Source: Polytrichum commune
Taxonomy: Eukaryota; Streptophyta; Polytrichopsida; Polytrichales; Polytrichaceae
Reading direction: 5' to 3'
DNA length: 64,000 nt
Assembly: GCA_950295325.1 (NCBI GenBank)
Contig: OX485804.1
Location: forward strand, 59,800,533-59,864,532
Shown: in pieces, positions 1 to 64,000 of the stretch
How the letters are laid out: each line of letters begins with the position of its first letter
Numbering within the stretch: the stretch's first letter is position 1
The notes under the pieces: generated by a model
Database searches by the model: none
Told to the model about the DNA's origin: nothing
What the model saw: the letters and a program-made list of their open reading frames with translations, nothing else
Made by a program: the position numbers and the translations under genes

Positions 1-365
1 GGAATAACATAAAGGAGATTTGACGACAATTTGAATTCATTCTCTCGTCATCTAGTACGCTAGTGTGGTCCACTCCACTTGGCCTTCCTGGGCGATGTGG
101 CAGGTGCATGCACCAGCATTCAACAAGTGGCATTAGAAGAAGAATAAAAATAAGACGGTGACACTCCACATGTTGATACATGGCGCAATGCGAGGACGTG
201 GGTTGACTTCTTTGGTGGATTGCATTGATGACAAATTCTGTGATATAAGGGAAAGAAATGTGACGATAAGGAGTGAGATTAGAATTACGAACATCCGTTC
301 TCTAGGGTTTCATGATATTAGAGAGTGTGTGACATTATGAGGGTTGATATTATGAAGTTTAGGGT
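1..365 (+). repeat. Dispersed repeat family A, copy 1 (window edge)
   Basis: Bases about 25-150 match the reverse complement of about 21975-22110 (shared block cgctagtgtggtccac). Bases about 200-360 match the reverse complement of 35898-36060 (shared block tctttggtggatt). It is probably a TIR-type element entering from outside the window. No intact ORF. Confidence 0.75.
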
Positions 366-367
366 GT

Positions 368-840
368 ACATGTCACCTATGTTAAATCGTAAGTTCCATG
401 TCTCAAACCATAGGTGTCTTATGCTAAACTATAGGCGTCCTACGTTTGACTATAATTGTTGTCCTATGTTTTACCATGTCACACCTTTCAAACTCAACAT
501 GGATGTGTTTCATCCTCCTAGTCACAGTTGCATTCGTCCATTATGGAATACAATGAGTGCACGCTTTCCAAGTTCACATGTTTGTCAACAACATATGAAA
601 GTTACATGTGCTTTACCATAGGTCATCTATGTTAAATTGTAGGCTCCTTGTGGCAACCCATAGGTGTCTTATGCTAAACTATAGGTGTCCGCTAAACTAT
701 AGGTGTCCTATGTTTAACTATAATTGTCGTCCTATGCTTCATCACGTGACACCTTTCAAACTCAACATGGATATGTTTTGTTCTACTAGTCCCACTTGCT
801 TTTATCCATTACAAAATACGATAAGTGCACGCTTTGCAAG
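368..840. repeat. Tandem duplication, ~250-bp unit
   Basis: The block with ctatgttaaat, ataggtgtcttatgctaaac and cctttcaaactcaacatgga appears at about 377 and again at about 626. The second unit has a short internal duplication (gctaaactataggtgtcc). The short ORFs here are repeat-derived. The A/G run at 838-872 follows. Confidence 0.8.
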
Positions 841-1339
841 AAAAAAGGAAAAAAGGAAAAAAGGAAAAAAAAGTCAATTTGTTTTACATTGGTATACAAA
901 TGTCCGTTTGCCAACTCCGGGCCATGCTTGCGTGGGTATGGTGTTAGAGTTGGTTTATTGCCTACATTAATAGGTGGCCCTTGGGCTACTTGTTACTATG
1001 TTTGTTAGTATTTTTAATTATTCTATTTTAATTTAAAATTTGTGTGGAGGTGTTGTGCGAGGGGTTTAGGATGATGTGTGTTAGATATCTGATAGATGTT
1101 TGTGAGAATCTTTCCATTAAGTTGTGTTTTTGGGGTGTTAATGGATTTTCACACTTCTTCCTCACTCCATTAACTAGTTCGATGCTAGTCACATCCAAGC
1201 CTTAAAAAATTTAAATTTAAATTTTTTTTTTTAAAACTCCCAAGCTAGTCCTTCATCCCTAGAATGCTCCTTCCACATATAATACCCTAAAACTTATGTT
1301 CAAGGCTTTGAAATTCGCTATGAACACTACCTACCAACT

Positions 1340-1735
1340 CACGTTTTGGGCCCGATCGGCCAACTTCTAGAGGTTGTTTCCACAAAAATAAGCTTGCATA
1401 TGACATCTCTAACCTTCTACCAACCCATGGTAGAGTTTTCAAGTCATTTTGAAGAGTTACATATCTATGACCAGCTAACGTTTTTTGGTCAAATCGGCCA
1501 ACTTCCAAAGGTGGTTTTTGCAAGCCAAGTCCAAATGTGCCCTCTCTTACCTTCTACCAACCTATGATAGAGTTTTTGCCCTAAACCCTAACCACTTTCA
1601 TGTTGCCAATCAGCTAGCATTTTTGGTTAATTCAACCAACTTCCGGGAATGGTTTTCGCAAACTAAGTCTGGATCTAACATCTCTAACATTCTACCAACC
1701 TATGGTACAATTTTCGGGTCATTCTGACCACTTGC
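1340..1735. repeat. Degenerate 139-bp tandem repeat, three units
   Basis: Units begin at about 1343, 1480 and 1620 and share ttttggtcaaatcggccaac, then catctctaaccttctaccaa. They are diverged and non-coding. Confidence 0.75.
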
Positions 1736-4436
1736 TCTGGACATCCTCCCATGAGCGTCACATCCGTGCATACCCACCCTCTCTACTTCCTAATGTATTT
1801 TTAGGTAATACATCACGTGTTGTCCAATGCACACGTTTAGTAACACATTCAACACCTTTGTCTTGTCAACAGTAACAACTATGTAAGCTTACCCATACCC
1901 AAAAAAAAGGATAATAAAGAGAAAACCAACCATGAGTATACTCTTCAAATCCTTCTTTCAGCACTTTACTACTTGTTTTCTAGGATTGTTGTCCGTCTGG
2001 ACTGCCACATATTTCCAGGATGCTACCCGTCCACATCTAGAACTCATAAGCATACACACCCTCTCTAAGAGTCTAAGCGTTCTTCGCACATGTGAACTAA
2101 GAGAGCCAAAAGGCTATGGGACAATCCTTATATACTTCAAAACAACTACCTACTAATAGGTTGCCACCCTGACAACTAGTTGTCATGGCACGTTTTTGCC
2201 CTTTGTCCAGTTCATGACTAGCTGGCACACTGAGGTCATAAAAAAAGGTCAACCATTAAAAGACTCACAATGCCATTTCAATAACTTTGGACCTACAAGT
2301 CATTTATTGACCAACTAAGTTACTAGGACCAAACAATTACTACTACCAAATAAATTGTTCAATAGAACAACAATATTAAATTAAATATTAAATTAAAATT
2401 AAAATTAAAAACCACTAGTGGATGGTCTAACAACTAATTGTATTGAAGACATATTTGACGTCAAATTGTAAACTGACATTTTTGGCCCTTTGATAATTTG
2501 TGACCAACTAGTCACTTTTTGATGGGTTGGTTTATTAAGGATATTTATGTTCTTAAAACACACTGCTAAATTCTACCTTAAGATGGGGTTGGGGATTTTG
2601 AGTTCTTTGAGGTTGCTGATGGTTATGCTCTTATTATGGTTGTGATGATAATGGGCGGTGTGACTCTCTACCCTTGTGTTGTTAGGAGGGATTGGAGCAT
2701 GGCATATTTTACAAGTTTTCTAGTAATCGCTTCTTGTGGAAATCTATCATTTCAATATGTAATTCCAAAAATTGTATTGTGATGTTTGGGTTTGGTGAAA
2801 AATGGGGTTTTGTTGTTGGTGGGATTCATAGTATCCATAGTCTTGCGGGCCATTTACAACGGGGGAGGTAGCATGTGCATGGAAGGAGCCATGATGAGAT
2901 GGTGTTGTCTAGTGTTCTCTCTTTGTATTTCCATGCATTAATGATTGCATAGCATTGTGTTATGGGGTAAGCAAGGAGTGTGTTAGCAAGTGCATGTATT
3001 GCTTTCTTGTGTCCATTGCTACAAATGTTTATGTGTATATTTGTGCAGCATGATAGTTGGTGAAGGCAATTCTCATTATGTTTTAATGTGCATTGGTTGC
3101 AGAGTGGTGGTATATTTTTTCTTAGGATTTGAATCTTCAGAATAGTTACCTAGGTATATGCCATATCGGTATTTCACCACTTGTGTAATTTGTGTGTTTG
3201 TGATCCAAAGTGCTTCCCACAAGAGGTTGGACCATTTGTGGCAGAGTTGGTTGTTGGTGAGCCATTAGTTAGCATTTTAAATTGTGTTCGAGGCTTGTGA
3301 GATTAGGGCAGCTATATATTATTTTTCAAATACATACTTTTAGGTTGCGTATTGAGTTGTCATGTTGGAAAGATGTGGGAGGTATGGTGTTTGGTATCCT
3401 ATAAGGTGGAAGGGGGTCTCTAGGATGCGTGGTTTTCTGTCCCGAGTTTGACTGGTTAGTCCCCCTCATCATTGCCTATGATATTTGTGTGGGCTCGGAT
3501 TTTTTTGATGTTGTTGGAGGTGGCTTTGATGGCAGTTGTTAATCGTATTTTGAATAGTTTATTTGGGTGGTTGTCTAGAAATGTGGAGTGTTGGATATGG
3601 TTTAGTAATAGAAATATGTTGTTAAGATTATCGGTAAATATGAATGCATATGTGATGTTATTTTTGGTATGTTTTATTGCGAGGAATAGTGGTTATAGTT
3701 TGGCTCTAAGGATGTTTGGGTAACCGGGTAGGTTGGCCAAAATGTTAATTTGTAGTGGTATGTTGATTACATTAAGGCCTGCTATGTTGCCAGTTTCTTG
3801 GTCGTCCAGGGGCGTGAATGAACCATTGGTGTAGTATGATTGGGTGGAGAGGGAAGGGGTTTGAGGGGAAGTACATTGGTGACACATGGGGGTTCCATTA
3901 GGGGAGGTAGTTGTAAGGTGTTGTGCCATTCTTTGGGTATTTTGTTGATGAGTTGATATGTTTGTGTCATGGGGTAGGTGGTGTTTTCTCGTTTGAAGGC
4001 TAGGGGTAAAGATTGTATGAATGTATTGATGTTTATGTTGTGGTGTTTGTAGATATGAGTAGAATGGTAGTGATTGAAGGTTCTTTAGTGTTGTAATACT
4101 TAGGCAATGAGGGGGAAGGTATGTATTCTATTGCAAGGGGGGGAATTGTTATGAGTGGTGTGGTTCCTTGTTGCAGCAATGGGTAAACGTGTTGTGTGAT
4201 CGATCGACATGGTTAATAATTAGTAGGGTGGAGTTGCGGGGTGTAAGTGTGCCACTATTCGGGCCCATTTTATGGCCATTGGCACTAAATTGGGATCAAC
4301 GAAGTGGGCAAGGCCATTTCCTTGCCATTGGTGGGAGAACACTGGGCGAATGGAGCCAAAAATATTGTCTTTCTTGTGTGGTGAATAATATCTAAGTGCT
4401 ACCGCACTCTACTACTCTAGAGAATTTATTGGTTTG
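1736..4436. other. Anonymous AT-rich DNA
   Basis: No gene recognised. The 2580-4170 part is strikingly T/G-rich on the + strand with few long open frames, and could be a decayed element read from the other strand. A low-complexity run of att/aaattaa lies at about 2365-2412. Confidence 0.6.
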
Positions 4437-4620
4437 AATCCGTCCTAATGTACTTTCGGTCCCATTAGGGTTAATAATTAGGTTCATGAGTAATGATTGG
4501 GTTTAGGGTTAAGAATTAATTTATGAGTAATAATTAGGCTTAGGATTAATATTTATTTTTATGAGTAATAATTAGGTTTAGGGTAAATACTTAGGCTTAT
4601 AGTTAATAATTAGGAGAATA
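4437..4620. repeat. Degenerate short tandem repeat (attaggtttagggttaataa type)
   Basis: Four to five imperfect units of about 45 bases, each with gagtaataattagg and a tttagggttaa-like part. It is not a telomere repeat, although ttagggttaa recurs. Confidence 0.7.
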
Positions 4621-7600
4621 AGTTTGATTAAGATTTCATCCAATTATAAATTGTCATTCAAGCTGTAAACTTTCATTTCAACGATTCTACATTCAAATTT
4701 GTAATTATGCATTCAACTGAGATAAGGATAGAAATACATACAATGCAAAAGATAGAAAAAATCAGAAATAAAAAGGAGCATGCATAAACTGAACAAGAAA
4801 CTTAGAATTTTAGTTAGCCATAAACAAAACACTTCAATACATTGACAAGTCTTCACTGAAACAAATATTCTAATAAAAAAACAACTTAAATATAAAAAAA
4901 TTATCAATTTTTTGAAATGATGACAACAAAAACTACATCCATACAAAATCTTAATATAAATGCCAAAAACATTTATAAGATATGGCTCAAAGAAGCTGGC
5001 CCTCTCAAATTCTAAAGCAGCAAATAAGTTTTCACTCTAACATTTATAACTTCTACATAGAAGCTCAAAAGTAAAAACATTTTAAAAAAAAACTCACAAA
5101 TTAAAATTAAAATTAAAAAACTTTGGCTTCCAAGAAAACTAAGAACATGAGCTTCAACTACTCAACATCTCAAAGCTATTGCAAAACAATTCTAGGAGAT
5201 ATTGCTTTGAAAAGTTGGCACTCGAAATTTGGTAGGATAGTTGATATCTCTTTACTCTAATATCTACAACATCTACATGCAAGCTTCAAAGTGAGAGAGC
5301 TTTAGCTTTTTTTTAAACTTATGATAAGATCTTTAACCACCCAGCATCTCAAAGCAAGTGCAAGATATGTTTAGGAGATATTGCTCTGAAAAATTAACAC
5401 TCTTAATTTAATATTATAGTTGATGCCTCTTCACTCAAATGTATATAACTTCCACACACCGACTCCAAACGGAACAAACCTTATCCTTTTGAAGAGTTGA
5501 AGACAAGATCTTCAAGCCCTCTAAATTTTAATGTGAATTCATAAATTTTCCAACATACCAACTTCGATTTAGAAGAACCCTTAGGTCATTTAGAAAATTT
5601 ACATCAAGGCTAACACTCCCCTAAAGTTTTGTAACCAAGTATTAATATCTCCACACAATATACAAGGAAAAAAAAGGAGCAACAACTTGCGGAAGGAATG
5701 ATGGCCAGAGGAAAGAAGTTTGCAGAAATGACCAAGGAGAAGAGGGGATGTCCGAGGTGATAAAAAATGGAGATGATAAGGTTTTGTGATGCCACAAATC
5801 AATTCTCACCATTTGCATACTTTCTACTATCCTCTAATGTTCTAAGTTTCTCATTGTTGGTAAGGTAATGGCTACATTAGATCATTCTCATTGGCCTTCC
5901 AGTCAACCACTGTGATTACCAATACGATATTAATATAATAATTATATCTACTAATAATATTCATCTAAGGAAAAGCCAAACTAGTTAATATATGATAATT
6001 CTACGTGATTAAGGCGACAATACCAAATATCCCAATGGTATTGACATTATTAAAATACTTAAAACTACCTAGAGCAGCACCCCGCGTTAGTAAATGCAAT
6101 ATATATATATATATATCATATCAATCACTCTAAAATCTATCATATTTTCATATCTATGGATTTTCAATCTACAACGACAATTTAAGGGCTAACACTGTGA
6201 TTTATTTTTCCTCAATAGTTTCAATGTTAATATGTCTTAAGAAATATTGATATTATTCTTACTTCATAAATATTTTTTTCTACTGTTTTATTCATTTTTT
6301 TTCTTTACATATAATTTCCTTCAATGTGTGTTTCCCTCGTGCAATGCCTTGATCTTCATGCACTGCAAATCCCATTTACATTTGTCTTATCATGTTCATG
6401 CTCAATGCGGTTCCCTTTCTCCTTGCTTGTGGGGGAGTAGGGGGGGCAAACCGTATGTATCACTAGTACGGATGTTTTTGTAGCAATTGATGGCCTTCCT
6501 CCACTTGATGCTTGGGCTTTTGGAGAGGTCTTCTAACCTTGGGTTGTTGTATTGAAGAGATGGGGAGTGCTTCCGGACGAGTGCATGAACTTCAATGCCG
6601 TTACTAATTGGCAATGGTTGGAGCCTTTGGCCACATAGAGTTTGAGTGAGTTGGTTCCTTTTTTAGGTGACACATTCATTGTGCATCCATGTCTAGGTCT
6701 TCTTCTTCCTAGGCGAGGCATTGTTACTTTGTGAAGTATTTTGTTTTCTTCTGTGTTGGGCTCCGATTTTCGTTATAGAATTCTTGATATTGCTCCTGGA
6801 CTCCTACTCCCTCTAGCTCACCATCTCTTCTCTGGAACTTGTCGGGGTTGAGCGATGTTAATATTGTTGTTGTGGAGCAATGCAAGTTCGACGTTGTGTT
6901 ATGGTTGATGGATTTGTGGTTGTTGGTGCCATGGTGATGAAGTTTGATTTTGCATCATGGTGGGTTAGTATGTTGTAGTAAGTGCTATTGCGAGGGCTTG
7001 TTCGGTGCAACATTTTCCGGATTGCAGTTTGTGTGACATGTGGTTGGAGAGGTGGCGTTGGCTACTTTTTGGTGTATTATTTTTGTTTGTTTTTTGTTTC
7101 AAGTTATATGTGTTCTCTTGATTGGTGGGTTGGGTGTCAAGCATGTGGGTTTGTCATCTCTCAAATGTTTGTAAATTAGAGGTTATTGCTTACTTGTGGT
7201 TGTTGGTGATGGCTTTGATGTTGTGGGACTAGGCTACCTTTGTTGTTGGTGGGTGCGGTGTCGTGGGATGTGCACAGAGGCATGTTGGCTGTTACAACTA
7301 GGTAGCAAATGTTGCTAATTTTATTGATTGTTGCCCAATTAATCTCTCAATCAAATCAGTCAAAGCAACATCTCAATCTCATACATTGAGATGAGCATGA
7401 GCAAATTTGGCATAGTGGTTACTTCGTGGTTGGACTGATAACATCTATGCGGGGAACTTTCCTCATAGGCATCAAATTCTTAAAACACAAAAGATTGTAA
7501 AAGTGAATAAACACAAAACATGTTTATGATTGTTTTTAGTATAGATTATTGCATTGACGAGATTCTTGTCTGGGCAACTTATGTCACCTTCATTAGTTGA

Positions 7601-10600
7601 TGACCCATTTGAAGTTGATTGTTCTTAAGCATGGGAAGATAACTAATTTGGATGGTATTGTTTTGGATTTCTTTCTTTTTAATTTTGTAGGAAATTCTAA
7701 TGAGATTTTGTTTTGTAAAATCATTTTAGTACTTCTTCCTATAATTATTGAGCAGTATAAATTCAAAAAATCTACCCATTAATTTCTTGAATAAGCCTAT
7801 ACCATCCATGTAGACCATGTGCTATGTGAATCTATATTACCATATAACAAAAGAAAACAATTAGTTAACACATATTAGATTGTGCCATGTGATATTGAGA
7901 TATAGACCTCTATTTACCAATGAACTAAGGTAATGGTTCATGTCATCACCAATTTATCCAAGGGAACGACATCCCATGCAACTTCGTCTTCTCTTGTACC
8001 CATAAACCTCAAACATATTGAACAATATATCACCCCGTATTATTTGACTACAAATTTTATATATATAAAAAATGTGGTTCCAAGTAATTTGTGATAAATA
8101 AAAGGTTGATTTAAGAATGAACTCGAAAATGAAAGAACCACACCCATTCCAAATTTAATTAATATCCAATCACTCAGTGACTTCGATTGCATATGATTAA
8201 CTTTAGGTCACATTCGTGACCTCAAACTAGTCCAAAACGATGTACTAACAATGCAACAAGGTTCACAAGTGGGATCATTAAAAACTATTACTATATTCAA
8301 AATCCTAAAATAGTATTGTTATCAATTGACAGTGAATTCTATTGAACCAACTTATGTCTTATTTCAATTCCATATGCAAAGTTTAGAAAGGTTGAAATTA
8401 TTATTCATAAATGACCCAAAACCAACATGGGAGTACGAGGTTAAGGTGGTGGACATTCTCGTGATCAACATACGTTTGTTGTGCAAATTTTAGGATGTTG
8501 GCTTTGGTAGAGGTCTTGATTTTAGCATTGTCTACCTTATGTGATTCGATTTTACAGTGCCTTGGAGTTTGGAGTGTTAAAATATTGAAATGTTGACTGA
8601 CTTTACTCATGTTTCAAAGAGGAAATAGAAGTGGTTTGGTCACATGTAACAATTGTGATCGAATGCACGGTTAAAGATCTAAGGGGTCCAATGTACGAAC
8701 TATCTACTCCATTTCTACAAGTCCGCACCAAGTCTTAAAATGATCCTATCCACTCTTTAATTAGGATGTCGAACTTGAATGACGGAGAACATAAAGATAT
8801 GGTCATATGTGACATTGATGGTCAATACGTTGAGTTTATACTTGCATCATAACTTACGCAAACAAATATTTGGTTATGTTGACGTATTCAACCCATTCAA
8901 ATTATGAACTTCATGAATGGATGACTTCTAAACATCGTCACTTTACATGATTAACTAAAATTGGAGGTATGCAGCTAAAATTTGTGCACGTTAAGGCTCG
9001 TGTGATAGGTCACTTAAACACATAGGGGTCAATACATACATGAGCCCATGTATGTATTTGAATATTATTTTAATTGTATTCCAAGATACATTTAATAATA
9101 TATGCAAGTTTGGACCTATGCTAAACAAGCCTGATGACAACATAGTAGTCTTGGCATGGGTCATATATCCATATGATTTACAAAATTCCAAGATTTGAAG
9201 ACTATTATGATGTGTAGTTGGTCATGTGTAGTTGGCATGTGTATTGGATACACGGCCTCTTACTTGTATTTTTGCTTGCACATGCACAAATCCCTCAATC
9301 ATTATGTGTCAGCCATTGGACTATTGGTAGTTGCCATATGGCAAGCAACCCACATACCACATAATGTGTCCTCCAAGAGGACCAAAATGTCTTGGTCCTC
9401 TTGGCCCTCTTCTAACTTGGCAAGGGCAAATTATGTTTGTATGTTTGTGATAGAAAGATGGGCATGTATGTAGATGGATAGACAATGGATATGTGGACCA
9501 TTTGAAAGGTCACAAAATGCTTGAAAATTCTTTTAAACCAATAAAATGTATTGTGTAGGATGTATCGTGAAGCCTACAAATAAGTACACATCAAAAAGTA
9601 TACAAAATTATGGTTTAAAATTTATAGAAAATTTATGAATTTCAAAAATACCCACCCATCCATTGCAATCTAGCCCCATACCCATGTTTGTCACCACCTT
9701 GTGAATTTTGGACATATGCACTTGTAATCTAGGCTAGACACCCCCTCTCGTGGTTGGGCCCCCACCAACACTAGTGAGGTAAAGGGGGTCTAGTAAGAAC
9801 TTGAACCTCATAGATTTTTGGTTACTTCATCTCATGTGAGTCCCTTCACACAAATTTGGGACCTCTATTACTAATTTTGGGGCCAATTTTTTTTTAAAAC
9901 ATAAATTTGTTCGATATAATTTTGTTGATTGCGTTTTCAACTTGGGTAATGTTGGTGGGGCCTAACTCAAAGAGGTGAGTGTCTAGTCACGGCATGCACT
10001 TGTGCATATAAGATATGTGGGAGTTAAGTGACTCAATGTTCTTGTTCTCCATCTTCTATTGATCGTATTTACGTCTTGAAGTTTGTGTTCCTTTAGAAAA
10101 TGTACGATGAAACATCGACAAAAATTGGGTTGAAAGTCGGACCTTCCCTTATTTAAGTAGGTTATTGGAAATGCATGTTTTGTGGTTCTTTAGCTAAATA
10201 CACAGGTCCTCCCAATTACATTCACTATGGAGTGTAGAATAATCAACAAAATTCTAAGTCATAGGCTAGTCTCTCTTAAACATGTGACTTTAATGATGTT
10301 TGTTCTTTGACAATCACCTAATCACACACCGATCAAATATAGGTGTCAAATGAAGAAAGTTAAGCACACAACACCTGCTTACCTTATCCCGATTTGCAAT
10401 ATACATATCAACTTGGAAGTAAGAAAAATTCATTAGATGAATTTGTTGTGTTTTAGCAAAGGATAAATCTTGGCACAATCAATGAATAATTGACAATTTG
10501 CTACTCAATGACCCAATTTTGAGAATGCAAAGGTCCATATTTGGGCCTCTTGACAAAAGAAGAGTAAAGAGCCTTCCCAATGGCGGAGAGCATCGTACAC

Positions 10601-11440
10601 AAATTACTTCACATGGTACTCTTGCACATGAGATCTTTAAAACAAGAGCTAATTCCTAAGAATCAATTGGATCTAAGAGCATTTGCACCTTTGTATGATA
10701 CTGCTCCCTTGGCAATGTTAGACCAATACATAGGTGATTACATGGTATCCATAATCAACATCTATAATGGTATCAAAATTGTAATACTAACCATATATTT
10801 CTTTTTGATAAGTATTTAGATGGGAGAATCTTTATATACTCAAATTAGTATTTGAGTCAATAACGTTTTAAATCGTATTGATACTAGAATAATTTTACCT
10901 AGATATGAAGATTCTTATATGGTATATAAACTCAAATGGGATAATAAACCAAAAATCTAGTATTATTTTATTGGTCTATATGTTATGTGTATGTGTGTGT
11001 GTAGACACACACATTGGTTGTGATGAGAGAATTTGGGGAGAAGACCACCACACTCTTCACCAATGGCCCAAGCTTGAACCTTAGATGAGAGTAGCATGAA
11101 GGTACAAGGGTTGACATCCTTTGTTGGAAACATAAGCTAACATGGTGAAGAAGATGACACCATACTTGAGAATATGAACATAGGACCCTATTTTAAAGTG
11201 GATGAGCTTGTGGAGTGCTAGGTAGAGGAGCCTTGAAACTATAGTGGCAAGCACACCGCCATTGTGTTCTCAATTGTTATTATGTAAGTAATTTGAAAAT
11301 CCCATATTTTGAGAAATACATCATCTATGTTTTAAGATGACAACTCGTGAGTGATAATTTTAGTATAGGAATGTGATAGGAAGCCGATATTTCTAGCTAT
11401 CTATTTATCTATCAATCAAGTATTCACGTAGAGACTAATG
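4621..11440. other. Anonymous AT-rich DNA, no gene seen
   Basis: Only short chance frames occur and no recognisable domain was found. A (TA)n run lies at 6099-6116. Bases 5150-5420 contain three loosely similar blocks (catctcaaagc...ggagatattgct) at about 5165 and 5345, which suggests an old tandem repeat. A (GT)n run lies at about 10987-11001. Confidence 0.6.
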
Positions 11441-11444
11441 TGGA

Positions 11445-12740
11445 GATGTAAGTGTTATGAAGAGAGCATTTTCTAACATTGAAAGAGGTTTCACATGGAT
11501 AGATAATTTTCTTTAATACTAATCAAATAGGACACCCTTTTCATTTTGGTCCTTTCAAATCACGTTCACCAACGTAGAGGAAGACGTGGTGGGATGTGTT
11601 AGTATTCGTTATGCCCCAAGTTTTCTTCTAAATTAGTGTTGGAGATGGATGTGGTGGCAATAGTGGAGATAATCTAAGGCACTTTCATGATACCTCAGTG
11701 AATCCAATATTTGTGAAAATTGGAACTTCCTACAACATTCTTGTCAATCTTCCAAATTTTAAGATTGCTATGGAATGACGTGGTCTACCCATTGTATCAT
11801 CGCCATTAGATGATTACAAATCTAAGAATGTGGTTATAAATTGAACACCTTCATAGTTCATAAAATTATCAAAGGTTTATGGGCAATGTGGACACCATGA
11901 AGACATGTGTTATGATGAGTTTGGAATATGGATATGTGCTAAATCACACATACAATGAAGCATATGCCCAGTCACAAGGTTGCCCTCCTCTAGTTCCCCA
12001 CCATTCCAAAAACAGTCAGTCGTTGACAACATCATGTGGAGCAGACAATATGGGGATAGTCATGAAATTGAGTCATATGCATAGGTGCAACATGTCGGAA
12101 CAACACATGCACATACAATTATATATTAGTCATATTATGTTCAATAATTTTACATGATTTGAGAAGGCCTATGTGATCACTCAAAGAGAAAGATTATCTT
12201 CACTTAGGGTTTTGGCCGCCTATAACTTTTGCATCTCAACTCTGATTCTAAAACTTGAAGTGATAGTTGTTGCAATTGATCGCAATTGTTGACTAAATGA
12301 GATGTTTCTCACTATGGTCTAGTGGCCCGTTTAGCTACAAGTGGATTCGGAAGCACTCACAATAAGGGGGGCAATAGGGTCAGTCACTTAAGTGGTTGAA
12401 AACTAGTGGTAAATCTACGCGGTTCTTGTGATACTTAGTGGAAGGCTTTAAGTATTATGAAGAGAGAAATTTCTAGCATTGAAAGAGGTTTGACGGAGAT
12501 AACTGGACCCTCTATATGTTAAAGCCAAATAGAACACCCGTTTCATTTTGGTCCCTTCAAATCACGTTGACAAAGATGTGGTGGCGATAGTGGAGATACT
12601 CTAAGGTGGTTAGATGACACCTCGATGGATCCCATATTTATGAAAGTTAGAACATGCTATGTGCAACATTCTTGTCGACCTTTCAAAACTCGAGATCGCT
12701 ATGGGAATGACACGGTCTATCCACTAACTATATCCACTAA
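11445..12740 (+). pseudogene. Possible decayed LINE ORF1-like fragment with duplicated segment
   Basis: The segment 11455-11790 recurs, diverged, at 12450-12740 (shared ttttcattttggtcc, tcaaatcacgtt and acattcttgtc). Translation near 11870-11945 gives KVYGQCGHHEDMCYDEFGIW, which resembles the zinc knuckle plus G-x-W-x-x-A end of plant LINE ORF1/DUF4283 proteins, but the first Cys of the knuckle is missing and stops surround it. The assignment is weak. It may be any gag-like remnant. Confidence 0.3.
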
Positions 12741-12989
12741 CCCACACGTTCTATCCACTAACCCACACAAGGCTTCCCACAATGAACAAGCAGTGAAACC
12801 GTATGTTCTGTTGAAGTGCATGTGAAATGAGAGTGTGAAAGCCTGGCTCGTCCAAAGTGAACGTGACAATGTGAGTGGGGACAGTAAGATAGCCCAAGAT
12901 AATTAGTGTACACTAATTACTTATGTTTTTGGGTTTAAAAAAGATACTTTGGGTAAATTGTTATAGCAATGCGTAACCCCAATCACGCT

Positions 12990-13180
12990 AATTAGACAAA
13001 ACATTGTAGTTATGCATGAACCGGTTGAGTTGAGAAATCACCGGCTGAAGTTCAAGACGTTAAGAAAATTACCAATCACTATGGAATATGCCTCAAAATG
13101 TAAAAAGAAAATCGATAGATCAGAACATGTAACCGGTTGGACTTGGAATCACTAGGATTATGAGTAGTGAATGGGGAGAA
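12990..13180 (+). repeat. Single dispersed copy of the 16-kb satellite unit
   Basis: Contains gaaccggttgag, gaagttcaagac, aaaattaccaatcact and catgtaaccggttgga in the same order as the units at 15460-16700. Confidence 0.75.
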
Positions 13181-13760
13181 CCGAGTACTACACTAAATAT
13201 GATATTTAGTGTCACCAATTCCAATTGTCTTGCTCAATATGAATTGCAAACTGCGGTATAGTGTCACCAACACTAAATGTCAACCGAACATTATTTGTGA
13301 TACTTTGTAATTTATTGGGGGAGTTATAAATTTACAGTGTTGCAATTAGTGTCACCTACCACATGATTTTTCATCCAAAATTCAATCATCCATGACTATG
13401 TTTCATCACAAGTTGATGGCAAGAGAAGGCAGGGTTTTGGCCAGTCGATGAACTCATCCATCATCCACGACAATACTTGTTCACCTATTCATAACAAGTG
13501 CCGTCCAAAAAAGTTACCATAGTGACATCAAATACCATATCACACAAAATACCATATTTAGTGTAGCTACAAATGAGCCGATGAAGTTTGAGAAACAACT
13601 ACACGAAATATCATATATTAGTGTCACTTCCTATCCGGAGTTACACATTCCTACATATTCTTATTAATAAATGTAAATTTCTACCAACCAATGACGTTAA
13701 TATTCTGTACTGTCCAAACAATCAATTCAACCTTCGTTGGTAAAAATAATAATTAAATGA
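13181..13760. other. Anonymous DNA with recurring tttagtgtcac motif
   Basis: No gene. The words tagtgtcac and actaaatatgatatttagt (an imperfect palindrome) recur, and related words occur in the following array, so this may be a diverged edge of it. Confidence 0.5.
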
Positions 13761-15115
13761 GATGTACAAGTAACCAATTATATCATTGCGCAAACTCCAA
13801 ATAGCAAGTGACACTAAGTATCATATCTTATTTAGTGGAGTTTGAGTTCAAGACTCGAGGAAAACCACCTTATTGTTACAGAGGAATATACGGGAATATA
13901 CCTTGAATACCAAACTAAACTGAGGGCTCGGAACTAGAGTAGTGGATTTCGGCCAATCGTGCCCGGAAATCTGCCCGGTTAAAAAATGAAATAAGATGTA
14001 CAAGTAACCAATTATTTCTTTGCACAAACTCCAAATAGTAAGCGACACTAAGTATCATATCATCTTTAGTGGAGTTCGAGTTCAAGACTCGAGGAAAACC
14101 ACCTTGCTGTTACGGAGGAATCTATGGGAATATACCTCGAATACCAAAGTAAAACCGAGGGCTCGCAACTAGAGTAGTGGATTTCAGCCAATGGAAATCT
14201 GCCCGATTAAAAAATCAAATGAGATGTACAAGTAACCAATTATATCATTGCGCAAACTCCAAATAGCAAGTGACACTAAGTATCATATCATATTTAGTGG
14301 AGTTCGAATTCAAGACTCAAGGAAAACCACCTTATCGTTACGGAGGAATCTACAGGAATATACCTCGAATACTAAAGTAAAACTGAGGGCTCGCAACTAG
14401 AGTGGTGGATTTCGGTCAATCGTGCCCGGAAATCTGCCTGGTTTAAAAACCAAATGAGATGTACAAGTAACGAATTATATTGTTGCGCAAACTCCAAATA
14501 GCAAGTGACACTAAGTATCACATCATATTTAGTGGAGTTCAAATTCAAGACTCAAGGAAAACCACCCTATCGTTACAGAGGAATCTACAGGAATATACCT
14601 CAAATACTAAAGTAAAACTGAGGGCTCGCAACTAGAGTGGTGGATTTCGGCCAATCGTGCCCGGAAATCAGCCCGGTTAAAATATGAAATAAGATGTACA
14701 AGTAACCAATTACATCGTTGCGTAAACTCCAAATAGCAAGCGACACTAAGTATCACATCATATTTAGTGGAGTTCGAATTCAAGACTGAAGGAAAACCAC
14801 CTTATCATTACGGAGGAATCTACAGTAATATACCTCGAATACTAAAGTAAAACCGAGGGCTCGCAACTAGAGTGGTGGATTTTGGCCAATCGTGCCCGGA
14901 AATCAGCCCGGTTAAAAAATGAAATAAGATGTACAAGTAACCAATTATATCGTTGCGTAAACTCCAAATAGCAAGCGACACTAAGTATCACATCATATTT
15001 AGTGGAGTTCAAATTCAAGACTCAAGGAAAACCACCTTATCGTTACGGAGGAATCCACGGGAATAATATACCTCGAATTCGTAAAGTAAAACCGAGAGCT
15101 CGCAACTAGAGTGGA
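13761..15115 (+). repeat. Satellite array 1, ~235-bp unit, about 5.8 copies
   Basis: Unit starts (gatgtacaagtaac) lie at 13761, 13995, 14223, 14458, 14693 and 14928, giving periods of 234, 228, 235, 235 and 235. Each unit contains gacactaagtatca, ttcaagactc, tacctcgaata and ggctcgcaactagagt. The sixth unit is cut short by a GC-rich insert. The copies are very similar to one another, so expansion is fairly recent. Confidence 0.93.
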
Positions 15116-15455
15116 AGTTAACTTAGTGGAGTTGGGGCAATTGCGGGCGGGCGGCCGGAAAGGCATGTGTGGCAGGCAAGGCGCGTTTGGCGTGGCAGGC
15201 GAGGCTCATGGAGGCCGCCTTCAATGCCATCCTCACACATGTGAGCGCATACGGGAAGTAAGTGGAACGTACAAGGTGGTGGCTCTCTCTGCGCCAATGC
15301 AGGCAAGCACTGGAGGCACTGGAGGCAAAGAAGCAAGCAAGCAAGCACGCACCGCAGCCAGCCAGCGAGCTTCCAAGCGTGGCGTGGGCGGTGGTGGAGA
15401 TCGACATAGGGCGCCGGATCTACGCTACTGCGAATGCATCGATGTTCTTAATTAA
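15116..15455. other. GC-rich insert between two satellite arrays
   Basis: An island of ~340 bp, much richer in GC than its surroundings, that interrupts the array. Overlapping frames are open on both strands, as expected of GC-rich DNA with few stops. One + frame reads RLMEAAFNAILTHVSAYGK and then stops at a gtaagt. No known domain was recognised and no clear terminal repeats were found. It might be a captured gene fragment. Confidence 0.5.
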
Positions 15456-16700
15456 GTAACAAACCCCAAGGGGAGAACCGACCGCTTGAAGTTCGAGACT
15501 GCAGGAGAATTACCGGATCGTTGTAGAGGAATCTGTAGAAGAATATACCTCCATTTAATAAAAAGGAAAACCGAAGGATGTCAACATGTAACCAGTTGGA
15601 GTTGCACACACTAGGATCTCAAACGATTATGATGTCCAAAAATCTCCCTGCTCACTGAACCCCGAGAAGGTGTGCATGAGAACTGGCAGTTGGTTACAGA
15701 TGAACCGGTTGAGTTTGAGAAATAACCACCGGTTGAAGTTCAAGATTGCAGGAAAATTACCGATCATTGTAGAGGAATCTGTAGAAGAATATACCTCAAT
15801 TTGATAAAGAAAAACCCGGAGGATGTCAACATGTAACCAGTTGGACTTGCACACACTAGGATCTCCACCGATTAGTATGCCCAAAAATCTCCCCGCTCAC
15901 TGAACCCCGAGAAGGTGTGCACGAGGACCGGCAGTTAGTTACAGAGATGAAATAACCGGTTGAGTTCGAGAAATAACCGGTTGAAGTTCAAGATTGCAGG
16001 AAAATTACGGATCATTGTAGAGGAATCTGTAGAAGGATATACCTCCATTTAATAAAAGGAAAACTGGAGGATGTCAACATGTAACCAGTTGGAGTTGCAC
16101 ACACTAGGATCTCAACCGATTCATATGCCCAAAAATCTCCCCGCTCACTGAACCCCAAGAAGGTGTGCACGAGAACTGGAAGTTAGTTACAGATGAACTG
16201 GTTGAAGTTCAAGACTTTAGGAGAATTACCCATCATTGTAGAGGAATCTGTAGAAGAATATACCTCAATTTAATAAAGTAAACCCCGAGGATGTCAACAT
16301 GTAACCAGTTGGACTTGCACACGCTAGGATCTCCACCGATTAGTATGCCCTAGAAACTCCCCGGTCACTGAACCCCAAGAAGGTGATGTTGTTGGTGCAA
16401 AGGAAAGGAATTGGTGTGCACGTGAACCGGCAGTTAGTTACAGATGAACCAGTTGAATTTGAGAGATAACCGTTTGAAGTTGGAGACTCCAGGAAAATTA
16501 CCCATCATTGTAGAGGAATCTGTAGAAGAATATACCTCTATTTAAAAAAGAAAAACCCGAGGATGTCAACATATAACCAGTTGGACTTGCAAAAACTCGG
16601 ATCTCAACCGATTAGTATGCCCAAACAATGTCCCCGATCACTGAACCCCAAGAAGATGATGTTGTTGGTGCAAAGGAAAAGAATAGGTGTGTACGAGCGT
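15456..16700 (+). repeat. Satellite array 2, ~220-270-bp unit, five copies
   Basis: The motif gtagaggaatctgtagaa lies at 15523, 15769, 16017, 16238 and 16510, giving spacings of 246, 248, 221 and 272. Units share caacatgtaaccagttgga, aaaatctccc and gttcaagattgcagg. The order gttcaagact...ggaatct...atatacctc is the same as in array 1, so the two arrays are distant relatives. Confidence 0.9.
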
Positions 16701-18200
16701 ACCTTTCTAATATGCCTTTTGGAGGTTACCACTTTTGGTTAATTTGAAGTTGGAATCGGATTCAAAGACTTCGAATTAGTCTAAACAACATCGTGCACAT
16801 TTCATATACAAATAAATAGGTATGAGATAATCTTAAATTATTGGGTGATAGTGGAGAGGTGCCCATTTTCAAATGGAGTGGTTGGCGGTTCGATTCCCGC
16901 TGTGAAATCTTCTCTCTACTTGACAGATAATTTTTTTAAAAAAACAAACAAACAACTAGCTAGATAGGTAGGAAGCCAAGAGCCCACCCATTGTAAGGTA
17001 GGCAGTATACCCCGCCTTGCACCAAGAGGATTCTTGAGTAGTGTAGGGCCAACAGATTCAAATTCACGTCCAATTGCCTGACGTTGGTTATTTATTTAGT
17101 TACAAATAAATAAGCCATGAAAGTGTAGGGGTGAATTTCAACACAGGTGGGTGGAGGTTGGATGGAGGGTGGATGGGAGGTGTGTTCGTATGCAACGATC
17201 TTCTCTCACCTTAAATGTTGGGTCTTCGTTTTGCCAATCGGCGGAAAAGTCTTGGTGAAATGTAAAGCTTTTTTATCAAACTTGTCCACATGAGTTCTGT
17301 GCATTTCTTGAGAATAGCGCAAGGAATGTAGCCCTATTGTGGGCACTTCCAACTCCACATTCAAATTTGGCCATTGGATCATGTTGGGGTTTCTATTTCC
17401 TACTCAACAATTGTGAATCACAAAGATTAACACTTCAAGGTTCAGGATTGGAGTTGAAACGCATTAGTTTTTATAGAGGTCAAAGTAGGGGATTTTTTAT
17501 ATATGAAATATAATAATTTAAGTGACCATATAGGCCCCCCCCCCCCCAAAATTGTGTTCACTATTGAATCGAGCATACCTTAGAGCACCAAATCTACGCA
17601 TGCATCATTTTATACCAAAGCGATGGGCCCTTGTTTTGTCAATAGGGTTACAAACATAAGTGATTTTTGTCACCCTTACATCATACTTGTCTATATTTCC
17701 AAGATTTTAACACAAAACATGTTGAGATTGCAAGGGAGAGGGAATTTTTGGATATGGATGTACCTCTCATTCATCCAACGTGAAAGCTTCAAAATAGTGT
17801 GCAGTCCGAAGGCAACTATTTTTTGTTGTTAAAATGACACCAAAATTAGCACTAAAGATCATGAATTATTATAGTACATGTTGTTAAAAATGAATTGGAT
17901 GGATGAGAGGTATTCTTGTATGCAATAACTCCATATCTCCAAGATTGCAGCAATAATTACTTGTGTAGATGTTCGTGGCCAAGGGATGGGTTTACATTTG
18001 GGTGGGCCTGAGTCCAAGAAACTAGGGGACCAAAACATAACACTTAGAAGAAGAGATAACTCTGATGTTGCTATTGGCGCGAGTCGTGATGTTGCTTCAT
18101 CTTCAAGTTGGTATGCCTCTTAGAGGCCCTTCCTTTCATGCTCAAGATTGGACCCATACTTGAAGACCGGTTTCTCAAATTATGTAGGTTTCCTCGATTG
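16701..18200. other. Anonymous DNA with a small TIR element
   Basis: No gene. A C run lies at 17535-17547. A small inverted-repeat element at 17760-17912 is listed separately. Bases 17160-17220 carry another copy of the element's end sequence (ttggatgg...gtatgcaa). Confidence 0.55.
17760..17912. mobile_element. Small TIR element (MITE), family M1 copy 1
   Basis: Left end gtacctctcattcatccaa, right end ttggatggatgagaggta: imperfect 18-19-bp inverted repeats. A second copy is at 39365-39545 with the same ends and shared internal sequence (tgacaccataattagct-like). No TSD could be identified. Confidence 0.65.
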
Positions 18201-18205
18201 GGGAC

Positions 18206-19983
18206 TGTGAGGCCAAAACCACCCCCCTTAAGCGTCCTAGTCCGGGTGATGGCTTTGAGAATCACATGTGTTGCCTAGAAATTTGAAACAAGTGCGAAGT
18301 AACTCTCATGTTCAAGAGAGCGCATATGGCTTTGACTCATTGTGCTTTATTAACATTAGCCTATTGGCTTGTGGTAGCGTTGGCTTTCTCAAGAGTCCAA
18401 CCCGCAGCTTTGGCCACGCACGCCTTCAAGGATATTCCCCTTGTCCTCTTTACCTTAACCTCCGTCGTGGGTTGGGGACAAGGATCCTTGACCTTCTCCA
18501 TCACTTGTGTAATTGATTTAGTTGGTAAAAAAGATGTGAGCGTTGAAAAACGCTATTCTCTGTAATAACCTCTAAATGCAACCGTATGTCAACCACACAT
18601 GCCCCTACCTAGGCTAATGTGACTACCCCCCTATCTATGGGTTTATAAATTGGGCTAAATGCTAAGTGTCCTTAGCCCCATTAACTCCCAACAATTGGTG
18701 GTTATAGCACCTAATTCAATTCCTTCCCTTCCCTAACTAGCTAAACACCATGGTGGCTCTTTGATTCTAACTTAACCCCAGCTGGACCATCTGCCTCCTT
18801 AAGTAAACCTTTCTCTAATCTCCCAACCACCTTAGCTGCTCCTTCACCGGCTTAATAGTTGAGGGCCCTTACTGCCCCAGCAGCTACAGTCCCAACAGCT
18901 GCAGTCCCGGCAGCTGTAACCCAGCAACTGTAGCCAGCAGTTGTATCCCAGCAATATGTAGCCAGCAACTGCGTTTCCAGCAACTGCAGTCCCGACAAGT
19001 TGTGGCCCAGCAACTGCAGTCCCAGCAATATGTAGCCAGCAACTGTATCCCAGCAACTGCAGTCCCGGCAAGCTGTGGCCCAGCAACTATAGCCAGCAGC
19101 TGTATCCCAGCAATATGTAGCCAGCAGCTGTGTTTCCAGCAACTGCAGTCCCGGCAAGCTGTGGCCCAGCAACTGTATTTTTGGAAGACTGTAATCCGGG
19201 AAGCCTTTAGCTACTAGGCTAATGTTCCATAATCATTATAACCACAATCTTCTAACCTAGTGTCCAGTCAAGCATTCCCCTACTCACCTAACTAATGACT
19301 AACATGTGCCACTAATTTAACCAACTAACAACCACCCATGGGTGTAGTCTAATGATTCTACACTTTCCCTCCTTATGATGGGGGTTAACTTCCTAACTTC
19401 ACTAAGAACTAGCTACTCCACACATAAAACCTCAAGCTCTACGAGCTCACTCCCTTGAGAGGACTTGAGAGAGAGCTTAACTAATTCACTTCACTAAAAA
19501 CTAATAACCCACACACGTGGCTCAAGCTCTTAAGAGCTTGCTCCCTTGAGAGCGCTTGATGGAGAGAGAGGGAAAATGAGAGAAAAACACCTTAAGTAGC
19601 AAGGAGGGAGAGAGGGAGAGAGGGGGAGAGAGGTGAGGATAGGGTGAGAGGATTAGCACCTCCAATCACAATCCTTTAACCCTCTCCTCCAAAGTAGGGA
19701 CTAATCCCCATCCACCAAGCTTCCTTCTTCCTAAACTACCAAGGTGGATCCAAAAGTGGGCATTTAACCCGCGGAGCTCACCTTGCTTCACCTTACCCCC
19801 TACTCACATAATCAAGACATCAAACCTTGAAATAACTACCCAACACACTCTAATGCCTAAACTTAAATCCACACCACACTTCACTCTTTTTATGTTTTGT
19901 GAATAATCATAACACATCAAAGTCAAACTAAAATTGGTTTCGAAGAGTTAATCACCATATGTGGGCACCATTTTGGGCTCACA
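18206..19983 (-). mobile_element. Solo-LTR-like element, family L1 copy 1
   Basis: A 1778-bp element that starts tgtgagg and ends gggctcaca, i.e. TG...CA with short inverted ends. It is flanked by the identical 5-bp repeat gggac (18201-18205 and 19984-19988). Its ends match, in reverse complement, those of 41519-43257, including ggactaggacgc and cataaaaagagtg. No internal retrotransposon genes flank it, which fits a solo LTR left after LTR-LTR recombination. The interior has diverged from copy 2 and contains a CAGCAACTG minisatellite. Confidence 0.78.
18875..19175. repeat. CAGCAACTGCAGTCC-type minisatellite inside the solo LTR
   Basis: Short units of about 13-17 bp (cccagcaactgcagt, agccagcagctgtat, ccggcaagctgtgg) are arranged in a loose higher-order pattern. 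Overlapping open frames on both strands come from the repeat and are not genes. Confidence 0.85.
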
Positions 19984-19988
19984 GGGAC

Positions 19989-21969
19989 CTCCAAGATTTA
20001 GTGGGAAAGTGATGCCACAACAGCGCCAATTCATTTTTTTTCATATCTTGGACCCAAACCCAAGTTTAAATTCCTTGCTATCAAGTTTTTGCTCTCAACC
20101 AACATAATCTCTTAATATTAGAGTTTATTTGGTCTTAGACCATAGTGTAAACCTACCCTAAGTCTATGAACGCCCAACGATAAATATAGTTTATTGGCAA
20201 TCTATACTAAGGTATGTTTACGTATTTTGGCCACTTCCAAGTCCACAAACAATTTTGGCCATTGGATCGGATTGGAAATTGTCTCATATGATTAGCAATT
20301 GCTAATCACAAAGATTGTTATTCAAGGCTGAAGTTAAAATGCAAAAGACATAAGAAGTCATAGTGAATATCCTCTTTCTTTTTAATTGATCGCATTGGCC
20401 CTCTCAATTGTGTGAAGTATGAAAACCATAACCCTCAATCAAAAGATTGCAATAGCCTATGGGTGAAAGGCTCTTCATTAAGTATTTATCCTCACAAAGC
20501 CAATGTTTGTATTTATCTATCTTGAAACTATAGTGATGCCTAAACTAGAGTGCATACTTAATTATGTTGTGACACTTGTCTTTTTGATGCCCATTCCTAA
20601 CTACAAGCCTTGCCATCTACCACTCATACTTGTGTTTAAAATTTTAAAAAGTGACCACACAAGGCCCACATGCCTTGCACCCTATATTTCAAAAAATGTC
20701 ACAATTATGTGGTTAAAAATTGAACTATATCAGTCTCCAACTGCCTATTAATTGTAACATAGCATGCATTATAATGTCACATCAACAAAGTCACAAGTAG
20801 CACGACATGTCACATGGCTTACCCATAGCTTAACATAGACTTAAATAGCAATGAAGATGCAACCATCAAGTGACATGATGGGATGCACATCAATGACAAC
20901 AATGTTGACACATGAACAACATGGATAAACTTCATACAACATCTCATTATGAACATAATAAAACTCCGCAGGTGATTAGCAAGTTAGACTCAAATTGTTC
21001 CAAAACTTAGGCAAAATGCCACATGTTTTTTCTATAAGTAGTTGGCACCTCAACAAATCCCATGTGTCACTTCAAACTATCAACATTTTGGCACCAAAAC
21101 TATCAAACATGTTGATCACGTACAATATGTCATGCCAAGTAATTAAGTGATGCATGTTGGCGTTAATGTTGGTGTTGTACACAAGATACTTACATTGACT
21201 GACTTCATAATACACCTTAAATTGAACACTGAAATGTTAAAGGTGGTACACACTACACCGTTTATGGGTTTTTGTGTCATGTACGCTATGTGCAAAGGGC
21301 CTAAACAAGACGCCTAGATGTCTCAAAGTGTGACATCCATTGATTGTCAATATGATATTTTTTGTCAACATAAGTAATTTTGTGAAGTGAAAAACACATT
21401 ATGACATTTAGGATAGCACATTGGGATACTTGAGATAATAGTTTGCTTTCTAGTAAGCAAGGGGATTATATTCTTGAGCTTACTAATGGCAAGTGTCATT
21501 TGTTTACATTTTAGTAAGCAAGAGGGAGATATTCATGAGCATACTAATGTCAAGTGACATTTATTGTACATTTTAGTCAACTTGTAGACCATTGTGGAAC
21601 ATAGGCATACACCTTATAAGACTAGTAAACATATTCATGCCAAGATACCAGTTTGTGCACTTGAACGCCAAATGTCATGACATGACACTAATGATGAAGT
21701 TGTTGATCATTAGTGTAACCTAGCATACCCCTCAAAATAGAGTAAGTGACACTATTACAAATGTGACACGAAGTACCTTAAATGGTGTAGTACATACCAT
21801 TTTTTCGTAAGATAAAACTAATCTTTGGCAAAATAATTATGTGGTGCACATTGATTTCAAAATAGGGCTATAGCTACTGTAGTCTACACTATTTCGAATA
21901 AATGTTGTGGTAAGTTAACACCACTTGGTGTTCTTGCTGGGGGTACCATCTTTGGCACACATGTGTGTA

Positions 21970-21970
<1 letters not shown>
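19989..21970. other. Anonymous AT-rich DNA, no gene seen
   Basis: Bases 21445-21560 contain an imperfect duplication (ttagtaagcaag...gagc...tactaatg...aagtg). Bases 20580-20680 are a dispersed repeat also found in intron 10 of the HD-Zip III gene. Confidence 0.6.
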
Positions 21971-22010
<40 letters not shown>

Positions 22011-22255
22011 TGCCACTTGTTGAATGTTAATGCATGCGTCCGCCACGTTGCCCGGGAAGGCCAAGTGAAGTGGACCACACTAGCGTAGGTGACAGGAGAA
22101 CGAATTCAAATTATCTTCACATCTCCATTAATGTCGCATGCTACACTAATTCACTAATATCACTCATCCATGTTAACACTACAAAACTCCGTAATATCAC
22201 ATGCACTTTGGTTGCCACAGGTGTGATAATACGGAGTTCAAAGTGTATGTCTTAG
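21971..22255 (-). repeat. Dispersed repeat family A, copy 2, with (CTT)n
   Basis: (CTT)n at 21971-22009, then a segment matching bases 25-150 in reverse complement (cgctagtgtggtccac), then a segment nearly matching 36120-36249 (acatgcactttggttgccac). The right end is acggagttcaaagtgta. Confidence 0.75.
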
Positions 22256-22439
22256 GTAAGCTTATTCACCATCCAAATGCCTTTACCCTACGCTGCTCTT
22301 TTGTACTCACAGATAACGTATGAGTTAAATTATCATTCTTAGCCCACAAAGCTGCCAAACATTCAATGCTATGGAAACGTAGCTCATTATGAATGGGGAG
22401 ATCCGAATGGTCACCACTATGCTGATCATCCCAACTATT

Positions 22440-22620
22440 TTATAAGAATGTAATATTTTAACAAATAAACTCATTTATGTTCTATGATGACCGAACAACC
22501 TACTGAACTTTCGTTAGTAAAAATTGAACTCTTGAGTAAGACATTGTCGCACTACATAACTTTGCACAGTAACATGCACTAATTAAGATAATCAATATAG
22601 TTACAGGTGGGCTTCTTGAA
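22440..22620. repeat. Dispersed repeat family C, copy 1
   Basis: Shares atttatgttctat, tgaactttcgttagtaaaaa, gactcttgagtaagacatt-like and aatgcactaattgggataa-like words, in order, with 50650-50790. Confidence 0.7.
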
Positions 22621-25202
22621 TTTAAGAAATCTATAGACTTTTAGCAAATTTCCAAGTTTTTAGACGAATCTATAGAGTATACCTTAGATTAATACAAAGA
22701 ACACACAATGGGTGTGTGATATTTGTGCTTGACTTGTTGATTTAGGTTGTCAATCTTTCGAGTGAGGCTCTCCTCATTTAGTTAATATGCATAAGGTGGG
22801 GGACATCATATTTCTCTAGTAAGTATAGAGTACAAGGCTATTGAGGATAATTTTAAAGTAGAGGTAGATGTGCAAAAGGAGGTTCTAAATTTTAGAAGAG
22901 AATTTGACAATAGACGTGTTAAATTCGTCTAATTTATGTTTCCATCTTGTTTGTCATTTGGTCATTGCCCAAAAAAAAACTATGACATATGTTGTAAGGT
23001 CGAACTACTCCTTTGGTGAGTAGAATTCACAAAAGTGCAAACTTAATTTCACAATTTTACAATCCAACTTAGAAATAGGTTGTACCAATTACATTGGAAT
23101 CATGAAAGTTCATTATATAAACGATCAAGTTTAACTTGAACTTTCAATCAATTCACTACATGTTGTGAACAATTTCATGATTTGATATCCATGTTCATGA
23201 CATCACAAAATCAATTTTATGAACTGTATAACTTTATTTCACAAAAAACGGTACATCATGTATAAGATTCTCCTAATCGCTCCCCACAAACTAGGTCTAG
23301 CAAAAGTTTGATTTACCTCTCTTATCCAACCTTGGACCATGTTTGCACTGATTGTTTGTAAAACATCCTCTTGAAGATTATTTCGACGGACATGGCTTTT
23401 TCATTTGCCGAAATTGACGTCAAGGCTAGATTCTTTGAGGTAAACACATAACAAAGAGGAAGCAACAAACAACAAGAAGACAAAGAATGCGAAACAAGGA
23501 GGTGAGAAGTTGAGAATACAAAAAATCTCATAGTGCCAAAAGATTTATGAATTTGGTTTGGAAGATTCGTGAAATTGCTGGAGGTAAAGGTTCATTATCA
23601 TGAAATTGAGACATGCCACATGTCAAGTATGTTTCGAAGAACCATGAAGTAATTTAGAAGGTTCAACAAATTGGTAGAACATTAGTTGCAAGGTTCGTGA
23701 ACTAGCTTGGAACCTTCATGAAATTGAGTTTGCACTTATATGCAGTCATCTTACCAAAGGAGTAAGTTAGTCATGGCAATTGATTGAGATGCTATGGTTG
23801 GCTCCTCTATCACCGTCACTATACCCTAACCAACACCCTAGGGTTTAGAGTGTGATTTTGATGTTTGACGGGCGGGGTTCTTGAAGTAAGGTTAATCATT
23901 GAGAGGAATTGGGGGTGGGGGGCGGGGGGCGGGAGGCGGTGGGTGGGGAGAGGAACATTTTGGATTTAGTATGAGATGAAGTAGTGTCACCTACAAACAA
24001 TGGAGGCCTAGGGTTTGCAAGGTTTTTTTTCTCTCCTTATATATATGTTACAATCTTACTTTATAAAATCCACAAAATTTAAGCTTCTTTTCATTTCTTA
24101 GCTATAAACGTATATATTGTCCACCCAAAATTTGTATATAGGACTGCTAGTTTGAAGTTGATACACACACATGAATCATGCTTTAAGTGAAGGGTGCACC
24201 CAAGCGTACATTCTAGCTCACTTGGTGGTCTACATGTTGGATAGAAGGGCTTTACAAGCTCAAGGAGCATGGGGGTTAGCCTCTAGAAGCCCATGGAATT
24301 GGGGGTATTCAAGGGTTATGTCAATTAAATAAATCACCCATGAGCAACTATGAATATCAAATCAACAACATATCAATTGCTATGATGTTCACTTTGTTCC
24401 TTATTGGATACCTATGCATTGCTCTTGAATACCACTTACAAAATTTATCTACAACATCATAAATCATACTTGATACTTTAAAGCATACCTTTATTTGCCT
24501 CAAGAATGGGACTCCTTCCACCTTACATGAAAGTATATTACCTTAGATAAAGGATTTTCTCAAAAATGAATGTGAAGCATATTTGCATAAATGTTTATCA
24601 CCATTCCCAACGTAAAAGCATTGTTGCTTATCGCAACTCAATTTATAGAATGCCAACAATATTGGTCAATGGCCACCATTCACAATCCCCATGAATAACG
24701 GGTTGTGGCATTTTTTGTCCTTACAATGTATTTGATAATGAAGCACACTCCATGATATTTTTTCCCATCTACAACTCCATTAGAGAGAGGTTTGCTATCA
24801 TGTTACATAAGGTACCGATAGGTTGTTGTTGGGATCTTTCTACCAATTTCATCATCATGTTGATATTAGTTGTTATCTCACAAAGGCCATGTCACTCCTT
24901 TACTTTAGGGAACAATTTGTACTCCACCTTGATGAACTTCTAGACCATAAGTATTTTGAGACATTGGACTCTAAAAATAAATTTATTTTTTCTTATTAGT
25001 AGTAACAACATAACATAACCAATCTTTGTTACACAAACACTACAAAACTAACACAATTTGAATTATAAGTGGTCCATAGCCATCAGTCCATGAATTTCTA
25101 ATTTGAAAATCACATTATGAGTTGCACACATTTGTAGTATTCACAAACAAGCAAGGTTTGGCTTACCAAAACATGGTCATTTACTTGTGTTAAGTTTTTT
25201 TG
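22621..25202. other. Anonymous AT-rich DNA with a G-rich motif
   Basis: No gene recognised. Bases 23911-23952 hold runs of three to six G separated by single bases and fit the quadruplex rule. Confidence 0.6.
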
Positions 25203-25210
25203 GAACTTTG

Positions 25211-25637
25211 CACGGGGAGGTCACTCCATTGCAAAGTTGAACAACCACATGCAAACACTTTACATGTAAAAAATCCTACTTTTTACATAAAGCATCACCA
25301 AAATGGGTCAAAATTTTATCCATTTTTCCTTCATGAGTAGATATACACGGTACCTATCACATAGTTAAAATAATGATAACTAAACTTGATGATTTGTATT
25401 TTTTTAATAAAACATACCGTTTCTAACTAGAATGACGGAGGATTGAACTAGAAAAATTACTACAAAAATGAAGATAACTGAAAATTTCAAAAAATATATA
25501 CAAAAGATACTATCAATGGTTATGTATATGTAGAAAATATATCATAAAATTTAAAATTATCTATGGCATGTAATATAGGGATAGCAAACTTTGTTTGCAT
25601 GTGGTGTTCAACTCGATAATGGAGTGACTTCCCCATG
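25211..25637. mobile_element. hAT-type MITE, copy 1
   Basis: A 427-bp element with inverted ends of ~40 bp (left cacggggaggtcactccatt, right aatggagtgacttccccatg). It is flanked by identical 8-bp gaactttg (25203-25210 and 25638-25645). 8-bp TSDs and ends starting CA(c)GGG are hAT traits. The sequence is clearly homologous to 29951-30327. No coding capacity. Confidence 0.88.
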
Positions 25638-25645
25638 GAACTTTG

Positions 25646-27236
25646 CTAAGCCGTTTCCTATATTAGCAAGGTTAGAACTATACGATATTTGTCATCCCAA
25701 AATCGGTGGAATTTCAAGTGGGTTTGGGTATAAAATCCTCCACTAAGTCATTTCCATGTACTACAAGGTTGCGTATGGAACTAAGGCATCTAGGGTACAT
25801 GGATAACATTGACATGCAAGTACATAAATGCTACAACGGGTACAAGTATAATGACATAATTCTAGGGGCCTAGGTTGCCTCTCACATGCTTGGGAGGTAT
25901 ATATGACGTCACTCAAGGCCAATAATGTAGCCCTAGCCAATGGGAGCAACCCTAGGGAGACCGAGCCTCATGGTGTGGGAGGGAAACTTGGATATGTCAC
26001 ATAATGACAATGCAACCGGTGCGATAGTCAGTATATATACATTCTAGCATGTGCAAGATTCAAACATGTGTTCACACCATATAGTAAGGATTGAGGTGTT
26101 ATGATGACCCTCGTACATACAAGACCATATTCTAGGAAACCCAAAAATTGGAGATTATTTTTTCTCCTTCTAAAACAATTGAGAGGATAGGTGACGTTTA
26201 TGCCCACACTTTTCTAGTTCTTAGTTATTTCAAATACAATTACCATCAAATCACAACACATGGAACCTTGCAACCAATGTTGGACTTTGCCAACCTTTAG
26301 GAGTTATTGACTATCGAATTGGTAAAGGCGATAGACTTTGATACCATAGTGGCATATTTTGTAGCTATTTGGAATTGAGGGACCAATAGTACGGCCACGT
26401 GATCGCCGTAGTGATATTTGTCGTTATTACACATGATGTAATATTCATGGTACGCATTGGTCAAGGCATGCATGGGTCCATGCCTTTAAATACCTCTTTG
26501 AAAGTTGAAAATTTGCGAATATTTGCAAACATGCAATGGTAACATTTTAGGAACTTCACCTTCCACAAAAACAAATGACACCTCTCAAGCCACTTGGTTA
26601 TAAATTGGAACATGGTTATGGAGATATCTTTGTATATGTGTTTCTACGATAAGGATGGATAAAGATGGAGGTCAAAAATTGGATGCAACAATAGATGGAT
26701 GAAGAGTAGCATTGTTGAGACACATTTTGATATAGGATAAGTTGGAACTTATATTGGGATTTACGCAAGGACTAACAAAAGGAAGTCCACGTCATTAACC
26801 TTACATTTGAGCCAAGTTATTGTTAATGAGGTAGATGAGACTATTATGATTGTTTCCAAGAGGGTTGGCATGTTATGACGTGCAATAAACTTGTTCAATA
26901 ATCAAGTGACTAGCAAACATTGTATAAATCCAATGCCATGAGACTAAGATCGAGGTGGCTATAATCAAATTTTGATATCATAACTTTGGCAAATGGTGGT
27001 GTATAAAAGATAGATGTTATAGATGGACAGATAGTTAGATATGTTGGGTTCTTGGGCGCCCGTAGGGGGGGTGTATAGTGTAGTTATTCTATGTAAGCAA
27101 TTAGTGGTGGCATGTGCCGGACACTGGTTCCATGACTGTATCATTCAAACAAAATATATTGCAACTATAAAAAAAATACAATGGGTTTTTCATTTCAATG
27201 GTACTCTGAATCTCTTCTTGAGAATAAAGTTTATGT
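25646..27236. other. Anonymous DNA, no gene seen
   Basis: Mixed-composition DNA without recognisable domains, arrays or terminal repeats. Confidence 0.5.
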
Positions 27237-27612
27237 GAAGACAATACCAAAAGCACTCCAGTCTCACTATTTTTGATGTTGACTATGTTAGGTTGATCCA
27301 CGATTCTCACTTGACCCTTGCAAGTGAAATAGGCCCCCTCAAAACGGACAACGGTGATCTTGAAGACAATACCAAAAGCACTCCAATCTCACTATTTTCA
27401 ATGTTGACTATGTTAGGTTGATCCACGAATCTCACTTGACCCTTGCAAGTGACACATGCCCCCTCAAAATGGACAACAATGATCTTGAAGACAATACCAA
27501 AAGCATTCCAATCTCACTAGTTTCGATGTTGTTGACTATGTTAGGTTGATCCACGAATCGCACTTGACCCTTGCAAGTGACAATGGCCCCCTCAAAACAC
27601 ACAACGGTGATC
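27237..27612. repeat. 125-bp tandem repeat, three units
   Basis: Units start (gaagacaataccaaaagca) at 27237, 27362 and 27487. Each contains ttaggttgatccacg and the internal palindrome cacttgacccttgcaagtg. High similarity indicates recent amplification. Confidence 0.92.
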
Positions 27613-28199
27613 TTTAACGTGTTGTCTTCAATAACCAACGAGCTGCATTTGCAGTCCTTAAAATAATACAATCAACATTCTTCTTGGAGTACATAGTTGA
27701 CCACCTTGGAGAAATTTTGGTGTCTGGAATTGGATGCTTCTACCTCATGTGTTGTGATGCAGATGAATACTGGTAGGTTACAATGTTCATGGTATATAGT
27801 GTCCCTTACTATTTGAAGTTACACAATACTAAATGTTTTTACTAAGTAGGTAAGACTTTTACCAAGCAAAAGCCATCTATATTATATAATGTCCATACAA
27901 CCTATTTAATCTTTGTAGATACACGATGAAACCTATGATAAGTTATAACGTTGTGTAATTCCAAATACAAAGTTACGCTATATACCATAAACTGTGGAAG
28001 TTTTGAGTTGTAACTCAACATTGAGTTTTAAAACATTGCAACTTCGAATAGTGATTTCAGTCAAGTCTCAGTTTATCCACTTAAGTCCTGGTCAATATAG
28101 AAGTTTCCCTTCGTTTAAGTTATCCAAATGTCCCGCATCCAATGTCCAAGGTTATTTTTGAGCATGCATAATCGGTGAAGATCCTTGTGGTGTTTGCAA
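27613..28199. other. Anonymous DNA, no gene seen
   Basis: No feature recognised. Confidence 0.5.
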
Positions 28200-28375
28200 G
28201 GCCAACCCAACCAGTCACATGTTGTAATCTTCATGTTTTCCTTCATTGATTTGAGGTATATTCCATAGAGTCCTCTAAACAGGATCGGTAATTTTCACGA
28301 AAGCCTTGAACTTCAAAAGGCTATTTCTCAAACTCAACCGGCTCATATGTAACTAGAGATTGGTTCTTCCCATTC
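28200..28375 (-). repeat. Dispersed reverse copy of satellite-2 unit
   Basis: In reverse complement it carries the same ordered words as the 16-kb array (accgatc, tagaggactct, atatacctc, acatgtgactgg). Confidence 0.7.
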
Positions 28376-28699
28376 ATTGCCCGCATGCATGGGAAGGGCA
28401 AGTTTTTTCCCCCCTATAGGCGGAATTGTCTCCCGGTTACAAACAAAAAGGCACCACCCCTCCATTTATAATAGATAAGATGTGTAGTGGCACAGTTTGG
28501 TACGTAATAGAAGAACATAAGAAAAATGAAGATTTTTAATACAATTTACGTATTTCGCATATGAAATTTCATTTCCACACCTGTGACGCACAATTAACAA
28601 TTGGATGCATTGATGAGGACATCATCATTTTTTAAATATGTGTTTAGAGTTGGTGCGGATCAAGTATCATACCATCATTAGACTTGCCATTGGTATATA

Positions 28700-28724
28700 T
28701 TAGGGTTTAGGGTTTAGGGTTTAG
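28700..28724 (+). repeat. Interstitial telomere-type repeat (TTTAGGG)
   Basis: Three perfect TTTAGGG units plus partial flanks. TTTAGGG is the standard land-plant telomere repeat. It is too short and too isolated to be a chromosome end. Confidence 0.85.
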
Positions 28725-29069
28725 CTTCCTGACACTTTGTGCCTGCCCGTGATATTAGAAAGCAAGCATGGTAGAAGCTATGAAGGATGTTCTACACTGA
28801 TAACAGATAAGAAGACTCCCATAATACAAAGACACCGGAGGTGCTTCCTCTTCTTCTTCTTCCTCTTCTTTCGTTTGCCACACAGCAATCTTACATTGGT
28901 TAAACCCACTCAAATCAATTGTGGAAATTAGGGTTCGGCTTCACAAAAAGCTGAAAATCAATAAGCTAGGCTGAACTAGAGCCTCCATGTGGACTCGACC
29001 AAGTAATATGAATGCTATGCTGCTAGTAGTGTTGAAGCAGTGTCCGGGGAGATTTTCGGGCTTGACTTA

Positions 29070-29290
29070 GCCGGTTGAAATCCTCTTGTTTCCGAGTGCA
29101 ACCGGTTACATGTTGTGATCTTCTTTCCATTTTTCTTCATTAATTCGAGGTACGATCCATAGATTCCTCTAAACCGATCAGTAACTCTCCTGAAGTCTTG
29201 AACTTGAATCAGTTATTTTTCTCAAACTCAACAGGCTCAGCTGCAACTGGTGGTCGGTTCTCCCTGTTTGTTTGTTTGTTTGTTTTGGAA
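29070..29290 (-). repeat. Dispersed reverse copy of satellite-2 unit, then (TTTG)n
   Basis: The reverse complement contains aaccggttgca-like, gtagaggaatct-like and gttcaagacttcagga words in array order. A (TTTG)n run at about 29268-29287 follows. Confidence 0.7.
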
Positions 29291-29950
29291 ATCGATCATT
29301 CAAATTTGTTCGACTCCGAAGCAGAAAAATAGTCTACAGTGCTTTTTTTATATCGAACATCAAAAGAAGCCTTGCAAAAGAATGAATGAATGCCGTGTTC
29401 GCCGTTGAATTGAATATTTTCTTGGATGTATCTATTTGGATTGGAATTCTGACCAAAGAGACGTGATGGAAGTCGAAAGCCCTCGTATATTTACACGACC
29501 GCCCCTTTTCCCGGATGCTTTATACGGACATCCAAATCTCAAGGGACCGTTTGTCGTCTTCACGGACGTTTGTGTTGGTCAAAAGTTCGGGTGAGAGTTC
29601 TAAAGTTTTTGGAAATTTTATTGGACCCGGCTGTGTTGTGTAGAGTACTAAATTGAAGTCCATTGGAATTTTGTTTTTCATTGCAAGGGGAAAATGGTAA
29701 CAAGTCGCAAGTCAAACTCACCCCATGAGAACGACCGAAGGCCTAATAAAGCAGACCCATCCTAGGGACTCTTAGGCTTCCAAATAACAACTTCAGCATG
29801 ACGAACACAAATGACTTGCTTGCTGGCACCCTATGAGCTTTCGAATGTATCAAAGAAACCAAGTTTAAGCACGTCACGTCTACAACAAACTTATATGCAT
29901 TAAGGGCCTATGCCACTTAACTCTACTGTAATCAATCAAAGCATTCCACT

Positions 29951-30327
29951 CAGGGGTAGATCACTCTATTGTCAAGTTGAACACCACGTGCGACCAAAAA
30001 AAATCTTCTTTTGATAAGTTGCACCACCAAAATGGTTTCAAATTTTTTTCATAAGTAGATATACACAGTACCTATGACATAGTTAAAAGTGGTAACTAAA
30101 TTTGATGGTTTGTTTTTTTCATAAAACATACCATTTCTAACTAGAATGACACAGAATTGAACTAAAACAATTACTAAAAATAAATAAAGATGACTAAAAA
30201 TTTCAAAAATTTATACAAAAGATACTATCAATGGTTATGTATATGTAGAAAAAATGGCATGTAATATAGGGGTAGCAAACTTTGTCCGCACGTGGTGTCA
30301 ACTTGACAATGAAGTGACCTCCCTGTG
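29951..30327. mobile_element. hAT-type MITE, copy 2
   Basis: 377 bp. Left end caggggtagatcactctatt, right end aatgaagtgacctccctgtg, flanked by identical 8-bp attccact (29943-29950 and 30328-30335). It has the same orientation as copy 1 and shares gatactatcaatggttatgt and other internal blocks with it. Confidence 0.88.
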
Positions 30328-30335
30328 ATTCCACT

Positions 30336-32050
30336 AAATAAAATCATCTTCATTTTGAGCATCATAAAGTTTCAAGGTCACAGAACACACTAATTTACGA
30401 TCATCACAGACTTTCCAAGGGTGATGTATAATGTAATTTGTTTATAATTTGTTTATAATTATCATGTCACAATTTTCCTTGTAGCATTATAGTGTCGTGA
30501 ATAATAGAAGACAAAAAAAAAAAACAATGAAATCACCATAACATTAGATGAGAGGATATGATTTTATTCATCCATTTTATTGGTTTTGTATAATAATTTT
30601 GCCACTGTCAACTTGCTTGTCGAGGAAACAATGCATCGTGTATCCCAGCACAATCACTTCTCACTTGAAATTTTCTCAATGTCAAGATTATAGAGGTTTT
30701 AGAGGCTATTGTGTCCAAAGCAATCGAGCATTCGCAATCTCAAAGCAGACTTGTCTAGATGGTCCTTTAAACCCCACATCACAACCTTCCAAAGGGAAGA
30801 GTCTTTTGTTTTATCTTGTTTTATTTTATCTTGTTTTGGTTTTATTATTTTTAATATAAATAAAGTCAATTGGACGAGGAAACTGTACAACTACCCATGA
30901 AGACGTCCCACAATACATATTGGGCATCAAGTGATTGTGTCCATTCTAGGCCTAATTTTCCAAGTAAGTGCTAAATTGCTTCTAGTGGCAATAAGACCTT
31001 TAACACACCAAATCCCATCGATCCCCTTCAAGGCATCATTGTAGACAACGTCAACTCACAAAAGAAATTTGATTACCATCACCAGTCTTTTCTCAACCCC
31101 TTCTCAACTATAAATGTAAAGCATACTTGAACCAACCTTTGTCACCACCCCATGGGTGTGGTCATTAGAAACCAAAATGGCGTCACTATGAAATCGAACC
31201 CTACGTACAAGAAGTTCACAAAGAAAAACAAATGTATACAGACTAACACTGTGCTAGAAAAAGGACTCTAGTATTTATTCTAAGCTCTTCAATTTTATGT
31301 GATAAATGCCTCCCTTGCATATACAAAGTATGAATCATGAATAAAATACGCCTTTACTACATATAAAATGTGCTTTCACTTTCCAATTAGAAAGCCATTG
31401 AACATTTTCTTTCATTGCATCAAACACACAAAAACAAAAGCTCAATAACAAAAGCCAAAATTTGGGGAGCAAAACTCGAAGGAGGCCTTAAGCACTTCAA
31501 GAACCTGTAGTTTTTAAAACCTAAATCCAACCGCAAACCCTAACAAGAATGGACAAGGTAGTCATCGAGAACTATTACCATATGAAGAAAAACATGAATC
31601 AAATCAAACTAGCACATTCAATGTCATTTTGCTCTCTAAATCTTAAGACCCCCCCCCCCCTTTGTACATCTACCTTTACTTCAAAATTAAATCTATCCTT
31701 TTTTAAATGCACACACTAGAGAAAAATAATACCTTTCCCTTACGGATACTATGTACACTAGTGCCACAATTAATACCCCTTCTTACAATCACGTTAGTTC
31801 GTACGTGGTGTGAAATATCCTCCCCCGGGGTCATCACCCAATGCAAATTATTGTTACCTATTGCACCTCAAATTATAGACTTGCCATTGAAATCGGCCAG
31901 TAGCCAACTATTCCAATCCCTAGAATAACATATTGTCTCGGGGGTTTCACTCCCTCTTATATTTTGCATACATGTGCGTTCGGGACCTATTTATTGGGGG
32001 GCTATTTACCTTGCAAAAAAGATTATAAGGTATGGAATTTTTCAAAATAA
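30336..32050. other. Anonymous AT-rich DNA, no gene seen
   Basis: A C run lies at 31649-31660. Short ORFs show no recognisable domain. Confidence 0.55.
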
Positions 32051-32054
32051 AGGT

Positions 32055-32198
32055 GTGATCGTATTTTACATGTGATGGTATTTTACATGTAATCCTTTGC
32101 CACTATTTATATGTGATGATATTTTACATGTAATCCTTTGTCACTATTTATATGTGATGATATTTTACATGTAATCCTTTTTCACTATTTAAAAAACC
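32055..32198. repeat. 41-bp tandem repeat, about three units
   Basis: The unit gtgatgatattttacatgta plus atcctttgtcactatttat recurs at 32074, 32115 and 32156. Confidence 0.9.
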
Positions 32199-32816
32199 CC
32201 TATATTATATGTAAGTTTTTTACAAAATTTATCTACAATGAATATATTAGACCCTATTTTTTATCGCACGTTGTTCTAAGATTTTTCGCCAGTGAACCCC
32301 CCGAGCATATTGTGTCGCTTGTGCTTTATAATGTAGTTAAAAAGTGAGGCATGATTTGTATCAAAATGCCGCCTCCACAACCCTTATCAAATATAGAACT
32401 ACTCCTTTTGTTTTAGAATGTAGAACTAGGTAGTCTCAAGTCTTTCTACCTTCTCACCATGTCAATATTAGCCAATATATCACAAACACCATTGCAATTC
32501 TTCACTCCAAGAAATGAGTTTCTTTTTTATCTTTGCCTTGATGTGCTTTTAGTCCCCATACGCTTGTGATTTCATGGACCATATGCTTGATTTCATTCCA
32601 TAAAGCCGAGTTGACGTTACCCTCTTGTTATTCAAGGCGTAAAGAGAAGGTACATGGTTTTGGTTGCACAAGTTACATACGTAAATCCCCAATGCGCCTC
32701 TTCTTCTAGCTAAAACTCAATCCTCTCATCCCTTAAACCCACTTAGAGAATCCATATTCTCTTCACAAGCACGATTACTTATAAGTCGCATGTAAACAAC
32801 CTATCACAATGAACAA
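32199..32816. other. Anonymous DNA, no gene seen
   Basis: No feature recognised. Confidence 0.5.
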
Positions 32817-33629
32817 TAAGGGCATGTTTACACATGTGTCCAAAGGTTGTGACTACTTTTTTTTGAAATTCTCTCATTGGTTGAAAAATGAGTGGCAACC
32901 CCATTTTGCTTTAGACTGAGTCACCATATATAAGATTGACCATGTCATAAATGGGAGAAGGTGACATGGAATACTACATTGATATGTGCAACTAGGTTGA
33001 CCTCACGAAAGGGTTGACTCTTTTACCCATGTAGAGCACCTTGGGTCAAAATCATGTCACAAAACTTCTAAATTTGTTTATACATCGATATAGCAATCAC
33101 TGTAAAAGAAATCATGCATTTTGTTATTTTGGAATTAACTATACAATATGGAATGGAATGTCAATAAATTAGCGTGGGATATCATTCTAATGGCACATGT
33201 TAGTGGGGCAATCTTTTTATCATGGTTGTCTAGACATGTTGATTAACAAAGAACTATAGAAGTTTATGATTTGGTTTTGATCCATAATTCTTTGCATGGG
33301 TAAAGAGGTAACATGCTTGCAAAGGCAACCTAATTGACATAAATGATGTTTAGTGGTGACCTAGACTTTGCGGCAAGACCATCCACATAGGGTGTCTTTA
33401 CAAAACATTCAATCAAGATAAATGTCTCCTTCACATTATGCCTTATGACCAAGGCTCTTAAGTGGTGATGTGGATTCTTCTTTGTCGATAGCTCCAGACC
33501 AAGGGTTGTGACCATGAAGAAGAAGAACGGAAAAATAAATAAAAATAAAAATAAACCAAATGATCAAAAGAAATGTTGGTATAACCAATGTGAAGATGGG
33601 CCGTTAACCATCCACATTACAAATTTGTA

Positions 33630-34321
33630 TGGAGATGTAAGACGGGAGTGGTGTAATGACTATTTTTCAACGAGTTGTGAGCATTGAGATAGGTATCCAT
33701 ATCACCTTGGTCACATGTGTAAACATGCTCTAGCATTACAGAGGGAATGGCGCATCACTTATTTTACAATGGGTTGTGACCATGAGATAGGTATCCATAT
33801 CACCTTGGTCACATGTGTAAACATGCCCTAGTATTACAGAGGGAACGGTGCACCACTTAATTTACAATGGGTTGTGACCATGAGATAGGTATCCATATCA
33901 CCTTGGTCACATGTGTAAACATGCCCTAGCGTTATAGAGGGAATGGTGCACTACTTATTTTTCAATGGGTTGTGACCATGAGATAGGTATCCATATCACC
34001 TTGGTCACATGTATAAACATGCCCTAACACTACAAAAAGAATGGTGTAACGCTTATTTTTCAATGACTTGTGACCATGAAATGTGTATCCATATCGCCTT
34101 GGTCACATGTGTAAACATGCCCTAGTGTTATAGAGGGAATGGTGCACTACTTATTTTTCAATGGGTTGTGACCATGAGATAGGTATCCATATCACCTTGG
34201 TCACATGTATAAACATGCCCTAACACTACAAAAAGAATGGTGTAACGCTTATTTTTCAATGACTTGTGACCATGAAATGTGTATCCATATCACCTTGGTC
34301 ACATGTGTAAACATGCCCTAA
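33630..34321. repeat. 98-bp tandem array, seven units, with dimeric sub-order
   Basis: caccttggtcacatg (one unit has g for a) lies at 33703, 33801, 33899, 33997, 34095, 34193 and 34291: exactly 98 each time. Units at 33997-34095 and 34193-34291 are near-identical as pairs, a 196-bp higher-order repeat. Each unit ends in the terminal inverted repeat aaacatgccc. Two more diverged units follow the nested MITE (34752-34965). Confidence 0.95.
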
Positions 34322-34748
34322 GGGCGTCCCCAGCAGCCTCGCCATGGGGCATGCCAACGCCAAAAATGGGGCATCCCGGGTTCTTAGGTGGCGGTACCGG
34401 CATAAATTGAGCCCCACCAATGTCCGGTCCGGCATAATTTAGAACCGGCCCGGGTATAGTAAAGGCCTTCCAACGCCATAAATGGTTCATATGCCGACCC
34501 TCCTCCGGCCCGCCAAGAGATTACTTTAATATCAGATACTCCGATATCCTACTTTATCCCATGTCAGATAATAGGTGTCGTTGTCTTATTGATTGCTTCC
34601 TAATTATACCGGGGGTATGCCTAGGCTTTGGTGGGCTCTGACTCAAGATGAGTTGCCCCGCCCAAGATGGAGGGCTCCCCAAACACCCTAAACACCATAT
34701 AATATATTATTTTTGGCGGGTTGCTTTCTATCTCTCCTGGGGATGCCC
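34322..34748. mobile_element. Nested PIF/Harbinger-type MITE with TAA TSD
   Basis: 427 bp, more GC-rich than its host array. Left end gggcgtccccagcag, right end ctcctggggatgccc: imperfect inverted ends. TAA flanks both sides (34319-34321 and 34749-34751). Removing it restores the array sequence atgccctaacactaca, as in neighbouring units. Confidence 0.92.
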
Positions 34749-34968
34749 TAACACTACATAGGGAATGGTGTAACGTTTATTTATCAATGGGTTGTGACCA
34801 TGAGATAGGTATTCATACCACCTTGATCACATATGTAAACATGTCCTAGCATTACAGAAGCAATGGTGTAATGCTTATTTTTCAATGGGTTGTGACCATG
34901 AGATAGGAGTCCAATTTACTTTTTCTTTTCCTCATGGACCTTGGTCACGTGTGCGAAACATGCCCTAA

Positions 34969-35277
34969 CATGTCAAAGGGAATGGCGCAATAAATAAGTG
35001 AGCTGGAATGTACGAACTTAAGCTTACTGGCACCGGGTATGGACTTTATGAGAATTGCAGAGGCCTTCGTATCTTGTCACTTGCAAGGTATTGAATACTA
35101 ACTTAACTTCTCATTCTCTCGAAGTTTATTATTCCTTGAGTCATTGCAGCCCAGCCGTAGTTGTAAGATGCAGACCCTCTGTCTATATCTGCCTTATCAC
35201 AATGAATAGTGCCATGCCATGAACACTAACAAGCAGAGCCCAACATTTTCCCTTTAAATTGCACCCATACCCAGACC
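34969..35277. other. Anonymous DNA, no gene seen
   Basis: No feature recognised. Confidence 0.5.
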
Positions 35278-35278
35278 A

Positions 35279-35400
35279 TGCCCATCAGCAACGACTTATG
35301 CCCACCCATGCCCACCCATAGCATGACATGTGTGCACTCATGCCCACCCATGCCCACCCATAGCATGACATGTGTGCACCCATGCCCACCCATGCTATTT
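35279..35400 (+). repeat. CCCACCCATG short repeat cluster, left
   Basis: Repeated catgcccaccc words with two copies of a ~50-bp unit (agcatgacatgtgtgcac). A second cluster lies at 35700-35860, on the other side of the hAT fragment. Confidence 0.85.
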
Positions 35401-35446
35401 AAATTGCGCCCATGTATTCAAAAATTGTGTAATGTGTATTACCCGC

Positions 35447-35698
35447 CTACACCAAGTCTTGGTTGGATTGGACAAATAAAAGGTCATTCACTATCGTTGG
35501 CTTCAGCCCGGAGCGCTTCTTGGTTAGCGTATTCCCCGCATCCGAGAAGTTTGACTCCGATTTGGAGTTGGATGTAGGGATGCACAAAACCGAACGTGCC
35601 ACGCGCGACATGATGGGGAATGTGGGGGCTTCTTTCAACTTCCACCACAAGATAATACTAAATTTAGCAGTGGTATCCAATATGCTTTGCTTTAGCCT
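35447..35698 (-). pseudogene. hAT transposase C-terminal dimerisation domain fragment
   Basis: The minus-strand frame reads WWKLKEAPTFPIMSRVARSV, then LCIPTSNSKSESNFSDAG and RSGLKPTIVNDLLFVQSN. This matches the hAT dimerisation domain pattern W-W-K...F-P...L-C-I-P-x-S-x-x-S-E-x-x-F-S-x-A-G...L-x-P...V. Only about 80 residues remain. The upstream catalytic and zinc-finger parts are absent, and upstream of the fragment the frame reads into CCCACCCATG repeats. It is a remnant and not a functional transposase. Confidence 0.85.
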
Positions 35699-35699
35699 A

Positions 35700-35865
35700 T
35701 GCTCACCCATGAACAATAATATCGAACTCATGCCCACCCATGAACAATAACATCGCAGCCATGCCCACCCATGCCCACCCATGAACAACAATATTGCAGC
35801 CATGCCCACCCATGCCCACCCAAAACCCATGGGCGTGGGCATGGGTATGGGCACCCAATGTAGGG
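35700..35865 (+). repeat. CCCACCCATG short repeat cluster, right
   Basis: catgcccacccatgaacaa units, about five, ending in the partly palindromic cccatgggcgtgggcatggg. The pair of clusters brackets the hAT fragment. Confidence 0.85.
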
Positions 35866-35897
35866 CTCTGGTAACAAGCTTTCTGTTAAGAGAAAGC

Positions 35898-36249
35898 TAC
35901 ACTCAAACCTCCGTAATGTCACCATCTGTAATGCGACTCCCTCCCTTATATCCCAAAACCCTAGGGAATGGATGTGCTCGATTTTATCTCTATCCTTGTT
36001 GTCACATTTTCCTTTCATATATCACATGTGTTGACGTCAAAATAATCCACCAAAGAATTCAAACTACACGCTCACACGCACCATGATGTCATCGTTCTCA
36101 TTATTGCAGTGTTGACAATGTGTTATTCCACAATGTCACATACTACCCTAATTCATTATTATCACGCATCCATGTTAGCACTACAAACCTCCTCAGTAGC
36201 ATATGCACTTTGGTTGCCACATGCATGATATTAGGGAGGTTTGAGTGTA
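35898..36249. mobile_element. Repeat family A, copy 3, with terminal inverted repeats
   Basis: Left end tacactcaaacctccgtaat and right end attagggaggtttgagtgta: ~19-bp inverted repeats with one mismatch, 352 bp apart. Copies 1 and 2 at 1-365 and 21971-22255 are partial or rearranged. No clear TSD, so the superfamily is unassigned. Confidence 0.78.
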
Positions 36250-36987
36250 CTTACAAAGGACGCCTGGAAATAGTTGTAAGTTTTGTACCTTGGTCTTTAA
36301 TATCACTCACATGCTTGAATGATGTGGCAACTCACTCACCCACCCATTGATGCGGTTTCACAAAAACCTAACATGGTGCATCTGCAACAAAGTTAAGCTT
36401 CGAGTATCATCGTAATCTTAGGGAATTTGGACAGGTGATGTTTTGTAGCACTTTCCTAGGGGAGGGTGAAGATGTTGATTGTTATGTAGAACCTGGAGGT
36501 TCACTATTTTCAGCCAAATTAAACACCTAAAGGATTGGGATTAGAGACTTCAAATTAGTCTAGTGAGGTTAATTTAAGATGCATCAACAACGAACTTGTA
36601 GAGTGCATGTTTTTACTGCAACCCCCCCCCCCCGACAGTATGTGTTGGAAAACAAAATCCAATCCGGAACGTCCAAGTGATTGGTAAAGTTGGGATGAGA
36701 TCATGGACCCTCTTTTTGGGGTCTAAACAACAAGAGGGTCACATCAACTCAGTCTCATATGTTTCTTTTCAAGCGGATTTGAAGGGCGTAAATGAATTTA
36801 TCCATAAAAGCAAAGGGATTGCATATCATAGGGAAACTGTAAAATGCTAATGGGTTCATTTTTTTTATATGCCAAGCTGAAAAATTCCCCGTGAGATTTA
36901 AGTGGGTCTCAGTGAACAAATGCAAGACTGTCATGGGGCAAGATCCTAGGATTTATTTGTTTTTAAAGTTGTATGAAGTATGAAGCT
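36250..36987. other. Anonymous DNA, no gene seen
   Basis: Only a C run at 36622-36633 stands out. Confidence 0.5.
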
Positions 36988-36990
36988 TTA

Positions 36991-37382
36991 GGGTGAGTTT
37001 TCATGTAGGCCGCTTGCCCACCAAATTCTAGTGGGAATAAGGAGTAACCCACCCAATTGTAAATAATATATTATGCGATGGGGTTCATATGTGTCAATTA
37101 GCTACCTTCATCTTCTCAAATACGGGCCCACCTACTAACCTCCTCCTCCAGGGTAATCAAGAATGATCCTCCTCCTTCAATCCTTCGGTGACCGTCACTT
37201 GTAGGTAAAAGATGCTTTAAAAGGCGCTTGGAAGTCTAGCGACCCATGTCCATGGCCCTTCACAGTCTAGTAGGCCACTAGAATGTGGTTGGTTAATGGC
37301 TTGTGCTTATCTACACGAGAACACCTCCAACCCACTACTATCTAGAATCTAGTGGGTGAGCAGCCTACATGAAAACTCACAC
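36991..37382. mobile_element. TIR element with TTA TSD (PIF/Harbinger-like)
   Basis: 392 bp with ~30-bp imperfect inverted ends: left gggtgagttttcatgtaggc, right gcctacatgaaaactcacac. TTA flanks both sides (36988-36990 and 37383-37385). No transposase. Subterminal ctagtggg also recurs in inverted orientation. Confidence 0.88.
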
Positions 37383-37617
37383 TTAACGAACTCGGAGCAC
37401 GAACATGATTCAAATACCTATCCAAAAGTTAGTATACTTTTTACTTCACAGGCTCTTTCTGTTATAGACAACAGAAGCAATATGTACTTGCGTAACTGCT
37501 TGATGCATGATGGTTTGGCAATGAAGAAAGGTGAGGTGGAATTATTTATCCTCCTGGAAAATTCAAGAGCTGGTCTTCTATCTTCTTACAGATAACAATC
37601 TTCTCCCCTCACACCAA

Positions 37618-38134
37618 GGGCCACTTCACACACGAGCCAAGAGCCACGAGCCAAGAGCCATGACCATGAAATTGTAAGAGCCCAAAAGAAAGTGTCCAAA
37701 GGCCGTCCCAACACACCTCCAAAACCATGTAGCGTGGTCACGGATCCTCAAGTGTAGTGTGAAGTCATATGTGATTGGGCCCTCAACCAAATGCTATTTC
37801 AATGAAATTTTATTCATGTGGGTCCTCACATATGATAAAATAGAAGAAATCAACGGTTAGGAGTGTTCGGAGTGCCATGGTCTCCCAGTTTCTTGTTAGG
37901 CCTACCTCCAAGAGGGCGGTTTTTTCTAAAATAATCCAAGTGACCATGAAACATGATCCATTTGATGCCATGTAGGTATCCCATGTAGACTTTACATCCA
38001 TCTTGCATTCAAATACTATGTTGGTCCCTCAAGTGTGGTGTGAAGCGAACTTGGACCGGCTCCACCTTTTCCACCAATGAGAGTGCTTGACGTGCAATGG
38101 TCACGGGCTCTAAGTCTCGTGTGTGAAGTGGCCC
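37618..38134. mobile_element. TIR element, GGGCCACTTCACAC ends
   Basis: 517 bp. Left end gggccacttcacacacgag, right end ctcgtgtgtgaagtggccc (19-bp perfect inverted repeat), followed by further partial symmetry (agagcc, atggtca). The flanks are CAA on the left and TAA on the right, so a one-base-diverged 3-bp TSD is possible. Short direct repeats (cacgagccaagagc) occur in the left arm. Confidence 0.82.
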
Positions 38135-38139
38135 TAACT

Positions 38140-39360
38140 TAAGGCCAGTTAGACTACAATGGATAAATGCATTGGTTGGTCAAGAATTTCAGCCCAAGAT
38201 GAGGTCATTCAACCCTTAGATATTCAAGCAACCCGAAATGGGTCGCCACCTAATATTCTATTGGGTTAGCGACCCACTAGGCGACAATCTGCATGGATGG
38301 AAGGTGTCTACTAGTGTAGGGTGGTTCCCACTATCATGTGAGTCAGAATAACATTTTATATCTCATACTCCAAGCATGTTGGGTTTTTTTGTTAGGTTGG
38401 CACTGTTTGTTTTCAGAGGCGGTTCCATGTGTCGCTAAAATGTAGGAGCCAAATTTAGGAGCCAATACCTTTCACATATGATGCCCAATTTGGGTGGGGT
38501 TTTTTTCCTTTCCCTTGAGAACAAGGTGATGATTGTGCACAACTTGACCAAGTGGATTTGGGGAAAAAGAACTCAGTACACATGTTGTTTGCTCCATGAA
38601 AAAGGGGAAGTCTCTCAAAATGACCTCATGTGATCCCTTCAACTTTGAGGGTGACAAACTTCATCTAAATTTGCTCAACAATACCCAAATTTTTGGGAGT
38701 AGCTCATTTGTCATCCACATAACATATTATGGCAAAGCTACCAACTTTCTAGCATGACCAAAATGTCATGGAACCAATTTTTTATGAGATTCCTCTAGTT
38801 GCCTTCTGAGTGGAGGCCCTATTCATATGTTAACCCGACCTAGCAAATGTGGTCCAGTCGACTTTAATTTTTCACATTAAAAATGTATGGTAGCCTAGTT
38901 CACATCCGTATGGTTCAATATGAAGAAAACATAATCTATTTCGTTACATAACAAAAACAACATGAACACTAGTGTTGGAGGTGCTTGAAAATGGAATGTG
39001 AAGGCTTGAGCATTTAGGAGTAAAAGCAACGGTTGGTATGGCGGACAAGATGGAAAAAATCAATAAATAAATGTCTCAAGTTGGAGTTCTCCAAAGGTCA
39101 AGTTTCTTGTCATAGGGTTCGAGGTTGCCCTCTAGAGAAGTATCCTAGCAAAAAGTGTTGCCATGTTGGCAACCATATCATTTTTTAATCTAAGCTTGAA
39201 GTTCTCCATAGGAGAAGTCTTGGCAGTAGCGTAAACCCTGGCCAGTAAGGAACCCATTTTGTAGTCTATCATATTGTGCCATTCTTTTAAATTCCTTGAC
39301 CGGTGCACTTCTTCACCTAGTCTAAACCAACCCTTATTGTATGGCCAAATTACCGTATAT
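38140..39360. other. Anonymous DNA, no gene seen
   Basis: No feature recognised. Confidence 0.5.
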
Positions 39361-39364
39361 GAAC

Positions 39365-39545
39365 GTACCTCTCATTCATCCAACATAAAAGGCTTGAAAT
39401 AATATGCAACATGGAGGTTTTCATTTTTAGTTGATTTGACACCATAATTAGCTATAAGACCCCAAATAAGCCTACTTGACGTCATCTAAGATGAATTAGA
39501 TACGATATGAGGCTCAAGTTCTTGTGTTGGATGGACGAGAGGCAC
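39365..39545. mobile_element. Small TIR element (MITE), family M1 copy 2
   Basis: Left end gtacctctcattcatccaac, right end gttggatggacgagaggcac. It is homologous to 17760-17912. Confidence 0.65.
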
Positions 39546-39724
39546 GCTCGTATTCAATAATTTCCTCTATCCCAAAACACATTGATGTAAGGTGGATTTA
39601 CACTAAGATGCGTGTGCCTTAAATGGTTATCTTCTTCTTCTTTTTCTTCTTCTTGTTAAAAGACCACTTCTTTGAAAATATGAAATATGTAGTTAGTATA
39701 AGATGATTATTAATTCCAAATTTA

Positions 39725-39965
39725 CATATCAGATTGCACAAGCAAATACACATACACAGAGGCATATGAACAATGTCTAGAGTAAGATGGTTTTTCATTT
39801 TAATTTACCTCTTTGATTCATACAATGCATATGGAATATCTCAATTCCCACTTCCCACTTCCCACAAATCATACAGGGTTATTCAAACCTTATTCATTCA
39901 TACAATTCTAATAATCACAATCATATGACTATGAGCACTCTTCCATACTCCAACTTTGTGAATAA
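39725..39965. repeat. Direct repeat flanking the copia remnant, left copy
   Basis: Matches 44015-44260 in order and orientation (agattgcacaagca, acaatgcatatg, ttcaaaccttattcattcat). Could be the remains of the two LTRs of the copia-like element. TG/CA ends were not located. Confidence 0.6.
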
Positions 39966-40486
39966 TCAAAGGATTACAATTTCATTGCTTTTGATAGGGA
40001 TTGTTGTTTTTCATTCGTAAATACCATATTTCTGAATGACATGATTTCACACAACTTTAAAGTATGATAGAAAATGCCTCATTTGCATTTTCTACAAAAT
40101 GTTGGGAAATTACGTGGTTCTTCCACCATTTTCCAACTATTGGGTGCTCCTTTGAGGGGTATCTTCACTCCTCTAAAGGTTACCTCTCTTTGTGAACACC
40201 TAGTGTTGGTTGCATTCCCTCGTTACAATTGTTGTATGATAGAGATGTTGAGAAACACCCTTTACTTGTTGGTCTTTTTTTGCCTTATTGAATTGCAACT
40301 TGGTTACCTCCCACTTGCTCCTCAGTATCTTCACTATGACCAAATAAAGGTGATTTGGAAGATTCGTCCACCCAACCACCATGGGAGCTTCATTTCTCCT
40401 ACTTGGACGCATCCCCAAATTATTCCCAATACTTGCACTATACTTTATGAATACAACATTTCTCATGGGTCATACTCTGTAATCAA

Positions 40487-41006
40487 CTAATTTGTCGGCT
40501 TGTTCTTCAAGGTGTGAATTAAGTGTTGGTACGAGGGTGACTCAAAGTAAAAAAATTGATCCGCAAGTGCCTTGACATTGTTGATGTGGTCCAAAATGTC
40601 ATCACCTTCTCTCAATTTCCACGTGAAGAATTTTTGGCGAATAAATTTTTTTGTTAACAAACTCATTATCTCATGAATATTGCAAAGGGCCTTCAATGTC
40701 CCCATTGGTCTTGTGCAACTCCTAGTTTACGCAAGTTGATTGTCTGCCTAGTTGAGCACAATGAAGGACATTACCTTCTTGATACACATTTTGTATTTTT
40801 TTTAAAACTTTGGGATCAACATTGAAAGGTGGAACTACCTCAAATTCATCCATAATGCCCCAAAGGTCTACGGAAGCTAATCCCATCTTTATTTTAATCT
40901 TCCAAAAATTGAAGTTCTTTCCATTAAACTTGTCAATAACTCTAGCACTCTCACCCTCGAGTGATGCCATTTCATGCTCAAAAAATTGGATATAATCTCT
41001 AATCAC
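40487..41006 (-). pseudogene. Ty1/copia gag polyprotein remnant
   Basis: Two minus-strand frames. The first (41006 to 40722) has FNGKNFNFWKIKIKMGLASV then DLWGIMDE. The second (to 40487) has LCNIHEIMSLLTKKFIRQKF, FTWKLREGDDILDHINNVKA and LADQF. This is the order of the copia-type gag (UBN2/Retrotran_gag_2) domain. The two frames are separated by stops and a frameshift, and there is no protease, integrase or reverse transcriptase downstream in the sense direction. The element is defunct. Confidence 0.85.
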
Positions 41007-41039
41007 TCAAATTAGACCTTTTTACGCGATTATATGCAC

Positions 41040-41518
41040 TCAACCACTTCACAAGCCTCGATCAATCCCTCTTAAACTTAATAAGCCTCTTTTAGATTCA
41101 AATGTGTCTTTGCACCTCAATCCACTCAAATCGGGCCCTTTTGCTCTCAAATGTATTTTTGAATGTTCGATCATTCAAGCCATACCCTTTTGCCTAAAAT
41201 GTATTTTTGCACACTCGATCCACTTAAGTCATATGTTTTTGAAGTACAATAAGTTTTTTTGCTTTCAAATGTGCATTTGCACTTTCAATCTATTAAAGTC
41301 AGATCCTTTACACTTATTTACGTTTACACTTATACACATAAACCTTCTTGGTCTCAAATGTGCCTTTGCACCTTCGATCCACCCAAGTCATATCAATCTG
41401 AACCTAAATGAATCATCCTTCTCTCAAATGTATTTTTGCACCTTCAAATCGTGCCCTCTTCAACTATATTGTACACTTGCACCATCAAACCACTCAAATC
41501 ATACCCTCTACAACTCTA
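41040..41518. repeat. Degenerate ~60-bp tandem array, left part
   Basis: Repeated words ctctcaaatgtatttttgca, cttcgatccactcaa and tcataccctctt. The array continues at 43258-43790. The solo LTR sits inside it. Confidence 0.75.
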
Positions 41519-43257
41519 TGTGAGCCCAAAAGCATGTGCCCACATGAGTTTTAAGCTTGGGATTGATTAATAATTGAGTTTGGATTTATTATTACTTTAT
41601 AAAAACATAAAAAGAGTGCAAGCTTTAAGTTTTGATTAGGGATTGTGTGAGAGGGGGTTGGTTGATACCTTGTGTTGGAAACATTAGTTGGAATTAGTTA
41701 GTGATAGATTTTAGGTAGTGTTTAAGAAGTGAGGTTGCAACCTCAAGGTGGAAGCCTTAAAGGCTGGGATCTATTGTTTGAATTAGGCCAGTTAGTATTC
41801 GTTTTGGGGGCTTGAGGAGGCTGAGTTCGGGCATGAAGTCGTTACGGTGGATGGGGCCCCACTGGAATTCCGGATCTGGGGAACCGAGGGGTCCCCTGTT
41901 TCAATCAAAAACGTTGTCTCTTAGAACTCTCGGGGGAAGACGGTAAGGGGGCTAGGACGCTGCGGCGGCTGGCCGAAGGATAGAGAAGGGAGGCGGCTGT
42001 TGAAACCATCGGCGAGGCTTGAGAGCTGGGTTGGTTACTGCGACGAGGCGAAGCTGCTGATGATTGAGCCAACAAAGAGTTGATATGAGGCGGAGACACA
42101 ACTGGGGAGGCGAGAGCTAAAAGGAATCCGCCCAAGGGCGGCAGGCGGCGGCATTGCTGCTGAAATTGGCTAATCCATCCCCGAAGAACTCACGAAGCAA
42201 GGGCAGTCAACAAGTAACTCATTCAAGGACGAATTGGGGGTGAAAAGTAATCAGGGCAGGTAGCGAGCTCATGTGCATGTAATTGAATTAATGCGGAGTG
42301 GGATTCATCCAGGAGAGGTCACAGTGTGAAATCCGAGGGAGGAGGCTAGATGGGCGTTGCATTGTTGGAATCGGTTAAGTCCAAGAAAGATTGCCCGACA
42401 ATGCGGCGGGGTCGAGCCTACTTCGGCGTTTAATTGTTCGAGTAAGGAGAATCGAATTCAAGGGTGGCTGTGCCGTTTAAGAGCGGTCCGCTAAGAAGAT
42501 CTGGCGGTGTTAGCTGGGATCCAGCAAGGAGCATGCGGCAGCCTCGGCTGCGAGAGAATTGTGATCACTTTGTGACGGGTTGGGGGCTGGTAGATTGGAG
42601 GGTCATACGACCAGGAGAGAATCCATGTGGTTAGGGGCAACCTGCCGAGGCCCTGGAAGCAAAAACCATGGCAGTTGACGGGCACGACGGGCATTGACGG
42701 GCTCTGACGGGTTTAGAGCCCACTCGAACAGCGTGAATTCACAACCAGCTGGCCGAGACTGAGGCTTGGAAATCAATTCAGGGGTTTAGGGGATTTGTAT
42801 TAGGGGCTCCCGGGCTGGGAGTAGGTAGCAAAAGAACAAATGGTTAGGGGGTTGGGCTTAAATGTTTCATTTGAGGCTAGTGGATTAGGGTGGGGGTCAA
42901 GTTAGTGGGAGGAGTGAAGCTTGGGTTTAGGAAAGGTAGTTAATTAGGTTAGAGGGATGGTGATTAAGCTAATCTAGGGAAGGGAAAGGCATGTGTTGAT
43001 AGTAAGATGTGCACTTGACCTAACTGGAAGTGTACTGAATTGTTTAGGTGGTTCTGAGTGTGTGATGGGCACAAGGTGTGAAGTATTTTTCAATACTGAT
43101 TACCTTGTGTCCCATTAATAAAGAGTGTGGTTCTTTTGACACATCTATCAATGATTGGGGCGTGGACCCGACACTTGAGAAGTAAACCGAAGGCATGTGA
43201 GCCCTGGATCTCCGCCTGGACTAGGACGCAACTAAGGGTGGGGGTTTAGGGCTCACA
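41519..43257 (+). mobile_element. Solo-LTR-like element, family L1 copy 2
   Basis: 1739 bp. Begins tgtgagcccaaaa and ends tttagggctcaca: TG...CA with 9-bp inverted ends. Flanked by identical 5-bp ctcta (41514-41518 and 43258-43262). The interior is GC-rich (41880-42780) and contains aataaag near 43119, a possible polyadenylation signal. Related by its ends to 18206-19983. No gag/pol belongs to it here. Confidence 0.78.
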
Positions 43258-43790
43258 CTCTAATATGTATTTCACTTCTCATACCACTCAAATTAAGCCC
43301 TCTTCAATTCAGACATGCCCTTGCACTCCCAATACACTCAAATCAAGTCCTTTTAGGTTCAAATGACCTTAATATCCTCAAATGAGCATAATTGCACTTA
43401 ATAACCCCAAATTATGTTATCTTTAATTCAAATGACCTTAATACCCTCAAACGTGTTGAATTGCACTCGACAACTTGAAATCATATCCTCTTAAAAGTCA
43501 AATGACCTTAATACCCTCAAATGTGTATAATTGTACTCGACAACCTTAAATCATATCCTCTTACTCTCAAACGATCTTAATACACCCAAATAAACATAGT
43601 TATACTCAAACAACTCAAGTCAAGTCATCTTCAACTCAAATGACTTTTAATACCCTCAAATACACACAATTGCACTCAACCAACTCAAATCAAGTCATCT
43701 TCAACTCAAATAACCTTCAATACCCTCAAATATGCACAATTGCATCAAATATGCATTCAAGCATTAGAAACACTTGAATCAACACTTACA
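43258..43790. repeat. Degenerate ~60-bp tandem array, right part
   Basis: About seven units with aatgaccttaataccctcaa and ttgcactcgacaac-type words. It is the continuation of 41040-41518 across the inserted LTR. Confidence 0.8.
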
Positions 43791-44014
43791 ACCTCCGAAT
43801 GCACTTGTACACCTCCAATGCTTTATTCTTCAAACCTCCAAGCACCAACCAATGCTCCAAATGTTCACCAATGCATGTCCAACATGAAGCACCTTTAAGG
43901 CTCCTCCAAACACTAGAATCACTCAAGATCCGCCCTCTAACCAAGTAGCAATCAAATCTCAAACTCTAGAACTTGCGTGAGTGGGCCCATAACCTTTTGA
44001 AGTATAATAGAACT

Positions 44015-44260
44015 AGAAATTAGATTGCACAAGCACATACACATACACAAAGATATATGAACACTACTTGGAGTGAGATGGTTCTCTCCGCTCCTTGGCT
44101 TGCCTTTTATTGCATTTTTTCTCCTTGGTTTGTACAATGCATATGAGTTATCTCAACTCTCACTTCCTACAGACCATATAATATTATTCAAACCTTATTC
44201 ATTCATATAACTCTAACAATCACAATCTTATGACTTCGAGCAATTTAATTGTCCAACTTC
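44015..44260. repeat. Direct repeat flanking the copia remnant, right copy
   Basis: Partner of 39725-39965, about 4.29 kb apart. Confidence 0.6.
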
Positions 44261-44519
44261 AACAATAGCATATTTTCTCATAATATTCGGAGGTCATAGG
44301 AATATCTCAATCATGACCAATGTGAGCATTCTTGTGCTCATTAAATGGTTACTTAAGTCCCCACCTCAATTAAGATCATTATTAAGGCTAGGTTGGTTAT
44401 CATATATTGACCACACCAAATCTAATTTTTTTATCACATACTTTTCTAGTATTTCTTCTTGGAACCGCATCAAACCACATACCACTCAAATATGGGTGAT
44501 CTAACAAAAAAATTAACCT

Positions 44520-45830
44520 AATAAGGGTTGTCCTTAAGGTGTAGGACCAAAGAAACTCCAAAATCAACCGATCCTATTGGTTGAGAACTGTCGCGCACCT
44601 CTCCATGAGGAGCGCCTGAAACACCATGGGCACAAGGAGGACCCCGGAGTGACACCCGGGACTTGTGGTGTTGTTGGTGAGAGGGCCCAAGTGATCCTAG
44701 TGTGGGTGAGGGCCCCGGGTGTTGCGAACGCCTCCCACCCACGGAGACTAGGATGGCACGAGGGTAAGGCCATGAGGTATGCGAAGCTTATGGCATGTAG
44801 ATTCTAGAATGCTCAAGAACACCTCAATCGGAGGTGGGAGCTAGGAGTTATGGCAATTTGAGTGGGGCGTTGTCCTGGGACAGCGCCCTGGTACAACAGT
44901 GGCCTGGGAGTGGCTCCCGGGACTGCCAAGATTTGAACATGCATAACTTCCTTAATACTTGCCCAAATGGGGTGAGTGAGAAGCTCATCGGCATCTACGT
45001 GAAACGTAGATGTTGATGGAGTGGTTTCTTGTTAGCATCAGACATCATACCAGGAAGTTATGGTGTTCTGAAGCTGTTGGGGGCTTCAAGCCCCAACGGC
45101 TAAGGGAAAATGTCTACTTGGCTCCAACTCTTGGTAGAGAGACAAAAGGTTTCTTGACGGTAGGGTAGGGGCCGTGCCTAGAGTGCTAGAGGCTTATATG
45201 GGTGAGGTGGTGTGGCCTCACCCACCCGAGGCCGAACGGCACATCCTTCATGGTCATTGGCCCAATGTGAGGGTTGTTGTAGTGTTGCTCCGGCAACGCG
45301 ATGATCAACATAAGATTGGACTTCCATGGATGGAAGTCCACATCTAAGAATTGGTTACCGATTAAAGCGTGAGTCCCGAAAAAGCAAAGTAGGAGGATTG
45401 GTTCCCTTCATATGAACTATAAGGTCCGGGGTAGGAGGAGCTAACCATTAGCATGGCGGAATGCGAAGGGTTAGAGCTTGTGACCCTTGCTAGAAATGAA
45501 AATGATTAAGATGGTTAAAGGGAATTAGCAAGGGTTGCGACAAGAACGAATTTTGGGACCCAAGGAGTTTACAGTAGGGTTTGGGTGTGATGAAGTGATG
45601 TCAAATCTTAGTCATTCTCACTCAAGAAAATAATCCTCATAGTTTGGGAAACAAATCTTCAAACTTGGGTTGGTTCTTGAATATGAAAGTAAGGCTCCTT
45701 AAGTATAGGGGGAGGCGATGAGGGGAGGGTTTTTCAACAACGAAGGGCCATGAGCCCAAGGGGAAAGTCCAACATTTTCAGAAAGCCCTCCCCTCATAGC
45801 CTTCCGTTGGTTAAAACACAAAGGAGATTC
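44520..45830. other. GC-richer anonymous segment, possibly a decayed LTR
   Basis: Higher GC than its neighbours, with motifs such as acacccgggacttgtgg and gctcccgggactgcc that form a loose repeat, but no TG...CA ends or TSD were found. Short frames show no domain. Confidence 0.35.
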
Positions 45831-46749
45831 ACGTGGCATGTTGCATTGGGTTTAGGTTAATTAGTTTGTATTAATCATGTGTTTAATATCCTTAGAGAAT
45901 TGGGCATAGAGCAACAAGTATCTATTTGAGGCCCAAACACCTTGAATCCCATATCATCCACCTTCTTCATGACAATGACCTATACATTTGACCTTAGATT
46001 ACATGTTACTTGATCTCATTATAAGGTATCTTGGGGGGTGCACTCATTGTTAGAAACATGAACCATGTGCATGCATGACAAGGAAATAAAAACCCCTAAT
46101 ATACAAGATTTCCCCTCTTCAAACTGATGTACATACAAATACGTGGCTAGGAAATCCCTTGGAATACATACACAAGTAATAATTAAATAAATAATATAGA
46201 CCCGATGATATGTATACACCAAAAAGATCATGTGAGAAATATGGCTAGAATACTCTTAGCAATACATATTTAATTATCATTGATGAGACCATTGAACTCT
46301 TAATCATCCATTTGATGTAACTCATACAAATTTTTTTTTATAATATGAGTCATTATAGCGAATGCAATGAAATGACTTCATTTGGACCTCTTGTTAATTA
46401 CCCACTTAATTATAATTGACTATGGGCCTAAAGATGCAAATACAACCATAGTTCTATGAATAATATGGTTAGTATATTTATAAAGCTAGAATAAATAATA
46501 CATGTACCTTATGTTTTATTTTGTAACCCCTAAGCACCAAAAATATCCCTTTTATGCATCCATGTGAGTCCATACATGACACATTGAGTCCACCCCCGAG
46601 TAAAGTATGTAATTGCCCACTTTGGGACATAAAATAAGGTTCGAACTAGGGCCATTATCAAAAGGAGGTGTTTCTATCATAGCTAAGTTTGTACCTATGT
46701 TCATGACGAGAACTTACATGTGGGTGCACCATAGGTTTGTAATAAGAGA

Positions 46750-46787
<38 letters not shown>

Positions 46788-49180
46788 TGTTTGTTTGTTT
46801 GTTTGTACATTGACATGTCATGTCTGTTCACCACCCCTACCCATGGCCGTGTGGACACGGGGGGGGGGGGGGTAATAATGAAGAATCTGCTGGAATGTGC
46901 ACAACAATGTGATGTTTATTGAATTTGGCATCCATCTTATCACCGATGAAATCCAACTTTGAGGCAAACCAAACAAATGTGTTGCACTACTATTTCTTAA
47001 AATCGCCATTAGTATTCATTGTGAAATATGTAGTTGTCGGCTTTGAGATCAAAAATAGATGTTGGAATGGGACCAATAACAAACATAGGTGTTTCTACCT
47101 TATCTTATATAAATAAGTGCATACAAGTATTTACAAATGGAAAACTCACATCTCAAGCGGTACATGATGGGTTTGTGATAAAGAAAGTGTGTTGGAATGT
47201 GTACAACCAAATATGAAACTTTGTATAGTTGAACCACCTATTTTTTTATTAGGAACCCATTGGGAATTTATGGGTGCCATAATTTTGATCTAGTTGGGAC
47301 TCAATATATCAGCAAAAACCAATAGTGTCATAACACATGTTCCTATTTTGAGTGCTTAAGTTAGGAGGAATGAGCGGTTATGATAGACTCTCGACATTGG
47401 TAATGTATTTGAGCCAATTTTTGGTTTCAAAAATTTAGAATAATTTCAATTCAAGGAATAAAATTATTGAAGAATGTGTAGTGCTCCTTATTTCTATCTT
47501 CCTACACGGGAAGAAATTGCACTACCTTTTACTTCTCCATATGTGGCGCCAAATATCTTAATTGATTGGTTACGGGTGCCTCTACTCTAATAAATGGCTT
47601 CCATCTTGTTACCAATGAAGTTCAATCCTATGTAAATAAGTAAGTACTTACTACTTACCTTCCTACAGTGATGAAAGCTTACAATCACATGGTGCAGGGT
47701 AGTGCTATCATGTGAGCGATGAGTGAGGAGTGGTAACATGTGAGCAATGAACAAGAAAATGTCCATGGTCTTACATACACTAATATCATATAAACGTTGA
47801 GTTTTTTCTAGGAAGTGTATTTGGACGCACATAAGATGATATTATATGTTTGCTACTACCCAAAACTCGAGCTTGTAATTCATTGAATTCACTTTTTGCC
47901 AAGTCTATGACCCCACCACTACAGTCCAAAGGAAGAAGTTAAAATACCAAACATTGGTTGATACGCTTGAAGATGCCAGACAGTATATAACACTCACCAT
48001 CCTCTCAACATGCATTCGAGGATGCATACACATAAACAACATCACCAACCTATTTGAATAATGCTACATCCTTTTACTACGCATACATGCAACAAATCCA
48101 TCTAATAGCTATCCAATACCACCCTACTCATGCTCAACAAACTTAAATTGAGAAACCACCAACAACTATTACTCCCCATCTAAGCAAACACTAAAACCAC
48201 ATACACACAATGAAATCCCAAGAATGAATTATATGACATGATGCCTAAACCTAGTCAATTAGCTCATATTGAGGGATAGAACAACCTCATGGAGACACCC
48301 CCGACAATTGAACCCAATTTAGGTTGCAACAAGTTAAGACACCATGCCCTTACAACACCTGCACTTGAGATGCACAACACTACTAGACAAAATTTCATAT
48401 TTCCGCTGATGGGTTTATAGGGGCTCCCATCATTGATACTAATAAGGACCTCCTCCGACATGAGCCAATAGCACTTGTCACAGAGCCTTGCTCAATAATA
48501 AATATGCTCCTAATTCACATATGAGCTCACGGCTATGATCAAGTTGAAGCATCCGTCATTCATTCCAACACTTGCGGTTGGCATTGTTCTCTCTATGTGT
48601 CTTTGTCTCTATTTTTGTTGTATTCATAACTTTTAAACATTTGTCATTCAGGTATGCAATTTCAAAATGAAGTCATTGTGTTAGAATTATGTAGTTAGTG
48701 CGCCCCGTAAAATTCAATATTGACAATTGGAATCCCAACACATTGAATTCCAAAATTCCATTTAAACATAGCAAAAGCTTGACCCAAATATTGAATGAAA
48801 TGGAGCTATACATGAGGCTTGACTTGTGGACACAAAACCATCTCCATTAATCGTTGTTTGTTCAAACAAAGATGAAAGCAAGAACATGAAAATAAAATCA
48901 AACCCAAATCAACAATTGTCTATGACCTGCTATGGTCACCATCATTTTATTTTCCCTCCTCTACCTCGTCATCTACAAAAGGATTACAAACCCTCCATTT
49001 GGACCTTTGATGGACATGTGTCAAGGTGGCCGGCATAACTATAGCAACATTCTTTGCATGTAAAGGACGCAACATCAAGTTGGGAGGTGATGAAGCCTTT
49101 GTTGTCATGCTTATGTTGACACCAAAATAAACAATTACATGCATGAACCATACAAGATTGAACACACAAGCTGAGATATT
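45831..49180. other. Anonymous AT-rich DNA with microsatellites
   Basis: (AT)n at 46751-46784, directly followed by (GTTT)n to about 46806, and a G run at 46859-46872. Family C repeat words (gaaatatgtagttgtc, tctaccttatctta) occur at 46990-47120 and 47585-47700. No gene recognised. Confidence 0.6.
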
Positions 49181-49192
49181 AAATGCAATGCC

Positions 49193-49475
49193 TTACTTAC
49201 TTACTTACTTACTTACTTACTAATTTAAGATCGCTTTGCCACATTCCAAATAAGTTCATTATCATTTGCGAGGTTGGTAGAGTGAGGCATACTTCCACAT
49301 GTCACAAGAGGATTAACATCATACAAAGGAGCCAATACTACCTCAAACATAGTAGAGTTGCCTCCAGTTCCAACAAAATGTCAATTGCTACACTTAAAAA
49401 TATCATTAAACCCCCTTGGAAACCACAATGAACACCGTCCATTGGCAAGGTCCCCCCCCCCCCAAAAAAAAAAAA
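49193..49475. repeat. (TTAC)n and C/A homopolymer runs
   Basis: (TTAC)n at 49193-49221, a C run at 49452-49463 and an A run at 49464-49475. Confidence 0.9.
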
Positions 49476-49720
49476 CGAAGAACATGTTCCAAAATTGAAA
49501 TGATTAAGAGACAATGGTTGCAATCATTCGTGGATACATAAACATCAAGTGCGACAACTCCAGGTTTAGTTAATGCCTTGATGAATACTTCTATGGATTT
49601 AAAGTCTTTATCTTGTCTACCTCTCCAAAGGACACCTTTGTTCATCAGTTGATTATCAATTGTGGTTAGATTAAGGGAAATGTCGGTGATTTCCACATCC
49701 ATTTTGGAACCGGGAGGGTG
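49470..49720 (-). pseudogene. Weak methyltransferase-like coding trace
   Basis: The minus frame reads QLMNKGVLWRGRQDKDFKSI, then FIKALTKPGVVALDVYVSTN. The pattern R-x-x-x-K-x...F...K-P-G-x-V-x-L-D-x-x-x-S-T is reminiscent of the FxGxxK plus motif I region of N4/N6 DNA-methylase-like proteins. It is short, lacks other motifs, and runs into tandem repeats. Could be coincidence. Confidence 0.2.
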
Positions 49721-50315
49721 TTTTCCAAGTGTTCGGGCATTTTTCAAAACCCTTGAAAAAACCTTGGGAAGTGTTGGAGGTTTCATATTTTAAGAAATTT
49801 CAATTATTTTTATAAAATCTAGGACCAACATTAGTGGCTCCAAAATGTTGGAAAACACCCTCTTGGAATTGGGTAGGTGTTTTTCAAGTTTTTGGACATT
49901 TTTCAGAAGCCATGAGAAAACCTTGGGAAGAGCTAGGGGCGTCATTTTAAATTATTTTTGAAAACATTAAAAGAATTTGGAACCAACATTGATTTCAGAG
50001 TGTTGGGAAAACCCATCTTGGCATCGAGAGTGTGTTTTTCATACATTTGGGCAATTTTCAAAAGCCTTGAGAAGGCCTTGGGAAGCATTGGGGGCATCAT
50101 TTTTAAAGAATAAAAAAAAATTTAAAAAATTTGAACCAACTTCAATGCTTCCAAAATGTTATAAGACACCCTCTTAGCAACTAGAGGACGCTTTTCGAGT
50201 TTTGGGGCAAGGCTTTGGGAAGCTTTGGGATGTCATTTTCTAAGAATTTAAAATAAAGTAAAATAAAATATGGAACCAACTTTAATGTCCCCAAATGTTG
50301 GAAACCACCCTCTTA
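49690..50315. repeat. ~155-bp degenerate tandem repeat, four units
   Basis: ccttgggaag recurs at 49762, 49921 and 50076, and a variant at 50212. Each unit also has ccaaaatgttggaaa, caccctctt and tttttcaag. Confidence 0.85.
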
Positions 50316-50639
50316 GACATATTCATAGAGTTTCACATGTGTGGCAAATCTTATTTGTGGTGATTACAAAATCCCATAGTCATAACCAAAATCTCCTTAA
50401 TAGCTAGAGTGACTTAGTGAGTGTACGATGCTTCCACCGGTAGGTTAACCCCGACTATGTTTTGTTGCTTACTTGTTTGCATTTGGGGGAGGGGATTTGA
50501 ACTCGGGGTTTGGGTGTTGGGATGGTTGAGGTTAAACTCGTGGTAAACGAAATGACATGTGTGCTTGTCATTACATCGATCAGTCCAAATGTTACTATTT
50601 AGAGTGACGCAATGCTAGAACTATTTTAACAAGAATGCG

Positions 50640-51000
50640 AATAATCTACCAAGCAAAGTCATTTATGTTCTATAATGTCTTAACAACGTGCTGAACTTTC
50701 ATTGGGAAAAATTGGACTCTTGAGTAAGACATTATTGCACTCCGTAACTCCGAACAACAAAATGCACTAATTGGGATAATCAACATAGTATTCATTTTGA
50801 AGTATGTAGTTGTCCACTTTGAAGCAAAATAAGGCGTCAAAAGATGACTCGCAACTGACGTAGGCTCTTCTACCTTACACCTCAGAAAGTAAGTACTCTG
50901 CCTACCTACAATGACGAGGTTTGAGCTTACAGGCCACGCAGTGCATGATGGCCTGCAAGTTTGCGATTTAAAAAAAAAAAAAAAACTGTGTTGAAATTTC
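50640..51000. repeat. Dispersed repeat family C, copy 2
   Basis: Bases 50650-50790 match 22450-22600. Bases 50790-50950 (gaagtatgtagttgtcc, tctaccttac, aagtaagtact, acaatgacgag) resemble 46990-47120, 47630-47680 and 52490-52560. It spans a minus-strand 150-residue frame that has no recognisable domain. Confidence 0.65.
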
Positions 51001-51708
51001 ACACACAACAAATGTGGAATTTGTAATACAAGGTAGACAACCCTTATCTGGTTACTTTTGTTATTGAGACGCCTATCTTTGAGTGGAATGTGGTTTGTTG
51101 CGGCTCCGAGAACGAGCGTCAAAAATATACATGTTTAAAAGAGATTGAACCGCGTGCTCAAATATGATAACCATTCTAGGCTTTGAGAGAATTCCAGCAA
51201 CGAGGAAGCTGGGGAGGAAGTTGGTAGAGCTGCAAGAACATAACCGGGAAGAGGTTTAATGGTCAACATAAATTTGGGGAGGGCGGGGGGTGTAGGACCA
51301 TGAATGAGCACATAAATCTTCACTTATAGCCCACCCACACCTAGTGGTGCGGGCCGCTAGTGAACGGGTTCTACCGGCACTGGTTACGTCAAGTGGCTTT
51401 TGCTAGCTAAATTGAAGCTAAAAGTGGCCCCTCCTAGTAGGAGCCATTCGTTGGTTTCCCACACCAGTAAGTATGAGTTGTTTATGTGTGTTTTTGCCAT
51501 GTTTTAGTTGTATTTGTTGATGGTGGTTGGTACTCGAGCTGCAGTGACACACGATCGCTATTTACACGACATCATGCTATTCGATAATGAATAAGTTGTT
51601 CATATGAAGTCCAAAAATTAGGAAGAAAGTGGCTACGGCCTTGATTTGGATTTGCCAACCATCATGTCCTAATTGTGTGTTACATATCCTATGAGGAGTG
51701 GGCTAGTC

Positions 51709-52250
51709 AGATAAAGGTAACCGTTCAAGGCCCATTTGCCTTAGGTTTCCATCTTGTCAATAATGACGTTCAAGCTTGTGAGAAACGAAATAACATGTGC
51801 TTGTCATTAGTGTTTAATTTTGAAGTATGTAGCTTTCCATAGCATTACTAAGCCTAGGGCCTAGGCTCCCTTTTCAAATGGGGAGGTTCTTCCACGGATT
51901 TGGACCTCCCTTTGCCAGTGCCGGTGGTGACATGTTGAGTAGGTGTGCCACTCCATGAAGCCCCCCCCCCAAGGAACCTCTAGATAAAGGTAACCATTCA
52001 AGGCCCATCTGCCTTAGGTTTCCATCTTGTCAATAATGACGTTCAAGCTTGTGAGAAACGAAATAACATGTGCTTGTCATTATTTAATTTTGAAGTATGT
52101 AGCTTTCCATAGCATTACTAAGCCTAGGGCCTAGGCTCCCTTTCTAAATGGGGAGGTTCTTCCACAGATTTGGACCTCCCTTTGCCAGTGTTGGTGGTGA
52201 CATGTTGAGTAGGTGTGCCACTCCATGAAACCCCCCCCAAGGAACCTCTC
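51709..52250. repeat. 273-bp tandem duplication, two near-identical units
   Basis: Units at 51709-51981 and 51982-52250 share agataaaggtaacc, aagcctagggcctaggctcc and gtgccactccatgaa and differ at few positions, mainly in the C-run length. This is a recent duplication just upstream of the HD-Zip III leader. Confidence 0.93.
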
Positions 52251-52748
52251 GATTGTTATCCTTAAAAAAAATAAAAAATCCGAGCTGCTAGTTCATTGTG
52301 TCAAAACAAACAATACTCATACTTACTATTGTTCACTATGGAAAGGGAACCCCAACATAAAATGCACATTGTGCATGTTTTCTTCCTAGCCCCATGGTGC
52401 AAGAACCTACTACTATTGAGTAATGTTATGCCACTTCGAGAGCCAAAAAAAAAGAAGTATCGGAGTGGGACCGCTAACGGAAGTGGTGGACGCTTCTACC
52501 TTTAACCTTGTGTAAATAGGCAAGTACTTACCCTTAACTACAGTGACGAGACTGAAGCTTATTAGAGGTCTTGTGGAATTTATGAGATATGGGTTCCGCA
52601 CTTGTCACCAATCCAAGTTCAAGTTTTCACTCCCACTCTCCCTCCCTGCAGGCTTTGCTTGCAAGCTGCCACCTTTCGGTCCAGTCCCCGCCCTCTTCAC
52701 ACACAAACATCACAACAACTCACACCCACAACACACTCGCAGAGAAGA

Positions 52749-52815
52749 GGAAGAAGAAGAAGAAGAAGAAGAAGAAGAGACTCAAGAGCCACGAAGAGAG
52801 AGAGAGAGAGAGAGA
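52749..52815 (+). repeat. GAA and GA microsatellites in leader
   Basis: (GAA)n from about 52749 to 52778 and (GA)n from about 52795 to 52815. GA runs in plant leaders are binding sites for BASIC PENTACYSTEINE/GAGA-binding proteins (established knowledge). Whether they act here is inference. Confidence 0.85.
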
Positions 52816-52880
52816 AAAGTGTTAAGTTAAGCCTTTGCTCTGTAGGTTTGTTGCTGCTGAGTCCATTTGTTGTTGCAGCC

Positions 52881-52973
52881 ATGGCCATCTCATCACACTG
52901 TAAACTGCACCTACCGCCACCGGTGCCCCTTCCCAGGCTGCTCCTGCTGCTCCTACTGCTTCTGGGGATGTGA
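52881..52973 (+). CDS. Possible upstream ORF in leader, 30 codons, Leu-rich end
   Basis: An ATG in a strong context (gcagccatggcc) opens a 30-residue frame that ends at a TGA. The peptide starts MAISSHCKLH, then a Pro-rich stretch, then nine consecutive leucines before GM. The frame is open upstream to 52602, so it is only a discrete upstream ORF if transcription starts downstream of that. A leucine run and a Pro run could also arise from the local CTG/CCN-rich composition. No homologue was recognised. Confidence 0.3.
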   Translation: MAISSHCKLHLPPPVPLPRLLLLLLLLLGM

Positions 52974-52979
52974 TTATGA

Positions 52980-53640
52980 TTATGTGACACCTTTACCAAG
53001 TTATGTGATCCCCTGCTAGGCTTTCTGCATCTTGTATGTTGTTTGGAACAATCCGAACGGTGGGGTGGGGTGGGGTGGGGGGCATCCATCCATCCGGTGG
53101 GTGGTGTTGTTGTTGTTGAGGAAATGTTGTTCTGGGGGGTGTGCTCCCCTGCCAGGGCTTTCTGCATCATCTTGTTGTTTGGAGAATTTTAGCTGAGGGG
53201 GGCGGGCGGGCAGGCGGTAGAGTGTTGATGATGTTGTTTCGGGGGGATGTGATTATGTGACAAACTTTTATGATGTGATCCCCTGCCGGCACTTTCTGCA
53301 TCATCTTTGTTGTTTGGAAAATTTTAGCTACGGGGGCAGGCAGGCAGGCAGGTGGTGGAGTGTTGATGACGATGGTGATTTTGTTGTTGTTGTTGTTCCT
53401 GGGGATTTGACTATGTGACAACTTATGATGTAATCATCCCTTGCTCTTTCTGATTGTTTGTTGTTGAGGAGAATCCAGCTGTGGAGGCCATAAAATTAGG
53501 GGGGTGGAGTGTTGATGATGAGTATGTGAGTATGTGAGTATGTGGCACCTACCTTGTGATGTGATCCCCTGCTCTTTCTGCATCATTGTGCTTGGGAAAT
53601 CCTTCCAGCGGTGGGAGCATTGGGTGGAGTGTTGTTGGTG
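52980..53640 (+). repeat. Degenerate ~137-bp tandem repeat in leader region
   Basis: Five diverged units share the motifs gtgatcccctgc and ctttctgcatcat, then ttgttgtttgg, a G-rich run and gagtgttgatgatg. The ctttctg motif recurs at 53021, 53158, 53292, 53446 and 53574, giving spacings of 137, 134, 154 and 128. The block lies between the GA-rich leader start and the start codon. Confidence 0.8.
53059..53082 (+). other. G-quadruplex-capable run (GGGGT repeats)
   Basis: Four or more runs of four to six G separated by single T, inside the leader tandem repeat. The pattern satisfies the usual G3+N1-7 quadruplex rule. Confidence 0.75.
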
Positions 53641-54281
53641 AGGGAGGGGGCAATTGTTTGTGGTCTGGGTGGGGTTATTGGGGAGGGAGTTGGCAGTTTG
53701 AGAGAGTGAGAGAGTACTGAGAGGTAGGTTCATTGCACTCCCGGCCAGGTCGATAAGTAGGTGGAGATTGAACAGACAACAAGCTTTTAGTTACTGGGAT
53801 TCCCTGGAGCGCCGGAACCAACCAAGAGTGGCAGAGCAAGAGTGCACAACAACAGGTTTATTTCTCTGCAAAGGCGACGGGTTGAGCTGGAAGTAGGTCC
53901 AGCCAAACCGAACCGACCAAGAACTACTTACCTAAGTTATGTACAGCGGCGGCATATGGGTTGAGTGAGCTAGCTTGTTGGATGACGCACTCACTCACTT
54001 TCTGAGCAAGTGATGAGGATGAGGTGAACAAGGCCGGGAGTGCATGCAACCGGGGGTGGGACACGTGCGAGCGAGAGTGTGAGGAAGAGGCCAGGGATGT
54101 TTGAGATTCACTGAATTTCACTGGACTTGGGCAACAGATTCCCACGGTGATGATGATGTGAGTGTTTACACATTCATTCTTGCAAGGAAATCATCAAGCC
54201 CGAAGTCATCGAACTTCTTGGACATCATGGTGTGAAGGCTGGTTCCTCACGGGGATGTGGGTAGGTAGGTTAGCACCAGCA

Positions 54282-54520
54282 AGGAAGGAAGGAAGGAAGG
54301 GAGGAAGGGATGAAGGGGGGATAGGGAGTCTTGCATCAAGATTTTGGTGGCTCTTTTGGTGTTGAGGAGGTCAGTGCTTCAATTCCATCTCTTCATTTAT
54401 ATGTCTTACGTGTTTTCCTCTCTTACATTCTTTTCTTCTTCCAGCCTATTCTTCTTCTATTTCTTCCTTCTCTCACAACTCACTCCGGACATGCTACATC
54501 ATCATCATCATCATCATCAT
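54282..54520 (+). repeat. GGAA and CAT microsatellites in leader region
   Basis: (GGAA)n at about 54282-54303 and (CAT)n at about 54497-54520. Nothing else was recognised between 53700 and 56150 except diffuse pyrimidine tracts. This stretch is probably leader intron. Confidence 0.7.
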
Positions 54521-56161
54521 TCTAACTTCCACCTCGAATCTTTCTTTAGAATTTTGACCCTCCTACATGTGTCTGGAGGCTCCGCCACTACACATGGGCA
54601 TTTCTTCTCTTGTTCCCTAATGGGAGTGCATTACCTACAGTACAGTGGAAGAGAAAGAAAAAGTGCAGAATGTAAGGTGGGTTAGGCCTCCCACATAGTC
54701 AGAGAGTTAAGTAGGTCCTGTTACATTTCCCAGTGTGAGGAGGATAGTCTGAAAAGAGGAAAGAGTGTGAAGATATTTCTTTCACTTTATCTGCTCCACA
54801 TGGTTCGTTAGATGTTGGGATCATGTTGGCTTTACAATGCTAGGGTGAGGTCGCTGCCTGCCACCCACTGGACACTTTAGAGTTTATTCATCCTTGGTGA
54901 TTGATCTGGCCAACTTCTCTTTCGACCTTGAGGGTCCGAGTGCGAGAAAAATATCTCTGAAGAAATCTGTGGCGAGTGAGGAATTGCGAGCACTTTGTTG
55001 ATGCCATTTCCACCAGATTGCTTAAGACTTTGGGTCTTCCACCCTAGCAGTGGAGGAGGACATACCCCATTATTGCATTTCACATACCTGCAGCTCTAGT
55101 TTGAAATCCTTCAGAAAGGCATACTATCGATTTTATTTTTATTTCTGGAGACACATCGGCCGGTGGCGCTCGGGTCGGCTAATGTACATAACCTTGTGCA
55201 GGTTCTTCGTGGACCTGTTAAATGGTGTAGTTGACAAGGAAATAAGCAAAATATAGAGTTGCAATTAGAGTAATGATGGCGGTCTTTTCTTTTGTCAGCA
55301 TAAGAATGAAACATTGCTCAAGCTGGCTAGAAATGTTGTGCAATTTGCCGTGAAGTAGTGAGACCTGAGTTATAAGATTTGTATTCATGTCAAGTGAACT
55401 TTGTGCGGATCTGCAAACATAGCAGTACTAAATTCTCTGCAGTGAAGCACCTCTTGAATCCATCCAACTCTTTTGGCTCCTAGCTCTCCCAGAGCAATGA
55501 ATTTCTACCACAATGTATGTGGTTGTGCCTGGATCTAAATGAGGGTTGCAATGTTATAGCAGGTCAGAGCTCGCGGGAGGGTGTTCCCACTCCTGGCTCA
55601 GCACCCATTTTTGACACCTCAAGAAAGTGCTTGAGAATCTGGAGGTACTCCGTATGGAGCAGATTACCCCAGTCTTGTTTTTGTGGAGGAATGGCTATGA
55701 AATGAAATGAACCTTCAAACTTCATAGCTGATTTTTCATTTGATTGGGCCCCCAGGAAGGCTAAGGCAGGCTGTTATGTGACCTTGGTCCTGCCCTCTTG
55801 AGTGCGCACAGTGGAACTTTTCGTCAGACACTGGGTTTAACATTTCAGCTGATCCGATTTGACTTGAAAATGTTGATCTCCCAATCTGAAGTCTGCTGTA
55901 TTCTAGATGATTTCTTTTGCAAGTCTTAGTGGCTATATATCTGGGTATATTTTAGATCCATCAGTAATGTCCAGGTCATTGTTAGTTGCAGACATACTAG
56001 CTAGGTAAATGAGGTGGTGAGTCTCTTTAGTATTGAATGGTCAGTCCTTTCTAGCTCCCTCCAGTGTATGTTCTTGAGGTTGCTGGTGCCTTTAAAAAGG
56101 ATAAATTTCAATTAACTGACATAGTGCTTAATTTTGTCACTTTGAACATAGGCTTTACACA

Positions 56162-56361
56162 ATGTCTTCTCAAGATGATAGAATCATGGATGCTTCCGGG
56201 AAGTATGTCCGATACACCAATGAACAGGTGGAGGCTCTAGAGCGAGTGTATCACGAATGCCCAAAGCCTAGTTCGATCCGTCGGCAGCAACTTATCAAGG
56301 ACTGCCCCATTCTTGCTCACATTGAACCAAAGCAAATCAAAGTTTGGTTCCAAAATCGACG
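56162..56361 (+). CDS. C3HDZ: HD-Zip III exon 1 (start codon, homeodomain)
   Basis: Encodes residues 1-66 plus two bases of Arg67. This is the homeodomain from GKYVRYT through the recognition-helix motif WFQNR. The start is the only ATG in frame before the domain and lies 12 residues upstream of it, as is usual in this family. A donor GT follows at 56362. The exon-intron junction falls inside the Arg-Arg of the recognition helix. Confidence 0.96.
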
Positions 56362-59300
56362 GTGTGCACCACCCAATAGTTCCTTTTTTCAGACCCACCT
56401 CATTTCTGTTGAAGTGGATATGTAAATTGGTCCTTCAAATAAGTAGTTCCTGTGATGTTGGAATTTCTGGAAGTTCTCACTGCAACTTTGATAGCTTATC
56501 ATGGTGTATAAACACACGTTCACAGCCTTCAAAACATGGTTGTTAATGCAAGCCAACACGTTGGAAACCTTCATGAAGAAATTGATGTCTAATCAGTTGT
56601 ACCTAATCGACTTTTATGATGCTTTGTTCTTGCAGGTGTAGGGAGAAACAGAGGAAGGAAGCCACAAGGCTGGTCAGTGTGAATGCAAAGTTGACAGCCT
56701 TAAATAAGCTTCTTATGGAAGAGAACGAGCGGCTGGCTAAGCATACATCTCAGCTCACTCTGGACAATCATTTTTTACGCCAGCAGTTGCAGCAGCTGCC
56801 GAATTTACCGCCAGGAAGACGGCGTCTTAGAGATCCTGTATGTTTGTCTGACCTATGTTTTTGAAACATCTTGAAAACTAGGTGTGACTTGTGATCTTCC
56901 TTGCTATTGTTGTAACATGAACTTGAGCACTGTAGAGTGGAGTGCAAGGACGCCAATGCCCATAAGAGACTTTGTTGCAGCCTGTGCGCAATATATCGTC
57001 TTGTGTAGAAATTGTTGAGTGTTGGGATTTAATATTTTTTCAGAGGTTTAATTGTTTGAAATGGATTATTCCTAGGGGACATGCAGTATCACTTTGGAGA
57101 GTCACAATCTTCACGAGGGTGAAAGGACTGGAGGATATAATAATACAACCAAATTAGCCTCAACCTAGATTTAGTTCATTCATGTGGGATGGCCAGTAAG
57201 AGGTTCTCTTGCAGTCTGTGGGCAATCTCTTCTTATGTGACAATCGTTTCTTGTCAGGATTTAAGTATGTAGTTGAGAGGTTTAACTTTTTTCAAGGGAT
57301 TACTAAGAGACATGTGGTTACTAAGAGACATGTGGCATTACTTGGGGAGTCACACTCTTCAGGAGGTTAATTGTCAGGATGTCATAATGTTATTGTACTA
57401 CAATCAAATTAGATTCAACCTAGATTTAGTTCATTCATGTGGGAAGGATTTTTTTTTTTGCAGGCTGCAGCTATGGCATCAACTGATACTAGCTCGGATT
57501 CTGTTGTTACGGGTGGTGCTTTGCCCCAACAGCCCACTCCACAACATTCTCCACGCGAATCTAGCCCTGCTGGGTGTGTGTTATCATCAACTGACATCTC
57601 AATTTCTATTGTACTCCACATGATATTAGAGTTATCCTTTAACTCAATGGAACTTTCGTTGGGAGGTGGTCCCCCATGGTTTTCCATTTGTTGGTTTGCA
57701 TATTTTCTTTCCACTTGTGGTGCATTCTTGGAGGTAGTGTTTGAATTTGATTAAAGAGCAACCTATTTCGGTTCATTGAGGGCCAATCTCGTTTTAGCAT
57801 CTCTTGGCATACCAGAATGAGTTTGACCCTTAATGAACTGATATAGAATGCTCTTCTTCCAAACCTCCACGCTGCCTCCAAGCATGCACTAAAAACTTCC
57901 TAAATGTGGAAGGTGTTGTATGCAAAGCAACCAAGTCCTGGTCACAAGGCATGTTGATTTAGAGGATAACTTTATTGTTTTCCATTCTAAGAAACTTCTA
58001 TCTATCTCATCTTAGGAATTCTAAAATGGTTAGGGTGTTCCCAATGTGCATTGGCAGACTGTTGTCTATTGCAGAGGAAACTGTAACTGAATTCATTTCA
58101 AAGGCCACGGGAACTGCAATTGATTGGATTCAGTTACCGGGTATGAAGGTTAGTGTGCTTACATTTAATTTACATTACCAGTTCCTCGATGTTCTGGACT
58201 TCTAGGCTTCTAGTAGTGTTTTTAAAAATACTACTGGAGCAAAAATTGAACTTTAATATCCTCTTAGCTCTTTCTAAGTTCATAGTATATGAGCATAGGA
58301 TCTAGCAGATTGTTATTATCTTTGTGAGGTTCGTGGACAATTATTTAGTCCAGTTTGTAGGACTGTAGCACTGATTTTGCATAATATGTCGTCTTTTTGC
58401 AGCCTGGTCCGGATGCTATTGGCATTGTTGCCATATCTCATGGTTGTCCGGGGGTCGCGGCGCGAGCTTGTGGCTTAGTGGGGCTTGAACCTAGCAAGGT
58501 GTGACTCCAGAATCAACCCCAGATATTTGAAGTTGAATGAGTTTCAGAGACTGTTATCTACCTGATATTGCTATTACATCACAAATTTCCAGGATGGTGT
58601 ATTATATAACTGTAACCATAAAGCTTGATCTAGCGGTATGTGATGTAGTTATGATTTACTATATGCATTATACTTCTGTAACTATTTGCTTCGTAGTAGC
58701 ATAATGGGGGCACGTATTAGAAGAAAAACAAGAGTTTAGCGTAATTCTTACATCAATATTCATGAATTTAAGACGTTAAATAATATTCTGTTGGATTTAC
58801 ATTAGGATCGTGCCTCCAGAAGTTTGTGATGTATAAAGTTCTTTGATAGAAAATTCCTAAAAGATGTCACAATAGCATCTTTTGAAAAGGTGATATAGTT
58901 CTGAATTAGTGAATTTGTTGGGAAACAGGTTGCGGAGCTTTTGAAAGACAGGCCGTCGTGGCTCCCGGACTGTCGCCGTCTGGACATATTGAGTCAATTT
59001 CCAACAGGAAATGGAGGAACTGTTGAGCTTGTGTACACACAGGTATAGCAATTACAGAGAGAAAAATATATGATTGTGATTTCATTACTCTTCTATCATG
59101 GCATTTTCTGCTGTGACTATCACTAAGACCACAACCCCAAGATTGTGGGGTTTTTCTAAACATTGCCTACTGGTACCTTAGTAAATATTTGCACTTCTTT
59201 AGACACCAATGCATCGATAAAAAAGAAGAAATAAATTGTGCTAGCCAATACATTCTAAAGAGCATGCAAGATCATCCATCATTCCAAACATGTTTACATC

Positions 59301-62300
59301 TCTCATGCACTATTTCCTTCTTCAACAGATGTATGCTCCAACTACATTGGCGCCGCCTCGAGATTTTTGCACACTTAGATACACATCCATTTTGGATGAT
59401 GGGAACTGGGTGGTACGTTTTGAATTGATGAAGTTCTTCCACTGGTATTATGCTATTTGTTCCATGCTATGTCTGTCTTGATATACTGCATCTCATTTAC
59501 CTGAGTGTGTTTTGAATATTTAGGCCTTTGAGTGATCAGTGTGAGGAGTGACAAATCAACATTATTTGATATGCGTGCAGGATTCACCTAGGTGGATTGT
59601 CGATAAACCTTGACTTCCAATTTTGCACACTCATGAGCCTCACTAAGCTGGTTTTTGTATATTCAGATCTGTGAGAGATCCTTAACTGGAGCACAGGGAG
59701 GTCCAACTATGCCTTCAGTTCCATCTTTTATCCGAGCAGAGATGTTACCAAGTGGGTATTTAATCAGACCCTGTGATGGAGGTGGATGCATCATCCATAT
59801 CGTTGATCATTTGGACTTGGAGGTGTGCCAATCTTCTAAATTTTTTATAATTGGATTTCTTATCAGCTAAACAAAGCAAGATTTTGATGACACATGTTGT
59901 TGGGGTCAAGAGAAAAAGAGGAATTTGCTTATTATATGAATCTGCTTTTGAGTTTGATGACTGAAGATCTTTGACAAGTGATGATGATGTGAATTGTCTA
60001 CTTATTTGACATTCTCTATGAATAAGGTTTATTTTGTATAGGAGAGAAAATCCACTTCCATGAAGCTTGATGCAGGAGGAATAGGTAGGGAATTGTTGAT
60101 AATACTCACAAAAGTATTTTCAGTTACATGTATATGATTCTTTCATTTGCAAGCATGAACATATTGTTGCCCTAATAAAAAATTTGTTTCTTCATTGCAG
60201 TCATGGAGTGTACCGGAGGTTTTGAGACCTCTGTATGAGTCTTCTGCAGTCCTAGCCCAAAAGACAACAATCACTGTAAGCTTTTCTTTTTATAGAAAAA
60301 TATTGATATCCTCCAAACTCTTGTCACCATTGCAAATTATTTTTGAAATGTTTGCTTATTTACTGGTATATGGTAAATCAGGCTTTGAGGTATCTGCGGA
60401 GGCTAGCTCAGGAATCAAGTGGAGATGTTGGTCCCAGGAGTGGACAGCCTGCTGTTCTGCGCGGTCTCAGTCAGCGTCTTGCTAGGTGAGGAATTTTCCT
60501 GCAGTTATTTTTTGATTTTTTTTTAATCAGGAATCGTCTCATCCAATTAGCAAATGCAATGAATCATGTATATTATCATTTCAAGATTCAGAATCGAAGT
60601 TGAGATGCAAAAAATGAAGGTTCTCCATCTGTTGAACCTAGAATGGTGTCTAGATTTTGAGCACAGAATCCAATTTCCTCATAACACATGTCCTTTTGAT
60701 GTTCATTCTTGACTACAAGCCTGCCACATACCCACTCAAGCATAGGTGTCAAAAAAAAGAAGAGTGACTTCATAAGGCCCACAGACCTTTTATGAGAGAC
60801 TGTTGCAGATGTAATGCTGTGATTACCTGTTTTGCGGACTAGGTTCACCAACACTAATTCTATATATTTCTATGTGAGATGATTATACTTGTTATCTTTC
60901 AAGGATCATGGAGCCCTTGGTCCAAAGCAGGATTAAAAAAAAAGAAATATAATTCTATTCCGAAATGTTTACATCAGGGGGTTCAATCAGGCAGTAAATG
61001 GGTTTGCTGACGATGGCTGGGCAACCACTGTAAGTGACGGCTCGGACGATGTGAGTGTTGTGCTAAATGAAGCTGCCACTACCAAATGTATCAGTGGTCA
61101 AGGTGCCAGCAATAATCTCCTTTCCAATTTTGGGGGAGGCACATTGTGCGCCAAGGCTTCTATGCTTCTTCAAGTGAGCACATTCAACAGCACTCAATTT
61201 CAGTTTTGGCTCGTCTTAAAATGTAAAAGAATATAAGAGTTATCCTTTAACTCAATGACTTTTTTTCAGGGGTTTGTCCCATTGCTTTTCCATTGGTTGT
61301 TTTGCGTACAATCAATAAATTCTTTCCACTTGTGTTGCATTCTTGGAGGTGGTATTCAAATTTGAATGAATAGCTCTCCTTACCAAAGTGAATTTGAAAT
61401 GTCATATAACTTTGGATTTGATTTGTTGTTGTTGTTGTTGTGTGCAGAATGTACCACCAGCAATGCTGATTCAGTTTTTAAGGGAACATCGTTCGGAGTG
61501 GGCGGATTGTGATATTGATGCCGATGCTGCAACAGCTTTTCGGAGTAGCACACGAAATAGCAATGGGTGTCACACCCAGCTTCCTCTATCACTAGCTCAC
61601 TCTGTTGCCCAAGAGGAGGTGAGTTTTTTGTCCTTGTCTTGTTTTGTTAATCTAGACAATATAGCAAGTAATAAAGTTACTTCAATGGATTTTTTTTGTC
61701 AGGAGTTGGTCCTCATGATTTCCCATCGGCTGTTTTGCATACAAAATCAATAATTGCTTTCCACTTGTGGTGCATGTTCGGATGTAGTGTTTGAATTTAA
61801 ACGAAGAGCAGCCTATTTTGGTTCATTGAGGGCCTAACTCATTTTAGCAGACCCAAAATTGAGTTTGACCTAAAATGAGTTTGACCCTCATTGAACCTAT
61901 ATAGAATGTTCTTCAATCAAACCTCCACATCACCTTTAAGCGTGCACTGGAAACTCACCAAACATGGAAAGTGTTGTATGCAAAACAACCAATTCCATAT
62001 TAAAAGTCATGTTGACTTGGAGGATAACTCTAATAATGAATGCTCCCAGCAGCTAGAAGTGAGAAGTGAACCAAAAGAATGGCGTTTTCAAAAACTTCTC
62101 AAAACTGGATGTCTTGGACCTATTGGAATGGAATGAAATGGCAAGTTTTAGCTTGATGATCTTTGGAAAGAGGTATTTTTCATTCCATTAATTTTAATAT
62201 CTAATTATATTGTCCATTCCTACAGTTTCTTGAAGTAGTGAAGTTGGAGAGGCATGGGGGTCCAGTCGACGGAATCCACATCAGAGATAACTTTTTACTT

Positions 62301-63972
62301 CAGGTTTTTGACTGTCTAAACCCAAGCTAGAATACAGTTACTGTAAAAGTACTGCTTCGTCTTCAAGTTTGTTACTTGATTTGTGGATATCAATAACATG
62401 TGCTCTGTAATCGGAAGTCAATGTAGGAAATTAATGGATAGTACATTGGTCTTGTCACTGATTTAGACACAGGAAATCTACTGCTACTCAAAAAGCTACA
62501 CATGTATGTAAGTCAGAGTTGAGGTTGGAAAGATTGGAAAGTTTGACAAGGAGTTCATTTTTATATATCTGTCTCTTGGCCAAAGTCAAACACCTCTCCT
62601 TCATTTCACCAATTTTGGATAATGGTACCACTTAAACATCATAAATTGTCCAAAGGAGCGGAAACTCCCTACCAAAACATGAGTTGTTGAGAGACTCTAA
62701 GGATAACTCTATAAGGTGTAATGTATTTGTGAGTACGTATTGTTTATTTATTTAAATATAAATATTGTACGTCTGGGGTAGTTTTTTTGAATATCTCTGA
62801 ATTTTTTTGTTGGGGGCTGGATTGTGAAATAGCTTTGCAGTGGAGTCGATGAAAATGCGGTGGGTGCATGTGCCCAGCTTGTTTTTGCACCTGTGGATGC
62901 GGCTGTATCAGATGATGTGCCTCTACTACCGTCCGGTTTTCGAGTTATCCCCCTTGACTGCAGTCTGCTCGTAAGTAACATAGCATCCCTACGTCAGTTT
63001 AGAGGGCAAGATGGAAGTTTAGCATGCATTAGAATTTATCCTTCAATTCAATGGGACTTTTTGTCCGGAGTTCGTCCCCTATGATTTCCATTGGTTGTCC
63101 TGCATAACATATCAATAATTTCTTCCCACTTGTGATGCATACTCAAATGTAATGTTTGAATCTAAATGAAGAGCAATGTATTTCAGTCATTGAGTTTGGC
63201 CCTCAATAGAGTTAGCGTAACTCAATGGGACTTTCTGTTGGGATTTGGTCCCTTCTGATTTTGCATTGGTTGACTTGTATAGAATATTAATAGTTTCTTT
63301 CCACTTGTGCTGCATGCTTGGAGGTAATGTTTGAATGTGAATGAAGAGCAACCTATTTCGGTTGATTGAGGACCAAACTCATTGTTATCACCTCTTGGCA
63401 TGAAAAATTGAATTTGACCCTCAATGGACCAGTATAGAATGTACTTTGTTGAAACCTGCACACTACTACCTCCAAGCATGTACCACAAATGTACTGAACA
63501 TGGAAGGTGTTGTATGCAAATCAATCAATTCCTGACAAAAAATTATGTGGAGTTAGAGGATATATATATATATATATATATATTTGAACAATCTAATCTA
63601 GTTTTATAGACCTAAAATTTGAATTGCGTGTAAATCTCAGGATGGGTTGGGGTTATCTCGAACACTTGACTTGGCCTCTTCATTGGAAGGTGGACCTGAG
63701 GGAGGTCGCCTGGACGGTGGTGACAGTGGACATTGTGCAACTGGAAATTTGCGTTCCGTGCTTACAATAGCCTTTCAATTCACTTACGACGCGCATACAC
63801 GTGAAAGCTGTGCAGCCATGGCTCGCCAATATGTCCGGACTGTGGTGGCGTCTGTCCAACGTGTTGCGATGGCATTGGCTCCGTCCCGTGTTCCATCCCA
63901 CATGGGCGACCGTCAGCCCCAAGGGTCCCCCGATGCAATTGTATTAGCCCAACGGATCTTGCAAAGCTACAG
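56162..63972 (+). CDS. C3HDZ: Class III HD-Zip (HD-Zip III) transcription factor, 15 exons visible, 3' part beyond window
   Basis: Nuclear DNA-binding regulator of the REVOLUTA/PHABULOSA/ATHB8/CORONA family, which in land plants controls meristem, leaf-polarity and vascular patterning (family knowledge). Coding exons read from the sequence: 56162-56361, 56636-56837, 57464-57573, 58058-58148, 58403-58498, 58929-59042, 59329-59412, 59667-59822, 60201-60275, 60382-60485, 60978-61173, 61448-61618, 62226-62303, 62833-62970, 63641-63972. All join in phase with GT-AG introns and give 715 residues plus two bases. The homeodomain (about 14-74) has WFQNRR at 62-67. A zipper of six leucines spaced by seven follows (79, 86, 93, 100, 107, 114). 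A START domain begins near 172 and a START-associated region follows. The last exon enters the region before the C-terminal MEKHLA domain. Family members are about 840 residues, so roughly 130 are missing beyond a donor site at 63973. No frameshift or premature stop was seen. Confidence 0.97.
56636..56837 (+). CDS. C3HDZ: HD-Zip III exon 2 (leucine zipper)
   Basis: Completes Arg67 and encodes CREKQRKEA, the family-specific end of the homeodomain, then the zipper with Leu at 79, 86, 93, 100, 107 and 114. It ends at residue 134 (RRRLRDP). The acceptor is tgcag and the donor is gtatgt. The zipper mediates dimerisation before DNA binding (family knowledge). Confidence 0.96.
56925..57463 (+). repeat. 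Tandem duplication (~255 bp) within intron 2
   Basis: Two diverged units share caacctagatttagttcatt, seen at 57161 and 57416 (255 bases apart), as well as gcagcctgtgcgc versus gcagtctgtgggc, gggacatg and agagtcacaatcttca. The second unit ends at the acceptor of exon 3. Each unit also begins near a cryptic ttgcag acceptor. Confidence 0.8.
57464..57573 (+). CDS. C3HDZ: HD-Zip III exon 3 (linker)
   Basis: Encodes residues 135-170 plus two bases of Gly171: a Ser/Thr-rich linker with the family signature T-D-T-S-S-D-S-V-V-T and ending SPRESSPAG. A run of T before the cag acceptor forms a strong polypyrimidine tract. The donor gtgtgt lies within ctgggtgtgt. The exact junction was chosen because it keeps phase with exon 4. 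Confidence 0.93.
57629..57971. mobile_element. Fold-back MITE in intron 3, PIF/Harbinger-like
   Basis: A 343-bp element whose two halves are reverse complements of each other (imperfect, ~160-bp arms). It begins gagttatcctttaactcaa and ends gaggataact. TTA flanks both ends (57626-57628 and 57972-57974), a 3-bp TSD as used by PIF/Harbinger elements. Related copies lie in introns 11, 12 and 14. Confidence 0.85.
58058..58148 (+). CDS. C3HDZ: HD-Zip III exon 4 (START begins; 5' half of miR166 site)
   Basis: Encodes residues 171-201, LLSIAEETVTEFISKATGTA followed by IDWIQLPGMK. This is the start of the START lipid-binding-type domain. Its last 11 bases are the 5' half of the miR165/166 target. 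Donor gttagt. Confidence 0.96.
58138..58412 (+). promoter_or_regulatory. miR165/166 target site, split by intron 4
   Basis: The 21-base site is formed only after splicing. Bases 58138-58148 (cgggtatgaag) join 58403-58412 (cctggtccgg). Against the canonical miR166 sequence I recall, mismatches fall opposite the miRNA 3' part (first base and fifth base of the site) and there is a G:U pair at the other end. The 15-base core atgaagcctggtccg pairs fully. The site encodes Pro-Gly-Met-Lys-Pro-Gly-Pro in the START domain. Conservation of this site and its interruption by an intron are known for the family. Confidence 0.93.
58403..58498 (+). CDS. C3HDZ: HD-Zip III exon 5 (START; 3' half of miR166 site)
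   Basis: Encodes residues 202-233, PGPDAIGIVAISHGCPGVAA then RACGLVGLEPSK. The first 10 bases complete the miR165/166 target. Acceptor ttgcag, donor gtgtga. Confidence 0.96.
58929..59042 (+). CDS. C3HDZ: HD-Zip III exon 6 (START)
   Basis: Encodes residues 234-271, VAELLKDRPSWLPDC through GNGGTVELVYTQ, a conserved START segment of the family. The acceptor is aacag and the donor is gtatag. Confidence 0.95.
59329..59412 (+). CDS. C3HDZ: HD-Zip III exon 7 (START)
   Basis: Encodes residues 272-299, MYAPTTLAPPRDFCTLRYTS then ILDDGNWV. The MYAPTTLAP motif is near-invariant in HD-Zip III proteins. Acceptor aacag, donor gtacgt. Confidence 0.95.
59667..59822 (+). CDS. C3HDZ: HD-Zip III exon 8 (START)
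   Basis: Encodes residues 300-351: ICERSLTGAQGGPTMP, then FIRAEMLPSGYLIRPCDGGG and IIHIVDHLDLE. All are hallmark START motifs of this class. Acceptor ttcag, donor gtgtgc. Confidence 0.96.
60201..60275 (+). CDS. C3HDZ: HD-Zip III exon 9 (end of START)
   Basis: Encodes residues 352-376, SWSVPEVLRPLYESSAVLAQ then KTTIT. Acceptor ttgcag, donor gtaagc. Confidence 0.95.
60382..60485 (+). CDS. C3HDZ: HD-Zip III exon 10
   Basis: Encodes residues 377-410 plus two bases of Arg411. It begins ALRYLRRLAQESSGDV and ends LRGLSQRLA. The middle (PRSGQPAVL) differs somewhat from the more common GWGRQPAVLR. The preceding intron is the shortest in the gene, 106 bp. Confidence 0.94.
60690..60790. repeat. Dispersed repeat fragment in intron 10
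   Basis: This stretch, containing gactacaagcctgccac and agtgacttcataaggcccac, resembles 20580-20680, which contains aactacaagccttgccatc and agtgaccacacaaggcccac. The element boundaries were not found. Confidence 0.55.
60978..61173 (+). CDS. C3HDZ: HD-Zip III exon 11 (START-associated region)
   Basis: Encodes Arg411-Gln476, starting RGFNQAVNGFADDGW and ending GGGTLCAKASMLLQ. The middle, including VSVVLNEAATTKC, is the variable part of the family. The acceptor lies in atcaggggg and was chosen for phase. Donor gtgagc. Confidence 0.95.
61237..61400. mobile_element. Partial copy of the intronic fold-back MITE (intron 11)
   Basis: It begins gagttatcctttaactcaa, as in the intron 3 copy, and is preceded by TAA (61234-61236). 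Only the left arm is recognisable. The right arm is absent or too diverged before exon 12. Confidence 0.75.
61448..61618 (+). CDS. C3HDZ: HD-Zip III exon 12
   Basis: Encodes residues 477-533, NVPPAMLIQFLREHRSEWAD, then a diverged stretch (CDIDADAATAFRSSTRNSNG) and LPLSLAHSVAQEE. The segment usually read as YSAAALKASPYSVPG in relatives, as I recall it, is changed here. Confidence 0.95.
61675..62030. mobile_element. Fold-back MITE in intron 12
   Basis: A 356-bp copy of the same family as the intron 3 element. The left end agttacttcaatgg and the right end cttggaggataactc are flanked by TAA at 61672-61674 and 62031-62033. Internal landmarks shared with the other copies are ggttcattgagggcc and gtgttgtatgcaaa. 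Confidence 0.85.
62226..62303 (+). CDS. C3HDZ: HD-Zip III exon 13
   Basis: Encodes residues 534-559, FLEVVKLERHGGPVDGIHIR then DNFLLQ. It matches the family FLEV(V/I)(K/R)LEGH...RDMFLLQ in position and pattern. Acceptor tacag, donor gttttt. Confidence 0.93.
62833..62970 (+). CDS. C3HDZ: HD-Zip III exon 14
   Basis: Encodes residues 560-605, LCSGVDENAVGACAQLVFAP, then PLLPSGFRVIPLD and CSLL. The acceptor is gaaatag and the donor is gtaagt. Confidence 0.95.
63032..63560. mobile_element. Fold-back MITE, one and a half copies in intron 14
   Basis: A left arm (63032 to about 63200, after TTA at 63029-63031) is followed by a second left arm (from about 63208) and one right arm ending near 63560 at an AT microsatellite. 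Shared landmarks are caatgggactttctg, gagcaacctatttcggtt and gtgttgtatgcaaat. It could be a nested insertion or a tandem duplication of the left arm. Confidence 0.75.
63559..63584. repeat. (TA)n microsatellite at end of intronic MITE
   Basis: About 13 TA units directly after the right arm of the intron 14 element, 55 bases before exon 15. Confidence 0.9.
63641..63972 (+). CDS. C3HDZ: HD-Zip III exon 15 (last exon in window)
   Basis: Encodes residues 606-715 plus two bases. Motifs in order are SRTLDLASSLEGG, GNLRSVLTIAFQFTY, AAMARQYVRTVVASVQRVAM and ILQSYR. A donor (gttagg) follows at 63973, so the MEKHLA domain exons lie outside the window. Confidence 0.95.
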
Positions 63973-64000
63973 GTTAGGAATAATCATTGCCTGTGACTTC

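Follow-up and report, generated by a model that had tools for sequence, protein, structure and literature searches.

Our analysis suggests that the array of 98-bp tandem units in the window, by which we mean the whole 64,000-nucleotide stretch of Polytrichum commune DNA that was analysed, is probably a tandem duplication straddling the right edge of a non-autonomous PIF/Harbinger-type element, with about 58 bp of transposon end and about 40 bp of host DNA, the TSD included, in each unit. The exact spacing, the transposon end in every unit, the TAA-flanked element, the insertion of a MITE and three more arrays elsewhere in the genome are seen directly in the sequence, and the copied flank is plain in two of these three further arrays. 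All genome searches were made in the 408-Mb assembly that carries the window. The parts of the locus, in window coordinates, are the following.

32817..32819, no strand: left copy of the element's TSD, TAA, pairing with the TAA at 34966-34968
32820..32979, + strand: left terminal region of the Harbinger-type element, with the TIR GGGCATGTTTACACATGTG and subterminal DNA, homologous to the dispersed copies L018, L019, L032, L036, L042 and others
32974..33341, no strand: the other nested repeat, a MITE-like palindrome within the element body, ends approximate
33342..33515, + strand: rest of the element body, including the right-subterminal motif GACCAAGGGTTGTGACCATGA
33516..33632, no strand: stretch between the body and the first recognisable unit, which may be a decayed first right end
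33633..33730, + strand: unit u1, which has diverged furthest (55-64 of 98 positions identical ungapped; a 1-bp shift lowers the count)
33731..34318, + strand: units u2-u7, six exact 98-bp units, each about 40 bp of putative host-flank copy (starting TAG or TAA) and about 58 bp of right end
34319..34321, no strand: left TSD of the MITE, TAA, identical to the TAA at 34749-34751
34322..34748, + strand: nested Tourist-like MITE, 427 bp
34749..34751, no strand: right TSD of the MITE, TAA, also the start of unit u8
34749..34846, + strand: unit u8, 80-83 of 98 positions identical to u2-u7
34847..34965, + strand: unit u9, 119 bp, with the longer right end of the family type, interpreted as the element's right terminus
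34966..34968, no strand: right copy of the element's TSD, TAA, pairing with the TAA at 32817-32819
34966..34989, + strand: DNA just outside the element, matching the first 24 bp of u2 at 20 of 24 positions

PIF/Harbinger (Tourist-like) elements typically have TWA duplications and GGG-type TIRs. The window element (32820-34965) starts with GGGCATGTTTACACATGTG (32820-32838) directly after AATAA and ends in GAAACATGCCC directly before TAACATG; TAA stands on both sides, as it does at the element of the second array described below, and a short TIR of the GGGCATGTTTACAC type is present, the ends of the family being often mutated. No ORF in the element reaches 130 aa, and we regard it as a TAA-flanked non-autonomous PIF/Harbinger-type (Tourist-like) transposon. 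Genome searches with the left ends of the family gave 465 and 395 candidates, the best 40 of which were scored in each case; the top-scoring non-self matches are only 81% and 76% identical, which indicates an old family, and the listed copies other than the query range from 71 to 81% identity to it. The left 160 bp of the window element align with L018 (76% over 164 bp), L032 (75% over 167 bp) and L019 (82% over 123 bp), and in the body, 33343-33378 matches L033 and 33429-33482 matches L026, while a motif similar to GACCAAGGGTTGTGACCATGA was seen by eye in L017. The repeat at 32974-33341 has many dispersed copies of its own, to which its first arm is 71-78% identical and its second arm matches in reverse. 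Twelve family copies from the two left-end searches, mostly chosen for a match starting near the left terminus, were compared; their left ends are GGG...TIR variants and their right ends are of the GGTCACGTGTGTAAAACAACCC type, mostly mutated. TAA on both sides is kept in one of the twelve (L037, by eye), several have it on one side only, and the rest are mutated at one or both ends. The preliminary description of this DNA had named as the observation that would expose the left-end match as chance the lack of any other copy with both ends and a TAA or TTA duplication; L037 is such a copy, and dispersed single copies, which had been proposed as the pre-amplification form to look for, are indeed numerous in the family. 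The 19-mer GGGCATGTTTACACATGTG, with up to two mismatches, occurs at 63 places in the genome (nine of them inside the window element) against 23 for the reversed control, and on this comparison together with the dispersed homologous family we rejected a chance match of the left end. No autonomous partner was found near these 63 places among the best 150 of 990 DDE_Tnp_4 candidates, the nearest of which lies 86 kb from any of them.

As had been noticed before, the inverse of the left end closes the units of the array. It does so with at most one mismatch at seven ends (33730, 33828, 33926, 34024, 34122, 34220 and 34318), which are spaced exactly 98 bp apart, and with two mismatches at an eighth end, at 34846, beyond the MITE; over 25 bp, the inverse matches between left end and units reach 84-96% identity. 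A ninth end closes at 34965 and is longer, with an indel in the TIR. The reported spacing of seven units thus stands, but their number does not, as nine right ends in total face a single left end. Tandem Repeats Finder describes the array both as 98 bp x 6.7 and as 196 bp x 3.4, and a 196-bp higher-order pair had been claimed. Pairwise identities among u2-u8 range from 79 to 97 of 98 positions; u4 and u6 share 97, as do u5 and u7, u4 and u5 share just 80, and u4u5 is identical to u6u7 at 194 of 196 positions. We therefore rejected a regular 196-bp higher-order structure, and the pair is best described as a single dimer duplication with no running higher-order pattern. Unit u9 carries about 21 extra bases that align with the family right end in L018; it looks like the original terminus, and the units before it share a shorter form that appears derived. 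In the stretch at 33516-33632, where a duplication of this kind would be expected to leave a first right end, no significant match to one was found (213 and 83 of 1000 shuffles reach the scores).

A whole-genome search with the array gave two matches, both at the window locus (such counts being lower bounds), and the longer 98-bp arrays that had been suggested as something to look for did not appear. Satellites form long arrays, usually at several or heterochromatic sites; here there are nine ends over about 0.9 kb, the MITE excepted, at the one locus found. The earlier label of a satellite is thus too strong, a genome-wide 98-bp satellite is rejected with array matches at the window locus alone, and judged from its sequence we consider the array a locus-private minisatellite.

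In each unit, about 58 of the 98 bp are the element's right end (GGGTTGTGACC...CATGCCC), and the other 40 bp or so start with TAA or TAG directly after the CCC. The DNA just outside the element was compared with three of the nine units in a shuffle test: against u2 it matches at 20 of 24 positions, a score that none of 1000 shuffles reaches; against u8 the match is weak (12 of 1000 shuffles reach the score), and against u9, the nearest unit, there is none (633 of 1000). The last 16 bp or so of the non-transposon part have no direct match to the outer flank. Because the outer flank at 34966-34989 matches the non-transposon part of u2, the unit looks like a transposon/host junction in the order host flank, transposon end, the evidence from the window locus alone being moderate. 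The idea that a satellite was born here from a transposon end is thus retained in so far as the terminus lies in the repeat, but the unit is not purely a transposon end, with about 40 of its 98 bp resembling copied host flank. Slightly further out, 34992-35001 (AAATAAGTGA) is the exact inverse of the 10-bp TCACTTATTT of u2 (9 of 1000 shuffles), which may reflect a small inversion or chance. The whole-genome search was made with the sequence of this array (array 1), and the flanks of arrays 2-4 were compared with 73 locus records; in these records, the flank part of each of the four arrays has no match at another locus (E <= 0.1).

The further arrays were sought with TIR patterns, alone and in pairs at set spacings, and confirmed by reading; repeated TIRs were required, and every array found in this way necessarily includes an edge. 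The five paired-TIR searches gave 19 real against 79 reversed-control matches, 16 against 97, 19 against 1, 13 against 14, and 7 against 8. Only the third is enriched, and since the reversed controls match or exceed the real counts in the other four, the raw counts are no evidence of a general enrichment. Reading of the sequences points to at least three further independent arrays of the same design, at C2:42.6 Mb, C3:2.39 Mb and C2:15.6 Mb. The units of each contain a flank of their own, and the opposite end is single.

C2:42615199-42616628 (L020): array 2, same family as the window element, left end amplified
C3:2393201-2394283, - strand (L027): array 3, another family with the similar TIR GGGGTTGTTTACACCATGGACC after TAA, left end amplified
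C2:15635037 to about 15636350 (L064/L070): array 4, left end reading like that of array 3's family

Array 2 has ten units of 127-134 bp, each made of the left end and about 52 bp of upstream flank, and the flank before the first unit aligns with the unit flank over 52 bp: two units score 42 and 82, and in both tests none of 1000 shuffles comes as high, the shuffled maxima being 26 and 25. A likely breakpoint microhomology is TCCC. The flank has it in ...GTGCTCCC; on the element side, where the innermost copy itself reads GAGTCAGGGCCC, it is taken from relatives (L019) and from the array units, which have ...GCAGTCCC. Beyond the array, the element runs on to a right end with TAA after it. Array 3 has eleven exact 95-bp units that are 89-100% identical. 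Comparison with the relatives L028 and L029 shows that GGGACCA is the point where the unit departs from the element; GGACCA, the likely breakpoint microhomology, is also present in the outer flank, together with ...AACATTAA. Its flank match is 14 of 18 after one extra A, adjoining the outermost copy, is skipped, and none of 63,982 18-mers of the window does as well, but free local alignment lends it no significance, the score being reached by 128 and 160 of 1000 shuffles. Next comes the element body, which has a right end with TAG after it. Array 4 has eight complete units of 139-153 bp, and its outer flank CATTCTTCGCGAACGTCATAGTTGA matches the unit at 24 of 25 positions (0 of 1000 shuffles). 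On the array side and at the opposite end, respectively, the TSD-like triplets are TAA and TAA in arrays 1 and 2, TAA and TAG in array 3, and TGA and TGA in array 4. For arrays 1 and 4, no breakpoint position could be set. Units of edge and flank are, on our reading, plainest in arrays 2 and 4.

Several related loci were recorded beside these. The units in L064 measure about 139 or about 152 bp, apparently from an internal 13-bp duplication, CATGGTCACACTT. In L028 (C3:7656901-7657047), two left ends of array 3's family lie 136 bp apart, each after TAA; this is possibly an array at the two-unit stage and was not counted as an array. Nor were the pairs of GTTTACAC or AGGGNNTGTTT motifs in L030, L031, L066 and L067, and a 72-bp tandem array with GGGGGTGTTTGATTCGAGATCGAGG in L065 (C4:24287300-24289200) was set aside, no transposon end being seen there.

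The 427-bp MITE was correctly recognised earlier as lying at a CCC/TAA junction with the TAA duplicated (34319-34321 and 34749-34751). The genome search with it, in which the best 40 of 1385 candidates were scored, gave at least 40 near-full-length places with 97-100% identity as well as one partial copy and one 32-bp piece. Twenty-three matches, from 20 loci and the window, were aligned: 22 are flanked by identical TAA or TTA triplets, the other being truncated. The two terminal 20-mers of the MITE are inverse to each other at 13 of 20 positions. With a 3-bp TWA duplication, a TIR and a high copy number, it has the features of a Tourist-like MITE. The other 21 full-length copies are 97.9-99.5% identical to the window copy, compared with 79-97 of 98 positions between u2-u8, which suggests that the MITE arrived after the array. 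It had further been proposed that the MITE was targeted to a junction resembling the element's own insertion site. Of the 22 MITE copies that have a TSD, 20 show C immediately before it and seven show CCC there (by eye, window included). As the MITE enters C-TWA sites generally, the CCC/TAA junction needs no special targeting, and we rejected such targeting; the site appears to be an ordinary C-TWA target, of which several are present in an array of Harbinger ends. Nesting of Tourist-like MITEs in other MITEs is familiar from the literature on insertion preference in maize and rice. The window resembles these cases in having a TAA/TTA-targeting MITE at the edge of another Harbinger-type element, but differs in that the target is a tandem array offering about nine such edges. 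At L053 (C2:63316240-63317210), two copies of the MITE lie head-to-tail with a common TTA, and at L046 the MITE is followed by the apparent start of another copy; both loci read as double insertion at the MITE's own target duplication.

How could a junction be multiplied in this way? The duplication would start where the DNA breaks or a fork stalls at the edge of the transposon; the copying strand would fall back and re-anneal at a short microhomology, and the edge would thereby be copied twice or more; unequal exchange would then lengthen and partly homogenise the array, and in the window array, a MITE of another Harbinger-type family has entered one junction at its TAA, a site of the sort this MITE usually takes. 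Unequal exchange is consistent with the dimer duplication u4u5/u6u7 and with the divergence of the edge units. Since the units are not joined at the transposon terminus, host repair or replication slippage is favoured over end-to-end circles or transposase strand transfer. The break might come from a transposase nick, for example, or from an excision gap refilled from the sister chromatid, and transposase as its putative maker is a proposal only. Quite possibly, if short of probably, transposition had no part in the process, and ordinary replication slippage or unequal crossing-over made a junction-spanning duplication in DNA that happens to hold a transposon edge. The 4-6 bp microhomologies suit any slippage, and a family as old as this one, with listed copies 71-81% identical, could have been inert when duplicated; against this, four independent arrays at the edges of two families suggest that edges are prone to it, with the reservation that the search design selects edges. 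With four such cases in one genome, transposon edges may be recurrent starting points for new tandem repeats.

It is rather unlikely that the whole 98-bp unit is transposon interior, with repeats that formed inside its right terminus and travelled with the element, as has been suggested for Tetris TIR-220 and VaccSat7. The whole array does sit between the element's two TAA copies, part of u9 aligns, with gaps, to the interior of L018, the outer-flank match is weak for u8 and absent for u9, and VaccSat7 is reported in passages of PMC7290377 as tandem units in Harbinger termini. On the other hand, each CCC is followed by TAA or TAG as in a TSD, u2 matches DNA outside the element, the genome search placed both array matches at the window locus, the segment of about 40 bp was not seen at other loci in the 73 locus records, and the non-transposon part of array 2 plainly equals the outer flank. 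Very improbable is repeated insertion, in which successive elements would have entered the same TAA and been truncated later: the MITE family does behave so at L053 and seemingly at L046, and such dimers were described by McGurk and Barbash, as cited in PMC12628747, but double insertion would yield whole elements with 3-bp spacers, and the units are edge fragments of 95-153 bp with the same flank each time, which already contradicts it. That a transposon joined a pre-existing 98-bp satellite by chance is hardly credible, for although tandem arrays are common in the window (55 Tandem Repeats Finder rows, overlapping rows counted), the genome search turned up no further copy of the array, which moreover holds the element's own TIR, as the 25-bp inverse matches of 84-96% attest.

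The duplication of a transposon edge with its flank, which we prefer, has relatives among known systems. According to the portions of PMC7290377 that treat it, VaccSat7 of Vaccinium is a multiplied terminal part of a Harbinger element, mostly with TAA/TTA duplications, and its three to five tandem units come, like those of the window array, from close to the 3' end of non-autonomous Harbinger elements. Its units, as presented there, lie inside named element families, whereas the arrays here seem locus-private and have host flank and TSD in their units; the window unit does derive from a terminus (about 58 of 98 bp), but the array was not found inside a dispersed family, the genome counts being lower bounds. 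Tetris/TIR-220 of Drosophila virilis, in the account given in parts of PMC4079207, comprises short internal tandem repeats from part of a DNA transposon TIR, and shares with our arrays TIR-derived tandem repeats able to seed longer arrays. Tetris is a foldback element with the repeats within its TIRs, while here one end is amplified and host DNA lies in the unit: foldback elements have repeats inside both long TIRs, and the repetition is confined to one end in the window element and likewise, within the DNA examined, in arrays 2-4. Truncated Helitron arrays (Xiong et al. 2016, as summarised in PMC12628747) also have many copies of one end and a single opposite end, but Helitrons are rolling-circle elements, and those here are TIR elements with 3-bp TSDs and flank in the unit. 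The same 2025 review on satellites from transposons names, in the sections concerned, slippage, stem-loop, rolling-circle, double insertion and LTR recombination (PMC12628747). Among the titles and abstract openings that literature searches of open-licence PMC brought up, none pointed to junction-spanning units of a Harbinger end and host flank. A Harbinger-end satellite is thus already known, and our addition is four junction-spanning, apparently locus-private cases in one genome.

The first units of a satellite are usually guessed from mature arrays in which the starting point has been erased. The four short arrays still show the flank, the transposon edge and, in two of them, the likely breakpoint homology, and they make it a testable question whether transposon/host junctions are hot spots of tandem duplication and whether transposase activity is a driver. 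As a more speculative and, in our estimate, doubtful extension, transposase made elsewhere may keep nicking the array, whose units of TIR and TAA/TAG are target-like, each repair adding or removing units. If this were true, transposon edges would be self-feeding nurseries of new satellites, and more Harbinger-type insertions, like that of the nested MITE, would be drawn to their junctions.

Other features were recorded elsewhere in the window. An ORF at 35447-35854 on the - strand matches the hAT C-terminal dimerisation domain (PF05699, E 5.6e-20) and overlaps short tandem repeats of the ATGCCCACCC type. Further tandem arrays lie at 13751-15114 (about 235 bp x 5.8) and 15481-16655 (about 248 bp x 4.8), and L039 has a similar motif, AACCAGTTGGA.
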